From: Chloroflexota bacterium
GTDB taxonomy: Bacteria; Chloroflexota; Dehalococcoidia; Lucifugimonadales; Australimonadaceae
Reading direction: 5' to 3'
Assembly: GCA_028874795.1 (NCBI GenBank)
Contig: JAPPHT010000032.1
Coordinates: 1-63,803 of the forward strand
DNA: 63,803 nt
Made by a program: the position numbers and the translations under genes. Within the stretch, counting starts at the first letter, position 1. Every line of letters starts with the position of its first letter. Shown here one piece after another: positions 1-63,803 of the stretch. The notes beneath the pieces were generated by a model. That model saw only the letters and a list, made by a program, of their open reading frames with translations, made no database searches and had not been told where the DNA came from.

Positions 1-313
1 CGATCGCCTCGCGCTTGAAGTAGTCGCCGATGCTGAAGTTGCCCAGCATCTCGAACATCGTGTTGTGGGTGAAGTCGCCCACGACGTCTATGTCGGTGGC
101 GCGGAAGCACTTCTGGGCGGACGCCAGGCGCGGGTTCGGCGAGGTCTCGTCCCCAGCGTAGTACGGCTTGAATGGCGCCATGCCGGCGGACGTGAGCAGG
201 AGCGTGGGATCGCCCGCGGGGATGAGCGATGCGCTCGGCATGACCAAGTGGCCGCGCTCCTCGAAGAACCGCAGGTACGCGGCGCGGATCTCGTCGCCGG
301 TCGTCGGGGGCAT
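1..313 (-). CDS. alaS: alanine--tRNA ligase, N-terminal part (cut by window edge)
   Basis: Charges tRNA-Ala in the cytoplasm. The reverse strand reads from an ATG at 313 to the left edge (104 complete codons) and gives the class II AlaRS opening: 'FFEERGH' near residue 18, '[14 protein letters not shown]' next, then '[12 protein letters not shown]', and '[21 protein letters not shown]' at the edge. This order matches the N-terminal catalytic domain of AlaRS. The rest of the gene lies outside the window. No strong Shine-Dalgarno precedes the ATG. Identification is firm; the exact start is likely but not certain. Confidence 0.95.
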
Positions 314-441
314 GTCGGCCAAGGGCGTACAGTCCTCTGGGAAAGGCGCCGTGGGAGAGCGCCACACACTGAGGAGAGTCTACGAACGGCCTCGTGACGC
401 TGTCAACGCGCCCCGCGTGAAGGGCCGCTCAAGCCTCCTCC

Positions 442-912
442 CTACTCGGGTGAGTCTATCGCCACAGTCCCGTTGCGAAAGCTGAAGCTGTGGTCACACC
501 TGTTGAGAATGTCTCTACCAAGGAGAGCCAGGGGAGCAGAGGCTCCGTCATCGGGAGGCGGCGGGCTCGCCGCCAGAGCTATCTCCACCGCGAACGGGCT
601 GGTGACACCTTGACCGCTGGAATCGATAAGGTAGACCTGCGCCGGCGTCAACTTGAAGGTGGCCGCGCCTCCAACGCCGACCATGTTCATGACCGGTCCT
701 GAGAGGGCCTGCACGTCCGTATGGCGTAGGTTGAGCGCCCTGACACCTTGCGGCATGAGGGTTGTTATCTCTGCGCCTGTGTCGACTACCGCCTCCACAT
801 ATCCCGCTGCACTGCCAAGCGTTGGCAGCGAGACGACCATGGCTATGCAGGGCGCCGGTTGAGAGTACGGATTCGGGACCGTCAGCTGCCTGTAATGCCC
901 GGTTACCCGCAT
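442..912 (-). CDS. retropepsin-like aspartic protease
   Basis: 156 residues. The sequence shows the retropepsin active-site pattern 'VVDTGAEITTLMP' near residue 42 and, close to the C-terminus, 'LALLGRDIL', which corresponds to the hydrophobic-Gly motif that closes the fold in clan AA proteases. Enzymes of this type act as homodimers, each chain giving one catalytic Asp. There is no signal peptide, so it probably works in the cytoplasm. It starts 2 nt after the stop of the DUF5678-like gene, so the two are probably translated together. The substrate is unknown. Family assignment is good; function beyond peptidase is open. Confidence 0.8.
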   Translation of the reverse strand: MRVTGHYRQLTVPNPYSQPAPCIAMVVSLPTLGSAAGYVEAVVDTGAEITTLMPQGVRALNLRHTDVQALSGPVMNMVGVGGAATFKLTPAQVYLIDSSGQGVTSPFAVEIALAASPPPPDDGASAPLALLGRDILNRCDHSFSFRNGTVAIDSPE

Positions 913-914
913 CC

Positions 915-1175
915 CTACAGGATCCAGAGGTTGGGCTTCGTTGAAAGATACCGTATAACCGGGCCTTCCACAGGCGTGATGCCTAGTTGGCTGAGCTGCA
1001 GCAGAACATTGTCGAGGTCGGGACCGAACGCGGCGACCTTCCTGTCGAACAGTGCAACCCAGCAGTCCGGGTGCTCCTTGAGCAGTTCAGCCTCGTGGTC
1101 GTTGAAGTAACGCACGTCCCCAACGAAGCGTCTGCTCACTTCGGGGTTGGGGAAGGTAACGCCTTCCGTGACCAT
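915..1175 (-). CDS. DUF5678-like small protein upstream of the retropepsin
   Basis: 86 residues. A start at 1175 is chosen because GGAGAG lies about 7 nt upstream; the frame is open further upstream but that part has no coding character. The core reads 'LLKEHPDCWVALFDRKVAAF' followed by a short acidic/Leu segment. This 'W-V-A-hydrophobic-D-x-x-V-hydrophobic-A' pattern resembles the DUF5678 family of small proteins, which has no known biochemical role. It is the first gene of a two-gene unit with the retropepsin, which suggests a protease and its target or regulator. The DUF assignment is from memory of the pattern. Confidence 0.65.
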   Translation of the reverse strand: MVTEGVTFPNPEVSRRFVGDVRYFNDHEAELLKEHPDCWVALFDRKVAAFGPDLDNVLLQLSQLGITPVEGPVIRYLSTKPNLWIL

Positions 1176-1348
1176 GACCTTCTCTCCTTCCACTGCCTCA
1201 CGGACAGGGTAGCGCAGCCGTTCCGGTTCGGCTAGCGTCTTCCCTTGTGGAGAGCAGGGCACTCGGTGGGGTATGCAGCTCTCGCACGACCGCGAACGCC
1301 CGTTTTCCCACGATTGACGAGGCTCTACGGCGGGCGTAGGTTGCAGGC

Positions 1349-2596
1349 GTGAACGCGCTCGGCAACCTCGCACTTCTCGGGGCTTTCATCCGCAACCCGC
1401 GGCGTTATCCCACCTATCTCGGCTACTTCAACGGCTTCATCTATGGCTTCAGCATGGGAGCGGCCATCCTCTACCCACTCTACGCCATAGACCAGGGCTT
1501 CTCGCTGGCGAGCCAGGGGTTCATCGTTGCCGCGCCCGGCATCGTCATGATCATGCTGAGGCTCGTGGGAGGCGCGGTCTCAGACCGGTTCGGGGAGAAG
1601 CTCATCCTCTGGTTCAGCTTCATCACCGTCACCATCGCCTCGGTGATCCCCGTCTTCACCGCAACGTTCCTCTCGCTCACGGTCGCGCAGCTGTTCAACG
1701 GCGCGTCGCGCTCTGTCTACTGGTCGGCGGCGCAGTCGTACATCAGCCGGAGCGCGGAGGGAGAGGCGGGCAAGGTGATGGGGCGCCAGCTGAGCTTCGA
1801 GTCTGCTGGCGGCATCATCGGTGCCATCGTGGTCGGGTTCGTGGCCGAGGGCGTCGGCTACCCGCACGCGTTCGTGTTGACCGCCACGTTGACCTTCATC
1901 GGCTTCCTCATCACGTCGTCGCTGCCCAGACTGCCGCGCCGGGACCAGGTGAGCAGCTTCGCCGCCAGCCTTGCTCCGGCGAAGACGATGCTGGTGAAGC
2001 GAACGCTGTTGCATGCGCACATGGTGGCGTTCACAAGCGCGGCGTACTCAGGCCTCGTCATGGGGCTGTTCATCGCCTTCTTCCACGATGTGGGCTACGG
2101 TGAGGGAGGCACGGCGGTTATCCGGTCGCTGAACAGCATTGGCGTGAGCGTGCTCGCCTACTTCTTCGGAGCCCTGCTCGGCTTCCTAGGCAGCCGCACG
2201 ACCGCTATGGCCGGCATCACGCTCACCGGCCTGCTTGCCGTGGGCATCGGGGCTACCGGCGCTGTCCCGGTCGTTCCGGCTGTGTTCATGGCGCTCACGG
2301 GCATAACGTTCGGAAGCCTGCGCTCGCTCTATCCCACGCTCGCCGCGGAGAACAGCGAGCCCAACCAGCGTGCGATGGCGCTCTCCGTCGTGGGGCTCTA
2401 CTGGGCGATCGGCATCTTCGCCTCGCCGCTGGTATTCGGCTTCATCGCCGACGCCACCACCATCCGCACGGCCATCTTCGTCTTCGGCGGGTTCTCCATC
2501 GTGGCGGGTTCGCTTTCGCCGCTGCTCTACGACTACGGGCGGCGCGGCATCGTACGCGAGGCTGAGCAGGAAGAGGAGGCCGGGAGCGGCGCCTAA
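1349..2596 (+). CDS. MFS transporter
   Basis: 415 residues, inner membrane, about 12 hydrophobic segments. MFS motif A is visible after the second segment as 'GGAVSDRFGEK'. GTG start at 1349; a TAGGTT hexamer at 1337-1342 lies 6 nt before it, so the transcript may be leaderless. It is divergent from the DUF5678-like gene and its stop overlaps the stop of the acetoacetyl-CoA synthetase gene on the other strand. Substrate cannot be told from sequence. Similar in length and layout to the other MFS genes here (15314, 19496, 51851) but not a close copy. Confidence 0.85.
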   Translation: MNALGNLALLGAFIRNPRRYPTYLGYFNGFIYGFSMGAAILYPLYAIDQGFSLASQGFIVAAPGIVMIMLRLVGGAVSDRFGEKLILWFSFITVTIASVIPVFTATFLSLTVAQLFNGASRSVYWSAAQSYISRSAEGEAGKVMGRQLSFESAGGIIGAIVVGFVAEGVGYPHAFVLTATLTFIGFLITSSLPRLPRRDQVSSFAASLAPAKTMLVKRTLLHAHMVAFTSAAYSGLVMGLFIAFFHDVGYGEGGTAVIRSLNSIGVSVLAYFFGALLGFLGSRTTAMAGITLTGLLAVGIGATGAVPVVPAVFMALTGITFGSLRSLYPTLAAENSEPNQRAMALSVVGLYWAIGIFASPLVFGFIADATTIRTAIFVFGGFSIVAGSLSPLLYDYGRRGIVREAEQEEEAGSGA

Positions 2597-4602
2597 CCTG
2601 TGGCGCCCGCCAGGTCCGTGAAGTAGGCGAGCGAGTCCGGGTTCGCCAGCGCGTCCCTGCTCACGGCCTGCTCCGCCGGCATGCCGTTCAGAATCTTCTT
2701 CACCGGCACTTCCAGCTTCTTGCCGTTCAGGGTTCGCGGCACCTCCGCGATCTGCCGCATCTCGTCCGGCACGTGTCGCGGCGAGAGCGTGGTGCGTATG
2801 GCCCCGGCGATGCGCTGCCGCATGGCGTCGTCCAGCTCATGGCCCTCACGCATCACGAGGAAGAGGTACAGCTTGCCCTCGACGCCGAGTTGGGTCGTGT
2901 CGATGACGAGGCTGTCCAGCACCTCCGGGACGTCCTCGACGACGCGGTAGAACTCGCTCGTCCCCATGCGCACGCCGCTGCGGTTGAGCGTCGAGTCGGA
3001 GCGTCCGTAGATGACACAGGCTCCTTCGTCGGTCACCTTCAGCCAGTCGCCGTGACGCCACACGTCCGGGTAGACGTCGAAGTAGCTCTCGCGCAGGCGC
3101 GCGCCGTCCGGGTCGTTCAGGAAGCGCACGGGCATGGACGGCATCGGCTCGGTGACGACGAGTTCGCCGACCTCCCCCACGACCGGCGCGCCGCTCTCGT
3201 CGAAGCTCTCCACCTTGCAGCCGAGGCACCGGCACTGGATCTCCCCGGAGCGCACGGGCAACGTCGGCCCACCCCCGACGAACGCGGTGAAGATGTCCGT
3301 CCCGCCGCTGATGGACGCCAGGAGCAGGTCGCTCTTGACGTGCTCGTACACCCACGCGAACCCCTCCGGGGGCAGCGGCGCGCCCGTCGAGCCGATGGAG
3401 CGCATCGCGCTGAGGTCGAGCGATGCGCCCGGTTCGACGCCCGCCTTCATGCAGCCGAGGATGTACGGCGCGCTCACGCCGAACGACGTGATGCGCGTCC
3501 GCTCCGCCACCCGCCAGAGCGCGTACATATCCGGGTGGGCGGGGCTGCCGTCGTACAGGACGATGGACGAACCGAGCAGCAGCCCACTCATCAGGATGTT
3601 CCACATGATCCAGCCCGTGGTGCTGAACCAGAAGAAGCGGTCGCCCTCGCCGATGTCCATCTGCAGCGAGAGGAACTTCGCGTGCTCCAGCAGCGCGCCG
3701 CCGTGACCGTGGACGATCGCCTTCGGCATACCCGTCGTGCCGGACGAGTACGCCACGCAGAGCGGGTGGTCGAATGGCACCGGCTCGAACGACTGCTCGC
3801 CGCCGGGCACGATGAAGTCGCCCCAGGACGATGCCGCTCCGCCCAGCGGGGCCAGGTCGGGCTGCGGCTCCAGGTACGGCAACACCACCGTCCGCTCGAG
3901 CGTCGGCAGCGCCGCCTGGATGCCCGCGACCGCCTCGCGCGAGTCGAACCGCCTGCCGTTGTACGTGTAGCCGTCCACCGCGAACAGCACCTTGGGGTCC
4001 ATCTGCCGGAACCGCTCGATGACGCTCTGCGTCCCGAACTCCGGCGGGCAGCTGGACCACGACGCCCCCAGCGAGGCCGCCGCGAGCGCCGCAGCGATGG
4101 CCTCCGGCACGTTGGGCATGTACGCGACCACGCCGTCGCCGCGCCCGACGCCGAGCGCCCGCAGTCCCGCTGCGACCTCCGCCGTCCGAGCGCGGAGGTC
4201 GTCCCACGTCCACTCTGTCGTCGCGCCGGACTCGTGTACGCCGACGATGCAGACCTCGCTGCCGCTGCGGGCGAGGACGTGCTCCGCGTAGTTCAGCGTC
4301 GCGCCCGTGAACCAGCGCGCGCCCTCGACGCGCGTGCCGTTGGGTCCGGGCGCCAGCACTTCCGTGTACGGCGTGTGCGCCCTGACCCCGAAGTAGTCCC
4401 AGAACGACGCCCAGAACCGGCCGACGTCCTCGACCGACCACCGCCACAGCTCCTCGTAGCTCTCGAAGCGGAGGCCGTGCGTCTCCGCGAGCCATCGCTC
4501 GTACGCGGCAAGGCGGGCGCCGGAGCGCCGCTCCTCTGACGGCGTCCACAGCAGCGCGCCCTCTGTGGCGGCGCCGCCTGCTTGCGGTTCCCTTGTCGTC
4601 AC
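2593..4602 (-). CDS. acetoacetyl-CoA synthetase
   Basis: 669 residues, the usual length for acetoacetate--CoA ligase (ATP + acetoacetate + CoA to acetoacetyl-CoA + AMP + PPi). N-terminus has the family-typical 'DYFGVRAHTPYTEVL' and 'ALNYAEH'-like segment; the AMP-binding P-loop 'SSGTTGMPKAIVHG' sits near residue 285; the C-terminal catalytic lysine motif is 'RTLNGKKLEVPVKK' near residue 627. GTG start at 4602, 9 nt after the upstream stop. Third gene of an operon after an aldo/keto reductase and a DUF1932 dehydrogenase. Likely feeds acetoacetate into acetyl-CoA metabolism. Other acyl-CoA ligases are less likely because of the long N-terminal domain. Confidence 0.9.
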   Translation of the reverse strand: MTTREPQAGGAATEGALLWTPSEERRSGARLAAYERWLAETHGLRFESYEELWRWSVEDVGRFWASFWDYFGVRAHTPYTEVLAPGPNGTRVEGARWFTGATLNYAEHVLARSGSEVCIVGVHESGATTEWTWDDLRARTAEVAAGLRALGVGRGDGVVAYMPNVPEAIAAALAAASLGASWSSCPPEFGTQSVIERFRQMDPKVLFAVDGYTYNGRRFDSREAVAGIQAALPTLERTVVLPYLEPQPDLAPLGGAASSWGDFIVPGGEQSFEPVPFDHPLCVAYSSGTTGMPKAIVHGHGGALLEHAKFLSLQMDIGEGDRFFWFSTTGWIMWNILMSGLLLGSSIVLYDGSPAHPDMYALWRVAERTRITSFGVSAPYILGCMKAGVEPGASLDLSAMRSIGSTGAPLPPEGFAWVYEHVKSDLLLASISGGTDIFTAFVGGGPTLPVRSGEIQCRCLGCKVESFDESGAPVVGEVGELVVTEPMPSMPVRFLNDPDGARLRESYFDVYPDVWRHGDWLKVTDEGACVIYGRSDSTLNRSGVRMGTSEFYRVVEDVPEVLDSLVIDTTQLGVEGKLYLFLVMREGHELDDAMRQRIAGAIRTTLSPRHVPDEMRQIAEVPRTLNGKKLEVPVKKILNGMPAEQAVSRDALANPDSLAYFTDLAGATG

Positions 4603-4611
4603 CGGCTCAAC

Positions 4612-5484
4612 TCAGCCGTTCCTCTGTGCCTGCTCCGCCAGCGCGCGCAGCATCTCCCGAAGCTCCGGGTCCGGCTCGCGCGACGTCTGGTCGGCGAGGC
4701 TCGTCTCACCCGTGAGGCGGAACATGTCCGCGGCGCCGAGCAGGATGCGCGGCGTCAGGCCCAGGTGCTCGAACGTCGCCGCTATCTCCTCCATCTCCCC
4801 CACCCACCGGCGGGCGCGGCGCGGCATCTGCGTCGCCGCCTTCATGTGGCGCGCGGCATCGGCCGCGTGGCCGAACTCGGCCAGCAGTGCGTCGGTCAGT
4901 CCCATCGCCTCCGCCGCTGTCAGCAGCTCCGTCCAGACCGCCGTCGTGCCCTTGGTGGACGCGGCGTAGACCATCTTCAGGCCGGACGCCTGTCCGAAGC
5001 GCGGCCCGACGCGGCGGATGTCAAGCCCGCACTCCCGCAGCGATTCGAGCGCCGACGTGTCCGGGCCGGAGCAATAGACACGGGTGTCCGAACCGGGCCC
5101 GGGCGGGCTCCCGATGATGCCCGCGTCGATGAACGGCGCGCCCGTATCCAGGATGAGCGTGGCGATGCGCACCACGGTTTGCGGGGCGATGGCGTTGCAC
5201 TCGACGTACGCGGGCCTCGCGCCGGTGCGCGCCATCGCGTCGGCGACCTCCTCGGCGATGCTCACCGCCTCCGCGGGTGGGAGCACCGAGAGCAGCACTC
5301 CGCACTCCGCGACGAGCGCGTCCGTGCTGCCTGCGTCGCGCATCCCCGCTTCGGCGGCGCGCGTCGTCGTCAGATCGCTGCGTCCGGTGAGGTTCGTGGC
5401 GACGTCGATGCCTCCGGACGACAGCATCGCGCCGATGGCCGCGCCCATGTCGCCTGCGCTGATGATGCCGACGGGACCGCTCAT
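4612..5484 (-). CDS. NAD(P)-binding 6-phosphogluconate-dehydrogenase-like protein, DUF1932 type
   Basis: 290 residues. Starts with a Rossmann strand-loop 'VGIISAGDMGAAIG', a variant of the GxGxMG dinucleotide motif of beta-hydroxyacid dehydrogenases, and ends with an all-alpha domain containing 'GLKMVYAASTKGTTAVWTEL' where the catalytic Lys of this superfamily would lie. The second half resembles DUF1932. The ATG at 5484 follows the aldo/keto reductase stop by a single base, so translation is coupled. Probable role is oxidation or reduction of a small hydroxy acid; substrate unknown. The reading frame stays open upstream of 5484 but overlaps the aldo/keto reductase and is not coding there. 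Confidence 0.8.
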   Translation of the reverse strand: MSGPVGIISAGDMGAAIGAMLSSGGIDVATNLTGRSDLTTTRAAEAGMRDAGSTDALVAECGVLLSVLPPAEAVSIAEEVADAMARTGARPAYVECNAIAPQTVVRIATLILDTGAPFIDAGIIGSPPGPGSDTRVYCSGPDTSALESLRECGLDIRRVGPRFGQASGLKMVYAASTKGTTAVWTELLTAAEAMGLTDALLAEFGHAADAARHMKAATQMPRRARRWVGEMEEIAATFEHLGLTPRILLGAADMFRLTGETSLADQTSREPDPELREMLRALAEQAQRNG

Positions 5485-5485
5485 G

Positions 5486-6415
5486 CTACGCCGGCGACGT
5501 GCCCGCCCCAGCAAGGCGGCGCTTCGCCTCTTCGTAGACGTCGTCCGGCAGGTTCCCCTTGAGCGACGCCTCCAGGTTCTGCCGCAGGTGGTCCGGGTTG
5601 ATCGTGCCGACGATGTTGGTGTGCATGCCGGGGTGCGTCTGGGTGAAGCGGATGACGAACTCCATGCGGGACTGTCCTTCCTCCAGCAGTTCGTCCATCC
5701 CCGCCTTCTCCCATACGTCCAGCAGTTCCGGGTTCCGGCCGGCGGGACGTTCCCCACCGCTCGGCGCGCCCCGCGCGGCCCCGCCACGGATGATCGTGCC
5801 CGACCCCGCCGCCGCGGCTGCGCCAACCAGCCCCTCGTGCTCACGCTGCGACGCCGAATACGGGATCTGGAACGCGTCGAACACGTCCATCTCGATGTGG
5901 TCCGCGAGGTTCGGGATCGTCCCGGACATACCGATGAAGCGCACCTTCCCCTGCGCCTGCAACTCCTGCATCGTCTCGACGGTGCCGTTCTCCTCCAGCA
6001 CTTGCCGGGACGGGGTCGCGTGTACCTGCAGCAGGTCCATGTAGTCCGTTTTCATCCGGCGCAGGCTCTGCTCAACGCCGGCGACGATGTTCTCCTTCGT
6101 GAATACGTGCGGGCTGCCCCTCTCCTGGCCCGGCGGAGGCTCATAGCCCACCAGGCAGCCGCACTTGCTCGCCAGGAAGTACTCGCCGCGCCGGTGAGCG
6201 ATGTGCCGCCCTATGCGCTCCTCGCTCACGCCGTAGTCGATCGACGTGTCGATGTAGTTGATGCCCAGGTCAAGCACCGTGTTCAGCAGCCTGCCAACGT
6301 CCTCTTCGGATATCTGCCTGCCGCGCGTTCCGCCCCGCAGCTCCATCGCCCCATAGCCCAGCACGGTGACGTCCATGCCGGTGCGCCCCAACGTTCGTCT
6401 CTCCAGGTCGGCCAT
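5486..6415 (-). CDS. aldo/keto reductase
   Basis: 309 residues. The catalytic tetrad of the family is visible: Asp and Tyr in 'NYIDTSIDYGVSEE', Lys in 'FLASKCGC', His in 'DLLQVHATPS'. Start at 6415 is supported by GGAGG 5 nt upstream; an ATG further upstream contains that ribosome site inside it and is rejected. First gene of the operon with the DUF1932 dehydrogenase and acetoacetyl-CoA synthetase, which suggests handling of a keto or hydroxy acid. NADPH-dependent carbonyl reduction is the family reaction; the substrate is not known. Confidence 0.88.
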   Translation of the reverse strand: MADLERRTLGRTGMDVTVLGYGAMELRGGTRGRQISEEDVGRLLNTVLDLGINYIDTSIDYGVSEERIGRHIAHRRGEYFLASKCGCLVGYEPPPGQERGSPHVFTKENIVAGVEQSLRRMKTDYMDLLQVHATPSRQVLEENGTVETMQELQAQGKVRFIGMSGTIPNLADHIEMDVFDAFQIPYSASQREHEGLVGAAAAAGSGTIIRGGAARGAPSGGERPAGRNPELLDVWEKAGMDELLEEGQSRMEFVIRFTQTHPGMHTNIVGTINPDHLRQNLEASLKGNLPDDVYEEAKRRLAGAGTSPA

Positions 6416-6553
6416 CGCTCCTCCGTGTCTCATTACGGGATGCGGAGAGTATAGCAACGATCCCTTCCCCCCTGATGGGACCTTTGCACAACCTTCGGCG
6501 GATAGGCCGCTCTACAGCAACCAGCTTGCGGGATTGCGCAAGGGATTATCCGG

Positions 6554-7195
6554 TCATCCAGGCGTGAGCTGTTGCGCCGCCGCCGCTGCCAGCACGGCGT
6601 CCCAGGCGTCCCGTACCGCTCCTCTGGCAGCTTGGTAGTCGCGCGCCGCCTCTTCAACCCGGTCCGTCTCCCCTGCATCCAAGGCGTCAAGATAGACCTC
6701 CAGGGCGTCCAGCTCTGCCTCCATCGCATCCAGGTAGGCAGGCATGACCACCTCCTCGGCTACTTCATCGATGACTTCTTCAGGGTACAGGCGGTCGAGG
6801 TGGTCTTGACGCGACACGAGGAGCGAAAGGCCAGCCCGCAAAGCCGTAAGGCATGGGCGGGCCTCGGCAGCATCCCCAGCAAGGTCGCTGAACCTGATAA
6901 ACCCACACGCAGCCTGTTTGGCCTCTTCCGATTCGACCAGCAGCGCCTGGCTTACCTGGCGCGCAGTCCCGCAGGCTTCCCGCCCCACTGCCCACTCGGC
7001 GTCAGACACCTCTCGCCCATCGTACAGAGCACGCAGGGAACGTCCCAGCGTCTCCTCACAGGCTTGATAGGCCTCAGCAAGCACCGAGGGAAGAGTCGGC
7101 GTCGGTGTAGGGGTTGGCGTTGAGGTGGGTGTGGGCGTAGGTGTTGAGCACGCCATCGCCACAATTAGCACAATCAGGCCGATCACTACTTTCAT
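6554..7195 (-). CDS. small lipoprotein with Thr/Pro linker
   Basis: 213 residues. A short signal peptide ends in a lipobox 'LIVAMAC' with the acylated Cys at residue 16, followed by a (TP)n linker of about 20 residues that would hold the domain away from the membrane. The rest is helical and acidic, rich in Ala, Glu and Asp, with three further Cys that could form disulfides. Start at 7195 has GAGGA upstream. No family recognised. The 963-residue lipoprotein at 31606 has the same linker style but no shared domain that I can see. Confidence 0.8.
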   Translation of the reverse strand: MKVVIGLIVLIVAMACSTPTPTPTSTPTPTPTPTLPSVLAEAYQACEETLGRSLRALYDGREVSDAEWAVGREACGTARQVSQALLVESEEAKQAACGFIRFSDLAGDAAEARPCLTALRAGLSLLVSRQDHLDRLYPEEVIDEVAEEVVMPAYLDAMEAELDALEVYLDALDAGETDRVEEAARDYQAARGAVRDAWDAVLAAAAAQQLTPG

Positions 7196-7301
7196 CTGTT
7201 CCTCGCCTTAAGCTGGCCACCCTCCCATACTTGTGGGAGACGAGGCTTCTGGATGGGGGAAGATTGGGACAGGGTTGCAACAAAAGGCTGCTGGAGCATC
7301 C

Positions 7302-8927
7302 CTACCCGACCGCCAGTATCTCCCTGGCCAATGCCCGTGCCCCGTCGACGTTCTCGACGAAGCGGTGCTCCGGAACGCGGCGCAGCACATTGAGCGCCTG
7401 CAGCGTAACAGCCGGCCTGCCCTTCAGGCCCATGATGATGCAGACCGTGTCCTGGTCGTAGGCGACGTCGATCAGCTGCTCGATCACCAGCGCCGCGCTG
7501 TCGTCCATGTGCACCGTATCCGAGAAGTTCAGGATGAGGACCTCGTGGTCGCGGATGTCCGCGGTTATCACCGTCGTCAGCTTGCCGGACGACGCCACCG
7601 AGAAGCTCCCGCGCATCGAGACGAGGCCGACCCGCGCGGAGAAGATGTCCGCGTCGTCGGACTCGTCCTCCGGCGTGAGGAAGACGCTGTCCAGGAGCGG
7701 TATGGACATCACGCTGTCCAGTTCCAGCCGCTCCCAATGCCGTGCGCTCGCCATCCCGGCCACGATCAGCCCTATGGCGACCGCAGTCACCAGGTCCAGG
7801 AACACCGTAAGCCCCATGGTGAGCACCATCACCAGCAGGTGCTCCCGCTGGACGCGGTGCAGGCGGGTAACGAAACGCCAGTCGACGATGTCCCAGCCCA
7901 CCTTTATCAGGATGCCCGCGAGCACCGCGTGGGGGATCACCTTGACATACTCGGCGAGGCCCAGCACCAGCAGCAGCACAACTCCCGCGCGTATAGCCCC
8001 CGATACCTGGGTCCGCCCGCCGGAACGGATGTTGACCACGGAGCCTGGAGTGGAACCGGCGCCGGGCAGGGCGCCGATGAGCCCTGCTATGGTGTTGCCG
8101 ATGCCCTGCCCTATCAGCTCCCTGTCGGAATCGTGGCGCGTCCGGGTCATCGAATCGGCGACCAGTGAGGTCAGCAGGCTGTCTATGGAGCCGAGCAGTG
8201 CAAGGATCAGCGCCGGCTGTATGGCGCCGGCCAGCACGCTCGGAGAGATGGCCAGCTGCTGCAACCCCGGCAGCTCGGCGGACACGTTCCCGATGACGGG
8301 AACGTCGGTCAGCCACAGCACGCTCAGCAGCGTCCCCGTCAGCAGCGCTACCAGGGTCGCCGGGAAGAACCGGGAGAACCGGGCCGGCCAGCCCACCATC
8401 ACCACCAGCGTGGTCGCCCCAACCGCCAGCGCGGCGAAGTTGACGTTGGTCACCGCGTCCGGCCACCCGTTCACCGCGTCCGCGGGGCCGCCCGTAACGA
8501 CGGCCGCCCCCATGAAGGGCAAGGTCTGGATCAGGATGATGAGGATGCCGATCCCGGACATGAAACCGGACACCACGGAGTAAGGCGTGTAGGAGACGTA
8601 CCGCCCCACCCGCATGAGGCCGAGCGCGATCTGTATCACGCCCGCCATGACGACGATGGTGAACGCCTCGGCGAAGGTCTCGGCGTGGGCGGTCACGATA
8701 ACCGCCATCGCCACGGTCATCGAGCCCGTCGGGCCCGATATCTGCGACTTCGTCCCCCCGAACACCGCCGCGAAGAAACCGACGGCGACCGCCCCGTAGA
8801 TGCCCGCGGTCGCCCCGAGGCCGGACGCCACGCCGAAGGCCAGCGCCAGCGGAAGCCCCACGACTCCCGCTGTCACGCCGCCGAGAACGTCGCCCCGGAA
8901 CGTTGTGAGGTTGTAGTTGATCCTCAT
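7302..8927 (-). CDS. SulP family anion transporter with STAS domain (copy 1)
   Basis: 541 residues. N-terminal two thirds is the SulP membrane domain: 'FRGDVLGGVTAGVVGLPLAL' at the start, 'GGTKSQISGPTGSM' near residue 58, and 'GSIDSLLTSLVAD' in the middle, which is the typical substrate-site region. The last 120 residues are a STAS domain with 'DTVHMDDSAALVIEQL'. SulP proteins carry sulfate, bicarbonate or dicarboxylates; which one cannot be told. ATG at 8927 overlaps the TGA of copy 2 by 4 nt, so the two are translated together. The same frame stays open further upstream but there it runs antisense-free through copy 2 in another frame and is not real. Confidence 0.9.
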   Translation of the reverse strand: MRINYNLTTFRGDVLGGVTAGVVGLPLALAFGVASGLGATAGIYGAVAVGFFAAVFGGTKSQISGPTGSMTVAMAVIVTAHAETFAEAFTIVVMAGVIQIALGLMRVGRYVSYTPYSVVSGFMSGIGILIILIQTLPFMGAAVVTGGPADAVNGWPDAVTNVNFAALAVGATTLVVMVGWPARFSRFFPATLVALLTGTLLSVLWLTDVPVIGNVSAELPGLQQLAISPSVLAGAIQPALILALLGSIDSLLTSLVADSMTRTRHDSDRELIGQGIGNTIAGLIGALPGAGSTPGSVVNIRSGGRTQVSGAIRAGVVLLLVLGLAEYVKVIPHAVLAGILIKVGWDIVDWRFVTRLHRVQREHLLVMVLTMGLTVFLDLVTAVAIGLIVAGMASARHWERLELDSVMSIPLLDSVFLTPEDESDDADIFSARVGLVSMRGSFSVASSGKLTTVITADIRDHEVLILNFSDTVHMDDSAALVIEQLIDVAYDQDTVCIIMGLKGRPAVTLQALNVLRRVPEHRFVENVDGARALAREILAVG

Positions 8928-10540
8928 GCGAGTATCCCCTTCGCGACCTCGCGCGCCTCGTCGATATCGGCGACGAAGTGGCCCTCTGGAACGCGCCGCA
9001 GCACGTTGAGCGCCTGCATCGTAACAGCAGGCCTCCCGCCGAGCCCCATGACGATACACTCTGTGTCTTGATCGTGCGCCACGTCGACCATCTGCTCGAT
9101 CACCAGCGCCGCGCTGTCGTCCATGTGCACCGTGTCCGAAAAGTCCAGGATCACGACCTCGTGGTCGCGGATGTCGGCCCCTATCGCATCGATCATCTTG
9201 CCGGACGATGCAACGGAGAAACTCCCGCGCATCGATACGAGGCCGACCCGAGCGGAGAAGATATCCGCGTCGTCGGACTCGTCCTCCGGGGTGAGGAACG
9301 TGCTGTCCAGGAGCGGCACGGAGATCACGCTGTCCAACTCCAGCCGCTCCCAGTGCCGCGCGCTCGCCATCCCGGCAACGATCAGGCCTATGGCGACCGC
9401 GGTCACCAGGTCCAGGAACACCGTAAGCCCCAGGGTGAGCACCATCACCAGCAGGTGCTCCCGCTGGACGCGGTGCATGCGGGTGATGAAACGCCAGTCG
9501 ATGATGTCCCAGCCCACCTTCATCAGGATGCCCGCGAGCACCGCGTGGGGGACCTGCTCGACGAACCGGCCGAGTTCCAGCACCAGCGCCAGCAGGATCC
9601 CCGCACAGAGCACGCCGGATACCGGCGTTCTCCCTCCGGCCCGCAGGTTCACCACGGTGCCCACCGTGGCTCCGGCGCCCGGCAGCCCGCCGATGAACCC
9701 GGCGACTGTGTTGCCGATGCCCTGCCCCACCAGTTCCCGGTTGGGGCTGTGCCGTGTGCGCGTGATCGCATCGGCCACCAGCGAGGTCAGCAGGCTGTCT
9801 ATAGACCCGAGGAGCGCAAGGATCAACGCCGGCTGGACGGCGCCCACCAGGAACCCCGGAGAGATGTCGAGGCGCTGCAGTTCCGGCAGACCGGTCGGGA
9901 CCTGGCCGATCACCGGCGTATCCGTCAGCCACAGGATCCCGAGCGCCGATCCGGCGATCAGCGCCGCGAGCGTGGGCGGCAGGTACTTCCGGAAGCGGGC
10001 GGGCCAGGCCACGCCGACCACGAGTGTCGTCGCGGCGATGGCAACCGCGCTCGGGTTCAGCTGGGTCAACGCGTCCGGCCACGCGCGGACCGCTCCCACC
10101 GGCCCGCCTGTCGCGGTGGCCAGCCCGATGAACGGCAACGTCTGGATGAGGATGATGATGACGCCGATGCCGGACATGAACCCCGATATCACCGAGTACG
10201 GCGTATACGCGACGAACCGCCCGATCCGCAGCACGCCGAGCAGGACCTGTATCGCCCCGGCCATGATGACGATGGTGAACGCCTTGGTGAAGTCGCCGTC
10301 GGCGTGGGCCGTCACGATGACGGCCATCGCGACGGCCATCGGACCGGTGGGGCCGGATATCTGGGACTTCGTCCCGCCGAACACGGCTGCGAAGAAACCG
10401 ACGGCGACCGCGCCGTACAGGCCCGCAATCGCCCCGATCCCCGACGCCACGCCGAAGGCGAGCGAAACCGGCAACGCCACCACCGCCGCTGTGATGCCGC
10501 CGAAAAGGTCCCCTCGAAACGTTCGGAAGTCGTAGCGCAT
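8924..10540 (-). CDS. SulP family anion transporter with STAS domain (copy 2)
   Basis: 538 residues, first gene of the tandem pair. Same architecture as copy 1: SulP membrane domain followed by a STAS domain ('DTVHMDDSAALVIEQM'). From about residue 355 on the two copies are almost identical, while the first half differs much more, which suggests gene conversion over the 3' half. The pair may form a heteromer or differ in substrate. Upstream lies a repeat-rich stretch (10541-11189) shared with divergent secA, so the promoter must be within it. Confidence 0.9.
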   Translation of the reverse strand: MRYDFRTFRGDLFGGITAAVVALPVSLAFGVASGIGAIAGLYGAVAVGFFAAVFGGTKSQISGPTGPMAVAMAVIVTAHADGDFTKAFTIVIMAGAIQVLLGVLRIGRFVAYTPYSVISGFMSGIGVIIILIQTLPFIGLATATGGPVGAVRAWPDALTQLNPSAVAIAATTLVVGVAWPARFRKYLPPTLAALIAGSALGILWLTDTPVIGQVPTGLPELQRLDISPGFLVGAVQPALILALLGSIDSLLTSLVADAITRTRHSPNRELVGQGIGNTVAGFIGGLPGAGATVGTVVNLRAGGRTPVSGVLCAGILLALVLELGRFVEQVPHAVLAGILMKVGWDIIDWRFITRMHRVQREHLLVMVLTLGLTVFLDLVTAVAIGLIVAGMASARHWERLELDSVISVPLLDSTFLTPEDESDDADIFSARVGLVSMRGSFSVASSGKMIDAIGADIRDHEVVILDFSDTVHMDDSAALVIEQMVDVAHDQDTECIVMGLGGRPAVTMQALNVLRRVPEGHFVADIDEAREVAKGILA

Positions 10541-11189
10541 CCTGCACCGGCGCCTGCAAACACGTAACGTCTGACCGGAAGGACTTTCTCACACGCATGG
10601 TGACTTTAGGGTGACTTTTCGCCACAGTTCTTATGACGGAATGATGACGGCTTCCTCAATCACCCGTGATTCCCGCACCAACGGGAATCCGAGTGCCCGG
10701 AGGGCACACAGTGACACGGGCAGGTCACGCGGCGCGGCAGGGCAGAGTGGAGGGTTGTCATTTCGAGCGGAGCCCGCGCTTTAACGCGTGAAATCATCTC
10801 GGAATGCCCTGCCTGGCTCCCCTCGCCCCCTGGGAGAGAGCCTGCCCTGAGCTTGCCGAACGGGGAAACGCGCTTCAGCGCGTGGGTGAGGGTGTATGGC
10901 GGGGCTGGGTAGGTGCCGCCTGGTGTAGGGGCATCCCTTGTGGGCGCCCTGCCTGGCCCCTTCCCCCCCGACGGGCGAAGGTTGGAGCCTGCCCCGCACT
11001 TGATGCGGGGATGGGGGTGAACCGGACGGAGCGCAGCTCCGTCGTTCCTGCGAAGGCAGGAACCCCGCCTGACTCCCCTCGCCCCTTGGTGTGCCGGGCC
11101 AGGGGCAGGTGAGATGGTCCGTCGCGGTGGCGGGAGTGAAGGCGGGTAGCAGCGTGCTGCTAGAATGAACATGGGAGGCCGTTCATACG
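10541..11189. other. repeat-rich intergenic region between SulP pair and secA
   Basis: No gene seen. It holds several short palindromes of types found elsewhere in the window: an imperfect 'GATTCCCG...CGGGAATCC' pair near 10670, 'GCGCTTTAACGCG' near 10776, 'GCGCTTCAGCGC' near 10871, 'TTCCTGCGAAGGCAGGAA' near 11043, and words such as 'GAGCTTGCCGAACGGGG' near 10849. Open frames here are produced by the repeats. The right end carries the secA promoter and ribosome site. Confidence 0.6.
11161..11166 (+). promoter_or_regulatory. possible -10 box of secA
   Basis: TAGAAT, 23 nt before the secA ATG. A GGGAGG ribosome site follows at 11173-11178. No good -35 element is visible 17 bp upstream, as for most promoters in this window. 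Confidence 0.4.
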
Positions 11190-13844
<2,655 letters not shown>

Positions 13845-13849
13845 CCGCC

Positions 13850-14572
13850 ATGGAGACGACCGTCGCGCTGCGCCCCACGCCCGTGTCCACGCCATCACCC
13901 GACGATCCGGACGCGCCCGACCACGGAACGGTACAGCGCTTCCGCAGCGCACTCGCCAACGGCATGCCCTGGCCGGAAGCGCTCCTCACGGCCATCGGCG
14001 AATGGACGGCCCCCTTCGAGGTCGTGGACGGCGTGCGGCTCGACTATCTCATCGAAGGCGAGGCGTTCGACTGGCTGCTCCTGGCGGAACGTCTGCTCCG
14101 CGAGGCCCCTGCGGGACGCATCTCGAGCGCGGACGTGGAGCGTCTGCTCTTCGGCGGTGTGCTGCCGGATGGGGTGAGCGAGGCAGAGTTCAAGAGCCTG
14201 CTGGGGCCGGCGAAGTACCGGGCGCACCTCAACCACCTCTACGGCGTCGTGGTGGAAGAGGCGCTGTGGTACGCAGTGGGGCGGGAGGTGGAGAAGGAGC
14301 GCAGCGTGCGCGGCCTGCAACACCCGTTCGGTGTGGAGAACCTCATCGCGGAGCGGCTCTACCGCGCGGAGCTCACCACCCTCCTGCGGCAGTTCCAGCG
14401 CGAGCATGGACGCGGGCAGCGCGTTCGCCTCACGCTCGGCGAGTCCCACGCCTTCACGTACTGGCTCTTCAAGCGGCGCGTCGCCAATTCCGACCAGGCC
14501 CGCATCGCCAGCGACACGCGCAAGGGGCTGCGGATGCTCAGCGAGATACGGGAGCGCACCGGCGCCGGCTAG
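13850..14572 (+). CDS. conserved-looking protein of unknown function downstream of secA
   Basis: 240 residues. Not recognised. It starts 5 nt after secA, so probably in the same transcript. First 25 residues are Pro/Asp-rich and low complexity; the rest looks like a mixed helical domain with 'GEAFDWLLLAERLLREAP', a stretch 'LYGVVVEEALWYAVGREVE' and a basic, Arg-rich C-terminal helix pair. No signal peptide or membrane segment. The frame is open upstream into the secA 3' end, but the ATG at 13850 is the only start that does not overlap secA widely. Its stop overlaps the PIN gene stop on the other strand by 4 nt. Confidence 0.65.
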   Translation: METTVALRPTPVSTPSPDDPDAPDHGTVQRFRSALANGMPWPEALLTAIGEWTAPFEVVDGVRLDYLIEGEAFDWLLLAERLLREAPAGRISSADVERLLFGGVLPDGVSEAEFKSLLGPAKYRAHLNHLYGVVVEEALWYAVGREVEKERSVRGLQHPFGVENLIAERLYRAELTTLLRQFQREHGRGQRVRLTLGESHAFTYWLFKRRVANSDQARIASDTRKGLRMLSEIRERTGAG

Positions 14573-14970
14573 GGAACGAACACTTCCAGCGGGACCGCCA
14601 CGTCCGGAGCGCCACGCAGGATGGCAGCGTCCATGCTCACGAGCGTCACACCCATCGCCCGCGCCAGCGCGACGAACTCGGCATCGTAGGCGGTCAGGCC
14701 GCACTCGAGGGCAACGTCGATAACTGCATCCCCGGGCATGTCGTAGATGCGATTCCCCAGTATGGCCGCCGCATCAGCGGCCATCGCCTTCGCTCGCTCA
14801 GGCGTGAAGTCACCTCGACGTACGTAGCGCAGCAGGGCATTCCTAAACTCGATCGGCAGGATGGGAGGTGCAGACCACTCACGGTCGAAGGCAAGGACAT
14901 GAGATGCCCTAGAGGTCACGTCTTCATCGACCAAGAGCCCGACCATAACGTTCGTGTCGACCACGATCAT
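14569..14970 (-). CDS. PIN-domain ribonuclease toxin (VapC/FitB-like)
   Basis: 133 residues. PIN fold with the acidic metal-binding residues in place: Asp in 'VVDTNVMVG' (residue 5), Glu in 'LPIEFRNALL', Asp in 'LTAYDAEFVALA' and Asp in 'VSMDAAIL'. PIN toxins cut tRNA or rRNA when freed from their antitoxin. ATG at 14970 overlaps the antitoxin stop in an ATGA, the usual layout for these pairs, with the antitoxin first. Confidence 0.9.
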   Translation of the reverse strand: MIVVDTNVMVGLLVDEDVTSRASHVLAFDREWSAPPILPIEFRNALLRYVRRGDFTPERAKAMAADAAAILGNRIYDMPGDAVIDVALECGLTAYDAEFVALARAMGVTLVSMDAAILRGAPDVAVPLEVFVP

Positions 14971-15251
14971 GGATGCCTGGAGTCCCGCATCTCTCGAATC
15001 ATGTCAGGGTCGAAATCGACCTTGCCTATGGCCTTCTGACGTTCCCTGATGCGCTTCAGGAGCGCCTCGCGCTCCTCGTCATTGAGCGGGGCAGTTGGCT
15101 CAGAATCGGCAGTGAATCCTCCCAAACGCAGGCGCCGGGACAGCGTGAGCCGCGCGAGTATCTCGCCGTTCAGACTGCGATGGTTCCGCTTGGCGGCGGC
15201 TTTCAGCTCCGCGTGCAGGTCTTCGGGCACGTTGCGCAGCGCGATATTCAT
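14967..15251 (-). CDS. ribbon-helix-helix antitoxin (FitA-like)
   Basis: 94 residues. The first 40 residues form a ribbon-helix-helix pattern: 'NIALRNVPEDLHAELKAAA' then 'NHRSLNGEILARL'. This would bind operator DNA as a dimer. The C-terminal part is charged and would wrap the PIN toxin. Start at 15251 has GGAGAG about 7 nt upstream. A perfect 9-bp inverted repeat upstream is the likely operator, giving autoregulation. Confidence 0.88.
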   Translation of the reverse strand: MNIALRNVPEDLHAELKAAAKRNHRSLNGEILARLTLSRRLRLGGFTADSEPTAPLNDEEREALLKRIRERQKAIGKVDFDPDMIREMRDSRHP

Positions 15252-15271
15252 CGTGGCTCTCCGGAGGAAGA

Positions 15272-15303
15272 GTGCTATCAGGATGCTATCTCTATGATAG
15301 CAC
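15272..15303. promoter_or_regulatory. operator-like inverted repeat of the PIN/antitoxin pair
   Basis: Perfect 9-bp arms GTGCTATCA (15272-15280) and TGATAGCAC (15295-15303), 14 bp apart, 21 bp upstream of the antitoxin start. The spacer contains another GCTATC half site. Position and symmetry fit binding of two ribbon-helix-helix dimers over the promoter. It lies between the antitoxin start and the stop of the MFS gene. Confidence 0.7.
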
Positions 15304-15313
15304 CGCGGGAAAG

Positions 15314-16603
15314 TCAGGCCCCGGCTTGCGCCTGCTCCTGCTGGGCCTCCAACGGCACGGCGACCGGGCCCCGCTTACGGTGCTTTCCCGCCGTCTCCAC
15401 AGCGACGTACGCGAACACCACGACAGTCACCGTCCAAAGCACCGCGTTGAACCCGAACGCCGCGTGGTAGGAGTGGATGGAGAGGAGGCTCATGGAGACC
15501 ACCGGCCCGATCATCCCCGCTGCGTCGCCGAACGTCCGGAAGAGCCCTATCGCCATACCCCGCATCCCGGACGGCGCAAGGTCCGCGACATAGGCGACGG
15601 GCGCCTGGCCACTCCACCCCTGGGCGATATGCAGCAGGAAGAACGCCGCCAGGAACGGCCCCAGTGTATCCGCGAACGGCACCCAGGCGATGGCGACGCC
15701 GGTGACGATTCCGGCGGGCACGATGATGATCTTCCTCCCATACCTGTCTGCCACCGTTCCCGCCGGGTAGATGAGTATCCCGTGCATGAGCGATGAGAAG
15801 GTGAAGAGCAGTCCGATCGCGCCCGGCCCCATCTCCAGTATGTCGTTTACGAACGCCGGTATCAGCGTCGTGAACATGCCCCCGCGCAGGAAGAACGCCG
15901 AGAACCCGAGTACGCACACCATCAGAAAGCTCGTGTCCCGCAGCAGGAAGAGTGCGCCCCGCGGCGAGTTGCTATGGCGAACGCGGACCCCGGCGGCCTC
16001 GGTCCCGGGCTGCGGGCGTGTCTCCGGCAGCCGGACGATGCCCCACAGCGCGAAGACGAGCACGAAGATACCGGAGACGTAGAACGGCGCACGCGTCCCG
16101 AACACCTCGCCTATCAGCCCGCCCAGCGCCGGGCTGCCCGTCCCCACAACGAGCTGCAGCCCGTGCATCAGCCCCAGCACGCGGCCACGGTTCTCCACCG
16201 TGCTCAGGTCCGCAGCCACGACGTTCGCCATCACGATGGTCATTGAACTGGCCACGCCGCACAGGAACCGGAGTGCGAGGAACGTCGGCACGTCCTGGGC
16301 GAATCCGCCCAGCGTTGCGAACAGGGCAACCCCCAGCCCGCCAAGGGTGATGATCCACTTCCGCCCCACCTTGTCCGACAGCATGCCCGCAGGGATGTTC
16401 GTGATGAACCGCCCCACGGCGTAGATGGAAAACGTGAGCCCCAGAGCGAAGAAGCTCCCGCCGATCAGCTCCATGAACCGCGGGATGACCGGCGTAATGA
16501 TCATCATCGAGGCGTGAGCCGACGCGATCAGCCCGCCGGCGATGACGACAAGCTCCAGCCGGAGGCCACCAGTGATAGCGCGTTTCGAGGGTACGAGCCG
16601 CAT
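15314..16603 (-). CDS. MFS transporter
   Basis: 429 residues, about 12 membrane segments. MFS motif A is present in both halves: 'AGMLSDKVGRK' after segment 2 and 'AGTVADRYGRK' in the second half. ATG at 16603, without a clear ribosome site. Downstream of valS on the same strand with an 82-nt gap, but probably not functionally linked. Probably a drug or metabolite exporter; substrate unknown. Confidence 0.88.
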   Translation of the reverse strand: MRLVPSKRAITGGLRLELVVIAGGLIASAHASMMIITPVIPRFMELIGGSFFALGLTFSIYAVGRFITNIPAGMLSDKVGRKWIITLGGLGVALFATLGGFAQDVPTFLALRFLCGVASSMTIVMANVVAADLSTVENRGRVLGLMHGLQLVVGTGSPALGGLIGEVFGTRAPFYVSGIFVLVFALWGIVRLPETRPQPGTEAAGVRVRHSNSPRGALFLLRDTSFLMVCVLGFSAFFLRGGMFTTLIPAFVNDILEMGPGAIGLLFTFSSLMHGILIYPAGTVADRYGRKIIIVPAGIVTGVAIAWVPFADTLGPFLAAFFLLHIAQGWSGQAPVAYVADLAPSGMRGMAIGLFRTFGDAAGMIGPVVSMSLLSIHSYHAAFGFNAVLWTVTVVVFAYVAVETAGKHRKRGPVAVPLEAQQEQAQAGA

Positions 16604-16685
16604 CGCCTACGGGCCGCTCACGGCGTCTGCGGCCGACGGCGGTCCAGGGCCTTCCCGGTTTGCATGTGTCCTCATGCCGATGGGG

Positions 16686-19379
16686 CTACCCTCCCAGATC
16701 GCGGAGGAGTCCGGTGATCCGTTCAAGCCTGGCGCGGCCGCTCTCCAGACGTTCGCGCTCGCGCTCCACCACTTCCTCAGGCGCCTTGTCCAGGAACTGA
16801 GGGTTGCGCAGGCGGCCTTCAAGCCCTGCAACGTGCTTCTCAACCGTGGCCGCTTCGCCGCGAAGCCGCTCCCTCTCCGCCTCCAGGTCCACCGACCCGC
16901 CAACGTTGAGCGCCACCATCGCGTCCCGCACGACGAGCCGCACGGTGTCTTCACCCGCTTCGGCATCCCCGAACCGCAATGCGCCGACGCGCGCCAGGCT
17001 GCGGATGGCGTCCGCCTCCGTTTCCAGCGCATCCGACGCGCGTGACGAGGCGACCGTCGCATCGAGCAAAGCCTGAGGCTCGATCTTGAGCTCCGCCCGC
17101 ACGTTACGGACGGCTCGCACGAGGTCTATCAGCAACTCCACTTCCTCGGAGGCCGGTGCGTCAGCCTCCCTCCGGGCCTGCAGCTCCTCCTCGGACAGGC
17201 GCGCCTTCGGGTCCGGGTACGGAGCGATCATGATGGACTCGGGGAGGTTGGCCTCGTTCGGAAGCCCGGCGGTGAGGCGTTGCCATATCTCTTCGGTGAC
17301 GAACGGCATGAAGGGATGGAGCAGCCGAAGCACCCGCTCCAGCACGTGCGCCAGTACACGGCGCGGCTGGTCGTCGCCGTTACGCATCCGCACCTTCGCG
17401 AGCTCGATGTACCAGTCTGCGAAGTCGCTCCAGATGAACTCGTGGAGGACGCGCTCCGCCTCGCCTATCTGGAACTCGGCGATCAGGTCGTTCACGCGGA
17501 CCGCCGTCTGCTGCGCCTTCGAGAGCATCCACCGGTCATGACGGTGTTCGCGCGGGGGCGCGGCGTACCAGCCCTCCATGCCCTCCATGCCCTCTGTCTG
17601 GCCGATGACGAACCGGCCGACGTTCCACAGCTTGTTCGCGAAGTTGCGCGCCGCCTCCAGCCGTTCGTCGCTGAAACGCGTGTCGTTTCCGGGCGTGGTG
17701 CCGGTGGTCAACGCGAAGCGCAGGGCGTCCGTGCCGTACTGATCGATGGCGTCCAGCGGGTCGCGGACGTTCCCGCGCGTCTTGCTCATCTTCTGCCCGT
17801 GCTCGTCGCGCACCAGGCCGTGCAGGTAGACGGTGCGGAAGGGAACGTCTCCCATGTTCCGCATGCCCATCATGATCATGCGGGCCACCCAGAAGAAGAG
17901 GATGTCGTAGCCCGTCTCCATCACGGAGGTGGGGTAGAAGTAGTCCAGGTCGGCGTTGCGCTCGGGCCACCCGAGCGTCGAGTGCGTCCACAGGCCGGAA
18001 GAGAACCACGTGTCGAGCACGTCTTCGTCCTGCTCGATGTCGCCCGAGCCGCAGGCCTCGCAGCCCTGCGGCTCGTCGACGGCGACGGTCATGTGCCCGC
18101 ATCCTGCGCAGTACCAGACCGGGATCCGGTGCCCCCACCACAGCTGGCGGGAGATGCACCAGTCGCGGATGTTCTCCATCCAGTTCTCGTAGACACGCGC
18201 GAAGCGCTCCGGAACGATGCGGATGCGCCCGTCCCTTACTGCGGCGAGCGCGGGCTCAGCCAGCGGGCCTATCTTCACGAACCACTGTGTAGAGACGATG
18301 GGCTCCACCGTATCGCCGCTGCGCTGACAGTGGCCCACCGAGTGCGTGTGCGGCTCCACCTTCTCCAGCAGCCCTTCACGCTCCAGTTGTCCGACGATCG
18401 CTTTCCGCGCCTCGAACCGGTCGAAACCCGCGTAGGGCCCCGCCTCCTCGTTGAGCGTGCCGTCCGGATTCAGGATGTTCACGATGGGCAGGCCGTGCCG
18501 CTCGCCGGTCTCGAAGTCGTTGGGGTCGTGGCCGGGCGTGATCTTCAGAGCGCCTGTGCCGAACTCCGCTGCTACCGCGTCGTCGGCGATCACCGGGATG
18601 AGTCGTCCCAGCACCGGCAGGCGGACGCTCGTGCCCTGCGCTCCGGCGTAACGCGCGTCCGTGGGGTTCACCGCGACGGCCGTGTCACCGAGCAGCGTCT
18701 CCGGGCGGGTCGTCGCGACAGTGAGGTGGCCGGACCCGTCCTCGTAGAGGTAGCGGATGTAGTAGAGGTTGCCCTGCTCCTCTTCGTGCTCGACCTCCAG
18801 GTCCGAGAGGGCGGTGCGACAACTGACGCACCAGTTGATCATCCGCTCGCCGCGGTAGATGAGCCCCTCGTCGTAGAGCTTCTTGAACGTCGTGCGGACG
18901 GCGCGGGCCGGCCCCTCGTCCAGCGTGAACGTCTTGCGTTCCCAGTCGCACGACGCCCCCAACCTTCGGTGCTGGTTGTCTATCGTGTCGCCGGTCTTGT
19001 CCACCCACTCCCAGATGCGCTTGAGGAACGCCTCCCGCCCGATGTCGTGCCTCGTCAACTCTTCCGCGGCCAGCTGGCGCTCGACGACGACCTGTGTGGC
19101 GATGCCTGCATGGTCAGTGCCGGGCAGGTAGAGCGCCACGTCGCCCTTCATGCGGTGGTAGCGCGTGAGCGCGTCCTCTATGGCCGCCGTCATCGCGTGG
19201 CCGAGGTGCAGTTCACCGGTCACGTTCGGCGGGGGCATGATGATGGTGAAGGGTTCGCGCGCCGGGTCCGGCGTGGCCCTGAAGAACCCGGAGCGCTCCC
19301 ACCATTCGTACAGCCTGCCCTCAACCTGATGCGGGTCGTAGGCTTTCGCGAGCGGCTCGCCGGCCGGGTTCGTCGTCAT
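16686..19379 (-). CDS. valS: valine--tRNA ligase
   Basis: 897 residues, full length for ValRS. Class I signature 'PPPNVTGELHLGHA' near residue 49 and 'KMSKTRGN' near 530. Four Cys that may bind zinc lie in 'CAGCGHM...CEACGSG' around residue 420. The C-terminal 70 residues form the coiled-coil tRNA-binding arm. ATG at 19379 with GGAG upstream; a TAACAT at 19419-19424 on the same strand may be its -10 box. Divergent from the next MFS gene. Confidence 0.97.
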   Translation of the reverse strand: MTTNPAGEPLAKAYDPHQVEGRLYEWWERSGFFRATPDPAREPFTIIMPPPNVTGELHLGHAMTAAIEDALTRYHRMKGDVALYLPGTDHAGIATQVVVERQLAAEELTRHDIGREAFLKRIWEWVDKTGDTIDNQHRRLGASCDWERKTFTLDEGPARAVRTTFKKLYDEGLIYRGERMINWCVSCRTALSDLEVEHEEEQGNLYYIRYLYEDGSGHLTVATTRPETLLGDTAVAVNPTDARYAGAQGTSVRLPVLGRLIPVIADDAVAAEFGTGALKITPGHDPNDFETGERHGLPIVNILNPDGTLNEEAGPYAGFDRFEARKAIVGQLEREGLLEKVEPHTHSVGHCQRSGDTVEPIVSTQWFVKIGPLAEPALAAVRDGRIRIVPERFARVYENWMENIRDWCISRQLWWGHRIPVWYCAGCGHMTVAVDEPQGCEACGSGDIEQDEDVLDTWFSSGLWTHSTLGWPERNADLDYFYPTSVMETGYDILFFWVARMIMMGMRNMGDVPFRTVYLHGLVRDEHGQKMSKTRGNVRDPLDAIDQYGTDALRFALTTGTTPGNDTRFSDERLEAARNFANKLWNVGRFVIGQTEGMEGMEGWYAAPPREHRHDRWMLSKAQQTAVRVNDLIAEFQIGEAERVLHEFIWSDFADWYIELAKVRMRNGDDQPRRVLAHVLERVLRLLHPFMPFVTEEIWQRLTAGLPNEANLPESIMIAPYPDPKARLSEEELQARREADAPASEEVELLIDLVRAVRNVRAELKIEPQALLDATVASSRASDALETEADAIRSLARVGALRFGDAEAGEDTVRLVVRDAMVALNVGGSVDLEAERERLRGEAATVEKHVAGLEGRLRNPQFLDKAPEEVVERERERLESGRARLERITGLLRDLGG

Positions 19380-19482
19380 GCGCGCGGGGCTCCGGGAGAT
19401 CGGGGTGATCGAGTGTCCATGTTAGCAGACGCCGCGCTCAGCCTGCGGGGCTGTCCGTCCCTGCCTCCGGAACACCGGATGC

Positions 19483-19488
19483 TATCCT
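19483..19488 (+). promoter_or_regulatory. -10 box of a probably leaderless MFS transcript
   Basis: TATCCT followed by 7 nt and then the GTG start at 19496, with no ribosome site between. Transcription would start at or next to the start codon. Confidence 0.5.
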
Positions 19489-19495
19489 GCTGAAC

Positions 19496-20716
19496 GTGTC
19501 GGTCCAGAAGCGCTCACGCCCCGTCTCCTGGAAGACGAACCTCGCAGCACTGTGGTTCGCGCAGGTGGGGACGACCCTCGGCTTCTCCTTCACGTTCCCC
19601 TTCTACCCACTCTTCTTCGAGGAACTGGGCGGACTGACGACCGAGCGCGCCGCTTTCTGGGCCGGCCTGTCCGGGTGGGCGTTCGGTCTCGGCATGGGAC
19701 TCTCCAGCCCCATCTGGGGCGTTCTGGGAGACCGTTTCGGGCGCAAACTGAACGTCCTGCGCGCGCTCTTCCTCGGAGGCATCTTTCTGACGCTGTCCGG
19801 TTTCTCGCAGACACCGCTGCAGCTCATGGCCTCACGCTTCGTCATCGGCGCGACCAGCGGGGTGGTGCCGACCATCATGGCCCTCGTCGCGGCGGAGACC
19901 CCCCGGGAGCGGCTCTCGTTCGCCGCTGGCATCATCCAGTCCGGTCTCTTTGCCGGTATCGCGCTTGGTCCCTTCCTCGGAGGCGTCATCTACGACGCCT
20001 GGGGGATCCAGGCGGCTTTCATCGCCACCGGGGTCGTGCTGTGGAGCTCCGCCGTCATCGTCGTCCTCCTTGTGCGGGAGGACTTCCATCCGGCGGAGTC
20101 TTCCCTGGGTGTCACGCAACCGCTCATCACCCTTTGGCAGTTGAGCACCTCCCGCCTGATGCTTCCGCTCTACGGCATCGTCTTTCTCATTCTGGCTTCA
20201 CACCTGATCATCCAACCCGCCATCCCCGGACTGGTAGGCGTAGTGAAGGGCGTTCCGCCTTCCGGCACCGACTCCGGCATCGTGTTCGCCCTGGGAGGCA
20301 TAGCCTCTGCGGTCTCCTCCGTGGCGATGGGCTGGCTCGCTCCGAAGATCGGGCTGCGGCGCATATTCATCGTCGGCACAGTACTGGCGGCGTTCGCGTC
20401 GCTCGTCCCGTACTTCGCGAACGACTATGTCACGCTCGCCGCGGGCTTCGCCGCCATCGCGCTCTTCTCCGGCGGCCTTTCCGGGCTCGTGAATGGACTT
20501 ATCGCGCTCCGCACCCCCAGTGGTCAGCACGGCGCCGCATTCGGGTCTGCGCAGCTGGCGCACGCGGCGGGCGTAGCCCTGGGGCCGCTGGCAGGCGGCG
20601 CGATGGTGGTGACCTGGGGACTGCGGAGCGTCTTCCTGCTCGAGGTGGCCGCGTTCGTCCTCGTGCTGGTCGTCATCGTCGCCCTGATGGGCTCGCGCGG
20701 CGGCCGGAACGAGTAA
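19496..20716 (+). CDS. MFS transporter
   Basis: 406 residues, about 12 membrane segments, motif A 'WGVLGDRFGRK' after segment 2. The N-terminus resembles tetracycline/multidrug exporters ('WFAQVGTTLGFSFTFPFYPL'). GTG start at 19496, placed 7 nt after a TATCCT hexamer. Forty bases upstream of coaX but with its own probable promoter. Substrate unknown. Confidence 0.87.
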   Translation: MSVQKRSRPVSWKTNLAALWFAQVGTTLGFSFTFPFYPLFFEELGGLTTERAAFWAGLSGWAFGLGMGLSSPIWGVLGDRFGRKLNVLRALFLGGIFLTLSGFSQTPLQLMASRFVIGATSGVVPTIMALVAAETPRERLSFAAGIIQSGLFAGIALGPFLGGVIYDAWGIQAAFIATGVVLWSSAVIVVLLVREDFHPAESSLGVTQPLITLWQLSTSRLMLPLYGIVFLILASHLIIQPAIPGLVGVVKGVPPSGTDSGIVFALGGIASAVSSVAMGWLAPKIGLRRIFIVGTVLAAFASLVPYFANDYVTLAAGFAAIALFSGGLSGLVNGLIALRTPSGQHGAAFGSAQLAHAAGVALGPLAGGAMVVTWGLRSVFLLEVAAFVLVLVVIVALMGSRGGRNE

Positions 20717-20743
20717 GGAAGCTGCCGCTACTCGTGAGGGGCG

Positions 20744-20749
20744 TATAAT
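20744..20749 (+). promoter_or_regulatory. -10 box of a probably leaderless coaX transcript
   Basis: Consensus TATAAT, then 6 nt, then ATG at 20756. No ribosome site can fit. This is the clearest leaderless case in the window. Confidence 0.65.
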
Positions 20750-20755
20750 CTCGCC

Positions 20756-21550
20756 ATGCTCCTCACGCTGGACATAGGCAACACCAACATAACCATAGGG
20801 GCGTTCGACGGCGACGACCTCGTTGCGAGTTGGCGCCTCTCCACCGACTCGCGACGCCTCACGGACGAGTACGCCCTCCAACTGCGCGAACTCCTGCCCT
20901 TGAAGGGCGTGTCGCTGAGTGACGTCACAGACGCCGCCCTCTGCAGCGTCGTCCCACCGCTGACCGGCCCGTTCGAGGAAGTAGCGCGCAGCCTCTTCTC
21001 CTGCAACCCCATCGTCGTGAGCGCGGGGACCCGTACCGGCATCCGCATTCAGTACCAGAGCCCGCATGACGTCGGCGCGGACCGCATCGTTGATGCCGCC
21101 GCCGCCCTCCACTACTACGGTGGGCCGGCCATCGTCGTCGACCTCGGCACCGCCACCGTCTTCGACGCTGTCACCGCAGACGGCGACTACCTCGGCGGAG
21201 CGATCTCCATCGGCGTGGGCCTCGCGGGAGACGCACTCGCCGCGAACACGTCCATGCTCCGACGCGTGGACCTCACCGCGCCGGACCGCGCGATAGGCAA
21301 GAACACCTCGGCGTCCATCAACTCCGGGCTCGTCTTCGGCTTTACCGGGCTCGTCGAGGCGATGGTGCGCCGCTTCCGCGACGAGATGGACGCCCCGAGC
21401 GCGACCGTGGTCGGCACCGGGGGCCTCGTGCCGCTCATCGCGGAGCAGACCTCCATCTTTGACGTCGTCGACCCGGAACTCACGCTCCGCGGCCTGCGCC
21501 ACATCTTCGACCTGAACCGTGAGCCGGCCCAATCCCGAGGTGCGCGATGA
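20756..21550 (+). CDS. coaX: type III pantothenate kinase
   Basis: 264 residues. First step of CoA synthesis: ATP-dependent phosphorylation of pantothenate. ASKHA-fold motifs are present: 'DIGNTNITIGAFDGD' at residue 5, 'GADRIVDAAAALH' near 105 and 'VVDLGTATVFDAV' near 125. The stop overlaps the coaBC start (ATGA), so the CoA genes are coupled. Confidence 0.96.
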   Translation: MLLTLDIGNTNITIGAFDGDDLVASWRLSTDSRRLTDEYALQLRELLPLKGVSLSDVTDAALCSVVPPLTGPFEEVARSLFSCNPIVVSAGTRTGIRIQYQSPHDVGADRIVDAAAALHYYGGPAIVVDLGTATVFDAVTADGDYLGGAISIGVGLAGDALAANTSMLRRVDLTAPDRAIGKNTSASINSGLVFGFTGLVEAMVRRFRDEMDAPSATVVGTGGLVPLIAEQTSIFDVVDPELTLRGLRHIFDLNREPAQSRGAR

Positions 21551-22761
21551 GCGGCCCCTTCCACGGCAAGCGCATCCTCCTGGGCGTCAGCGGCAGCATC
21601 GCCGCCTATAAGGCCGCCGACCTGGCGAGCAAACTGACCCAGGGCGGCGCGGAAGTAGACGTGCTTATGACGCACTCCGCGACGCGGTTCGTCACCCCGC
21701 TCACGTTCCGCAGCATCACCCACCGCCCCGTGCTCACCGACCTGTTCGACCCCGGCTCACCCGAGGCGATCGAGCACGTTGCGCTCGCCCAGGCCGCCCA
21801 TGTCCTGGTAGTCGCCCCAGCGACCGCCCACATGCTCGCCAAACTCGCCCTTGGCCTCGCCGACGACCCCATCAGCGTCACGGCGCTGGCCACCGGCGCG
21901 CCCGTGCTCGTCGCCCCCGCGATGGACGCCAACATGTGGGAGCACCCTGCCGTGCGGCGGAACGTAGAGACGCTCATCGAACGGGGAGCGGTCATCGTAG
22001 GCCCCGGTGAAGGACGGCTCGCCTCGGGGCTCACGGGATGGGGACGACTCGCTGAGACGCCGGAGCTGCTGGGACGCATCGCGAAGACGCTCGGCGCGAA
22101 CGGCGATCTGAGTGGGCGAAGCATCGTCGTCAGCGCGGGCGGCACGCAGGAGCCACTCGACCCCGTGCGTGTGCTCACCAACCGATCCTCAGGCAAGATG
22201 GGCTACGCCATAGCGGAAGCCGCGCGCGATCGCGGGGCCGATGTGACGCTCGTCACTGCGTCCGCTGCCGTCGAGCCGCCCGTCGGCGTTCACGTCGAGC
22301 GCGCCGATACCGCAGAGCAGATGCGCAACGCCGTGCAGGAGGCAGTCTGCTCCGCCGACGCCCTCGTGATGGCAGCCGCTGTCGCCGACTACCGACCGGC
22401 GGACCCGAGTGGCGAGAAGCTCAAGAAGGAAGCGATGGCCGACCTGTCCGTCGCCCTGGAGCGCACGGACGACATCATCGCCGGCGTGCCGGACGGCATC
22501 GTGAAGGTCGCGTTCGCCGCGGAGAGTCGCGACCTGTTGAAGAACGCCCGGGCCAAGCTCAAGGGCAAGGGCGTGCACCTCGTTGCGGCGAACGACATCA
22601 CCCTTCCCGGCGCGGGTTTCGGTGCGGACGAGAACAAGGTGTGGCTCGTCGACGAAGGCGGGGACACCGAGCTGCCGCTGATGGCGAAGTACGACGTTGC
22701 GATGGCGATCCTGGACCGTGTCGTCGCCCTCCTGGGCACAGGGCGTCCGAAAGGAAGATAA
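21547..22761 (+). CDS. coaBC: bifunctional phosphopantothenoylcysteine decarboxylase/synthetase
   Basis: 404 residues. N-terminal flavoprotein (CoaC) starts 'ILLGVSGSIAAYKAADL'; its active-site loop reads 'PAMDANMWEHPA', with Asp where PAMN is more usual. The CoaB half begins near residue 195 with 'GGTQEPLDPVRVLTNRSSG' and contains 'AAAVADYRPAD'. Follows coaX with a 4-nt overlap, so steps 1, 2 and 3 of CoA synthesis are made together. Confidence 0.96.
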   Translation: MSGPFHGKRILLGVSGSIAAYKAADLASKLTQGGAEVDVLMTHSATRFVTPLTFRSITHRPVLTDLFDPGSPEAIEHVALAQAAHVLVVAPATAHMLAKLALGLADDPISVTALATGAPVLVAPAMDANMWEHPAVRRNVETLIERGAVIVGPGEGRLASGLTGWGRLAETPELLGRIAKTLGANGDLSGRSIVVSAGGTQEPLDPVRVLTNRSSGKMGYAIAEAARDRGADVTLVTASAAVEPPVGVHVERADTAEQMRNAVQEAVCSADALVMAAAVADYRPADPSGEKLKKEAMADLSVALERTDDIIAGVPDGIVKVAFAAESRDLLKNARAKLKGKGVHLVAANDITLPGAGFGADENKVWLVDEGGDTELPLMAKYDVAMAILDRVVALLGTGRPKGR

Positions 22762-22763
22762 GC

Positions 22764-23069
22764 GTGGACTTCCTGGTCCTCTTCGCCATAGTCGCCGCCC
22801 CGATCGTAGGCGTCATCTGGTACTACCGGGCCTATAAGGAAGCACGCATCTGGAGGGAAGTGCACGCCGCTTGGGGACTCGAACAACAGCGCCACGCCGT
22901 CGCCATCTACAACGAGTTGACCCGCCAGGGCATCCGTGCGCAACTCACGACATCTGGAACGTTCGAGAAGATGATGCGCCCTATCACGAGGCCCCACGCG
23001 TCCATCCGAGTCCGCCGTGAGGAATTCGACTTCGCTGCCAGGATCGTCCACTCCCTCACGCGGGGGTAA
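22764..23069 (+). CDS. small membrane protein, possibly DUF2007-like
   Basis: 101 residues. GTG start at 22764, 2 nt after coaBC, with GGAAG upstream. One N-terminal membrane segment ('FLVLFAIVAAPIVGVIWYY') followed by a soluble part of about 75 residues: 'AVAIYNELTRQGIRAQLTTS' and 'ASIRVRREEFDFAARIVHSL'. This beta-alpha-beta pattern resembles DUF2007-type signal proteins, but the match is weak. Part of the coaX-coaBC transcript by position only. Confidence 0.65.
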   Translation: MDFLVLFAIVAAPIVGVIWYYRAYKEARIWREVHAAWGLEQQRHAVAIYNELTRQGIRAQLTTSGTFEKMMRPITRPHASIRVRREEFDFAARIVHSLTRG

Positions 23070-23076
23070 CCCACGC

Positions 23077-24630
23077 TCAACGAGAGCGGGTGTCTTCGGC
23101 GACGCGTGGGAGCAGCGTCAGCAGATCGCTCGCGAGCATCCCGGCCCGGCCGTTCGCCGAGCTCCAGCGTTCCGCCGCCGCCCCGTGCAGGTACACCCCT
23201 GTCACTGCGGCGTCGTACCGCTCCATCCCCTGCGCCAGGAGACCGCCGATGATGCCGGCGAGCACGTCCCCCGACCCGGCCGTGGCAAGCGCGGGGTTCG
23301 CGAACGGGCTGAGCGCCACGCGCCCGTCGGGCGCAGCGACCACGGTGTGCGCTCCCTTGAGCACCACCACCTGCCCCCACTGCTCAGCCGACGCCATCGC
23401 GGCGCCCTTGCGGTCCTGCTGCACCTCATGCGCGGGCCGGCCGAGCAGCCGCCCCATCTCGCCCGGGTGCGGCGTCAGCACGGCGGGCGCGGCAAGCAGC
23501 GGCGGCCATCCGTAGACATTTGCCAGGATGTTCAGCGCGTCGGCGTCAAGGACCACGTGCGTGTGCACCGAGGGCTCGGTGAGCAGCAGCGCGCGCAGGA
23601 AGGACGCCGACGACTCATCCGTACCGAGGCCCGGGCCGACGACGGCGGCGGAAGCGGCGATGAGCGCTTCCCGTGCCGTTTCCGCGGCCTCGGCTGAGAC
23701 CCCGCCTTCCCCGGTCTCCGCAAGCGGCGCATGAACCTGCTCGACGAGTTGTGCCGCCGCGATACGGCTCACGCTCTCAGGAGCGGCGAGGCTCACGAGC
23801 CCCGCTCCCACGCGGTACGCCGCGGACGCCGCGAGCACCGGCGCACCGACGTACCGCCGGTGGCCCCCAACGACGGCCACGTTTCCGAAGCTGCCCTTAT
23901 GGCTGTCCGCGTGCCGGAGCGGAAGCAGGCTGCCAGCGAGTGAGGCGTCGATGAGGTCGAGCGGCAACCCACCGTCCACGCCCTCCGGCAGACCGATGGG
24001 CAGGGTCTCGACCTCTCCCGTGCGCCCGGCTCCGGGGAACTGAAGCAGACCCAGCTTGGGCGCTCCAAGAGCAAGCGTCACGTCGGCAATGAAGGAAGCG
24101 TCGTCGCATTCGCCCGTATCGGCATCGACGCCCGTGGGCAGATCGAGCGCGGCGAATACCGGGCGCTGTGAGTGCTCCCGCATCTGCCCCACTGACTCGA
24201 AGATCGCCCGCAGCGTCGGATCGAGCCCCGGGTGCGCCCCGATGCCGAGCACGGCGTCGAGTACGAGGTCCGCGAGCGACACATAGCTCCCCAGTTGCCA
24301 GCACTCCAGGTCTTCAGATGCTTCCACCACGCGGCAGCGGCGTTCGCGGCACTCCTCGAACTTGTCCTCGCGCCGCCGCGCCGTCGTCATGTAGAGGGTC
24401 ACCACCGCTCCCCAGTCCGCCAGGTAGCGCGCCGCCACCATGCCGTCGCCGCCGTTGTTCCCCGGCCCCACCAGCACGACGATGCGCTTGCTCCGCACCC
24501 CGTCGAGACGCCGCCCGATGCTGCGCGCGACTGCCAGCCCCGCGCTCTCCATCAGCGACTCCGCCGCGACCCCCGCCTCACCCGCACGAGACTCCAGCAG
24601 CCGCATCTCCTCCGACGTGACGACCTTCAA
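23077..24630 (-). CDS. nnr: bifunctional NAD(P)H-hydrate epimerase/dehydratase
   Basis: 517 residues. Repairs damaged NAD(P)H hydrates. N-terminal epimerase domain with '[19 protein letters not shown]' near residue 55; C-terminal ADP/ATP-dependent dehydratase with '[13 protein letters not shown]' near 244, '[13 protein letters not shown]' and the ribokinase-like '[18 protein letters not shown]' near 450. The start is a TTG at 24630 that overlaps the acpS stop (TTGA), a common order in bacteria. Confidence 0.95.
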
Positions 24631-24998
24631 GACAGACGCCCCACGACCGACGCCACCGCGTAAGCGCGCGAATGCGACAGGCTCACGGCCAGCCGGTCTA
24701 TCCCCAGTTTCCGTGCGCGGGCGTCCGCCCTGCCGTGAAGCGCGATCTCCGGCTCCCCGCTGCGCTTACGGGTCACCTCAACCTCACGCCAACCGATGCC
24801 TCTCGTGCCCGTGCCCAGTGCTTTCATCGTTGCCTCTTTGGCCGCGAACCTTGCAGCGAGCTGCGGCGCTCGGCCGCGGCAGTATGCGATCTCGTCGGGC
24901 GTGTACACGCGCTCCAGGAACCGCGTTCCGAAACGCTCCAGCGCCGCGGCGATGCGGTCTATCTCGATCATGTCCACGCCGACGGAGATGTCCTGCAC
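24627..24998 (-). CDS. acpS: holo-[acyl-carrier-protein] synthase
   Basis: 123 residues, the normal length. Transfers 4'-phosphopantetheine from CoA to ACP. Motifs '[15 protein letters not shown]' at residue 6 and '[15 protein letters not shown]' near 51 are diagnostic. GTG start at 24998 is chosen because GGAGGGG lies 4 nt upstream; longer forms would add non-homologous N-terminal sequence. Couples with nnr downstream; divergent from folD. Confidence 0.93.
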
Positions 24999-25089
24999 CT
25001 GCCCCTCCACTGCGACGTGCCTGCTCCATGCAGCCTGCCGAATGCATCCGGCGCGCCGCATCATATCAGCCCCCGCCCTCACCGGCTGC

Positions 25090-25095
25090 TATCAT
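25090..25095 (+). promoter_or_regulatory. possible -10 box of folD
   Basis: TATCAT, 29 nt before the folD GTG. GGAGG at 25112-25116 follows, 8 nt from the start codon, so this transcript would have a normal short leader. Confidence 0.4.
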
Positions 25096-25124
25096 CTGAC
25101 GCATCCCAGCCGGAGGCGACGTCC

Positions 25125-26018
25125 GTGACCGCGACCGTGATCGATGGCAAACAGATGGCCGAGGAGATACGCGGCGAGGTCGCCGAGGAGACCCGTTCGC
25201 TCAGGGAACGCCTCGGGGTGACGCCCGGCCTCGCAGCCGTGCTGGTCGGCAGCGACCCCGCCTCCGCCGTCTACGTCCGCAACAAGCGCCGCGCCTGCGA
25301 CGAGGCGGACATGTTCAGCGAGACGTTCGAGCTGCCCGAGGAGACGTCCCAGGAAGAGCTGATCGCCCTCGTCCGGGAGCTCAACGCCGATCCCCGGTTC
25401 CACGGCATCCTCGTCCAGCTTCCGCTGCCCCCCCACATCGAGGAGCGGGAGGTCATCCTTGCCATAGACCCGGACAAGGACGTGGACGGCATGCACCCCA
25501 TCAACGGCGGGCGCCTCCTGGAGGGCAACCCGCGTTTCCTGCCCGCCACGCCCGCCGGCGTCCAGCAGATGCTCGTCCGCTCCGGTAACGACCCCGCGGG
25601 GAAACACGTCGTCATCGTGGGGCGCAGCAACATCGTCGGCAAGCCGCTCGCCACGCTCCTCATGCAGAAGGCGCCGGGCGCCAACGCGACCGTCACCGTC
25701 TGCCACACCGGCACGCGCGACCTCCCGGCGCTGACCCGCCAGGCCGACATCGTCGTCGCCGCGATCGGCAGGCCCCGCGCGCTCACCGCCGAGATGGTGG
25801 CCGACGGCGCGGTCGTCGTCGACGTCGGCATCAACCGCGTGGACGATGCGACGCGCAAGTCCGGCTACAGGCTCGTCGGCGACGTGGACTACGATGCGGT
25901 CGCGGAGAAGGCGTCGGCCATCACGCCGGTGCCCGGCGGCGTCGGCCCCATGACCATCGCCATGCTGCTCACGAACACCCTCCGCGCCGCGCGCTACTCC
26001 GTCGGAGACACGGCTTAG
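25125..26018 (+). CDS. folD: methylenetetrahydrofolate dehydrogenase/cyclohydrolase
   Basis: 297 residues. Interconverts 5,10-methylene-, methenyl- and 10-formyl-THF with NADP. Motifs: '[17 protein letters not shown]' with the catalytic Lys near residue 54, '[11 protein letters not shown]' near 100, '[18 protein letters not shown]' near 165 and '[17 protein letters not shown]' near 270. GTG start supported by GGAGG. The frame is open far upstream but that part runs opposite to acpS. Confidence 0.96.
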
Positions 26019-26027
26019 CGGCGCGGC

Positions 26028-26489
26028 CTACCGTACCTCGAACAGCGACTCGACCTCCACGGCCGCGCCCCCAGGAAGCGACCCAGCGCCGTACGCGACC
26101 CGGGCATGGCGCCCCGCCTCGCCGAAGACGGCCACCATCAGGTCGGAGAAGCCGTTGATCACCTGCGGCTGCTGTGTGTACTCCGGGGTCGCGTTGACCA
26201 ACCCCATGACGCGCACCACCCGCACGACGTTGTCGAGGTCGCCGAGCTCCCGCTTCGCTGCCGCAAGCGCGTACAGCCCGCAGTTGCGCGCCGCCTCGTA
26301 GGCGTCCTCGACGCCCATGTCCGCGCCCACCTTGCCGGTAATCATCGAGCCGTCCGCGTTCCGCGGCACCTGCCCTGCCACGAACAGCAGACTGCCCGTC
26401 CGTACGGTGGGGATGTAGTTCGCCACTGGAGTCGACACCTGTGGCAACTCCAGGCCCAATTCCTGCAAGCGGTCCTCGGCAACTGACAC
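26028..26489 (-). CDS. RidA/YjgF family protein
   Basis: 153 residues. Family members remove reactive enamine/imine intermediates or act in catabolic pathways. The sequence shows 'FVAGQVPRNADGSM', 'EAARNCGLYALAAAKRELGD', 'VVRVVRVMGLVNATPEYTQQ' and 'HARVAYGAGSLPGGAAVEVE', the layout of the longer Rid subfamily rather than RidA itself: the Arg of the RidA active site ('PTRA') is not in the usual context. GTG start at 26489 preceded by GAGGTG. Convergent with folD. Confidence 0.85.
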   Translation of the reverse strand: MSVAEDRLQELGLELPQVSTPVANYIPTVRTGSLLFVAGQVPRNADGSMITGKVGADMGVEDAYEAARNCGLYALAAAKRELGDLDNVVRVVRVMGLVNATPEYTQQPQVINGFSDLMVAVFGEAGRHARVAYGAGSLPGGAAVEVESLFEVR

Positions 26490-26609
26490 GACGCAACACC
26501 TCACGAGGGGAGATCGGGGCAGCGCCTGCCCCTCGCTGCGATGATAGCACCTGCCGCGTTTCTCCCCGTTCCCCCACGGCTGTTGTTGCCATGCCGGACA
26601 CTCGCTGCC

Positions 26610-26615
26610 TATCAT
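26610..26615 (+). promoter_or_regulatory. -10 box of a probably leaderless DUF2442 transcript
   Basis: TATCAT, 6 nt before the ATG at 26622, with no ribosome site between. Confidence 0.5.
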
Positions 26616-26621
26616 CTCTTC

Positions 26622-26933
26622 ATGGCAACCCCAACCAGGCAACGCGACGTGGTCCGCCCCACCGCAGTGAAGGCGCGAGAGGGATACCGCATCTGGCTCA
26701 GCTTCTCCGACGGCGCTGAGGGCGAAGTAGACCTCTCCCATCTCGCAGGAGACGGCGTATTCCAGGTGTGGGACGATCGCGCCCGCTTCGAGTCGGTCCA
26801 CCTCACCTCCTACGACGCCGTCGCCTGGACCGAGGACGCCGAGCTCTGCGCCGAGGCGCTCTACATGCGACTCACCGGACTCTCGGCGGAAGAGCTGATG
26901 CCGGACAGAAGGCCGCTGGGCGCCGATGCCTGA
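26622..26933 (+). CDS. DUF2442 protein
   Basis: 103 residues. Core 'GYRIWLSFSDGAEGEVDLSH' and 'FESVHLTSYDAVAWTEDAEL' fit the DUF2442 pattern (small all-beta domain). Function unknown; DUF2442 genes are often paired with DUF4160, as here, and the pair has been suspected to be toxin-antitoxin-like (inference). Overlaps the next gene by 8 nt. Confidence 0.82.
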   Translation: MATPTRQRDVVRPTAVKAREGYRIWLSFSDGAEGEVDLSHLAGDGVFQVWDDRARFESVHLTSYDAVAWTEDAELCAEALYMRLTGLSAEELMPDRRPLGADA

Positions 26934-27186
26934 ACTCTGCCGTTTCTACGGCATCGTCATACGCATGTTCCCGGATGACCACGGGCCGCCGCACTTCCAC
27001 GCATCGTACAGCGGCAGTCAGGCAACCGTGGAGATAGACACCCTATTCGTGCGCAATGGGCGGCTTCCACGCCGCGCTGAGAACCTCGTGGCCGAGTGGG
27101 CTGCACTGCACAAGGAAGAGTTGCGCCAGGCCTGGGAACGATCTCAACGCCGCCAACCACCCGGCAGGATCGCCCCGCTCGACTGA
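26926..27186 (+). CDS. DUF4160 protein
   Basis: 86 residues. 'RFYGIVIRMFPDDHGPPHFH' with the His-rich 'PPHFHASY' motif is typical of DUF4160. The rest is a short helical tail 'LVAEWAALHKEELRQAWERS'. Translation is coupled to the DUF2442 gene. The conserved His cluster could bind a metal or be catalytic, but nothing is known that I can cite. Confidence 0.83.
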   Translation: MPELCRFYGIVIRMFPDDHGPPHFHASYSGSQATVEIDTLFVRNGRLPRRAENLVAEWAALHKEELRQAWERSQRRQPPGRIAPLD

Positions 27187-27253
27187 GCCCCCCACGACAC
27201 GCCTCTAGGTGCGTAGAATAGCGCGGCATCCGCCGACTCTCGGAGGTCCGCGC

Positions 27254-28873
27254 ATGGACAATAGCGTCTTCTACCAGAACCTGGAGCCGTTCTCGTTCCT
27301 GGAGCGGAGCGCGTTCGTCTACCCGGACAAGCCCGCCGTCATCTATGGAGAGCGCGTCTACACCTACCGCGAGCTGCGCGAACGCGTGAACCGGCTCGCC
27401 GGGGCGCTCAAGAACGCTGGCGTCGGCAGAGGCGACCGCGTCGCCTTCATCGTCCCGAACCTCCCCCCGCTGCTGGAGGCGCACTTCGGACCCATGAGCA
27501 TCGGCGCGGCGCTCGTCGCCATCAACACCCGGCTCTCCCCGCGCGAGATCGCCTACATCCTCAACCACTCGAGGGCGAAGGTGCTCGTGTTCGACTCCGA
27601 GTTCGCGCCCACCGTGCGACAGGTCCGCGACGAGGTCCCCGGCATAGCGCTCTACGTGCAGGTCGTCGACGAGGTCCCGCAGGCCGACGACATCCCCGGC
27701 CCCGAGTACGAGGAGTTCCTTGCCTCCGCGCCCGACGGCGAGCACCGCGACCCCATCGCCTCCGAGATGGACATCATCACCGTGAACTACACCTCAGGCA
27801 CCACCGGCATGCCCAAGGGCGTGCAGTACCACGCGCGCGGCGCGTACCTCAATGCGCTTGGGGAAGTCATCGAGACCGGTCTGAACTGGCGCAGCGTCTA
27901 CCTCTGGACGCTCCCCATGTTCCACTGCAACGGCTGGTGCCACACCTGGGCCGTCACCGCGGTCGCCGGCACGCACGTCTGCCTGCGCCGCGTCGACCCC
28001 GCCGAGGTGTACCGGCTCATCGAGCGGCACGGCGTCACCAACATGTGCGGCGCGCCCACGGTGCTCACCGGCATGTACTCCTCTCCGGCCGCCGAGGGGC
28101 AGGACCTCTCCGGCCTCACCATCGCAACCGGCGGCGCGCCCCCCGCCCCGCAGGTCGTCCGCACGATGGAGGGCATGGGCGCGAACATCATCCACCTCTA
28201 CGGCCTCACCGAGACCTACGGCCCCATCACGCTCTGCGTACCCCAGCCGGAGTGGGACGACATGACGGCGGACGAGCGGGCGTTCGCCAAGGCCAAACAG
28301 GGCGTGCCCTACGTCCATGCGGGCACCGGCCTCCGGGTCGTCGACGAGCAGATGAACGACGTGCCGCGCGACGGCGAGACGATGGGCGAGGTCGTCATGC
28401 GCTCCAACGGCGTCATGTCCGGCTACCTCGACGACCCGGACGCCACGGAGAAGGCGTTTGCGGGAGGCTGGTTCCACTCCGGCGACCTCGGCGTGTGGCA
28501 CCCGGACGGCCAGATCGAGCTGAAGGACCGGGCGAAGGACGTCATCATCTCCGGCGGCGAGAACATCTCCAGCCAGGAGGTGGAGAAGGTCATCATGGAG
28601 CACCCCGGCGTGCTGGAGGTCTCCGTGATCGCGGTACCGGACGACCGCTGGGGAGAGACGCCCAAGGCGTTCATCACGCCACGGGAGGGCGCGGCACTCA
28701 CTGCCGATGAGGTCATCGCCTTCTGCCGCGACCGCATCGCCCACTTCAAGGCGCCGCGCCACGTCGAGTTCGGCGACCTCCCCAAGACCGCGACCGGCAA
28801 GATCCAGAAGTACGTGCTCCGCGAGCGCGAGTGGGCAGGCCGCGAGTCCCGCGTGCAGGGGTCGCAGCGGTAG
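27254..28873 (+). CDS. acyl-CoA ligase (AMP-forming, fatty-acyl-CoA synthetase type)
   Basis: 539 residues. Activates a carboxylic acid to its CoA thioester via an acyl-adenylate. 'NYTSGTTGMPKGVQYH' near residue 177, 'PMFHCNGWCHTWAV' near 220, 'GLTETYGP', 'HSGDLGVWHPDGQIELKDR' and the C-terminal 'KTATGKIQKYVLRE' near 511. The 'FHCNGW' loop is typical of medium/long-chain or aryl-acid ligases of this branch. ATG at 27254 with GGAGG 7 nt upstream; TAGAAT at 27214-27219 may be the -10 box. Substrate not determinable. Confidence 0.9.
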   Translation: MDNSVFYQNLEPFSFLERSAFVYPDKPAVIYGERVYTYRELRERVNRLAGALKNAGVGRGDRVAFIVPNLPPLLEAHFGPMSIGAALVAINTRLSPREIAYILNHSRAKVLVFDSEFAPTVRQVRDEVPGIALYVQVVDEVPQADDIPGPEYEEFLASAPDGEHRDPIASEMDIITVNYTSGTTGMPKGVQYHARGAYLNALGEVIETGLNWRSVYLWTLPMFHCNGWCHTWAVTAVAGTHVCLRRVDPAEVYRLIERHGVTNMCGAPTVLTGMYSSPAAEGQDLSGLTIATGGAPPAPQVVRTMEGMGANIIHLYGLTETYGPITLCVPQPEWDDMTADERAFAKAKQGVPYVHAGTGLRVVDEQMNDVPRDGETMGEVVMRSNGVMSGYLDDPDATEKAFAGGWFHSGDLGVWHPDGQIELKDRAKDVIISGGENISSQEVEKVIMEHPGVLEVSVIAVPDDRWGETPKAFITPREGAALTADEVIAFCRDRIAHFKAPRHVEFGDLPKTATGKIQKYVLREREWAGRESRVQGSQR

Positions 28874-28900
28874 GCCCACGCCGGTTCACCCTCACCCTGA

Positions 28901-28923
28901 CCCTCTCCCCTCGAGGGAGAGGG
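28901..28923. terminator. hairpin between convergent genes (dispersed element A)
   Basis: Arms CCCTCTCCC and GGGAGAGGG around loop CTCGA. It lies between the stops of the acyl-CoA ligase and the isochorismatase-like gene and could end transcripts from both sides, though no T-run follows. The surrounding 'GGTTCACCCTCACCCTG' is repeated at 43590, so this is also a mobile-like repeat. Confidence 0.5.
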
Positions 28924-28941
28924 GATCAACACGTTTGCCCG

Positions 28942-29640
28942 TTACGCCTCGGGGAAGGCCTCCAGGTGCTCGGCGAGCTCATCCAGGTGCATCACGTCCG
29001 CGTACTTGTGGTGCATGTCGAACAGGTTGACCTTGTGCGACAGCAGGCCACGGTCGTAGACGCACTCCTCGGCAATCACGACGTGAAAGCCGTTGGAGTA
29101 GGCGTCCAGGACCGACGCACGGACGCAGCCGCTCGTGCTCTCACCGCAGACCAGCACCGTGTCGACCCCCATCTGCACGAGCTGCGCCACCAGCGGCGTC
29201 CCGTAGAAGCCGCTCGCGCGCTGCTTGTAGATGATGATGTCCTCCGGCTCCGGCGCGAACGCCTCGTAGATGCCGAACGGGTTCTCGCCCTGGTTCTTGG
29301 GACGGCGGTTCGTCGAGCGCAGGCGGGTGGGGCGCGCCTCGGGCCGGTCCTCGCCGGTCGTGTAGAAGACCGGGAACCCGCGGGCGCGGGCCATCGCGAA
29401 GAGCTGCTTCGTCGGCTCGATGGCGTTCCACGCGTACTCGCCGCATGCGCTCGGGAACTCCTTCGCCACCTCGTGTACCGGCTGTGGGCCGCCCTGGTAC
29501 GCCGAGTTGTAGAGATCGATCGCCAGCACCGCCGGACGCCGTCCGACGAACAGGTCGCGCTGGTAGTGCTTGTAGAGCTCGATGTCCTCGGCGCTCACCA
29601 CGTCCTGCCAGCAGTGGTCCTCGAACCCGTAGATAGCCAT
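28942..29640 (-). CDS. isochorismatase-family cysteine hydrolase
   Basis: 232 residues. Catalytic Asp in 'AVLAIDLYNSAY', Lys in 'IIIYKQRASGFYGTPL' and Cys in 'VCGESTSGCVRASVLDAY' are all present, so it should be active as an amidase or related hydrolase (N-carbamoylsarcosine amidase/maleamate amidohydrolase branch). ATG at 29640 with AGGAGG 6 nt upstream. A role in N-heterocycle or maleamate breakdown would fit the neighbouring oxygenases but is inference. Confidence 0.87.
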   Translation of the reverse strand: MAIYGFEDHCWQDVVSAEDIELYKHYQRDLFVGRRPAVLAIDLYNSAYQGGPQPVHEVAKEFPSACGEYAWNAIEPTKQLFAMARARGFPVFYTTGEDRPEARPTRLRSTNRRPKNQGENPFGIYEAFAPEPEDIIIYKQRASGFYGTPLVAQLVQMGVDTVLVCGESTSGCVRASVLDAYSNGFHVVIAEECVYDRGLLSHKVNLFDMHHKYADVMHLDELAEHLEAFPEA

Positions 29641-30345
29641 CGCCCACCTCCTGTCGCCCTTGTTGGGGCGCATTATACGTCCGCCGCGGGCGGCGCGGGG
29701 GCAACCCTCACCTCCGGCCCCTGCGCAGCCGGAACAAGGTGTTCAATGGGCCGGAATTCTGAACATCTTGTTCAAAGCGCTACGAGTAAATCGCATGGCC
29801 GTTTTGAGCATCTTGAGCACCTTGCGATGGCGTGCGGCAGGCCACGGCCTGCTTCCAGCAACAAGGGAACAAGGTGCTCAGTTTTTTCAAAAGTTGGACC
29901 CGGAGCCACCCTCACCCCAACCCTCTCCCAGAGGGAGAGGGGGCAAACCGGCTGAGCCGGTGAGCTATAGACGGGATTCATGGGTGCTGCCGGTAGGACG
30001 GTCATGCAACCAGCGTAGGGGATGCGGGGACGACCGCGAAAGGGGCTGGTGTCAGAGAAGGGGACGCCCCACTCCGCCCCACGCAGGGCCCTCACCCGCC
30101 GCGCAAGCGCGTCGACCTCTCCCTCAGGAGAGGTGGCATGCGAGGTTGCGCGCTGAAGCGCGGGCACCGCTCAGCATGACAGGGGCCCCTCGTCTCGCGA
30201 CCTGACGGTCGCCCTGGATTCCCGCTTTCGCGGGAATGACGGAGAGGTGCGGGAATGACGGAGAAGTGCGGGAATGACGGAAGGGCGTGGTCGTGCGCTA
30301 CAATCCCGCGCAGCGCGTAGCTCCGCAGAGAAGGAAGGCGCAGGG
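29641..30345. other. repeat-rich intergenic region before the first Rieske gene
   Basis: No gene seen. Left part holds a cluster of related palindromes (separate entry 29732-29880). The right part holds element A near 29914 ('CCCTCTCCC-AGA-GGGAGAGGG'), a 'GCGCTGAAGCGCGGGC' near 30150, and element B near 30212 ('GATTCCCGCTTTCGCGGGAAT') followed by three short 'GCGGGAATGACGGA' repeats up to about 30280. TACAAT at 30299-30304 may be the promoter of the Rieske gene. Confidence 0.6.
29732..29880. repeat. cluster of four GAACA-N-CTTG-type palindromic sites
   Basis: Sites: GAACAAGGTGTTC (29732-29744), GAACATCTTGTTC (29761-29773), GAGCATCTTGAGC (29806-29818) and GAACAAGGTGCTC (29867-29879), in alternating orientation. 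TGAGCACCTTG (29814-29824) is also the exact inverse of CAAGGTGCTCA (29870-29880), which allows an 11-bp stem. Looks like a regulator array or RNA structure; no protein known to bind it can be named. Confidence 0.45.
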
Positions 30346-31596
30346 ATGCTGACGCAGCAGGAGAACGAGCGGCTCACGCAGGTGGGGCCCGGCACGCCGA
30401 TGGGCGAGTTGATGCGCCGCTACTGGCACCCCATCGCAGCGGCAGCCGAGATGGACGAGCGCCCCACCAAGCCGGTGCGGCTGCTCGGCGAGGACCTCGT
30501 CCTCTACAAGGACAGGTCCGGCACGCTGGGGTTGCTCGACCGCTTCTGCCCCCACCGCAGGGTCGACCTCTCCTACGGCATCCCCGAGGAGCACGGTCTC
30601 CGCTGCATGTACCACGGCTGGATGATGGACGAGACCGGCCAGTGCATCGAGCAGCCGTTCGAGGAGACGGTCCACCCGGACGGGCGCTTCAAGGAGAAGG
30701 TGCGCGTCACGGCATATCCGGTCGAGGAGCTAGGCGGCCTCTTGTTCGCCTACATGGGCCCTCTGCCCGCGCCGCTCGTCCCACGCTGGGATTTGTTCGT
30801 GACCGACCACGCGTGGCGCGACATCGGCTTCACGATGCTCCCCTGCAACTGGCTTCAGTGCCAGGAGAACTCAGCCGACCCCGTCCACGCCGAGTGGCTG
30901 CACGGCGTCTACGGCTGGTACCTCGCGCAGAAGACGGGCGAGGAGGTGCCGACGTGGCGCAAGGCGATGATGCGCCCCCACCAGCGCATCGGCTTCACGC
31001 AGTTCGCCCACGGCGTCTTCAAGAAGCGCATCGTCGAGGGCAGCACCGAGGACGACGACATCTGGAAGGTCGGCCATCCGTGGGTGTTCCCCAACATCCT
31101 CCGCTCCACGACCGGCACGACCAGCACCGAGTTCCAGATCCGCGTGCCCGTCGACGACGAGAACACGCTGCACGTCGTCTACACGCGCTACCAGTTCCCG
31201 CCGGAGGTGCGCGTGCCGCCGCAGGAGAAGGTGCCGTACTACGAGATACCGCTGTACGACGCGAACGGCGAGCTGAACGTGGAGCTGCCGCTGGTGCAGG
31301 ACTTCATGGCGTGGGTGACGCAGACGCCCATCGCCGACCGCACGCGCGAAAAGCTCGGCGAGTCCGACACGGGCGTCATCATGCTGCGGCGGATGCTGAA
31401 CGAGGCGATGGCCACCGTCGCGGACGGCGGGGACCCGATGAACGTCTTCCGCGACCCGGCGACGAACCAGTGCATCGAGATGACGCAGGAGAAGGTGTAC
31501 TACACGCCGGACCGCAACCAGGCGCGGATGATCTACTACGGCCACCAGAGCTACAACCCGGCCATCGACGAAATCATCGCCATGTTCCCGGAGTAG
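30346..31596 (+). CDS. Rieske non-heme iron oxygenase, alpha subunit (copy 1)
   Basis: 416 residues. Rieske [2Fe-2S] ligands in 'CPHRR' near residue 68 and 'CMYHGW' near 87. Mononuclear iron site 'NSADPVHAEWLHG' near 175-187. The family uses O2 and electrons from a reductase to hydroxylate or demethylate aromatic rings; this branch resembles phthalate 4,5-dioxygenase/vanillate demethylase oxygenases. ATG at 30346 with AGGAAGG upstream. No reductase gene nearby. Its last 25 codons ('[18 protein letters not shown]' region) recur as broken copies at 34569 and 35307. Confidence 0.93.
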   Translation: MLTQQENERLTQVGPGTPMGELMRRYWHPIAAAAEMDERPTKPVRLLGEDLVLYKDRSGTLGLLDRFCPHRRVDLSYGIPEEHGLRCMYHGWMMDETGQCIEQPFEETVHPDGRFKEKVRVTAYPVEELGGLLFAYMGPLPAPLVPRWDLFVTDHAWRDIGFTMLPCNWLQCQENSADPVHAEWLHGVYGWYLAQKTGEEVPTWRKAMMRPHQRIGFTQFAHGVFKKRIVEGSTEDDDIWKVGHPWVFPNILRSTTGTTSTEFQIRVPVDDENTLHVVYTRYQFPPEVRVPPQEKVPYYEIPLYDANGELNVELPLVQDFMAWVTQTPIADRTREKLGESDTGVIMLRRMLNEAMATVADGGDPMNVFRDPATNQCIEMTQEKVYYTPDRNQARMIYYGHQSYNPAIDEIIAMFPE

Positions 31597-31605
31597 AGGC
31601 AAGGG

Positions 31606-34497
31606 TCAGCCGGGGCAGTTCTCCGTTCCGAACTCTACCGACTCGATCGTATACACCTCTCGCTCTCCGTTGGGCAGCAAGCGGTGCGACGTCTCGCGGT
31701 AGTTCAACGGCTTGTCTTTGAACACCTCCACGACGTCCATCACCAATTCGAGTCCCTCCGCCTTTTCTTCGGTCTCACCGTCGAGCCAATAGTCGCGCTG
31801 ATCCAACTCCAAGCGCTCGTAGCGAACGACAGGGCGACCGTCTACCTCCGCGTCGCCAACGAAGTAGTAGTCCCGCAGCCAACTGTAGTTGGGGGCATCG
31901 AATCGAGGTCGAAGCAGTACGACCGAGGTTGCGCCGCTGCCAAGCGCGTGCAGAGGACTGGCGTAGGGTTCCAACTCGGCTGGGTGGGTTGTCCATTCGC
32001 CTGACATCGGATCGAACACGCGATACCCGTCCTCGTCGAACTCCAGTTTGGCCAGCAGCATGGTCCCGAGCGTGTACACGCCAGTCGTATGGAGGACCCA
32101 CGTGTCACCGGTCCCCGGCTGCACCGTGGAGCGCACGACGAGCTTGAGCGGGCCGTCGGCACTCTCCCTCAGTTCACGTGGCAGGCCAAAGTGCTCCCAC
32201 GACAGGGTCTCCTGCGCCAGATAGAGGTCGCATCCGTCGGCGACCCTTCCCTGGATATCCAGGTATTGGACGACTGCTCCCTGTTGCAGTCCCTCCCAGG
32301 CTTGACGCTCACCCTCAGCGCAGCCGAGCGCAGCGAAGCTGTAGCGGGTGAACTGTCGCACCAGCTTCCGCGTTCCGTCCGCGAAGAGGTCGTAGTCGCT
32401 CTTGAGATAGACGTACGGGTTCTCGGCGACGTAGTCGAGGACCGTCAGCCTTGTGACCGCCGCGTCCGCGGCAGGTGAGTCGTAGTCGGTCCGCTCCTCG
32501 TAGCGCAGGCTTGGTTGTCCGAGGTAGCTGGACTGCCCGACGTACCTCCCCCGAGGGTTGGCGCCGATGAACCGCTGATACTCGTCGTCGAACCACTCAA
32601 AGGGCGTGAGTGATATGGAGCCGGGCTCGCCTTCAGGCACGCGTTCCTCTTCAAGCATACCCAGGGGGATCTCTCCCCAGGCGGAACCGTATGTGGCCAA
32701 CCCGTCCCTGAACGATGTCCTCCGAGTCATCGACCACCCGCTCGGCCGGCCGGCTACGTGCCATGCTCCGTACAGAGATTCGAACCGGCAGGAGTCGGCG
32801 CCGCTGGTCTCTTCAACCAGGCGGTCGCGCACGGCAGCAGCGCGTACGTGCAGCACCGCCGTCCGGCCTGTCGGATCGCTCACAACATCCGGGAAGGGAG
32901 TTGGTGGAGCAGGAGGCGCCACCTGGGCCGAACAGTCCTCGACGCGAATCTCGGTCAGTGTGTCTTCGCGCCTCAACTCCGGGTCAGACGATTCAGCAGG
33001 GAGATCGTAGAACCTTATGCGGTACAGCATGGGGTTGTCCCGGAGATAATCTACAACCACGAGGTCGAAGCTGATGCCTTGGTATGAGGCGTCTATCGCA
33101 ATCCCCTCGTACCGCACCGCAGGAGCACCGCCTATCTCCGAGCTTCCCACGTATGCCGCTTCGTCCAGATCAACAGGGTACGTCCCACTCCTCCGGGACC
33201 TGTGAAAATCTGCAAAGGGCATCACGGACAGCGAGTACCTGCCGATGAAGTCCTGTGGGTTGTCAAAGGACTCAGGAAGGCTCCTGGACCTCAGGTATTC
33301 CTCTTCGATGATCTCCTGCCACTCCCCACTTCCCTGGTCGAACCGGTAGAACTTCCTGGGTTCGGCTATCAGGCCTTCGGTGATCTCTCCCTGTCTCCTG
33401 GTGACGTCAGTAGTACGAGTCCGCCAGTGATTCTGATCGTCCAATGACATCTCATACGTGGTGATGCGTTCGTGGCCATAGAGTCGCCGCCGTTCCAGCT
33501 GATAGCCGCCGAAGCATCCCGACGATATGCGCTCGTCCAGCGAGTTGTATTCACGCTCCGTATTGCGGACAAGCTCCTCCCGCAGAGCCGCGTAGCCGGC
33601 GTCAAGGTCATCCCCCGATACACAATCGATCAGGTCGAACCGGCCTCGACCCTCTTGTTGGACCAAGCGACGCTCCCCATCTCCGGAGATGCGATAGGTG
33701 CTCTGCAAGAAGAGGAAAGGGTTCTCGACGACGTAGTCGGTGACTCGTATGAACGAGGCCGTCTCTCCCGGGCCGGATGAGTCTTCTTCAATGAACCTCA
33801 ACTCGTAGCGCGCGGCCCGCTGCCGCAGATACGTCGTCTCGCCTGCGAACTCACCTTCCAGCCCATCGCTGATGAAGGCGTCGTGCTCGGACTGAAGCCA
33901 GACCTCGGCATCGAAGCCAGCAGCGTCCAGAGGGTCTATTCGATCTTCGTCGCTTGCCGTGGCGCCGAATGAGCCGCTGCTCCCTCCTCCAGGCCTCCAC
34001 CCTCCACTCTCACTCCGTCGCAGCCGCCTCGTCGAATCGTAACCGCTGCCTCCGCCGAAGAAGGCCGCCCTCTCATCGTCGTCATCGTCAGCGGTGTATC
34101 CCGCTTCGGCGTACATGAAGTCGCAGTGCTCCATGTTCCGGATGAGGCGATCGCGCATGCTCGCCGCATTCGCGCGGAGCACCGCGTCGGCGTTCGCGGG
34201 GGATAGCACGACCGGAGTGGGAGTGGGGGTTGCAGTGGGAATGGGCGTCGCTGTGGGAACCACAGGGGTTGGAGCGAGAGCAGGCGTCGCCGTCGGAGTC
34301 GGCGTCCGGGTTGGCGCAGGCGTCGAAGTCGGCGTTGGCGCAGGAGTAAGAGTGGACGAATGGGTAGGCGTAGGCTCCGTCGTCGGAGTTGGCGCAGGTG
34401 TCAGTGGTGGCACAGGCGTTGGCGTTGGAGAGGCGCAGGCAACTACCGCGACCAGTAGCAACGCGAGGGACAAGAAGTGGCCAGAGTGGGACCGCAT
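31606..34497 (-). CDS. large lipoprotein with four related beta-type domains
   Basis: 963 residues. Signal peptide with lipobox ending at Cys 21, a Thr/Pro linker to about residue 97, then four repeats of about 200 residues. Each repeat ends with the same pattern: '[19 protein letters not shown]', '[19 protein letters not shown]', '[19 protein letters not shown]' and '[19 protein letters not shown]', followed by a Cys. The layout recalls LolA/LppX-type lipid-binding half-barrels, but that is inference. Start at 34497 sits 8 nt after TATACT. It separates the Rieske gene from the LigB fragment and looks like inserted cargo. Confidence 0.8.
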
Positions 34498-34505
34498 CGA
34501 ATGGA

Positions 34506-34511
34506 GTATAC
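34506..34511 (-). promoter_or_regulatory. -10 box of the large lipoprotein gene, probably leaderless
   Basis: TATACT on the reverse strand, 8 nt before the ATG at 34497. It lies directly beside the broken LigB 3' end. Confidence 0.45.
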
Positions 34512-34518
34512 CTACCCC

Positions 34519-34566
34519 ACGTCGTCGCAGTAGGCGAAGGCGTTGCCGATCGGCGAGGCGTAGACG
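34519..34566 (-). pseudogene. 3' end fragment of a LigB-type dioxygenase gene
   Basis: 48 bp identical to 37147-37194, the last codons of the intact LigB gene ('[16 protein letters not shown]'). The rest of the gene and the stop codon context are missing. At 34566 it joins a Rieske 3' end running the other way, as if the bodies of two divergent genes had been deleted. Confidence 0.85.
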
Positions 34567-34568
34567 TG

Positions 34569-34643
34569 GCGCGGACGATCTACTACGGCCACCCGAGCTG
34601 CAACCCGGCCATCGACGAGATTATCGCGATGTTCCCGGAGTAA
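34569..34643 (+). pseudogene. 3' end fragment of a Rieske oxygenase gene (fragment 1)
   Basis: 25 codons ending in TAA that read '[20 protein letters not shown]' plus 'MFPE', matching the last codons of the intact gene at 31522-31596 with 8 base differences including the stop. It therefore comes from a related but different gene copy. There is no start codon or remaining body. Confidence 0.85.
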
Positions 34644-34709
34644 GGGGACCGTCACGCCGACCCGCATACCGTGGGAGTGCATCACTTGCGCCACAAGTAT
34701 CCTGTAGCC

Positions 34710-34715
34710 TACAAT
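34710..34715 (+). promoter_or_regulatory. -10 box of the HigB-type toxin gene, probably leaderless
   Basis: TACAAT, 7 nt before ATG 34723. No ribosome site. Confidence 0.5.
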
Positions 34716-34722
34716 TCGAGTG

Positions 34723-35013
34723 ATGGTTGAGGTCCGCCAAACCGACATCTACGCGCGTTGGTTCAGGCGGTTGAGAGACAGACAGGCGAGGGCCCGCATC
34801 GACAGCCGAATCCGGCGACTCTCCCTGGGCAACCCCGGTGACGTGAGACCAGTGGGCGAAGGGGTATCGGAGATCCGCATCGACTACGGGCCTGGCTACC
34901 GGGTGTACTTCACGCAGCGAGGCCAGAACCTGGTGGTGCTCCTGGCCGGAGGGGACAAGGACAGCCAGGAGCGGGACATCCAAAGGGCCCTAGTGTTGGC
35001 CAGAGGACTATAG
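34723..35013 (+). CDS. RelE/HigB-type toxin (addiction module killer protein)
   Basis: 96 residues. 'GVSEIRIDYGPGYRVYFTQR' and 'VVLLAGGDKDSQERDI' match the killer-protein subfamily of the RelE/ParE superfamily, ribosome-dependent mRNA interferases. Basic helix 'ARWFRRLRDRQARARIDSRI' precedes the sheet. A GTG directly before the ATG is possible but less well spaced to the -10 box. The toxin gene comes first, as in higBA. It lies between two Rieske fragments. Confidence 0.9.
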   Translation: MVEVRQTDIYARWFRRLRDRQARARIDSRIRRLSLGNPGDVRPVGEGVSEIRIDYGPGYRVYFTQRGQNLVVLLAGGDKDSQERDIQRALVLARGL

Positions 35014-35025
35014 GGGGCAGCAGAC

Positions 35026-35343
35026 ATGGCAAGGACGAAAACGCTTTCCTGGGACCCTGCAGAGCACCTGGAAACTGAGGAGGACATCGCCGCTTACCTG
35101 AACGTCGCCCTGGAAGAGGGCGACCTGAGCCTGATCATGGCTACTCTGGGCGACATAGCACGCGCCCGGCGCATGGCGATGGTAGCGCAGGAGTCGGGTC
35201 TAGGCCGGGAGAGCCTGTACAAGTCGTTGTCTGCGGACGGCAACCCGGAGTTCGGCACAGTGCTTAAGGTGCTGCATGCTCTGGGGCTCCAGCTTCAGGC
35301 CAGCGCTACAACCCGCCCATCGACAGGAACGCAGGGAGGATGA
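35026..35343 (+). CDS. HigA-type antitoxin (addiction module antidote)
   Basis: 105 residues. 'EDIAAYLNVALEEGDLSLIM' and the helix-turn-helix 'GLGRESLYKSLSADGNPEFG' match antidote proteins paired with this toxin. The last 13 residues ('ATTRPSTGTQGG' region) are read out of frame from a Rieske 3' fragment beginning at 35307, so the original stop was probably lost. Twelve nt after the toxin gene. Confidence 0.9.
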   Translation: MARTKTLSWDPAEHLETEEDIAAYLNVALEEGDLSLIMATLGDIARARRMAMVAQESGLGRESLYKSLSADGNPEFGTVLKVLHALGLQLQASATTRPSTGTQGG

Positions 35344-35407
35344 TCTACTACGGTCACCAGGCCTACAGCCCCCGACATCGACCAGATTATGGCGATGTCC
35401 CGGAATA
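35307..35407 (+). pseudogene. 3' end fragment of a Rieske oxygenase gene (fragment 2)
   Basis: Reads 'YNPPIDRNAGRMIYYGHQAY' in one frame, matching 'YYTPDRNQARMIYYGHQSY' of the intact gene at 30346, then shifts frame and ends 'CCCGGAATAG'. Two indels and many substitutions make it older than fragment 1. It overlaps the 3' end of the antitoxin gene and marks the left edge of the AT-rich island. Confidence 0.75.
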
Positions 35408-35514
35408 GGGGACTCCAAACCGGAGAGTCATCGGATATACTTGTGGAGGGTAGGATGCCTCGCTTTGAACACAATACCTAGTATGTGTCTGGGTAGTAGA
35501 GAAGGAGAATAGCA

Positions 35515-35685
35515 GTGACGATTGATTGGAATAGTTTAGCTAGGATGAGTAAGGACTCCGAAAGCTGCCCAGGAAGGCAGTCTTCATCTACACAAATTCA
35601 TAGGCTGGACAGAAGTTCAACCGAACGTCTGGCTTTGCAAGAATCGCTGTGTCAAATGCAAAGCCGTATGGTCACAGTTGCCTAA
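35515..35685 (+). CDS. small protein in the AT-rich island
   Basis: 56 residues, GTG start with a good GGAG site 8 nt upstream. Ser/Arg/Gln-rich, no recognisable domain. Its end overlaps the next frame by 8 nt; the two could be one gene split by a frameshift. Codon use is visibly more AT-rich than in the flanks. Confidence 0.4.
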   Translation: MTIDWNSLARMSKDSESCPGRQSSSTQIHRLDRSSTERLALQESLCQMQSRMVTVA

Positions 35686-35926
35686 ACTCACACTCATTCA
35701 GAGCGCAAGCAGCGAAGCACAAAGCGGCCTGCCCTGTAGTTGTGGGGAGTCTGTCGACAATCGCTTGGAATTAGGCGACACAGGTATTTTCCTATGCGGG
35801 ACTTGCGAGAAAGCCAACATGTTCTCCGGAGACCCTAGTCGCAACCTCAATATCCATCTTCAGCTTTATGGATTGGCCTCTATTGACCCCTACGCGACTG
35901 ACGAACCAATCGGCGATAGACGTTAG
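35678..35926 (+). CDS. small zinc-ribbon-like protein in the AT-rich island
   Basis: 82 residues, TTG start. Two Cys pairs, 'PCSCGES' and 'FLCGTCEKANMF', spaced about 20 residues apart, form a possible zinc ribbon. Not recognised further. The TTG start without a ribosome site suggests either coupling to the small upstream frame or a frameshifted longer gene. AT-rich like the EVE gene beside it. Confidence 0.45.
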   Translation: MPKLTLIQSASSEAQSGLPCSCGESVDNRLELGDTGIFLCGTCEKANMFSGDPSRNLNIHLQLYGLASIDPYATDEPIGDRR

Positions 35927-35987
35927 ACGCGGAACGAGCTACACGCCCAGACCACATCCTACCCCACTCCTGCCCCCCCACACACGG

Positions 35988-37100
35988 TTACGCCCGGACT
36001 TCGTAGTTGCTTAGAACGCTATGCATGGTATGTTGGAGGTTATCGAGCGCAGCAAGTGTATTCAACTTCGTGTAAGAAATGAAAGAACATTTCAATGACA
36101 GCTTCATCTCAGTATCAGAGAATACAGGGCGTTTGATTTCTTCAAGCACCTTCCCTTGCCTCTCGTCCGGAGCAACTATGTGGAGACTGATGTTGATATT
36201 CGGTTGTAGTGCCAGCAGGTCAGCCATACGTAGAAGGCCTGAATAGATGACAGTAGTGTCTTCAATTTCAAAAGCACGCGTTATTGCGTTACCTTGAAGC
36301 CACAGAACGTCAATATGCCGGATAGTACGTAGAGTAACTTCATTGTAGGCAAGGTTCAGTTGATTAAGGAACCGGTGATGCATAGATTCTGGGATGTGTT
36401 CAAGCACACGCGCCTTATCATTCGCAGGTACCCAGATAGAGAATCCCATTGTTGCACCAATCTCTGCAACCTTGGCCTGCATGCGAATAGAATTGCGAAC
36501 ATCGGGTGTCTGCTCTCCCGGTTCATCGGAGACCGACGTGGGCTGATGTTCACCTGAAGAAGGATCCGTGGGAGGCATTACAACTGCTTGTTTTGGGCTA
36601 GTGCCTCGCCCCCATTTCAGCTTGTCCTCGGCTGAAAGGGGAAAGGACCGCTGTTCACTGGATTGACGTTCAAGCAGTCCGTGCAGGAATCCGCCATCGG
36701 CCGACAACAAGGTGTTGTGCGACTGACGGAAAAGACCCGTCCAAACCCCAGAACCTTGGGCGAGATTCTTGGTGAACGAGAGGTTTTGCCATACTTCCGG
36801 GTCTTTAATCGGTATCGCGAGTTCAGGCTGTAGACGAATCAGGGGCTTGACCTCAGTGCGAATTACATATGGGTCTTCTGGGTTGTATAATCCAGTATCT
36901 GCGGAATATGGCTTAGACGTGACCTCCAACACCCCACACCAACGGGAAAGGCCAGTCAAGTAGCAGATGAAGATGTCTCCTGGATTAACCTTTCCTGCTA
37001 CCCTGCTTTCTGAACTACGAGCTACTCCAGTTATCGTGCCCGAGGTGTTGAGAAAAGCATTCCAGGTTGTAGGGCTGAAGATGTCAATGATGTATTGCAT
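35988..37100 (-). CDS. EVE-domain protein fused to a PD-(D/E)XK-like nuclease domain
   Basis: 370 residues. Residues 1-130 look like an EVE/PUA-type modified-base reader: 'YIIDIFSPTTWNAF', then 'GDIFICYLTGLSRWCGVLEV'. A Ser/Pro linker (about 150-210) follows. The C-terminal part has 'IRHIDVLWLQGNAITRAFEI' continuing 'EDTT', then 'YSGLLRMADL' and 'IVAPDERQGKVLEEIKRPVF', a pattern I know from restriction-associated nuclease-like domains (D...ExE core). ATG at 37100 is 8 nt after AAGG. Likely a modification-dependent restriction or sensing protein (inference). GC is 54/120 in 36181-36300, against 43/60 just outside. Confidence 0.65.
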   Translation of the reverse strand: MQYIIDIFSPTTWNAFLNTSGTITGVARSSESRVAGKVNPGDIFICYLTGLSRWCGVLEVTSKPYSADTGLYNPEDPYVIRTEVKPLIRLQPELAIPIKDPEVWQNLSFTKNLAQGSGVWTGLFRQSHNTLLSADGGFLHGLLERQSSEQRSFPLSAEDKLKWGRGTSPKQAVVMPPTDPSSGEHQPTSVSDEPGEQTPDVRNSIRMQAKVAEIGATMGFSIWVPANDKARVLEHIPESMHHRFLNQLNLAYNEVTLRTIRHIDVLWLQGNAITRAFEIEDTTVIYSGLLRMADLLALQPNINISLHIVAPDERQGKVLEEIKRPVFSDTEMKLSLKCSFISYTKLNTLAALDNLQHTMHSVLSNYEVRA

Positions 37101-37143
37101 GGGCACAACCTTAACAACTTGCCCTCCTCCTCTGCAACATCCT

Positions 37144-38127
37144 TCACACGTCGTCGCAGTAGGCGAAGGCGTTGCCGATCGGCGAGGCGTAGACCTCGAT
37201 GTAGTCGACGATGGTCGTGGGGCGGCCGTCGCTGACCCCGGCAGCCGCTATCCACGCGCAGGTCTCGCGTGTGCCGAACGCGGGACCGCCCGGCGACGGC
37301 ATGCCGGTGCTGACGCGCCCGCGGTAGGTCGCATCCTGGCTCGTGTCGTCCTCCGGGATGACGTAGGAGTCGAAGTAGTCGGCCATGCCGCGAGCGTCGC
37401 CCGCTTCGAGGCGCGCGAGTATCGCGCGGTCGAACTCCTCGTTCAACCATGCGCCCGGCATCCCCGGGGTGTGCCACAGCCCGCCCGACGCCGCGACCGC
37501 GACGCGCAGGTCGGACGGCGCGTCATCCAGCGCCTCTCGCACGGCCTTGCCGAACTGGTAGCTGCGCAGGCCCGACACCTGGGGCGCGAAGTAGAGGTTC
37601 ATCATGATGGGCACGGATGGCAGCGAGAAGTCGGTCAGCTCCTCGACCGACCGGATGACGCCGCCGGCGAGGCCGCGGTCCGGCTTCGGCATGTCCATGC
37701 AGAAGGCTGGATCGAAGCCGCGCTGCATGACGCCGGAGAGCAGGTGCACCGCAAGCTCCGGGTGGCCGGGGAAGCGGTAGCCGGGCTCGGCGTGACGCCC
37801 GATCTCCGGGGTGCGCGGCTCGCGCGGCGATTTCGCGTAGCTATCGCCGACGTAGACCGCGAACGCGGGGTAGTTGTTGAAGTCGAAGCACTCCAGCTGG
37901 TCGTCGCTGAAGATGACGAGCACGTCGGGCTCGAGCTCGGCGATGCGCTCGCGCAGGACGCGGAAGCCCTCGTGCGTGCGGTTGGCCTTCTCGATGTTCA
38001 CCTCGAGCGACTCGTTGGGCACGTCGGCGCGGATCGGTCGCGCGTTCCGCCGCTCGACCCACAGCTCGGGCGGGAGCGACGTCGTCCCCCCGTGCGAATG
38101 GAAGAAAGTCCCGACGATGGTGGCCAT
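37144..38127 (-). CDS. LigB-type class III extradiol dioxygenase (copy A)
   Basis: 327 residues. Opens catechol-type rings next to the diol using Fe(II). Probable ligands in 'TFFHSHGGTTSLP' near residue 10 and 'VIFSDDQLECFDFNNYPAF' near 65; the catalytic-His region is 'VAVAASGGLWHTPGMPGAWL' near 220. Start at 38127 supported by AAGGAG. Its 3' end ('[14 protein letters not shown]') is repeated as a 48-bp identical fragment at 34519. Convergent with the EVE island. Related to copy B at 62165 in domain order. Confidence 0.85.
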   Translation of the reverse strand: MATIVGTFFHSHGGTTSLPPELWVERRNARPIRADVPNESLEVNIEKANRTHEGFRVLRERIAELEPDVLVIFSDDQLECFDFNNYPAFAVYVGDSYAKSPREPRTPEIGRHAEPGYRFPGHPELAVHLLSGVMQRGFDPAFCMDMPKPDRGLAGGVIRSVEELTDFSLPSVPIMMNLYFAPQVSGLRSYQFGKAVREALDDAPSDLRVAVAASGGLWHTPGMPGAWLNEEFDRAILARLEAGDARGMADYFDSYVIPEDDTSQDATYRGRVSTGMPSPGGPAFGTRETCAWIAAAGVSDGRPTTIVDYIEVYASPIGNAFAYCDDV

Positions 38128-38608
38128 GCGTGTCGCTCCTTTCGTCGTGCTGAGCGTTGCGCGGAGTATACGCGCCCGCGCTCCGTGCCGTAGGAGCCTC
38201 ACCCGCCGGGGTTCGCCCTCACCCGCCGCTGGCGCGGGCCTCTTCCTGGGGGCGAGGGGGTCAGGCAGAGCACCCCGCACCACGCTCCACGCCCGCGGGC
38301 GTGGCCCCTACTCTCTGCGCGCGACGAAGTGCGTGAACGACGGAATCGGCGTTCCGTCCGGGACACCCGCCCGAGAGGATTCTGCGCGCTGAAGCGCGGG
38401 GCTGCGCCACCGACTGCGTCGACGGCTCCGCTCGGAATGACAACCCCATTCCACCCCAGCCCACCGTGTGCGCTACCCGCGCACTCTGGATTCCCGCCGG
38501 TGCGGGAACGACGGAAACGAGGCGGAATGTGACACGAGGGCATTGCGGGGTACAGCCCTGCCTCCCCTAGAGTGGGCATTGCCATACAGTGGGCAAGGAG
38601 GAGACGAG
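38128..38608. other. repeat-rich intergenic region
   Basis: No gene seen in the first 480 bases upstream of the LigB start. Contains 'CCTCACCCGCC' words near 38200, 'GCGCTGAAGCGCGGGG' near 38387 and an element B variant near 38489 ('GGATTCCCGCCGGTGCGGGAACGACGG'). A TACAGT near 38585 and an AAGGAGG site lead into the gene at 38609. Confidence 0.55.
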
Positions 38609-39001
38609 ATGGCAGTTGCGAACCCGAACATCAACCCGCTGGCGGAGCTGGGAGCGTTCCTCCCCGGCGACGCGCTGGAGAGGCTGGCCGTGCTGCTGGC
38701 GGAGCCGGACGCGCGCCACACGTCCGGACAGCTGGCGCGGCTGGGCGCGGCGTTCAGCAGCGTGGGAACAAGCCTTACCAATGCCGCGAGAGATGGTATG
38801 CACGGGCGGCTTGAGGGCGGCAAGGAGAACGGGTACGCCTTCGAGTCCGGCGTGCTGTTCAAGTGGCGGAGGCCGTCCGTCGTGACGGCGGTGGACACGC
38901 AACGGGTGCGCGCCGCGTTCCCGCCGACGACGCGGCCCGACCTCTACAAGACGCGGGAGACGCAAGGAGTGGTGGCCGTCATAGTGAAGGAGGCGGCTTA
39001 G
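38609..39001 (+). CDS. small protein of unknown function, phage-like C-terminus
   Basis: 130 residues. ATG at 38609 with GGAGG 7 nt upstream. First half is helical and Leu/Ala-rich ('PLAELGAFLPGDALERLAVL'). The second half, 'VLFKWRRPSVVTAVDTQRV' followed by 'FPPTTRPDLYKTRE', looks like a nuclease-accessory or phage recombination-associated small domain, but I cannot name it. Surrounded on both sides by dispersed repeats. Confidence 0.6.
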   Translation: MAVANPNINPLAELGAFLPGDALERLAVLLAEPDARHTSGQLARLGAAFSSVGTSLTNAARDGMHGRLEGGKENGYAFESGVLFKWRRPSVVTAVDTQRVRAAFPPTTRPDLYKTRETQGVVAVIVKEAA

Positions 39002-39252
39002 GGTTCAGCTCCGCCCCATGTGGGAAAAGCGGGCGCCAGGCACTGCGTCCGAGGCAACCCTCACCCGCCACGCGGCAGCGTGGCGACCCGTTCGACAAGC
39101 TCAGGGCAGGCTCTCTCCCCGGGGGAGAGGTGGGGCTGCGGGCTTCCTGCTCTCCGCGCGCTGAAGCGCGGGCTCCTTCCTGCGGAAGAGGGGAACAGAG
39201 CCCCGTCGCGCCGCGTGCGCTGCCCGCGCACGTGCGACCTTACGGTTGCTCT
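39002..39252. other. intergenic stretch with dispersed repeats
   Basis: Contains 'TTCGACAAGCTCAGGGCAGG' near 39090, 'CTCTCTCCCCGGGGGAGAG' near 39110 and 'GCGCGCTGAAGCGCGGGC' near 39156. No gene. Leads into the 54-bp tandem array. Confidence 0.5.
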
Positions 39253-39661
39253 GGATTCCCGCTTTCGCGGGAATGACGGGGGCTGCGCCCCGCGTCCCAG
39301 GCTGCTGGATTCCCGCTTTCGCGGGAATGACGAGGGCTGCGCCCCGTGTCCCAAGCTGCTGGATTCCCGCTTTCGCGGGATTGACGGGGGCTGCGCCCCG
39401 CGTCTCAGGCTGCTGGATTCCCGCTTTCGCGAGAATGACGGGGGCTGCGCCCCGGGTCCCAGGCTGCTGGATCCCGCTTTCGCGGGAATGACGGGGGCTG
39501 CGCCCCGTGTCTCGGGCTGCTGGATCCCCGCTCTCGCGGGAATGACGAGGGCTGCGCCCCGCGTCCCAGGCTGCTGGATTCCCGCTTTCGCGGGATTGAC
39601 GGGGGCTGCACCCCGTGTCTCAGGCTGCTGGATCCCCGCTTTCGCGGGAATGACGGGACCG
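39253..39661. repeat. tandem array of eight 54-bp units with two palindromes each
   Basis: Unit starts (GGATTCCCGC or variant) at 39253, 39307, 39361, 39415, 39469, 39522, 39576 and 39630; spacing is 54 bp except one 53-bp unit with a deleted T. Each unit has TTCCCGC-TTTC-GCGGGAA and GGGGCTGCGCCCC. In the + frame it is open and reads 'WIPAFAGMTGAAPRVPGC' per unit, but no start or ribosome site precedes it. Ends 8 bp before the alcohol dehydrogenase stop. Confidence 0.9.
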
Positions 39662-39669
39662 GTTGGGGA

Positions 39670-40749
39670 TCAGGCCGCCATGTTGGGATTGACCATCACC
39701 CAGACGGCGTCGGCCCCCTCGCCCTCGCCGCCGGAGGCGAGGCAGGCCTCTCCCGTCAGCTCCAGGGGGAAGTTGTGCGTCACCAACTCCTTGAGCGGGT
39801 AGTCGCCCGATGCGATCAGTTCGAGGCCCATCGCCACGCTCGCGTAGCTGTGGCCCCGGCACGCCCTGAGCTGTCCGTACTTGCCTGTGAGCTTCTCCAG
39901 GGAGAACGACTCGAGCTCGTAGGCCTGGGTCACGACGATGCCGCCGCGCCGCACCAGCACGTCGATAGCCTGGTTGAAGATGACCGGGATACGGCCGGTC
40001 GTGCAGTCGACAACGGCGTCCGCGCCGCGCCCGTTCGTGATGTCCATGATCGTCTCGGTGAAGTCGTTGGTCTGCACGTCGATGGTGTGGTCCGCGCCGA
40101 GCCGCCTCGCCGCTTCGAGCCGCGAACCGTCCTTGGACAGCCCGGTCACGATGACCGTCGCGCCGGCCTTCTTGGCCGCGAGGGTTGCGCCGAGGCCCTT
40201 GGAGCCGGGTCCCTGCACGACGACCGTCTTGCCCGGAGCGGCCTCGCCCTCCTTGACCGCCCATTGCACGCCGTTGCCTACCGGCAGGGCGAGCGCGGCC
40301 TCGTCGGGCGTCATCGTCTGCGGCACCTTGTGCAGCACCACGTTCGGGGGCAGGTAGAGGTACTGCCGGAAGCCGCCGTCCAGCCTGCTGGGGTTGGGGT
40401 TGTTGTGCGTGTCAGTGAGCCAGCAGTGCCTGAACTCACCGATGCGGCACCACTCGCAGTGCCCGCACGGCAGATACTCCTCCAACGCGACGAGCTCGCC
40501 CTCCTCGACGCCATGACGGTCCAGGAACCCCTGCCCCGCCTTCACGATGACGCCCGCGTTCTCGTGCGCGTTCATCCCGGGAACAGTACTCCTGCCGCCG
40601 CCCTCCCTCGTGAAGTAGCCGTAGGAGCCGCACATGCCGGCCGCCTCGACCTTCATCAGGGCGCTGTTGTAGTCGATATCCGGGACGTCGATCTCCTGGA
40701 TCTCCGCCTTGCGGGGCGCAACCTTGACTGCCGCCAGCGTCGTCTCCAT
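39670..40749 (-). CDS. zinc-dependent medium-chain alcohol dehydrogenase
   Basis: 359 residues. Catalytic-zinc Cys in 'AAGMCGSYGYFT', His-Glu in 'NAHENAGVIVKAG', and four structural-zinc Cys in 'CGHCEWCRIGEFRHC'. Rossmann fold with 'VQGPGSKGLGATLAAKKAGA' near residue 175, so NAD(P)-linked. ATG at 40749 with GGAGGG upstream, 18 nt after the ligJ-like gene, so the two form an operon. May oxidise an alcohol or hydroxy acid in the same pathway. Confidence 0.9.
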   Translation of the reverse strand: METTLAAVKVAPRKAEIQEIDVPDIDYNSALMKVEAAGMCGSYGYFTREGGGRSTVPGMNAHENAGVIVKAGQGFLDRHGVEEGELVALEEYLPCGHCEWCRIGEFRHCWLTDTHNNPNPSRLDGGFRQYLYLPPNVVLHKVPQTMTPDEAALALPVGNGVQWAVKEGEAAPGKTVVVQGPGSKGLGATLAAKKAGATVIVTGLSKDGSRLEAARRLGADHTIDVQTNDFTETIMDITNGRGADAVVDCTTGRIPVIFNQAIDVLVRRGGIVVTQAYELESFSLEKLTGKYGQLRACRGHSYASVAMGLELIASGDYPLKELVTHNFPLELTGEACLASGGEGEGADAVWVMVNPNMAA

Positions 40750-40767
40750 GGCTTCCCTCCGTCGTCC

Positions 40768-41793
40768 TTACGCCTTCCCTGCCTCGATCTTCTCGATGTA
40801 CGGCTTCGCGCGCGGGTACGCCTTCAGCACGTTGCCGTGGAACAGCTTGTACCTGTCCTCCTCGGTCAGCCAGTCGATGCCGTCGATGTAAGGCTTCGTG
40901 TCGTCGTACCAGCGCCCGGTGTCCGGGTCGATGGCCTGTACGCCGCCGATCATCTCGGAGGCGAAGAGCACGTTGTCCACGCCGATCGTCCTGATCAGGA
41001 ACTCCGTCGCGGCCTGGTTGTAGATGGCGGTGTCGAAGTAGAGGCGGCCGAGGAACGCGTCGAACGGCTCGCGCTTCGCCATGATGCTCAGCCCCTTGAA
41101 GCGCGCGTATTGGAACGGGATCGCGCCGCCCCCGTGCGGCAGGATGAACCTGATGCCGGGGAAGTCCTGGAAGATGTTGGAGTCCATAAGCTGCACGAAA
41201 CCCGTGTTATCCACGTTCATGTAGTGAGAGCCGGTGGTGGTGAACGCGGGGTTGCACGTGCCTGAGCCGTGGATCATGGCGGGCACGTCCAGCTCCACCA
41301 TCTTCTCGTAGAGCGGGTACCAGTAGCGGTCGCCGAGCGGCGGGTCTGTCCAGTAGCCACCTGACGGGTCCGGGTTGAGGTTGCAGCCGACGAATCCCAG
41401 GTCATTGACGGCGCGCTCCAACTCCTGCACGACGCCCCGTTCCGGCGGCACGCCGGGCGACTGCGGCAGCGAGCACGCGCCGATGAAGCGGTCCGGGTAG
41501 ATGTCGCACACGCGCTTGATCATGTCGTTGTTGATCTCGGTCCAGTAGCGGCTGATGAGCTCGCCGCCGAAGTGGTGGCCCATCCAGGAGGCGCGCGGCG
41601 AGAAGATTGCGACGTCCGTGCCGCGCTCGTTCTGCAGCTTGAGCTGGCCGTTCTCCAGCGAGGCGCGAATCTCGTCGTCGGAGACGTTAACGGGGTGCTT
41701 CACCGGTGCGCCCATGAAGGTGATCTGGGTGGCGCGGAAGATCTGCACTCCGGCGGGCGCCGTGGTGTAGTGGCCATGGGAGTCGATGATCAT
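40768..41793 (-). CDS. ligJ: 4-oxalomesaconate hydratase-like amidohydrolase
   Basis: 341 residues. N-terminus 'MIIDSHGHYTTAP' with the metal-binding HxH, then 'FSPRASWMGHHFG', 'LGFVGCNLNPDPSGGYWTDP', 'VPAMIHGSGTCNPAF', 'FILPHGGGAIPFQYARFKG' and 'ILFASEMIGGVQ'-like segment. These match LigJ of the protocatechuate 4,5-cleavage pathway along the full length. Hydrates 4-oxalomesaconate to 4-carboxy-4-hydroxy-2-oxoadipate. First gene of the operon with the dehydrogenase. A related amidohydrolase with another substrate cannot be ruled out. Confidence 0.82.
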   Translation of the reverse strand: MIIDSHGHYTTAPAGVQIFRATQITFMGAPVKHPVNVSDDEIRASLENGQLKLQNERGTDVAIFSPRASWMGHHFGGELISRYWTEINNDMIKRVCDIYPDRFIGACSLPQSPGVPPERGVVQELERAVNDLGFVGCNLNPDPSGGYWTDPPLGDRYWYPLYEKMVELDVPAMIHGSGTCNPAFTTTGSHYMNVDNTGFVQLMDSNIFQDFPGIRFILPHGGGAIPFQYARFKGLSIMAKREPFDAFLGRLYFDTAIYNQAATEFLIRTIGVDNVLFASEMIGGVQAIDPDTGRWYDDTKPYIDGIDWLTEEDRYKLFHGNVLKAYPRAKPYIEKIEAGKA

Positions 41794-41843
41794 CTGGTCC
41801 GTAGCTCCTGTGCGATGCGGAAGGTGTCGCCACGCAGCATCCT

Positions 41844-41857
41844 GCGGAACGTTCCGC
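41844..41857. promoter_or_regulatory. perfect palindrome in the ligJ / lipoprotein divergent promoter region
   Basis: GCGGAACGTTCCGC, a perfect 14-bp palindrome, 50 bp upstream of the ligJ-like start and 90 bp upstream of the divergent DUF4349 gene. TAGTAT on the reverse strand at 41869-41874 could be the ligJ -10 box, putting the palindrome near the transcription start, as for a repressor site. Confidence 0.5.
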
Positions 41858-41947
41858 GCGGCGAGCGCATACTACTCCATGAGCCTCGCAAGGTGTGAGC
41901 ACCACGAGCGCGAGGCGGCGTAGACTGAGAGGCGGCGGAGCGAGGGT

Positions 41948-43549
41948 ATGAAGAAGCTGACAACGATCACCCGGATACTGACGGCCGCGCTGGCGCTGGC
42001 GGCGCCGCTGCTGGCCGCAGCATGCAGCGGCGACGAAGGCTTCGTACCCGTGGTCTCCAACGACTCGAGGGATGATTCCGCCGCGTTCATGACCGAGGAG
42101 TCCCAGCCCTCCCAACCGATGCCGTCCTCGTCGGCGCCCGCTGCGATAATGGAGTCCCAGGAAGAGGCAGCCGACGCGTCCGGAGGCGATGGCGGCTCCG
42201 GCAGTCTCCGGCTCTCGCCGCTTGCACAGAACAGGGTCATCGTCCACACGGCGAGGATGTCGCTCGTCGTGAACGACGTCGCCGGCACGGTCGACCGCAT
42301 CGCGGGAATCGCCTCCTCGCTCGGCGGCTGGCTCGTCAGCTCCGACCGCACATCGAAGCACACCGGCGCCATCGCCATCCGCGTGCCCGCAGCATCGCTG
42401 GACCAGGCACGCGACATGATCGAGCGCGCGGCGCGGGACGTCGTCACGAGCACGGTCACCAGCGACGACGTGACCGACCAGTACGTCGACACGCAATCGC
42501 GCCTGAACAGCCTGCGGGCCACCGAGGCGCGCCTCCTCGGCTTCCTCGAACAAACGCAGAACGTGGAAGAGGCGCTCAAGGTGCAGAGCGAGCTCTCCTC
42601 CATCCAGTTGCAGATCGAGGAGATGCAGGGGCGGCTCAACTACTACGACCAGGTCGCCGCCTTCTCCCTCATCGAGGTCAACCTCACCGTGGCCCCACTC
42701 GACATGAGCGTAGACGTGGGCCCGGACGAGGCGTTCCGCGTCGGTGAGCCCGCGCGCTTCCGTGCGACGTTCACCCCGCCGCCTGATATCGACGATTTCG
42801 AGTTCGTGTGGGACTTCGGCGACGGCTCGACGGTCTTCGGCGTCACCACCGCGCCCACGCCGAACGGACAGCGCGTCACGGCGACCGTCAACCACGTCTA
42901 CCCCGACGATCACGACTCGCCCTATATCGTCTCCATCGAGATCACCGGCAGGGGCGAGGGCGGCATCGCGGAGGGCAGCGACTCGCTCCTCGCGACCGTC
43001 ACCGAGGTGCCGACGATCGAGGTATTCGCGGGCGAGCACCGCACCGTCGAGGAGGGCGATGAGGTCCGCTACACCGCGTCGTTCACAGCCCCCGACGAGC
43101 TGTGGGACTACGAGTACCAGTGGGACTTCGGCGACGGTTCGCCCACCGTCAGCGGCGAGATCGACGAGGGCACGCGCGTTGAGGCTGAACACGCCTATGC
43201 CGACTACCGTCCCTTCCCCTACACCGTCGAGCTGACCGTGAGCGCGATGAGCGACGCCGGGCGCATATCCGCCTCCGGCGTCTTCGACGTCTCCGTGACC
43301 GAGTCGGAGGGCTTCGTCATCGGCGGCGTGGACGTCGAGGGCACCTTCAAGACGGCTGTGCGCGCCCTTTCGGCAGTGGGCGTCGCGCTCTTCTATGTTC
43401 TCATCTGGCTCGTCGTCTTCATCCCGCTCATCGTGCTCGGCTGGATCGTCTTTCGCCTCGGCAGGCGGGTGGCGCGTCGCTACAACATCTCCCGGCCGTC
43501 GCGCCCGGGCGCTCCGGTTGGCGCTTCCCCCACCACGGGTGAGGAGTAG
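41948..43549 (+). CDS. DUF4349 lipoprotein with two PKD domains
   Basis: 533 residues. Lipobox 'LLAAACS' (Cys 26), disordered Ser/Asp linker, then the DUF4349 pattern 'LVVNDVAGTVDRIAGIASSL' near 103 and 'VTDQYVDTQSRLNSLRATEA' with a coiled coil to about 235. Two PKD domains follow, marked by 'FVWDFGDGST' near 295 and 'YQWDFGDGSP' near 395. A single membrane segment near 480-505 ends the protein ('LFYVLIWLVVFIPLIVLGWI'). DUF4349 proteins usually go straight from coiled coil to membrane segment, so the PKD pair is an insertion. Confidence 0.85.
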   Translation: MKKLTTITRILTAALALAAPLLAAACSGDEGFVPVVSNDSRDDSAAFMTEESQPSQPMPSSSAPAAIMESQEEAADASGGDGGSGSLRLSPLAQNRVIVHTARMSLVVNDVAGTVDRIAGIASSLGGWLVSSDRTSKHTGAIAIRVPAASLDQARDMIERAARDVVTSTVTSDDVTDQYVDTQSRLNSLRATEARLLGFLEQTQNVEEALKVQSELSSIQLQIEEMQGRLNYYDQVAAFSLIEVNLTVAPLDMSVDVGPDEAFRVGEPARFRATFTPPPDIDDFEFVWDFGDGSTVFGVTTAPTPNGQRVTATVNHVYPDDHDSPYIVSIEITGRGEGGIAEGSDSLLATVTEVPTIEVFAGEHRTVEEGDEVRYTASFTAPDELWDYEYQWDFGDGSPTVSGEIDEGTRVEAEHAYADYRPFPYTVELTVSAMSDAGRISASGVFDVSVTESEGFVIGGVDVEGTFKTAVRALSAVGVALFYVLIWLVVFIPLIVLGWIVFRLGRRVARRYNISRPSRPGAPVGASPTTGEE

Positions 43550-43801
43550 TCGTAGCTGCCAGGCGAGCCTGTCTCCCCGCAGCCCCGCCGGTTCACCCTC
43601 ACCCTGGCCTCTCCCCTCGAGGGAGAGGGGACCAAGCGCGTAGTTTCTGAGCCAACGGCCCCGAGAGATGTTTCGACTCCGCCTCCGGCTCCGCTCAACA
43701 TGACAATGTGCACCGGCCGCCCCTCGCTCCCCTGCTTGCCACGACGCGCGATCCGGGCCAAGATTGCCCTGAGCAATCCCGGACTATGGAGCGTGAACGT
43801 C
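43550..43801. other. intergenic region with element A hairpin
   Basis: Element A at 43590-43630 ('GGTTCACCCTCACCCTG' then CCTCTCCC-CTCGA-GGGAGAGG), nearly the same as at 28885-28925. It may end the DUF4349 transcript. The rest carries no gene; the bicupin promoter should be in 43700-43800. Confidence 0.5.
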
Positions 43802-45043
43802 ATGACGCAGGTTGACGAGGCGAGGGTCTTCATCGAGCCAACGGGTGAGAAGCAGCGCGCGGGGGTGGGTTCGTGGAAGACCCCCCGCACCCCCTACGAC
43901 CGCTTCATGGAGGCTCAGGACATCCCCATCTACCGGGGCCTAGGCATGTCCGACATCCGCGAGATACCGAAGGCCCCGTGGAAGCGGATGGGCGGACTCG
44001 GCTCCTTCATCCAGCTCGACGGCACAGACGGCAGGCTCGGCATGTACGCCTGGGAGCTGCCGGCACGCTCCGAGTCCACCGTCGAGCGCCACATCTACGA
44101 GGAGGTCTACTACGTCTTCGAGGGCCGGGGCACGACGGAGGTCTGGCGCGAGGGCAGCGACCGACGACACACGTTCGAGTGGCAGGCCGGCAGCCTCTTC
44201 GCGATACCGGTCAACACCAACCACCGCATCATCAACGCGAGTTCCGGGCCCGTCGTCCTCGTCGGCGGCACGACAGCCCCGCCGCTCTTCAGCCTGTTCG
44301 ACAGCGAGCACTTCATCTTCGAGAGCGACTTCGCCTTCACCGACCGCTTCGACGACTCCGATGACTACTTCCGGCCGAAGGACACGCCGCTCGTGGCCGA
44401 TCCCATGCGGGAGCGCGCCATGCGCGTCACCAACCTCATCCCGGACATGGCGACCTGCGAGCTGCCGCTCGACAACCAGCGCTCGCCCGGCTACCGGCGC
44501 GTCATCCCGCAGATGGCGCACGGACGCTTCAGCATGTTCGTCGGGGAGCATCGCAGCGGGCGCTACTCGATGGCGCACCACCCGCCCGGCCCCGGCTCCG
44601 TCGTACTGATCTGCATCAAGGGCTCCGGCTACACGGTCGCGTGGCCGCAGTCGGCGACGATCCGCCCGTGGGAATCGGGCAACGGCGAGTCGGTCATGCG
44701 GCAGGACTACCGCCCCGGCGGGATGGTGGTGAACAACCCCGGCGGCACCGGGTGGTTCCACATGCACCACAGCACGGGCAGGGAGCCGCTTCGACTGCTC
44801 GTCTTCGGCGGCATACCGCAGGGCGTCGGGATACAGCTCAGACGCGAGGGTGAGACCGAGATATCGGGCAACCTGCCACTGGAGATGGGTGGGCGCAGCA
44901 TCACCTACCAGGCCGAGGACCCCTTCATCCGCGAGGAGTACAAGCGCATGCTCGCCGTCGAGGGCGTCGAGTTCGATATGCCGGACTGCGCCTACACCGG
45001 CGAGGTGCCGACCGGCCACACGCTGGACGTCAGCGGGCCGTGA
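43802..45043 (+). CDS. two-cupin protein, gentisate dioxygenase-like in layout
   Basis: 413 residues. First cupin: 'STVERHIYEEVYYVFEGRG' near residue 92 and 'FAIPVNTNHRIINASSG' near 135; second: 'WFHMHHSTGREPLRLLVFGG' near 320. In the first cupin the usual HxH is H-I-Y, so the metal site is incomplete there, while the second keeps several His. ATG at 43802; frame open upstream without a better start. GTGA overlap with the next gene. Probably a dioxygenase or isomerase of ring-cleavage products, not proven. Confidence 0.75.
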   Translation: MTQVDEARVFIEPTGEKQRAGVGSWKTPRTPYDRFMEAQDIPIYRGLGMSDIREIPKAPWKRMGGLGSFIQLDGTDGRLGMYAWELPARSESTVERHIYEEVYYVFEGRGTTEVWREGSDRRHTFEWQAGSLFAIPVNTNHRIINASSGPVVLVGGTTAPPLFSLFDSEHFIFESDFAFTDRFDDSDDYFRPKDTPLVADPMRERAMRVTNLIPDMATCELPLDNQRSPGYRRVIPQMAHGRFSMFVGEHRSGRYSMAHHPPGPGSVVLICIKGSGYTVAWPQSATIRPWESGNGESVMRQDYRPGGMVVNNPGGTGWFHMHHSTGREPLRLLVFGGIPQGVGIQLRREGETEISGNLPLEMGGRSITYQAEDPFIREEYKRMLAVEGVEFDMPDCAYTGEVPTGHTLDVSGP

Positions 45044-45798
45044 AGCGAGTCGGCTTCCTGGGTCCGCTGACGGCCTGGAACGACCTCCCGCTCGACTTCC
45101 TTCGCCTCGCTCCGGAGGGGACCAGCGTCGCGGGCGCCTTCATCCCGACTCGCGGCCTCGGCCGGAGGATGGCCGGCTTCAGCCTAGACCTCATCGCGGA
45201 GGCACTCCCCGCCATGCGGGAGGCGGCGCAGGACCTCGCGGAGGCCGGAGCTGACGTCGTTGCACAGTTCGGCATCCCGTTCTCGCTCATCCACGCCGAG
45301 CGTGCGCGAGATGTGCAATCGGGGCTGACGGATACCGTTGGCGTTCCCGTCGTCCTGATGGGCGCCGCGATGCTCGACGCCCTCGACCACCTGGGCGTCC
45401 GCCGCATCGCCGTCGCGAGCGGCTACTACCCCGGCGACTGGGCCTCCATGGCCAGGCGCGGCCTCGAATCCAACGGCTTCGACGTCGTCTTTCAGCAGAA
45501 CTGGGTGGAGCAGGGCATCGTGGGTTCGGTCGAGGAGTCCGACAGGCTCGCGTGGGAGCAGGACTCAGCCGTCACCAACGCCCACGTCCTGAGGACCGCG
45601 GAACGCGCCGGAGACAGCGCGGACGCCGTCGCCGTCTTCGGCGGCGGTCTCCGTCTCCTCGGGTACGCCGCGGAGCTGGAAGCGAAGGTCGGGCTCCCGG
45701 TAGTTGCGGGAGACCTCGCCCTGTACCGGGCGACACTCAGAGCGATGGGCGCGAAACCGCGCACCACAGGATGGGGACGGTTGCTGGACAGCCTCTAG
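45040..45798 (+). CDS. Asp/Glu racemase-fold protein (maleate isomerase / arylmalonate decarboxylase type), no cysteine
   Basis: 252 residues. Fold pattern of maleate isomerase/AMDase: 'VVAQFGIPFSLIHAERARDV' where the first active-site Cys should be, 'RRIAVASGYYPGDWASMARR' in the middle and 'VAVFGGGLRLLGYAAELEA' where the second Cys should be. The protein has no Cys at all. GTG start overlapping the bicupin stop by 4 nt, so both work together. Normal catalysis in the family needs Cys, so the reaction must differ or the protein is not an enzyme. Confidence 0.8.
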   Translation: MKRVGFLGPLTAWNDLPLDFLRLAPEGTSVAGAFIPTRGLGRRMAGFSLDLIAEALPAMREAAQDLAEAGADVVAQFGIPFSLIHAERARDVQSGLTDTVGVPVVLMGAAMLDALDHLGVRRIAVASGYYPGDWASMARRGLESNGFDVVFQQNWVEQGIVGSVEESDRLAWEQDSAVTNAHVLRTAERAGDSADAVAVFGGGLRLLGYAAELEAKVGLPVVAGDLALYRATLRAMGAKPRTTGWGRLLDSL

Positions 45799-45805
45799 GC
45801 CGACG

Positions 45806-46303
45806 CTACGCCCGCGCGCGTTCGTGGTCGCGCACTGCCCGGAACGCTTGCGCCGCACACAGGCGCACGTCGTCCGGCGGGGACTCCGCAGCCGCGCCGG
45901 GACGGTCCAGAGTGACGCCGGCGGCGAGCTCCTCTTCCGTCACCCATCGCCATCCGTCCGGCAGGCTGGTCATGGGAGCCGCCGGGCGGCAGGCGTAGAT
46001 GAAGTCGATGTGCTGGTGGAAGCCGTCCACCGGGTCGCCGATGTCCTCGATCAGGATGGTCAGCGGCGGCGGGATCTGGACGGGATGGGCGTGGTGGTCC
46101 GCGAAGTCCGGCGGAGGCACCACCTCGGCCCGTATCCCGGTCTCCTCTTCCACCTCGCGCAGGACGGCCTGCACCGGGTCCTCGTTCGCCTCGACGTGGC
46201 CGCCCGGAGGAAGCCACATGCCCAGCTTGGGGTGCCAGTGGAGCAGCGTTGCACCGTCCTGCACGACGAAGGCCGTGGCGGTGAAGTGTCTGACGAGAGG
46301 CAT
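45806..46303 (-). CDS. Nudix hydrolase
   Basis: 165 residues. Nudix box 'GGHVEANEDPVQAVLREVEE' continuing 'ETG' around residues 34-56, fully matching GX5EX7REUXEEXGU. Cleaves a nucleoside-diphosphate-linked substrate. ATG at 46303; a TTG upstream in frame is possible but overlaps the PanB-like gene. Third gene of a run with the PanB-like and Rieske genes; the link is only positional. Confidence 0.9.
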   Translation of the reverse strand: MPLVRHFTATAFVVQDGATLLHWHPKLGMWLPPGGHVEANEDPVQAVLREVEEETGIRAEVVPPPDFADHHAHPVQIPPPLTILIEDIGDPVDGFHQHIDFIYACRPAAPMTSLPDGWRWVTEEELAAGVTLDRPGAAAESPPDDVRLCAAQAFRAVRDHERARA

Positions 46304-46319
46304 CGGCGCTCGTTCGGCC

Positions 46320-47090
46320 CTATTCCGGCGCCTCCCACGTAGCGTCGTGGACGCTTGCGAACGTCTTCTCAAAGGCCTCCAGCATGTAGCGCGCGGCGTT
46401 CGGCCCGCCGTCCGTGCGGTCCAGGTCGTTGGCGCGGTAGCCCGCCAGCATGTAGCTGACGTAGATGCGCCCGTCCGACTCCGGCCCCGTCTGCCCGCCG
46501 ATGACCGGGATGCGCATCGTCTTCGCGACGTCGGCGTAGATGTCGAGCGTCACGTTCGTCAGGTCGATCATCACCGCGCCGGCGTCCTGCACTGCGTTCG
46601 CCCACTTCATGATGTGCTCGTGGGTCTCCGGCCCGCCGTGGCGCGGCTCGAACACCGGGAACCCGATCTGCGGATACACCGGAAGTCCCGCCTCGATCAC
46701 CGCGAGCACGTCGTCGAACAGCTCCTCCTCCTGCATGCGGATGTCGACCTTCGTCATATCCGCGCCCGTCTCCTCCTTGATTCGGCGGGTGGCCGCCTCC
46801 ACCGCCTTCGGCCCCGCATTGCAGACGACCGTTGGCATGTCCACGTTGACGGCTGCGCGCTCCGCGACGCGGCTCACCGCCTTCCCGAACAGCAGCATGG
46901 CCTCGAGCGAGAACTCATCCTCGCTCTGCATGCCGAGGAACGTCCTGCTGACGCTGTCGCCGACCGAGAGCAGGTCGACGCCCGCTCGCTCCAGGATGCG
47001 CGTCATCTGCACGTCGTAGCACACCCCCGCCGCGATCTTCTTCCCGTCGTTCTTCATCTGTTGCAGGTCAGCGATGGTCAGCCTCGCCAT
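46320..47090 (-). CDS. PanB-like aldolase with altered key residues
   Basis: 256 residues. PEP mutase/PanB fold: 'LLSVGDSVSRTFLGMQSEDE' near residue 40 corresponds to 'GDSLGMV.LGYDST' of ketopantoate hydroxymethyltransferase. The Lys motif 'KLEGG' reads 'KVDIR', the 'GHIGLTPQ' loop reads 'PQIGFP' without the His, and 'IGIGAG' reads 'IGGQTG'. So it is probably not the pantothenate enzyme but a related aldolase or lyase acting on a 2-oxo acid. AGGAGGG precedes the ATG. Follows the Rieske gene by 33 nt in the same operon. Confidence 0.78.
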   Translation of the reverse strand: MARLTIADLQQMKNDGKKIAAGVCYDVQMTRILERAGVDLLSVGDSVSRTFLGMQSEDEFSLEAMLLFGKAVSRVAERAAVNVDMPTVVCNAGPKAVEAATRRIKEETGADMTKVDIRMQEEELFDDVLAVIEAGLPVYPQIGFPVFEPRHGGPETHEHIMKWANAVQDAGAVMIDLTNVTLDIYADVAKTMRIPVIGGQTGPESDGRIYVSYMLAGYRANDLDRTDGGPNAARYMLEAFEKTFASVHDATWEAPE

Positions 47091-47123
47091 GTCGTCCCTC
47101 CTCTGGGTGTTCGAGTCAGCTAG

Positions 47124-48419
47124 CTACGATGCGGCCGGTGTGCAGAGGCGCTCCCGCTCCGCCGCGTCGAGCTCCTCTCCCTCTTGGACCAGGGTGTCGG
47201 CCATACGCACGCGGTACACAGAACCGTCGCGCGACGCGAGCGGAGCATCCGCGCCGTCCGCAAGGGCGCGCGCCTGCCGGATGAGCCTGCGCCGCATCTT
47301 GATGATGGCGGCGTCGCTGGTGCCGAGGTGCTCCTCGAACCGGGCAACGATGGAGCCCATGCTCTCCTGGACCGCCATGTCCTGCGCCTGGATGCCTGTG
47401 ATGCCCGTGAACGTTCCACTCACCTGCAACTCCCGGTCTATGAGGTAGTCGTTCTCCATGTTTCGGGTCGGCAGGAACGAGCCGGGGATCGCAGGTCCCG
47501 CGAATTCATGCGACGCCTCGATGTCCTCCCCGCTAAGCGGGCGCTCCTCGTTCCACGTCACCACGATAGTCCAGCAGTTGTGGTCGTCTATCGGGCTCCA
47601 CGCGATGCTCGCGCTGTTCATGCCGGGCTGCAAGGAGCCCTGCCTGAACAGGTTGTAGAACGGCATCATCCAGTGGGTGAAGCGCCAGTAGTGCGTGCCC
47701 TCGCCGATGTCCCGCCGCGCTCCAACGCGCAGGCCGTAATCGGTGTCCTCGGGGAGGAACACGGGCGATCGGTCCAGTGCGTGGTACCGCGTGCGCAGGT
47801 CGGTCGCAGCCTGGGCCCGCTCCAGCCATGCGGGCGTCCGGCGGAAGGTGTCCACGGTCGTGTGCAGGAAGTTGGAGTGCGCCGAGTCGATGCCGCCCTC
47901 GAGCGCCTGCACCCAGTTCGTGCGCTCCAGGCGTTTCGTGACGTGCACGTGCGACAAGGGCACGCGGAGCCACGAGAAGTCGGGCATCGCGGGGGTCCGG
48001 TCCGTCGGACCGAGATAGGCCCAGACCACGCCTCCGGCTTCGATCGTGGGATAGGCGGTCTGGCGCACCTTGTGCTTGTAGTTGCTCGTCGCGGGTTCGG
48101 ACGGCATGTCCACGCACTGGCCGTCCACGTCGAACTTCCAGCCATGGTAGACGCAGCGCAGGCCATCCTCCTCGTTCCGGCCGAAGAAGAGGCTCGCGCG
48201 GCGGTGCGGGCACCGCTCTGCCAGCAGCCCCACGCGCCCGGACGTGTCGCGGAACGCGACAAGCGCCTCGCCCATGAGCCTGGTGCGTACCGGCGGGCAG
48301 TCCGGTCTCGGCAGTTCTTCGGAGAGCATGAACGGGACCCAGAAGCGGCGAAGGAAGTCTCCCATCGTCGTTCCGCGCGACGTTGCGGTAAGCAGAGCGT
48401 TGTCTTCGACACTGAGCAT
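47124..48419 (-). CDS. Rieske non-heme iron oxygenase, alpha subunit (copy 2)
   Basis: 431 residues. Rieske motifs 'CPHRRASLFFG' near residue 72 and 'CVYHGWKFDVDG' near 91; mononuclear iron site 'GGIDSAHSNFLH' near 175. Branch of phthalate 4,5-dioxygenase/aromatic demethylase oxygenases. ATG at 48419 with AGGAGG 7 nt upstream; TATCGT further up may be the -10 box. First gene of an operon with the PanB-like and Nudix genes. No ferredoxin reductase nearby. Confidence 0.92.
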   Translation of the reverse strand: MLSVEDNALLTATSRGTTMGDFLRRFWVPFMLSEELPRPDCPPVRTRLMGEALVAFRDTSGRVGLLAERCPHRRASLFFGRNEEDGLRCVYHGWKFDVDGQCVDMPSEPATSNYKHKVRQTAYPTIEAGGVVWAYLGPTDRTPAMPDFSWLRVPLSHVHVTKRLERTNWVQALEGGIDSAHSNFLHTTVDTFRRTPAWLERAQAATDLRTRYHALDRSPVFLPEDTDYGLRVGARRDIGEGTHYWRFTHWMMPFYNLFRQGSLQPGMNSASIAWSPIDDHNCWTIVVTWNEERPLSGEDIEASHEFAGPAIPGSFLPTRNMENDYLIDRELQVSGTFTGITGIQAQDMAVQESMGSIVARFEEHLGTSDAAIIKMRRRLIRQARALADGADAPLASRDGSVYRVRMADTLVQEGEELDAAERERLCTPAAS

Positions 48420-48518
48420 GGTCCGCCTCCTGTCGCTGTTCGCCTGTGCACGGCAACGATAGCACGAACCGGGCCGGTCGGCAGGCCGCGTATGCACGGC
48501 TGGAGACGTTGAAGAGAG

Positions 48519-48596
48519 TGGCGCGCTAGGCGGGACTCGAACCCACGGCCTCATCCTCCGCAGGGATGCGCTCTATCCTGACTGAGCTACTAGCGC
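48519..48596 (-). tRNA. tRNA-Arg(GCG)
   Basis: Complete cloverleaf on the reverse strand: acceptor GCGCTAG/CTAGCGC, D stem GCTC/GAGC, anticodon stem CATCC/GGATG around loop CTGCGGA, T stem GTGGG/CCCGC with TTCGAGT. CCA is encoded. The anticodon GCG is unusual in bacteria, where Arg CGN codons are mostly read by ACG (inosine). Confidence 0.92.
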
Positions 48597-48645
48597 TCTC
48601 TCCAAGCTGCCGCCGGTTGCGGGACCGGAGGCGTCGTATCCGTTG

Positions 48646-48731
48646 TGGTGCCGAGGGCGAGATTTGAACTCGCACGCCCGTAAGGACACTGCGCCCTGAA
48701 CACAGCGCGTCTGCCGTTCCGCCACCTCGGC
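48646..48731 (-). tRNA. tRNA-Leu(CAG)
   Basis: 86 nt with CCA. Acceptor GCCGAGG/CCTCGGC, long variable arm 'TGTCCTTACGGGCGT', anticodon loop TTCAGGG, T stem GCGAG/CTCGC. Class II tRNA, anticodon CAG reading CTG. Confidence 0.94.
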
Positions 48732-48763
48732 ACACCTTGACGCAGTGGGGGCCTCCACAACAG

Positions 48764-48840
48764 TGGTGGGCGATACAGGACTTGAACCTGTGACCTCTTG
48801 CGTGTGAAGCAAGCGCTCTAACCAACTGAGCTAACCGCCC
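48764..48840 (-). tRNA. tRNA-Val(CAC)
   Basis: 77 nt with CCA. Acceptor GGGCGGT/ATCGCCC with one G-T pair, anticodon loop TTCACAC, T stem ACAGG/CCTGT. Anticodon CAC reading GTG. Last of three tRNA genes in a row on the reverse strand. Confidence 0.94.
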
Positions 48841-49137
48841 CACTGCGCGTCCCCTCATTGTCTGTCCGCAACGCCCCTCCTGTAAAGCCTTCAGAGGCGC
48901 TTGCGCTCAGGCTGACGCCTTTTTCCCACCCACCCGCCCGGTACGCTGTGGGGGACACCCCCACACCCCCGGCAGAGGGGAATGCCCTCTGCACTCCCCG
49001 CTCTCAGTCGCAGAGGGGGCAGGTCTCACAATCATCCACCAACGTTCCCGGAGAGACGCTTCGACTCCGCCTCATCCTGTGCATCCCGTCGGGCCCTGTG
49101 TCATACTCCGCGAGCGTCAACCGCCGGAGGCGACGTC
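48841..49137. other. intergenic region
   Basis: About 300 bases without a gene. The tRNA promoter on the reverse strand must lie near 48850-48900. CATACT at 49102-49107 and GGAGG at 49126-49130 lead into the deacetylase gene. Confidence 0.5.
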
Positions 49138-50004
49138 ATGGCGAACCCAAGAGCCGATTTCGTCCCCCTGCCCGACAGGCCCGCGCTGCACCTGCCGCGC
49201 GGCGCGCGTGTCGCCGTCATCCTCGTGATGAACGTCGAGCAGAACGAGTTCGACCAGCCTGTCGGACGCCCGCTCAGCCCCCAGCCGCCCGGACGCGAGC
49301 GCCTGCCGGACGTGCCCAACTTCTCCTGGTTCGAGTACGGCCTCCGCGTTGGCTTCTGGCGGGTGCTCGACGCCACGCGCAGGCTCAACGTGCCAATGAC
49401 GATGGCCCTCAACGGCTCCGTCTGCGACTTCTATCCGCAGGTCGCCCAGGCCGCTCTGGACGCCGGGTGGGACGTCCTGGGCCACGGCTACCACCAGCGC
49501 CCGCTCGCCACGGTGGACGACGAGGCCGCCGAGATCCGCCTCGCCCTCGACACCATCGAGGAGTTCACGGGCACGCGGCCCCTGGGCTGGCTCGGGCCCG
49601 GACTCGGCGAGAGCGCCGAGACTCCGGAACTGCTCGTCGAGGAGGGCGTCGAGTTCGTCCTCGACTGGGTCAACGACGACCAGCCCTACGAGCTGAAGGT
49701 AAACAAGGGCAGGCTCTTCTCCGTTCCCTACTCCAACGAGTTGAACGACATCGGCGTCTACATCCGGCTCGGCCATCCGGGGCCGTCGATGCTGGAGCGC
49801 GTCCACGACCACCTCACGACGCTCTTGAACGACGAGCCGGAGACCGCGCGCGTGATGTCGGTGGGTCTGCACCCGTTCATCGTGGGCCAGCCGCACCGCT
49901 TTCCCTACTTCGTCAAGATGCTGGAACTCATCATGAACACCCCCGGCGCGATACCGATGACAGCCACCGAGCTCTACCACTGGTACCGCGAACAGACGGG
50001 CTGA
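49138..50004 (+). CDS. polysaccharide deacetylase-family hydrolase (PuuE type)
   Basis: 288 residues. NodB-like fold: 'ARVAVILVMNVEQNEFDQP' at the start where the first metal Asp lies in related enzymes, 'TMALNGSVCDFYPQV', 'GWDVLGHGYHQRPL' with the His pair near 120, and 'GWLGPGLGESAETPELLVEE'. This branch includes the allantoinase-like PuuE and other N-deacylases. The first Asp is replaced by an Asn/Glu context, so metal binding may differ. ATG with GGAGG 7 nt upstream. No signal peptide. Confidence 0.82.
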   Translation: MANPRADFVPLPDRPALHLPRGARVAVILVMNVEQNEFDQPVGRPLSPQPPGRERLPDVPNFSWFEYGLRVGFWRVLDATRRLNVPMTMALNGSVCDFYPQVAQAALDAGWDVLGHGYHQRPLATVDDEAAEIRLALDTIEEFTGTRPLGWLGPGLGESAETPELLVEEGVEFVLDWVNDDQPYELKVNKGRLFSVPYSNELNDIGVYIRLGHPGPSMLERVHDHLTTLLNDEPETARVMSVGLHPFIVGQPHRFPYFVKMLELIMNTPGAIPMTATELYHWYREQTG

Positions 50005-50466
50005 GGCCGTCGTTCCCGCGGAGGCCCGCGCTTCAGCGCGCAACCTCGCAGCCCACATCCGTCTTTCCCGCGAAAGCGAGAATCCAGCGCGCCCGGCAGG
50101 GCACACAAGGCGGCAGGGGGGGCAGCCTGCCCCGCCAAACGCCGCGAAGGCGTACCTTCAAGCTACCCGTGGCCGCCGCTGCCACCCGCATGCCACTCCT
50201 CCGCACCCGGAGCGCAGGCGTCGATGGCACTGCTACATCGCGAAAAGTGAGCCATTGTGAGCCATTCCACTCCTGCGACCTGCCCCAAGCCAAGGGCAGG
50301 CCAACCAGCAGCGTCACTCACCACCACGAACCAGCGTATGCGCTCACGGGGCGAACGCGGAAGGGCCGCGTGTCGCAGGTTGAGGAATCCGACAGGACGT
50401 CATGCCGAGCGAAGATCGGGGACCAGAGTGCTTGCCAGCGCACTCCGGTAACCCTGAGAGCATCGA
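50005..50466. other. repeat-containing intergenic region
   Basis: Contains 'CCCGCGCTTCAGCGCGC' near 50026, an element B variant near 50062 ('TTTCCCGCGAAAGCGAGAATCC') and a G-run 'GGCAGGGGGGGCAG' near 50113. No gene seen. It probably includes the space once filled by the PIN toxin gene whose last codons remain at 50467. Confidence 0.5.
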
Positions 50467-50544
50467 TCAGAGGGGGTTGCGCCAGCGAAGGCCCGGAAAG
50501 CGGCCGAAGTCCGCGTCGTTGGAGTGGACTTCTGCCAGGGACGT
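50467..50544 (-). pseudogene. last 26 codons of a PIN (VapC) toxin gene
   Basis: Directly after the antitoxin stop, in the same frame, the sequence reads 'EVHSNDADFGRFPGLRWRNP' plus Leu and TGA, a standard VapC C-terminal end with the last conserved Asp. Everything before it is gone, so a deletion has removed the toxin body and left the antitoxin. Confidence 0.85.
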
Positions 50545-50802
50545 TCACCCGGCGTCCCGCCCGGTGAAAGCCCGCGTCTCCAACTCGTCGTTGAGCTGAT
50601 TGAGTTTGAGGAGATCGACTCCCGGCCGGAAGCCGCCGGAGAGCGGCGTGACCCGAAACAGCGGTCGGTCCTCCTGGACCCCGGGCGACATTCCCCGGCG
50701 CAGCGCGTCGTTCACAACCCGCTTGAACGGCATATTCAGCAGCCGCGCCTGCTCCCTAAGGGAGTCCGCGACATCGTCGTCCAACGTAAGCGTGGTTCTC
50801 AT
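50545..50802 (-). CDS. ribbon-helix-helix antitoxin, now without toxin
   Basis: 85 residues. 'MRTTLTLDDDVADSLREQAR' then 'PFKRVVNDALRRG' form a typical VapB-type ribbon-helix-helix; the tail 'VDLLKLNQLNDELE' would have contacted the toxin. ATG at 50802 is 6 nt after TACAAT, so it may be leaderless. Its toxin is reduced to a fragment immediately downstream. It may survive as a regulator or to neutralise a related toxin. Confidence 0.88.
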   Translation of the reverse strand: MRTTLTLDDDVADSLREQARLLNMPFKRVVNDALRRGMSPGVQEDRPLFRVTPLSGGFRPGVDLLKLNQLNDELETRAFTGRDAG

Positions 50803-50808
50803 GGAGAC

Positions 50809-50814
50809 ATTGTA
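50809..50814 (-). promoter_or_regulatory. -10 box of the lone antitoxin gene, probably leaderless
   Basis: TACAAT on the reverse strand, 6 nt before the ATG at 50802. Confidence 0.5.
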
Positions 50815-51096
50815 ATGCCAGGTGATGCTGTCAAGATGCCGGTCCCTCATTCACCCGGCGCGATACCCATGAGTGCGCCCCGGTAGTGAGGCGCCCTGCA
50901 GCACTGCGCAATGCGCTGTGATATCAATAACAGTACCCGAATTGAGACTGCGGTCACCTACACGACCGCCGCCTTCTCTGTATGCTGTCGCCCAGCGCAG
51001 GCAGAGGTCGCCCGCGTTCGTCACTTGCTCGCCGGACTCTCTTGCATTCTTGGGTGCTCTTCTCTCACAGCAGGATAGCCAAGGAGGTGACCCCGG

Positions 51097-51684
51097 ATGG
51101 CTGGGAGATGGTACCTGGCTGTTTTCCTGGTGCCGGCCGCAATCATAGTCGCCATCGTCGGCATCTTCGTCTTGCTGACATTCAGATCGGAAGAAGCAGC
51201 CCAACCCCAAGTGGGTTTGACGGCAGAGGCTGCACTGGAGTCCCCGTCCGGTGGCTCCATGGGGACCGTTACATTCCGGCAGGCAAGCTCCGGAGTCCTG
51301 ATCATGGCCGACGTGAAGGGACTGGCTCCGGGCGGCCATGCCTTCATCATCCACGAGACCGGCTCGTGTTCGCCTGACTTCGGCGCCGCCGGTGACCACT
51401 TCAACCCCACTGATGCGGAACATGGTCTGGTCCATCCGGCCTGGAGGGGAGGCGGATCGGAGGGAGGGCACAGCGGTGACCTGCCCAACATCTACGCCGC
51501 CTCTGACGGTTCTGCGCGCGCAGACTTCTTCGCCGTCGGCATCACACTGGACACGGGGCTGCGTCATTCCGTATTCGATGATGACGGCTCCGCCATCATC
51601 GTCCACGAGAACCCGGACCCTTATGGGGAAGGGGAGCCGGACACCGGCGAACGCCTGGCCTGCGGGGTGATCGAGCCGCTCTAG
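51097..51684 (+). CDS. Cu/Zn superoxide dismutase-like membrane-anchored protein, one Cu ligand missing
   Basis: 195 residues. One N-terminal membrane segment ('FLVPAAIIVAIVGIFVLL'), then a SodC domain. The copper/zinc motif reads 'GGHAFIIHETGSC' where SodC has 'GFHIHE', so the first copper His is Ile. Others are present: 'GDHFNP', 'AEHGLVHP', 'GGHSGDLPN', 'AIIVHENPD' and 'GERLACGVI' with the active-site Arg. AAGGAGG precedes the ATG. It should still fold and bind zinc; dismutase activity is doubtful. Confidence 0.85.
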   Translation: MAGRWYLAVFLVPAAIIVAIVGIFVLLTFRSEEAAQPQVGLTAEAALESPSGGSMGTVTFRQASSGVLIMADVKGLAPGGHAFIIHETGSCSPDFGAAGDHFNPTDAEHGLVHPAWRGGGSEGGHSGDLPNIYAASDGSARADFFAVGITLDTGLRHSVFDDDGSAIIVHENPDPYGEGEPDTGERLACGVIEPL

Positions 51685-51838
51685 GACTGTTACACCTGCG
51701 GATTGAGTGAGGACGGCTGTGGGGCAGTCGTGGCGTTGCGGCGGGTTCGACAAGCTCACCACAAACGAGAGCGGCCGTGCCTCGCCGCTCCCCGGACTCC
51801 AGCCTCCGCTGGAGTGACGGGACCCCTCACCGTACGTG

Positions 51839-51844
51839 TAACCT
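51839..51844 (+). promoter_or_regulatory. possible -10 box of the MFS gene at 51851
   Basis: TAACCT, 6 nt before GTG 51851, without a ribosome site. Weaker hexamer than the others. Confidence 0.35.
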
Positions 51845-51850
51845 CTCAGC

Positions 51851-53134
51851 GTGACGACCCAGCCGCCATCCAGCCAGTCTCCCGCGTCAGTATCCGATGC
51901 GGGCGGTTCCCCGAGTTCCCTCGCCCGGATCCTCTTCCAGCTCCACCTGCCGGCCATCGCGCTCGGTTTCGGAATGGGGGCGACGGTCCCGGTCGTGCCG
52001 GAGTTCGCCAAGTCGTTCGGCGTGGGGCCGGAGCAGGCGTCGCTTGTCTTCGTGGCCCAGATGCTCGGCGGGCTCATCGCCAGCATCCCCATCGGCTACC
52101 TGCTGGACAAGATCGGGCGCAGGCGCATCCTCATCCTGGGGCCGGCGCTCACCGCCCTTGCCGCCTTTCTCACCGCCACGGCCGGCTCCTTCGAGGCGTT
52201 GCTCCTCTACCGCTTCATCGGGGGGTGGGGCACGCAGATGTGGACCCTCAGCCGGCTCACGATGATCGCCGACACCAGCGCCTCGGGCTCCCGGGGCCGC
52301 ATGATCACGAGTCTCCTTGGCGTGCAGCACGTCGGTACGCTGGCAGGACCGCTGGCAGGCGGGCTGCTGGCCGTTGCGTACGGGCTGGAGGTCGCCTTCG
52401 TCCTTCAAGGCGTGTTCGCGCTGGTGGCCATGACCCCCGGCTTCTTCGCCAGGGAGACGATGCCCCAGGGCGAACGCACCGGAAGGCGGAGCGCGGCGGC
52501 TCCGGCAGAGAGCTTCTCGTGGAGGGCGCTCCTCGCTCACCCGATACCGGTGATGTTCCTCGCGCAGTGGCTCGGAATGACGGCGCGCGGCGGCATCGTG
52601 GCCGGCAGCACCGTGTTCGTCTACGCCGCCTACGCCTACGAGGAAGCCGACCCCGCGACGCTCGGCGTGCTGAGCAGCTTGATGGCGGGCGCGGGGATAC
52701 CGCTCACCATCGCCGCCGGGTACCTGATGGACCGCTTCGGGCGCAAGATATCTATCGTGCCCGGTCTCTTCATGCTGGGCGCGGCGATGGCCTTCCTGGG
52801 TGTCACGTCGTTCGTCGGGCTGGGGTTCGGCTACTTCATCGGCGGGTTCGTCGTCCTCCAGACGATGAACAGCCTGCTCACCGGCTCGTGGCAGGTCGTC
52901 GGCTCCGACCTCGCGCCTCCCGGCGGCAGGGGACGGTTCTTCGCGGTGGGACGCACCGTCACGCAGGCAGGGTTCGCGAGCAATCCCGCGATCTTCTCGG
53001 TCTGCACGGCGCTCTCCGGCTTCACCCTGGCGCTGGGGGTCGTCGGCGCCGCCGGCATGCTCTCCTCGCTCATACTCGCCCTGTTCGTTCCGGAGACGCA
53101 TCGCAGGTCGTCTTCCAGCGGAGGGCGGGAGTAG
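51851..53134 (+). CDS. MFS transporter
   Basis: 427 residues, about 12 membrane segments. Motif A 'IGYLLDKIGRR' in the first half and 'AGYLMDRFGRK' in the second. First 25 residues are Ser/Pro-rich and cytoplasmic. GTG start at 51851 just after a TAACCT hexamer. Substrate unknown. The gene stands alone; upstream is a short stretch with repeat words ('GGTTCGACAAGCTCA' near 51745). Confidence 0.88.
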   Translation: MTTQPPSSQSPASVSDAGGSPSSLARILFQLHLPAIALGFGMGATVPVVPEFAKSFGVGPEQASLVFVAQMLGGLIASIPIGYLLDKIGRRRILILGPALTALAAFLTATAGSFEALLLYRFIGGWGTQMWTLSRLTMIADTSASGSRGRMITSLLGVQHVGTLAGPLAGGLLAVAYGLEVAFVLQGVFALVAMTPGFFARETMPQGERTGRRSAAAPAESFSWRALLAHPIPVMFLAQWLGMTARGGIVAGSTVFVYAAYAYEEADPATLGVLSSLMAGAGIPLTIAAGYLMDRFGRKISIVPGLFMLGAAMAFLGVTSFVGLGFGYFIGGFVVLQTMNSLLTGSWQVVGSDLAPPGGRGRFFAVGRTVTQAGFASNPAIFSVCTALSGFTLALGVVGAAGMLSSLILALFVPETHRRSSSSGGRE

Positions 53135-53179
53135 GCGCTCCATGCGACGCGCTCAACGAACGCCGCGGATATAGACATT

Positions 53180-53206
53180 GATGTAGCACTGACTATATGC
53201 TACATC
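53180..53206. promoter_or_regulatory. operator-like inverted repeat
   Basis: Perfect 9-bp arms GATGTAGCA (53180-53188) and TGCTACATC (53198-53206), 9 bp apart, about 33 bp before the small membrane protein gene. TATATG falls in the spacer and could be part of a -10 box. AT content is higher than around it. Confidence 0.55.
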
Positions 53207-53238
53207 GTAGTGGCTGGTAGTCAGTCAGGAGGAGCAGC

Positions 53239-53439
53239 ATGACCAGCGCTGAACATCCCATCACGCGCTCCGAACTCCGCGAAGAGTTGAATCAGACGTT
53301 GAAGCACTATGCGACGAAGGCTGACCTTGCCGACCTCAAGGCCGAGTTGATCAAGTGGATGGCCGGCTGGACGCTGGGCGGCATGGTCGCTGTTGCAAGC
53401 CTAGTGACAGTTATCCTCAACTTCTACGGCAGAGGATAG
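53239..53439 (+). CDS. small coiled-coil membrane protein
   Basis: 66 residues. Helical N-terminus 'RSELREELNQTLKHYATKAD' and 'LADLKAELIKWMAG', then one membrane segment 'LGGMVAVASLVTVILNFY'. This layout is common for small proteins of the DUF1640-like/CCDC90 type that are often found near mobile genes. GGAGGAG precedes the ATG. A strong inverted repeat upstream suggests it is regulated. Confidence 0.72.
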   Translation: MTSAEHPITRSELREELNQTLKHYATKADLADLKAELIKWMAGWTLGGMVAVASLVTVILNFYGRG

Positions 53440-53453
53440 GGACCCTGGTCGGG

Positions 53454-54056
53454 ATGCGCGACCGGCTCCACGAACGGTGGCGCGACAAGACGCGCGACAA
53501 CATCGCGAAGGCCCTCAACTCGCCCGGCCTGCGCGCCGAGATGGCCGAACGCGGCAGGCCCGAGGAGGAGGTCTGCAAACGGACGTTCACCCGTTCGATC
53601 GGAGTCATCGACATCGCGAAGGGGCCGTTCCGGTGGGTCAACGTCGTCAAGCAGGACGGTAACCAGTACAGCCCGGTGCGGTGGTGGACCGTCTTCTGCC
53701 TGCCCGACGAGGAGCGCGACGACAGACCGGAAGACCTGCGCTACGTCGACAACAGGCAGGCGGTCGACATCAAGACGAGCCGGGAGAAGAGCTTCCCCCT
53801 GTTCGGCAGGGTGACCGCCGTCACGTGGCACGGCGACGACCGCGGCACGGGGCTGTTCGACGTCCTCGCCGGCGACCCGGCAGTTGCCAGACTCGCGAAG
53901 AAGGTAGGCTGCCTGGAGATCGCGGAGTACGACAACGAGTTTCAGGGCTGGACTGTGCAGGTGGATACCGGCCTCCGCCCGAAGCGGCAGGACTGGGAAG
54001 CCCTGCTCCGGATCGCGGGTTACCTGCTCCCGTCGACCGATGAAGACGGGGCGTAA
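53454..54056 (+). CDS. protein of unknown function
   Basis: 200 residues. Not recognised. 'RTFTRSIGVIDIAKGPFRWV', 'WWTVFCLPDEERDDRPEDLR' and 'VTWHGDDRGTGLFDVLAGDP' suggest a mixed alpha/beta soluble protein without signal peptide. ATG at 53454 has no good ribosome site; it starts 14 nt after the small membrane protein, so it may depend on it. Codon use fits the chromosome. Confidence 0.62.
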   Translation: MRDRLHERWRDKTRDNIAKALNSPGLRAEMAERGRPEEEVCKRTFTRSIGVIDIAKGPFRWVNVVKQDGNQYSPVRWWTVFCLPDEERDDRPEDLRYVDNRQAVDIKTSREKSFPLFGRVTAVTWHGDDRGTGLFDVLAGDPAVARLAKKVGCLEIAEYDNEFQGWTVQVDTGLRPKRQDWEALLRIAGYLLPSTDEDGA

Positions 54057-54090
54057 ACTGGTACGCTTGAACGCCACACGGGGACGGGGG

Positions 54091-54096
54091 TACAGT
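54091..54096 (+). promoter_or_regulatory. possible -10 box of the third Rieske gene
   Basis: TACAGT, 38 nt before the ATG; AAGAGGTG follows as a ribosome site. Confidence 0.35.
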
Positions 54097-54134
54097 ACTC
54101 CCACGCAAACAGCACGCACGCAAGAGGTGCAACG

Positions 54135-55307
54135 ATGCTCACTCAGCAAGAGAACGACCTGCTCACGAGAGTCGGCCCGGGCACGCCCGCCGGCGAGCTG
54201 CTCCGCCGCTACTGGCACCCCATCGCCATAGCATCCGAGCTCACTGACGAGCGCCCCACCAAGGCGGTCCGCGTCCTCGGGGAGGACCTCGTCCTCTTCA
54301 AGGACAAGTCCGGGCGCATCGGCTTGCTCGCCGACCACTGCGCGCATCGCAGCGCATCGCTCCTGTACGGGCGCGTCGAAGAGCGCGGCATCTCCTGCGC
54401 CTACCACGGCTGGCTTTACGACTGCGACGGCAACATCCTGGAGACGCCGCCGGAGAAGAACGAGGCGATCATGCGCTCCGTGAAGCAGCCCGCCTACAAG
54501 GTGCACGAGCACATCGGCCTTATCTTCGCCTACATGGGGCCGGACCCGGCGCCGCCGATGGCGCCCTACGACACGATGTACCGCAAGGACGGCAAGCGCG
54601 TGGTGCGCATCCATCCGCCGCTCAACTGCAACTGGTTCCAGGCGATGGAGAACTCCATGGACCCGGCGCACCTGCAGGTGCTGCACCAGGAGTTCACCGG
54701 CGGCGGACGCCAGCCCGTCAACACGACGCGCGGCTTCACCGACGACGTTGAGCACTTCGAGTTCTACGTGACCGACTACGGCGGCCTGATGAAGAAGCGC
54801 ACCTACAAGAACGGCATGGTGGACGAGCACCCCGTCCTCTTCCCGAACATCCTGCGCCAGGGCGCCAGCACCCAGTTCCGCACGCCCATAGACGATACCC
54901 ACACCTGGCACCTGCGCATGTTCTTCTACCCAACCGAGGACGGCAGCGAGCCTCCCGACGCGTTCGAACCGGAGTTCAAGTTCGACCCGCCCATCAAGGA
55001 GGACCCGGAGAAGGATCACCCCTTCACGCGGTTCATCCTGCGCGACGTGAACGCTCAAGACCAGATGGCGTGGGAGACCCAGGGGCCCATCACCGACCGC
55101 ACCGTCGAGCACCTGTCGTATTCGGACCGGGGTGTCGTGCTCCTGCGCCGCGTGACCAAGGAGCAGATCGAGCGGGTGCAGCGCGGCGAGGACCCCATCG
55201 GCGTCTTCCGCGACCCGGACCACCCGATCATCGACACCAACGTCGATGAGGGCGTTGCCCAGATCGGGGCCAACCGCTCGGCGGACGCGCAGGTGGCCGC
55301 GCGCTAG
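54135..55307 (+). CDS. Rieske non-heme iron oxygenase, alpha subunit (copy 3)
   Basis: 390 residues. Rieske motifs 'HCAHRSASLLYG' near residue 68 and 'CAYHGWLYDCDG' near 88; iron site 'ENSMDPAHLQVLH' near 171-183. Its opening 'MLTQQENDLLTRVGPGTPAG' is almost the same as in copy 1 (30346), so these two are recent relatives, but its C-terminus differs and lacks the 'YYGHQSYNPAIDE' end. Convergent with chrA, stops overlapping. No reductase nearby. Confidence 0.93.
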   Translation: MLTQQENDLLTRVGPGTPAGELLRRYWHPIAIASELTDERPTKAVRVLGEDLVLFKDKSGRIGLLADHCAHRSASLLYGRVEERGISCAYHGWLYDCDGNILETPPEKNEAIMRSVKQPAYKVHEHIGLIFAYMGPDPAPPMAPYDTMYRKDGKRVVRIHPPLNCNWFQAMENSMDPAHLQVLHQEFTGGGRQPVNTTRGFTDDVEHFEFYVTDYGGLMKKRTYKNGMVDEHPVLFPNILRQGASTQFRTPIDDTHTWHLRMFFYPTEDGSEPPDAFEPEFKFDPPIKEDPEKDHPFTRFILRDVNAQDQMAWETQGPITDRTVEHLSYSDRGVVLLRRVTKEQIERVQRGEDPIGVFRDPDHPIIDTNVDEGVAQIGANRSADAQVAAR

Positions 55308-56485
55308 AGTACGGCGATCAACGCTCCCGCCCCAGCCGCCAGGGCCACGACCGCCCACGGCGGCACGCGCCAGAACGCCAGCAGCGCGAACGCGCCCACG
55401 GCCAGGGCGAAGTCCTCCGGCGCTCGCACCGCGCTCGTCCACACCGGGTCGTAGAGTGCCGCCAGCAGCAGCCCGACGACCGCGGCGTTGACGCCCATCA
55501 GCGCCTGTCGCACTCGGACGAGGCCACGCAGCCGCTCCCAGAACGGGAGCACGCCGACCACGAGGAAGAACGACGGCAGGAATATCGCGCCCAGCGCCAC
55601 GAGGCCGCCCAGCCACCGCGGCGCGACCTCCTCCATCGCTGCGCCCAGATAGCCGGCGAACGTGAAGAGCGGCCCCGGTACAGCCTGCGCCGCTCCGTAG
55701 CCAGCGATGAACTCGTCCTTCGTCACCCAACCCGGCGGGACGACCTCAGCCTCCAGCAGCGGCAGCACGACGTGCCCCCCGCCGAACACGAGCGACCCCG
55801 CTCGGTAGAAGCTGTCGGCAATGGCGAGCGCACCGTTGTCGACGAGGCGGGCAGCGACCGGCAAGGCGACGAGCAGCGTGAAGAACGCCAGCAGTGCCGT
55901 GATGGCGAGCCACGGGACCCCGCGTTCGCCGCCTGCATCCGGCGCCTGGGAGGCGTCGGGCCGCAGCAGCGCAAGGCCCAGCAGTCCTCCAGCAGCGATG
56001 ACCGCCAGTTGCGCCGCGATGCCCGGCGCCGCAAGCAGCGCGATGGCCGCGAGCGCCGCTATCGTCACGCGCGGTTTGTCCGGTGCGAGCGTCCGCGCCA
56101 TGCCCCACAGGGCCAGCGCAACGACGGCCACCGCCACGACCTTCAGCCCGTGCAGCCAGCCGGCATCGGTCTGGTCGCCGAGCGATTGCACGCCGTAGGC
56201 GAACAGGATAAGTGCAGCCGCTGACGGCAGCGTGAAGGCGAGCCACGCCGCGAACCCGCCGAGCAGTCCTGCTCGCCGGATGCCGATCGCTATCCCCAAC
56301 TGGCTGCTCGCGGGGCCGGGCAGGAACTGGCAGAGCGCAACGAGCCCGGCGAACGTGTCCTCGTCCAGCCAGCGGCGGCGCACGACGTACGCCTCACGGA
56401 AGTAGCCGATGTGCGCGACGGGGCCGCCGAACGAGGTGAGGCCGAGCCACCCGGCGGTGAGCAGCACCTCCCAGACCCGGCGCAT
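55304..56485 (-). CDS. chrA: chromate transporter family protein
   Basis: 393 residues. Two CHR halves in the membrane: N-half with 'TSFGGPVAHIGYFREAYV' and 'QFLPGPASSQLGIAIG', C-half with 'LVFGGGHVVLPLLEAEVVPP' and 'YGAAQAVPGPLFTFAGYLG'. These are the paired FGGP/PGP motifs of ChrA. Exports chromate or takes up a related anion. ATG at 56485, 10 nt after argS would end on this strand, so it is downstream of argS. Confidence 0.93.
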   Translation of the reverse strand: MRRVWEVLLTAGWLGLTSFGGPVAHIGYFREAYVVRRRWLDEDTFAGLVALCQFLPGPASSQLGIAIGIRRAGLLGGFAAWLAFTLPSAAALILFAYGVQSLGDQTDAGWLHGLKVVAVAVVALALWGMARTLAPDKPRVTIAALAAIALLAAPGIAAQLAVIAAGGLLGLALLRPDASQAPDAGGERGVPWLAITALLAFFTLLVALPVAARLVDNGALAIADSFYRAGSLVFGGGHVVLPLLEAEVVPPGWVTKDEFIAGYGAAQAVPGPLFTFAGYLGAAMEEVAPRWLGGLVALGAIFLPSFFLVVGVLPFWERLRGLVRVRQALMGVNAAVVGLLLAALYDPVWTSAVRAPEDFALAVGAFALLAFWRVPPWAVVALAAGAGALIAVL

Positions 56486-56494
56486 ACGTGGACC

Positions 56495-58180
56495 CTACAT
56501 CGTCTCAGGCGCGCTCATGCCCATCAACGCGAGCGTGCGGGCGAGCGCGACGTGCGAAGCCTCGGTCAGCTTCAGGCGCGCCTTCATCAGCGGCGCGTCC
56601 GCCGGGTCGGACGAGAGCACGCGGCAGTGGTCGTAGAACCAGTGGAAGGCGGTTGCCAGGTCGACCGCGTAGTGCGGCAGCGAGTGCGGCGCGAGCGTGA
56701 CGGCGATCGAGTCGACTACTTCGGGCAACTGCAGCATCCTCCGCACGAGCGCAAGCTCGGCGGGGTCGGTCAGCAGCGTGGTGTCGCCATCTTCCCAGGT
56801 CACGCCCCGCTCGGCGGCCTGCCTGAGGATCCCGGCGATTCGGGCGTGCGCGTACTGGACGTAGTAGACCGGGTTCTCGCTCGATTCCCTCTTCGCGAGC
56901 TCGAGGTCGAACTCCATCTGGCTCTCGGCGGCGCGGGCCAGGAAGAAGTAGCGGCAGGCGTCCGCGCCCACTTCGTCCACAAGGTCGCCGAGCGTCACGA
57001 TCTGCCCGGTGCGTTTGGACGCGCGGACGATGTCTCCACCGCTCTTCAGCGTTACGAGCTGGCCGATGAGGATGGTGAGGCGGTCGGGGTCCAGGTCGAG
57101 CGCCTGCATCACCGCCTTCATGCGTGGCACGTGGCCCTGGTGGTCCGCGCCCCAGATGTCGATCACGCGGTCGAAACCGCGCCTCCCGAACTTGTCGCGG
57201 TGGTACGCGATATCGGATGCGAAGTAGGTCGGCGCGCCGGTGCTGCGCACGATGACGTTGTCCTTCTCGTCGCCTAGCGCGGAGGACGTGAACCACTCCG
57301 CGCCGTCGCGCACCGCGGTGTAGCCGCGCTCACGGAGGAGGGCCATCGTGTCCTCGTACTGCCCGTGCGCATACAGGTCGCGCTCGCGGAACCAGACGTC
57401 GAACTCGACGCCGATGCGGTCCAGGTCGACGCGTATCACGTCGAGCATGCGGTTGAGGGCTTCCTCGCCAAGCTCCGCGATCGCCTCAGCCTCGTCCATC
57501 TCGAGGTAGCGAGGGCCGTGACGTCCGGCGAGCTCCTCGCCGAGTTCCACCAGATACGCGCCCTGATAGCCGTCCTCCGGCAGCGGCACGTCCGTCCTGC
57601 CGAGCGCCTCCGCGTACCGCGCGAACACGGAGCGGTAGAACAGCTCCATCTGGTTGCCCGCGTCGTTCACGTAGTACTCGCGCGTCACATCGAATCCCGC
57701 GGCGCTGAGGGCGCGGGCGAGGCCGCTGCCGAGCACTGCGCCACGGGCGTGGCCAACGTGCACCGGTCCCGTCGGGTTCACACTGACGAACTCGATCTGC
57801 ACCCGCCTGCCCGCCCCGACGTCCACATCACCGAACGCCTCCCCTGCTGTGCGGATCGCCTCCACCTGGGAACGGAGCCAGTCGTCGCTCAGGCGGAAGT
57901 TCACGAAGCCTGGCGGCGCCGCGGAGACTTCTCCTATGGGGCCGTCGTCCGTCCCACGGGCCAGCGCGTCCGCCAGCAACTGGGCTATCTCCAGCGGCGG
58001 GCGCTTCGCGGTCCTGGCCACACGCAGGGGAAGGCCGGAGGCGAAGTCGCCGTGGTCAGCTCTCTGAGGGCGTTCTACAAGACCCGATTGCGGCAGGTCG
58101 AACGGTGGGAGCGATCCGGTGCGCTGCGCCTCGTCGACGGCGTCGCGCAGGCGTGCGGCGATGAGGTCTCGGACGAGCAT
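56495..58180 (-). CDS. argS: arginine--tRNA ligase
   Basis: 561 residues. HIGH-type motif 'PTGPVHVGHARGAVLG' near residue 133; the KMSKS site is reduced ('RASKRTGQIVTLGDL'), as usual for ArgRS. C-terminal DALR helical domain with 'YVQYAHARIAGILRQ'. ATG at 58180 with TATCAT 9 nt upstream. Followed by chrA in the same direction. Confidence 0.96.
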   Translation of the reverse strand: MLVRDLIAARLRDAVDEAQRTGSLPPFDLPQSGLVERPQRADHGDFASGLPLRVARTAKRPPLEIAQLLADALARGTDDGPIGEVSAAPPGFVNFRLSDDWLRSQVEAIRTAGEAFGDVDVGAGRRVQIEFVSVNPTGPVHVGHARGAVLGSGLARALSAAGFDVTREYYVNDAGNQMELFYRSVFARYAEALGRTDVPLPEDGYQGAYLVELGEELAGRHGPRYLEMDEAEAIAELGEEALNRMLDVIRVDLDRIGVEFDVWFRERDLYAHGQYEDTMALLRERGYTAVRDGAEWFTSSALGDEKDNVIVRSTGAPTYFASDIAYHRDKFGRRGFDRVIDIWGADHQGHVPRMKAVMQALDLDPDRLTILIGQLVTLKSGGDIVRASKRTGQIVTLGDLVDEVGADACRYFFLARAAESQMEFDLELAKRESSENPVYYVQYAHARIAGILRQAAERGVTWEDGDTTLLTDPAELALVRRMLQLPEVVDSIAVTLAPHSLPHYAVDLATAFHWFYDHCRVLSSDPADAPLMKARLKLTEASHVALARTLALMGMSAPETM

Positions 58181-58291
58181 AGGACGTTCATGATAGCAGC
58201 GCGCGGAAGGAAACTGCCTGCCGGAAGCGTTGTCCGTTCCCGTGGGGATGCGCTACGCTCCCATCGAACCGGAGAGCGGAGGTTACTGCCG

Positions 58292-59680
58292 ATGACCGTC
58301 CTGCGCATCCTGTCCTGGAGCCGTCCCCCCCTGATCCTTGCCCTGTCCGGCATCCTCGCTCTGGTCCTGTTCGTCGCCCAGCCAGCGGTCGCGCAAGCAG
58401 CGGATGTCGCATCCGAGACCGCGTTCGTCCTGAACACGTTTGCCTTCCTCATCTGGGGCGCGTTGGTGATGTGGATGGCAGCCGGGTTCACGATGCTGGA
58501 GGCCGGCTCGGTCCGCACCAAGAACGCCTCCATGATCTGCATGAAGAACATCGGCCTCTACTCCATCGCGGGGCTGGCCTATTTCTTCGTCGGCTACAAC
58601 CTGATGTACGTGGACATCGTTGGCGGCTTCATCGGCTCGTTCAACCTGCTCTACGGGCCGTCGGCAGCCGAAGTGGCCCTGCTCGCCGGGGACGGAGACG
58701 CGGCCGCGGTCGTTGAGGAGAGCAGCTACTCGGTGATGTCGGACTGGTTCTTCCAGATGGTGTTCGTGGCGACCGCCGCCTCCATCGTGTCCGGCGCGCT
58801 GGCCGAGCGGGTGAAGATGTGGTCGTTCTTCATCTTCACGCTCCTGCTGACAGGGATCATCTACCCCATCGTCGGAGCGTGGACGTGGGGCGGCGGATGG
58901 CTCGCCGGGATGGGCTTCCAGGACTTCGCGGGCTCGACCATCGTACACAGCACGGGCGGCTGGGCTGCGCTGGCGGGCATACTCGTCGTGGGGCCGAGGC
59001 TCGGCAAGTTCGGGCGCGACGGCAAAGCCAGGCCGACGCCGCCCTCCAACACTATCGCGGTGACATTGGGCGTGTTCATCCTCTGGCTCGGATGGTTCGG
59101 CTTCAACGGCGGTTCGCAACTTGCGCTGGCCAGCGCGGTGGACGCGGTGGCGATGAGCATCGTGATCGTGAACACGAACCTCGCGGCAGCCGCAGGGGTC
59201 ATCACTGCGATCCTGGTCTCGCGCTGGATACTCGGGCGCATCGACCTCTTCGCGGCGCTCAACGGCGCTATCGCCGGGCTCGTCTCGATCACCGCCGGGC
59301 CCGATATCGTGGACCACTACTGGGCAATCATCATCGGGGCGGTCGGCGGACTAATCGTAGTCGCCGGCCTCAAGCTTCTGGAAACAGTGAAACTGGACGA
59401 CGTCGTCGGCGCCGTGCCAGCGCACCTGTTCGCGGGCATCTGGGGCACGCTCGCCGCCTCCATCGCCGCCGGGGCGCAGTTCCACGTGCAGCTGGTTGGC
59501 GTGCTGGCGGTCGGCGCGTTCGTCTTCCCCGTCTCCTGGCTGCTCTGGCAGGCGTTCAAAGCGACCCTGGGCGCTCGCGTGTCGTACAACATCGAGCGGC
59601 TGGGACAGGACGTGGGCGAACTGGGGATCGAGGCATACCCCGAGTTTGTGCTGATGCCCGAGCCGCACGACGACGACTGA
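58292..59680 (+). CDS. amt: ammonium transporter
   Basis: 462 residues. Signal-like N-terminal segment, then 11 membrane helices. Amt signatures: 'FLIWGALVMWMAAGFTMLEA' near residue 52, 'FFQMVFVATAASIVSGALAE' near 153, 'STIVHSTGGWAALAG' with the first pore His near 217, and 'HLFAGIWGTLAASIAAGAQF' near 374 with the second. No PII gene nearby. ATG at 58292 with GGAGG upstream; the frame runs open upstream across argS but is not real there. Confidence 0.95.
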   Translation: MTVLRILSWSRPPLILALSGILALVLFVAQPAVAQAADVASETAFVLNTFAFLIWGALVMWMAAGFTMLEAGSVRTKNASMICMKNIGLYSIAGLAYFFVGYNLMYVDIVGGFIGSFNLLYGPSAAEVALLAGDGDAAAVVEESSYSVMSDWFFQMVFVATAASIVSGALAERVKMWSFFIFTLLLTGIIYPIVGAWTWGGGWLAGMGFQDFAGSTIVHSTGGWAALAGILVVGPRLGKFGRDGKARPTPPSNTIAVTLGVFILWLGWFGFNGGSQLALASAVDAVAMSIVIVNTNLAAAAGVITAILVSRWILGRIDLFAALNGAIAGLVSITAGPDIVDHYWAIIIGAVGGLIVVAGLKLLETVKLDDVVGAVPAHLFAGIWGTLAASIAAGAQFHVQLVGVLAVGAFVFPVSWLLWQAFKATLGARVSYNIERLGQDVGELGIEAYPEFVLMPEPHDDD

Positions 59681-59742
59681 CGCCGACGACGAGCGCGCAG
59701 CGGCTTATACTACGGGCAACAGACTACCTCGGAGGCTTCGCC

Positions 59743-60606
59743 ATGCTGGTTGACCTGGTACACGCCAAGACGAGCGACGACGTAACCTTGAGCGGCATCC
59801 TGTTGGAGCCGGAGCAGGCCCGCACAGACCTGCTCGTGGACGCGATGGTGATGGTGCACGGCTCCGCCGGCAACTTCTACCTCTCACCCTCCAACCCGCG
59901 CGCCGCGAAGCTGCGGGACATGGGTATCCCCACCGCGCTCTTCAACACGCGAGGCCACGACGTGGTCGGCGGACGCGCAGGGAAGGTGCGCACCGGCAAC
60001 GCTTACGAGATGCTCTCAGAGACCCACCTCGACCTGCGGGCGATGGTCGCGTTTATGGGGGAACGCGGCTATTCACGCGTGGGCATCTGGGGCAGCAGTC
60101 TGGGAGCGGTGCGCGTCGTGCTCGCACAGGCGAAGAACCAAGACCCGAATGTCGCCGGGGTCATATCGCTCGCTCCGCTGCGCTTCTCCCACGAGTACTA
60201 CTCGGCATGCGAGATGGGTGAGGAGCACCTGCGGAACTACGAGAGCGCCAAGACGCTCGTCGCCGAAGGGCGCGGCCACGAGATCATGTTCGTGGACTTC
60301 CCCAATCCCGGTGCTTACTTCTCCGCCGACGTCTACCTGGACCGCCACTGCTCCGAGCACTACGACATCACGAAGGCCCACACGAACGAGATCGAGTGCC
60401 CGGTGCTCATCCTCACCGGCACCGAGGAGACGCACCCCCGCATGCGCGACGCTGGCCGCGACATGGCCGCGCTCTGCGAGGGGCGGGGAAACGTGACCTG
60501 GGTACACCTGGAGGGCGGCGACCACGGCTGGCACAACAAGGAGGACGACCTCTTCCGCGTCGTTCCGGAGTGGCTGGGCGTCAAGGCGGCGGTAACGGCG
60601 GGTTAG
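59743..60606 (+). CDS. alpha/beta hydrolase
   Basis: 287 residues. Nucleophile elbow 'GIWGSSLGAVRVVLA' (GxSxG) near residue 122; 'MVHGSAGNFYLSPSN' oxyanion region near 38; Asp in 'LILTGTEETHPRMRDAGRD' and His in 'LEGGDHGWHNKEDD' near 268. ATG at 59743 with GGAGG 7 nt upstream and TATACT at 59706-59711. Esterase or meta-cleavage-type hydrolase; substrate unknown. Confidence 0.88.
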   Translation: MLVDLVHAKTSDDVTLSGILLEPEQARTDLLVDAMVMVHGSAGNFYLSPSNPRAAKLRDMGIPTALFNTRGHDVVGGRAGKVRTGNAYEMLSETHLDLRAMVAFMGERGYSRVGIWGSSLGAVRVVLAQAKNQDPNVAGVISLAPLRFSHEYYSACEMGEEHLRNYESAKTLVAEGRGHEIMFVDFPNPGAYFSADVYLDRHCSEHYDITKAHTNEIECPVLILTGTEETHPRMRDAGRDMAALCEGRGNVTWVHLEGGDHGWHNKEDDLFRVVPEWLGVKAAVTAG

Positions 60607-60621
60607 GCGCCGTCCTGGGTC

Positions 60622-60906
60622 CTAACCCCGGGAGGTCAGGAGCTTCGACGCTTCCTGGCGGGTCCAGGCATCCGCCTTCGATCTTGTGATCTTCTCCAGC
60701 GCGTCCCGGCCGCGCCCTGCCCTGATGATGCTTCGCGCGCCGCTCGTCCGGGTCCGGCAGGTCCTGGCCGAGTAGCGTTCCGCCTCCTCCATCTGCGCTG
60801 CAACGTCTTCGTTCGAGAGCGACAGATCGCAGAACTGCCTGAACCAGGTGACGAAGCACCGCTTGCCCACCGAGTTCAGTGTCCGCACCAACTGCTGCTC
60901 GTTCAT
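60622..60906 (-). CDS. small protein of unknown function
   Basis: 94 residues, basic. Start at 60906 with a good GGAGG site. 'RTLNSVGKRCFVTWFRQFCD' and 'ITRSKADAWTRQEASKLLTS' are helical. Not recognised. It lies between convergent and divergent neighbours as a single gene; the ribosome site is the main support. Confidence 0.55.
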   Translation of the reverse strand: MNEQQLVRTLNSVGKRCFVTWFRQFCDLSLSNEDVAAQMEEAERYSARTCRTRTSGARSIIRAGRGRDALEKITRSKADAWTRQEASKLLTSRG

Positions 60907-60946
60907 CGTTCCCGCCTCCAGTCCTGCGCAAGCCGCGCGGATGCTC

Positions 60947-60952
60947 TATCCT
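60947..60952 (+). promoter_or_regulatory. -10 box of the flavin reductase gene, probably leaderless
   Basis: TATCCT, 8 nt before ATG 60961. Confidence 0.45.
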
Positions 60953-60960
60953 ACACGCCG

Positions 60961-61440
60961 ATGACAGCCGACCCTACCCTCTACCGACAGGCATGGCGCA
61001 GGTTCCCCACCGGCGTGAGCGTCGTCACCACACGCTCGCCGGACGGTGCGCCGTACGCCACGACCGCGAACGCCCTCCTCTCCGTCGCGCTTGAACCGCC
61101 GCTGCTGCTGCTGAGCGTCGCGACAGGCGGGAACACGTGCGACTATCTCCGCCGCGAGGGATGCTTCGGGGTCAACTTTCTGCGCGGCGACCAAGCCGAC
61201 GTGGCGGACTTCTACGCTCGCGCTGCCCCTGAGGAGCGGCGAACGCTGCCCGAGCCCCACACGATGCACGAGAGCGGCGTCGCTCTGCTGGACGATGCGC
61301 TCGTGGGCATGGTCTGCCGCATCGAGCAGCAGGTGGAGGCGGGCGACCACACGCTGTTCGTCGCGGCAGTCGAGCACGCGGAGGTCCGGGAAGGCGACGC
61401 GCTCCTCTTCCACGAGGGGCAGTACGGCAGCGCCGGGTAG
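60961..61440 (+). CDS. flavin reductase domain protein
   Basis: 159 residues. 'YRQAWRRFPTGVSVVTTRSP' and 'YATTANALLSVALEPPLLLL' then 'CFGVNFLRGDQADVADFYA' match the FMN-binding flavin reductase family. Gives reduced flavin to a two-component monooxygenase, or works as a pyridoxamine-oxidase-like protein. No monooxygenase partner in the window. Divergent from the small basic protein. Confidence 0.87.
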   Translation: MTADPTLYRQAWRRFPTGVSVVTTRSPDGAPYATTANALLSVALEPPLLLLSVATGGNTCDYLRREGCFGVNFLRGDQADVADFYARAAPEERRTLPEPHTMHESGVALLDDALVGMVCRIEQQVEAGDHTLFVAAVEHAEVREGDALLFHEGQYGSAG

Positions 61441-61519
61441 GAGCTCTCCAGCCAGCCTCGCTTGACGGCAGAACCGTGCTGTGATTAGCTAAACTTAGCC
61501 CGACCAAGGAGCGTTCGGC

Positions 61520-61774
61520 ATGCAGGTCAACATGCACGAAGCCAAATCCCAACTCTCGCGCCTCGGCGAACTCGCCTGCCAGGGCGAGCGCATCATCATC
61601 GCCAAGGCCGGCAAGCCGTACCTCGAACTGCTGCCGTACAAGGAGAAGAAGGAGCCACGCAAGCCGGGCAGCCTTAAGGGACAGATCTGGATCGGGCCGG
61701 ACTTCGAGTGGACAGACGAAGAGATTGAAGAGATGTTCTACGCGGATGACCCTGACGACCCTCTTCTCCAATGA
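61520..61774 (+). CDS. Phd/YefM-type antitoxin
   Basis: 84 residues. 'MQVNMHEAKSQLSRLGELAC' and 'IIIAKAGKPYLELLPY' are typical of prevent-host-death antitoxins; the acidic tail 'WTDEEIEEMFYADDPDDP' would block the toxin. A TTAGCTAA palindrome at 61485-61492 upstream may be its operator. ATGA overlap with the toxin. Confidence 0.92.
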   Translation: MQVNMHEAKSQLSRLGELACQGERIIIAKAGKPYLELLPYKEKKEPRKPGSLKGQIWIGPDFEWTDEEIEEMFYADDPDDPLLQ

Positions 61775-62154
61775 GATTCCTAATCGACTCGCACACACTT
61801 CTCTGGTACCTCTCGGACGAGCCGATGCTCGGGGCCAAGGCCAGAGAGATCATTGATGACCCGGACAACGACGTATTCGTAAGCATCGCAAGCATCTGGG
61901 AACTCGCCATCAAACGTGCGAAGGGCAAGCTCCGTATCCCGAATGATCTTGCCGCTACCTGCGAAAAGGATGGCTTCACGCTACTTTCGATCGCTCCCTT
62001 CCACGCGGAGCAAGCGGCGATGCTGCCCATGCACCACCGCGACCCGTTCGACCGGATGCTGATCGCGCAGGCGCAAGCGGAGGGGCTGGTCCTCGTAACG
62101 AGGGACGCCCATATCCGGCGCTACGGCATACGCACGATGGCGCCGGACCAGTAG
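61771..62154 (+). CDS. PIN-domain toxin (VapC type)
   Basis: 127 residues. 'MRFLIDSHTLLWYLSDEP' with Asp 6, 'IASIWELAIKRAKGKL' with Glu, 'HRDPFDRMLIAQAQAEGLVL' with Asp and 'VTRDAHIRRYG' with Asp: all four metal residues present. Stops 10 nt before the LigB copy B stop on the other strand. Confidence 0.93.
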   Translation: MRFLIDSHTLLWYLSDEPMLGAKAREIIDDPDNDVFVSIASIWELAIKRAKGKLRIPNDLAATCEKDGFTLLSIAPFHAEQAAMLPMHHRDPFDRMLIAQAQAEGLVLVTRDAHIRRYGIRTMAPDQ

Positions 62155-62164
62155 CGGCTGCGGC

Positions 62165-63169
62165 CTACATCTCCCAGTAGGCGAAGCCCATGCCGCACGG
62201 CGACGCGAAGACCGGCACGTAGTCGATCACGACCCCCGGCTTGCCATCCGCAACACCCGCGGCAGCCACCCAGTTGCGCGTCTCGCCCGTGCCGCTGCCG
62301 ATGCCGGTGTACATGCCCGTGCCGCCGTCGACCCAGCGCGACGTCGCCGGGCCGTAGTCGGCGGGCGGCGTTGAGCCTTCCCTGTCGAACTCGTCCGCCA
62401 TCCCCTTGCCGTCACCCTTGGGGATGTAGGAGAGGAGGCGCTCGTCGAACTCCGTGTTGAGCCAGGAGGTGGGGCTGCCCGGCGTGTGCCACAGGCCGCC
62501 CGAGCCGAGGACAGCAACGCGCAGGTCCAGCGGCGACGCCTCGATAACCTCACGCACCGCCTTGCCGAGGCGGTAGCAGCGGTTGGCCGACGGCTGCGGC
62601 CCGAAGTAGCAGTTCACGAAGAACGGGATCATCGGGATGTCGAAGTCCGGGACGATGCGGGTGAAGGGGCGCATGAACGCATGCCCCATGCCGTGCTCCT
62701 TGTTCGGCACCTCGAAACTGAACGAGATGTCGAAGTCGCGATGGGTGAGGCCGACCGCCAACTCCTGGGCAAGCTGCGGGTTGTTCTGGACCTTCACCCA
62801 CGTCTCGGGAGTCTTCTCGCGCCACCCGCGCTGCTCACCGGGGATGAAGCCCGTCCGGGCGCTCGTGCGGTAGCCCTCGAACTCGTCCCCGACGAAGATG
62901 CCGAACGCGGGAAAGTTGTCCAGCCCGAAGAGCTCCTGCTGGTCGTCGCCGAAGACGAGGATGACGTCCGGCTTCGCCTCCTCCATCTTCTGCCGCAGCA
63001 CCTCGAACGCATCCATGCAGCGCTTGTGCTGCGCGGCATTCTCCTCCTCGGACATGACCGGGTTGTCAGTGAGTGGAGGGCGAGCAGCCCGCACCTTGTT
63101 CCACTGGTGCGGCTCCATGAAGAGGAAGGGTGAGTGGGAAGTGGCTTCGACGAGCACGATCTCAGCCAT
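62165..63169 (-). CDS. LigB-type class III extradiol dioxygenase (copy B)
   Basis: 334 residues. 'LVEATSHSPFLFMEPHQWNK' and 'VILVFGDDQQELFGLDNFPA' hold the probable iron ligands; 'RVAVLGSGGLWHTPGSPTSW' near 230 is shared with copy A ('SGGLWHTPG'). C-terminus 'FASPCGMGFAYWEM' parallels copy A. Start at 63169 with AGGAGG 6 nt upstream. Probably opens a different catechol from copy A. Confidence 0.85.
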   Translation of the reverse strand: MAEIVLVEATSHSPFLFMEPHQWNKVRAARPPLTDNPVMSEEENAAQHKRCMDAFEVLRQKMEEAKPDVILVFGDDQQELFGLDNFPAFGIFVGDEFEGYRTSARTGFIPGEQRGWREKTPETWVKVQNNPQLAQELAVGLTHRDFDISFSFEVPNKEHGMGHAFMRPFTRIVPDFDIPMIPFFVNCYFGPQPSANRCYRLGKAVREVIEASPLDLRVAVLGSGGLWHTPGSPTSWLNTEFDERLLSYIPKGDGKGMADEFDREGSTPPADYGPATSRWVDGGTGMYTGIGSGTGETRNWVAAAGVADGKPGVVIDYVPVFASPCGMGFAYWEM

Positions 63170-63275
63170 GGTGGCCTCCTGATGCCGCCTTGCACGAGGC
63201 GGCGATGCGATGATGCGTTCCAGGCGGAACACGCCCGGGCGCGTTGCCGCTACTTTACTCCACTGCGGCAGTGTC

Positions 63276-63365
63276 TGGCGGAGGGAGTGGGATTCGAACC
63301 CACGGTACCGTCGCCGGCACAGCGGTTTTCAAGACCGCCGCAATCGTCCACTCTGCCATCCCTCC
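63276..63365 (-). tRNA. tRNA-Ser(TGA)
   Basis: 90 nt with CCA. Acceptor GGAGGGA/TCCCTCC, long variable arm, anticodon loop CTTGAAA (TGA), T stem GTGGG/CCCAC. Reads TCA codons. Confidence 0.94.
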
Positions 63366-63473
63366 GTGCTGTTCAATGGTAGCACTGCTCCAACGCACTC
63401 CGCCCCGTGTCCCGGGCTGCGGCTGCCGCTCGGCCTGCTAAACTCCCGCGCAGACCCTTACCGAGGTTGTGCG

Positions 63474-63803
63474 TTGCCCCCCGAACTGACCGGACGACTC
63501 GACTTCTGGAATATCGGCTACCCGCTGGGCGCGATCGTCTACCTCACCGCTCCCATTGCCCTGGCCGCCATCGCATGGGCGCTCTGGCAGCGCTCGCGCT
63601 ACTGGCGGCTCGGCAAGCCGAACCCGGACGCCGGGCCGTGGCGCGCACGGCTCGCGGGAGGTCTCCGCACGCTGTTCGTCGACTCCATCGGCCACCGCCG
63701 CTTCGTCCGCAACGAGCGCTACCCCGGCACGATGCACTTCCTCATCTTCTGGGGCATCGTCATCCTGTTCATCGCCACGTCGCTCGACGCCATCGAGTTC
63801 AAC
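63474..63803 (+). CDS. heterodisulfide-reductase-like Fe-S membrane protein, N-terminal part
   Basis: 110 codons to the right edge. TTG start with GAGG 7 nt upstream; other frames are closed. One membrane segment 'AIVYLTAPIALAAIAWALWQ', a basic loop, then 'HFLIFWGIVILFIATSLDAI' at the edge. This is the opening of NarI-like/HdrE-type proteins fused to Fe-S and CCG domains that pass electrons from quinones or electron-transfer flavoprotein. The rest is outside. Confidence 0.75.
   Translation, partial: MPPELTGRLDFWNIGYPLGAIVYLTAPIALAAIAWALWQRSRYWRLGKPNPDAGPWRARLAGGLRTLFVDSIGHRRFVRNERYPGTMHFLIFWGIVILFIATSLDAIEFN

Follow-up and report, generated by a model that had tools for sequence, protein, structure and literature searches.

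The window, by which we mean the whole 63,803-nucleotide stretch of Chloroflexota DNA that was analyzed, contains a gene for an EVE-nuclease fusion protein at 35988-37100 on the minus strand. The open reading frame ends at 35988 and has 372 codons from a GTG at 37106 or 370 codons from an ATG at 37100. Because ATG 37100 aligns with the 'MxYFLDLF' of related proteins, it is the better start, with GTG 37106 as an alternative. A chance frame is excluded since full-length relatives with 41-50% identity occur in several phyla, and the intact frame together with these relatives confirmed the original prediction of a real gene at this place. That prediction had also put the gene on an AT-rich island, giving 54 G+C in 120 bases of the island (36181-36300) against 43 in 60 bases just outside it (37201-37260). 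Both counts are exact, and the gene indeed lies inside the lowest-G+C stretch of the window: its G+C content is 49.1% against a window mean of 66.9% (sd 2.4%), and among all 1113-base stretches of the 63.8 kb, the lowest, with 48.5% G+C, has its first base at 35381, while none elsewhere falls below 59.0%. At codon positions 1, 2, and 3, G+C is 56, 42, and 50% in the EVE-nuclease gene versus 68, 51, and 91% in the adjoining LigB gene, which fits a donor of lower G+C. The EVE-nuclease gene is horizontally acquired. The two further small foreign-looking frames mentioned in the same prediction are probably those at 35515-35685 and 35678-35926. Such frames are present, and they are perhaps not genes, since 35678-35926 had no match in Pfam and NCBIfam and the related loci offer no convincing counterpart of either frame.

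The gene is located between a Rieske-type oxygenase gene (30274-31596, plus strand), named from its sequence alone without a family search, and the LigB gene (37144-38283, minus strand). A perfect 48-bp direct repeat brackets the region: one copy (37147-37194) is the 3' end of the intact LigB gene and forms a cassette border, and its partner (34518-34565) is a duplicate of that end with 100% identity. The 3' end of the Rieske gene is also duplicated, at 34568-34642 (plus strand, 92% identity to 31521-31595), ahead of a toxin-antitoxin cassette, and a second, more diverged copy (35322-35411, plus strand, 78%) forms the other border of the EVE-nuclease cassette. The neighboring cassette encodes a RelE/ParE (HigB-like) toxin (34720-35013, plus strand; NCBIfam TIGR02683, E 1.5e-39) and a HigA-like antitoxin (35026-35343, plus strand; Pfam PF21716, E 2e-31; TIGR02684). 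The order in the window is thus lipoprotein gene, LigB-end copy, Rieske-end copy, HigBA, second Rieske-end copy, EVE-nuclease gene, and LigB gene. Farther along, at 39020-39800, the window has tandem copies of a short repeat of which one frame reads 'WIPAFAGMTG'.

The content of this slot differs among the four congeneric genomes compared (congener loci L054-L056), and the slot is therefore a variable one. The same interval holds only the lipoprotein gene in genome G004, only a HigBA-like pair in G005, and a lipoprotein gene, HigBA, and a HicA-like frame in G003; no toxin frame was seen in G003 among open reading frames of at least 80 amino acids. Similar end copies are found in G003, including a 102-bp LigB end at 88% identity. 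From these four genomes, we infer that the slot grew by repeated insertion of cassettes carrying the ends of the flanking genes, via homologous recombination. No recombinase gene was seen in the slot. The idea that the toxin-antitoxin pair is part of the EVE-nuclease system was considered and rejected, as the pair occurs without the EVE gene in G003 and G005.

An AlphaFold model of the protein was built on an alignment of 11 relatives. Residues 1-150 (36651-37100, minus strand) form an EVE domain, a predicted reader of modified bases. In the model, residues 3-146 matched PH1033 (1wmm) with Z 15.7 and rmsd 1.9 over 127 aligned residues, the next structural neighbors being YTH domains with Z of about 12. 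A profile made from 18 relatives and run against all solved structures matched PH1033 (1wmm) with E 1.2e-9 and MJECL36 (2p5d) with E of about 1e-9, both of which are EVE/UPF0310 proteins; VcaM4I was absent from the matches of this run. The Pfam EVE model (PF01878) matched the window copy weakly (E 0.0088, 16.5 bits against a gathering cut-off of 23) and matched relatives more strongly (E 1.4e-4 and 2.6e-5), with relative L070 exceeding the cut-off at 24.7 bits. With the Z score, the profile E-value, and Pfam EVE matches in several relatives in agreement, the predicted EVE/PUA fold of the N-terminal half stands, and the EVE assignment from model and profiles is secure. A linker (residues 151-198; 36507-36650, minus strand) follows, mostly modeled at low confidence (pLDDT <50 for residues 168-199 in the 372-residue numbering).

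Residues 199-370 (35991-36506, minus strand) are predicted to be a PD-(D/E)XK-like nuclease domain, with D264, E278, and E280 as putative catalytic acids, from conservation, a PADLOC profile, and the model. In an alignment of 33 divergent homologues, several of which have other N-terminal parts, D66, W69, E82, T85, and V111 (domain numbering) are invariant and E80 is more than 90% conserved. The resulting D...E-x-E motif sits where PD-(D/E)XK enzymes carry D...(D/E)-x-K, and the E-x-E variant of this motif is known from BamHI. PADLOC profile REase_II PDLC03534 ('type II restriction enzyme') matched the nuclease half with E 2e-10 over profile positions 176-311 of 351, and the same profile matched 12 of the 13 EVE fusion proteins tested, the window protein among them. 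Modeled in isolation, the 172-residue domain gave an alpha/beta structure (pLDDT 93, pTM 0.89) whose order of secondary-structure elements agrees with the alpha-beta-beta-beta-alpha-beta core. The top four Foldseek matches of this model were restriction-enzyme chains, at poor E-values (0.025 to 0.17). VIA-align placed BspD6I first with Z 8.5 and FokI, BstEII, BsaWI, EcoT38I, and NgoMIV lower, with Rossmann dehydrogenases interleaved at Z 7 to 8. Because Z 8.5 is close to the 7.9 of unrelated Rossmann folds, the fold match by itself is not decisive and is also compatible with other folds; when it is combined with the D...E-x-E motif and the PADLOC profile, the C-terminal half is best read as a PD-(D/E)XK-type nuclease. 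Neither Pfam nor NCBIfam has a family for the nuclease half of the window copy or its relatives. Among solved structures, a sequence search with the whole protein gave no match and the nuclease profile gave nothing convincing, and no experimental study of this nuclease family was found in the literature. The conserved acids, their PD-(D/E)XK-like arrangement, and the restriction-enzyme profile bear out the view that the C-terminal half is nuclease-like. The original prediction had named three findings that would count against it (an N-terminal half without a PUA/EVE fold, a C-terminal half without a nuclease core, and acidic residues that are not conserved), and none of them was encountered.

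The nuclease domain also occurs in other contexts. One chain (L010:1-1920, in genome G072) joins a DNA methylase region to the same nuclease domain, a family of about 311 amino acids (L077-L082, L007) has another N-terminal part in front of it, and plasmid relatives of 421-435 amino acids (L105, L107, L108) lack an EVE match. Conversely, in the protein at L076:844-1974 the EVE domain is followed by another kind of C-terminal half, one with a classical 'DTDVLV...DAK' nuclease-like pattern, and fusions of EVE with nuclease-like domains have therefore probably arisen at least twice. A tentative and rather doubtful extension is that the nuclease domain founds a family of stand-alone E-x-E restriction nucleases with varied sensors (EVE, the N-terminal parts of the plasmid and 311-residue forms, and the methylase), each sensing a different mark of foreign DNA, and that the EVE form reads a modification new to EVE.

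About 20 full-length relatives of the EVE-nuclease fusion were found in several phyla, and the fusion is a genuine protein family. They are 41-50% identical and come from Chloroflexota, Candidatus Binatota, Gemmatimonadota, Kiloniellaceae, Gammaproteobacteria, Gallionella, and a deltaproteobacterium; a Nitrospira copy is frameshifted, and a Defluviicoccus copy is broken off at a contig end. The distribution is patchy: a full-length or near-full-length match is present in 10 of 400 genomes of the phylum, and the window genome is the sole carrier among six genomes of its genus, with few others in the order. The copy at L002:1486-2640 has a stop codon inside the EVE domain and is flanked by two similar phosphotriesterase-like genes. 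A phage or viral origin of the gene was rejected, as no relative was found in viral contigs or phage records.

When about 20 neighborhoods of relatives were compared, no conserved partner gene recurred. The neighbors are scattered and include N6/N4 methylases, an MmeI-like enzyme, and AAA ATPases, with a phage portal gene near one relative (L046) and a methylase/HNH region directly upstream of another (L003). The claim that no methylase or helicase lies nearby is right for the window locus, while a methylase does adjoin some relatives. In the window and in most relatives, sensor and nuclease thus share one chain without a dedicated methylase; a cognate methylase beside the nuclease, the classical type II trait, is absent at the window locus and is found near only a few relatives. 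The host genome has one gene of an m5C methylase family and several of N6/N4 methylase families, so the modification targeted by the protein should differ from the host's own marks.

Based on sequence, structure models, and analogy with studied enzymes, we propose with a probability of about 0.72 that the gene product is a stand-alone modification-dependent (type IV-like) restriction endonuclease. This reading is supported by the EVE fold, the restriction profile, the conservation of D...E-x-E, the patchy distribution, and the lack of a conserved partner. On this reading, horizontal transfer would have brought in the gene within a cassette now lodged in the variable slot between two conserved oxygenase genes. 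In the proposed mechanism, the EVE domain would flip a modified base from DNA into its pocket, and the PD-(D/E)XK-type nuclease, joined to it by the flexible linker, would cut near the flipped base using D264, E278, and E280 (the E-x-E motif variant), probably as a dimer. No partner methylase would be required, as host DNA that is unmodified, or modified in another way, would not be a target. The fusion protein would then cut modified phage DNA, as originally predicted, and may serve in phage or plasmid defense.

An unlikely alternative is that the protein is a modification-blocked type II-like restriction enzyme, with its protecting methylase elsewhere in the genome and the EVE domain used for DNA binding or self-recognition. 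It would explain why the nuclease half is nearest to a type II restriction profile, why an N6/N4 methylase gene lies near two relatives, and why the nuclease domain is also found in a methylase-nuclease fusion; however, the methylase is not adjacent in most relatives, and EVE reads modified bases in the enzymes that have been studied (PMC7897488). Even less probable, and the least likely of the readings considered, is an RNA-directed or toxin-like nuclease that recognizes a modified base in RNA. EVE/YTH relatives often bind RNA, YTH domains are the next structural neighbors of the EVE half, and a toxin-antitoxin cassette adjoins the gene. Yet the nuclease half is restriction-enzyme-like, the toxin-antitoxin pair belongs to a cassette of its own, present without EVE in G003 and G005, and the authors of the VcaM4I paper state that there is no evidence of such fusions acting on RNA (PMC7897488). 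DNA is a more probable substrate than RNA.

The family could also be of type IV while the window copy itself is decaying or inactive, which we consider improbable. The other ten sequences share 104 invariant columns, and the window protein deviates from 19 of these, 12 times by a radical change; among the 19 is H283D (372-residue numbering), beside a predicted catalytic acid. Any other sequence deviates at no more than 5 columns. Because a leave-one-out count of this kind works against whichever sequence diverges most, it is a warning and not proof. The window copy also has the longest branch of the tree (1.29 versus a median of 0.27), and the tree gave no starred placement for it. On the other hand, the frame runs unbroken for 370 codons, none of the three predicted catalytic acids has been lost, and G+C still varies between codon positions in the manner of coding genes. 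Judged from its sequence, the window copy may be weakened or losing function, or it may be specialized.

If active, the stand-alone type IV-like enzyme would be a compact one-protein nuclease, possibly with a new modified-base specificity, useful for defense biology and for mapping DNA modifications. The slot also shows, inside one genus, small defense and toxin-antitoxin cassettes accumulating, with duplicated gene ends as their footprints.

Several known systems resemble the window protein. Plasmid 'type II restriction endonucleases' of 421-435 amino acids (e.g., WP_154453994) have a homologous nuclease domain with D...E-x-E at 29% identity and, like the window gene, no directly adjacent methylase in the records viewed; they differ in having another N-terminal part with no EVE match. 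Heavy-metal P-type ATPase genes are frequent neighbors of theirs, with examples in Sphingomonas, Deinococcus, and Komagataeibacter. MspJI and PvuRts1I likewise combine a PUA-superfamily reader with a PD-(D/E)XK nuclease in one chain, but their reader is SRA or SRA-like, whereas that of the window protein is EVE.

The original prediction knew of no described system with this EVE-nuclease architecture. That point is not supported, since Bell, Wolf, and Koonin had in 2020 already reported EVE-PD(D/E)XK fusions and classed them as putative type IV restriction enzymes (PMC7641849), and the window fusion therefore belongs to a known, mostly untested kind. It shares with that class the two-domain architecture, the predicted role, a diverged EVE domain, and the single gene, and differs in its D...E-x-E motif instead of the classical (D/E)-x-K and in a nuclease without a Pfam model. 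The architecture is thus already predicted, and the less familiar part is the unnamed, uncharacterized nuclease family. If active, the protein would count among the early members of this predicted class to be tested.

The EVE-HNH enzymes VcaM4I and TspA15I, which have modification-dependent activity, are likewise encoded by single genes that combine an EVE reader with a nuclease and have no methylase (PMC7897488). Single-chain sensor-nuclease proteins without a methylase are the mark of modification-dependent restriction enzymes (PMC7897488). The nuclease of VcaM4I and TspA15I is HNH, in contrast to the PD-(D/E)XK-like nuclease of the window protein. In VcaM4I, the EVE domain flips 5mC or 5hmC into a pocket (residues P24, W82, and Y130) and the linker restrains the nuclease (PMC7897488). 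The domain order of VcaM4I (EVE, linker, and nuclease) is that of the window protein. The logic of base flipping and linker restraint in VcaM4I may, by analogy, apply to the EVE-nuclease fusion described here, with nuclease activity predicted to reside in the C-terminal half.
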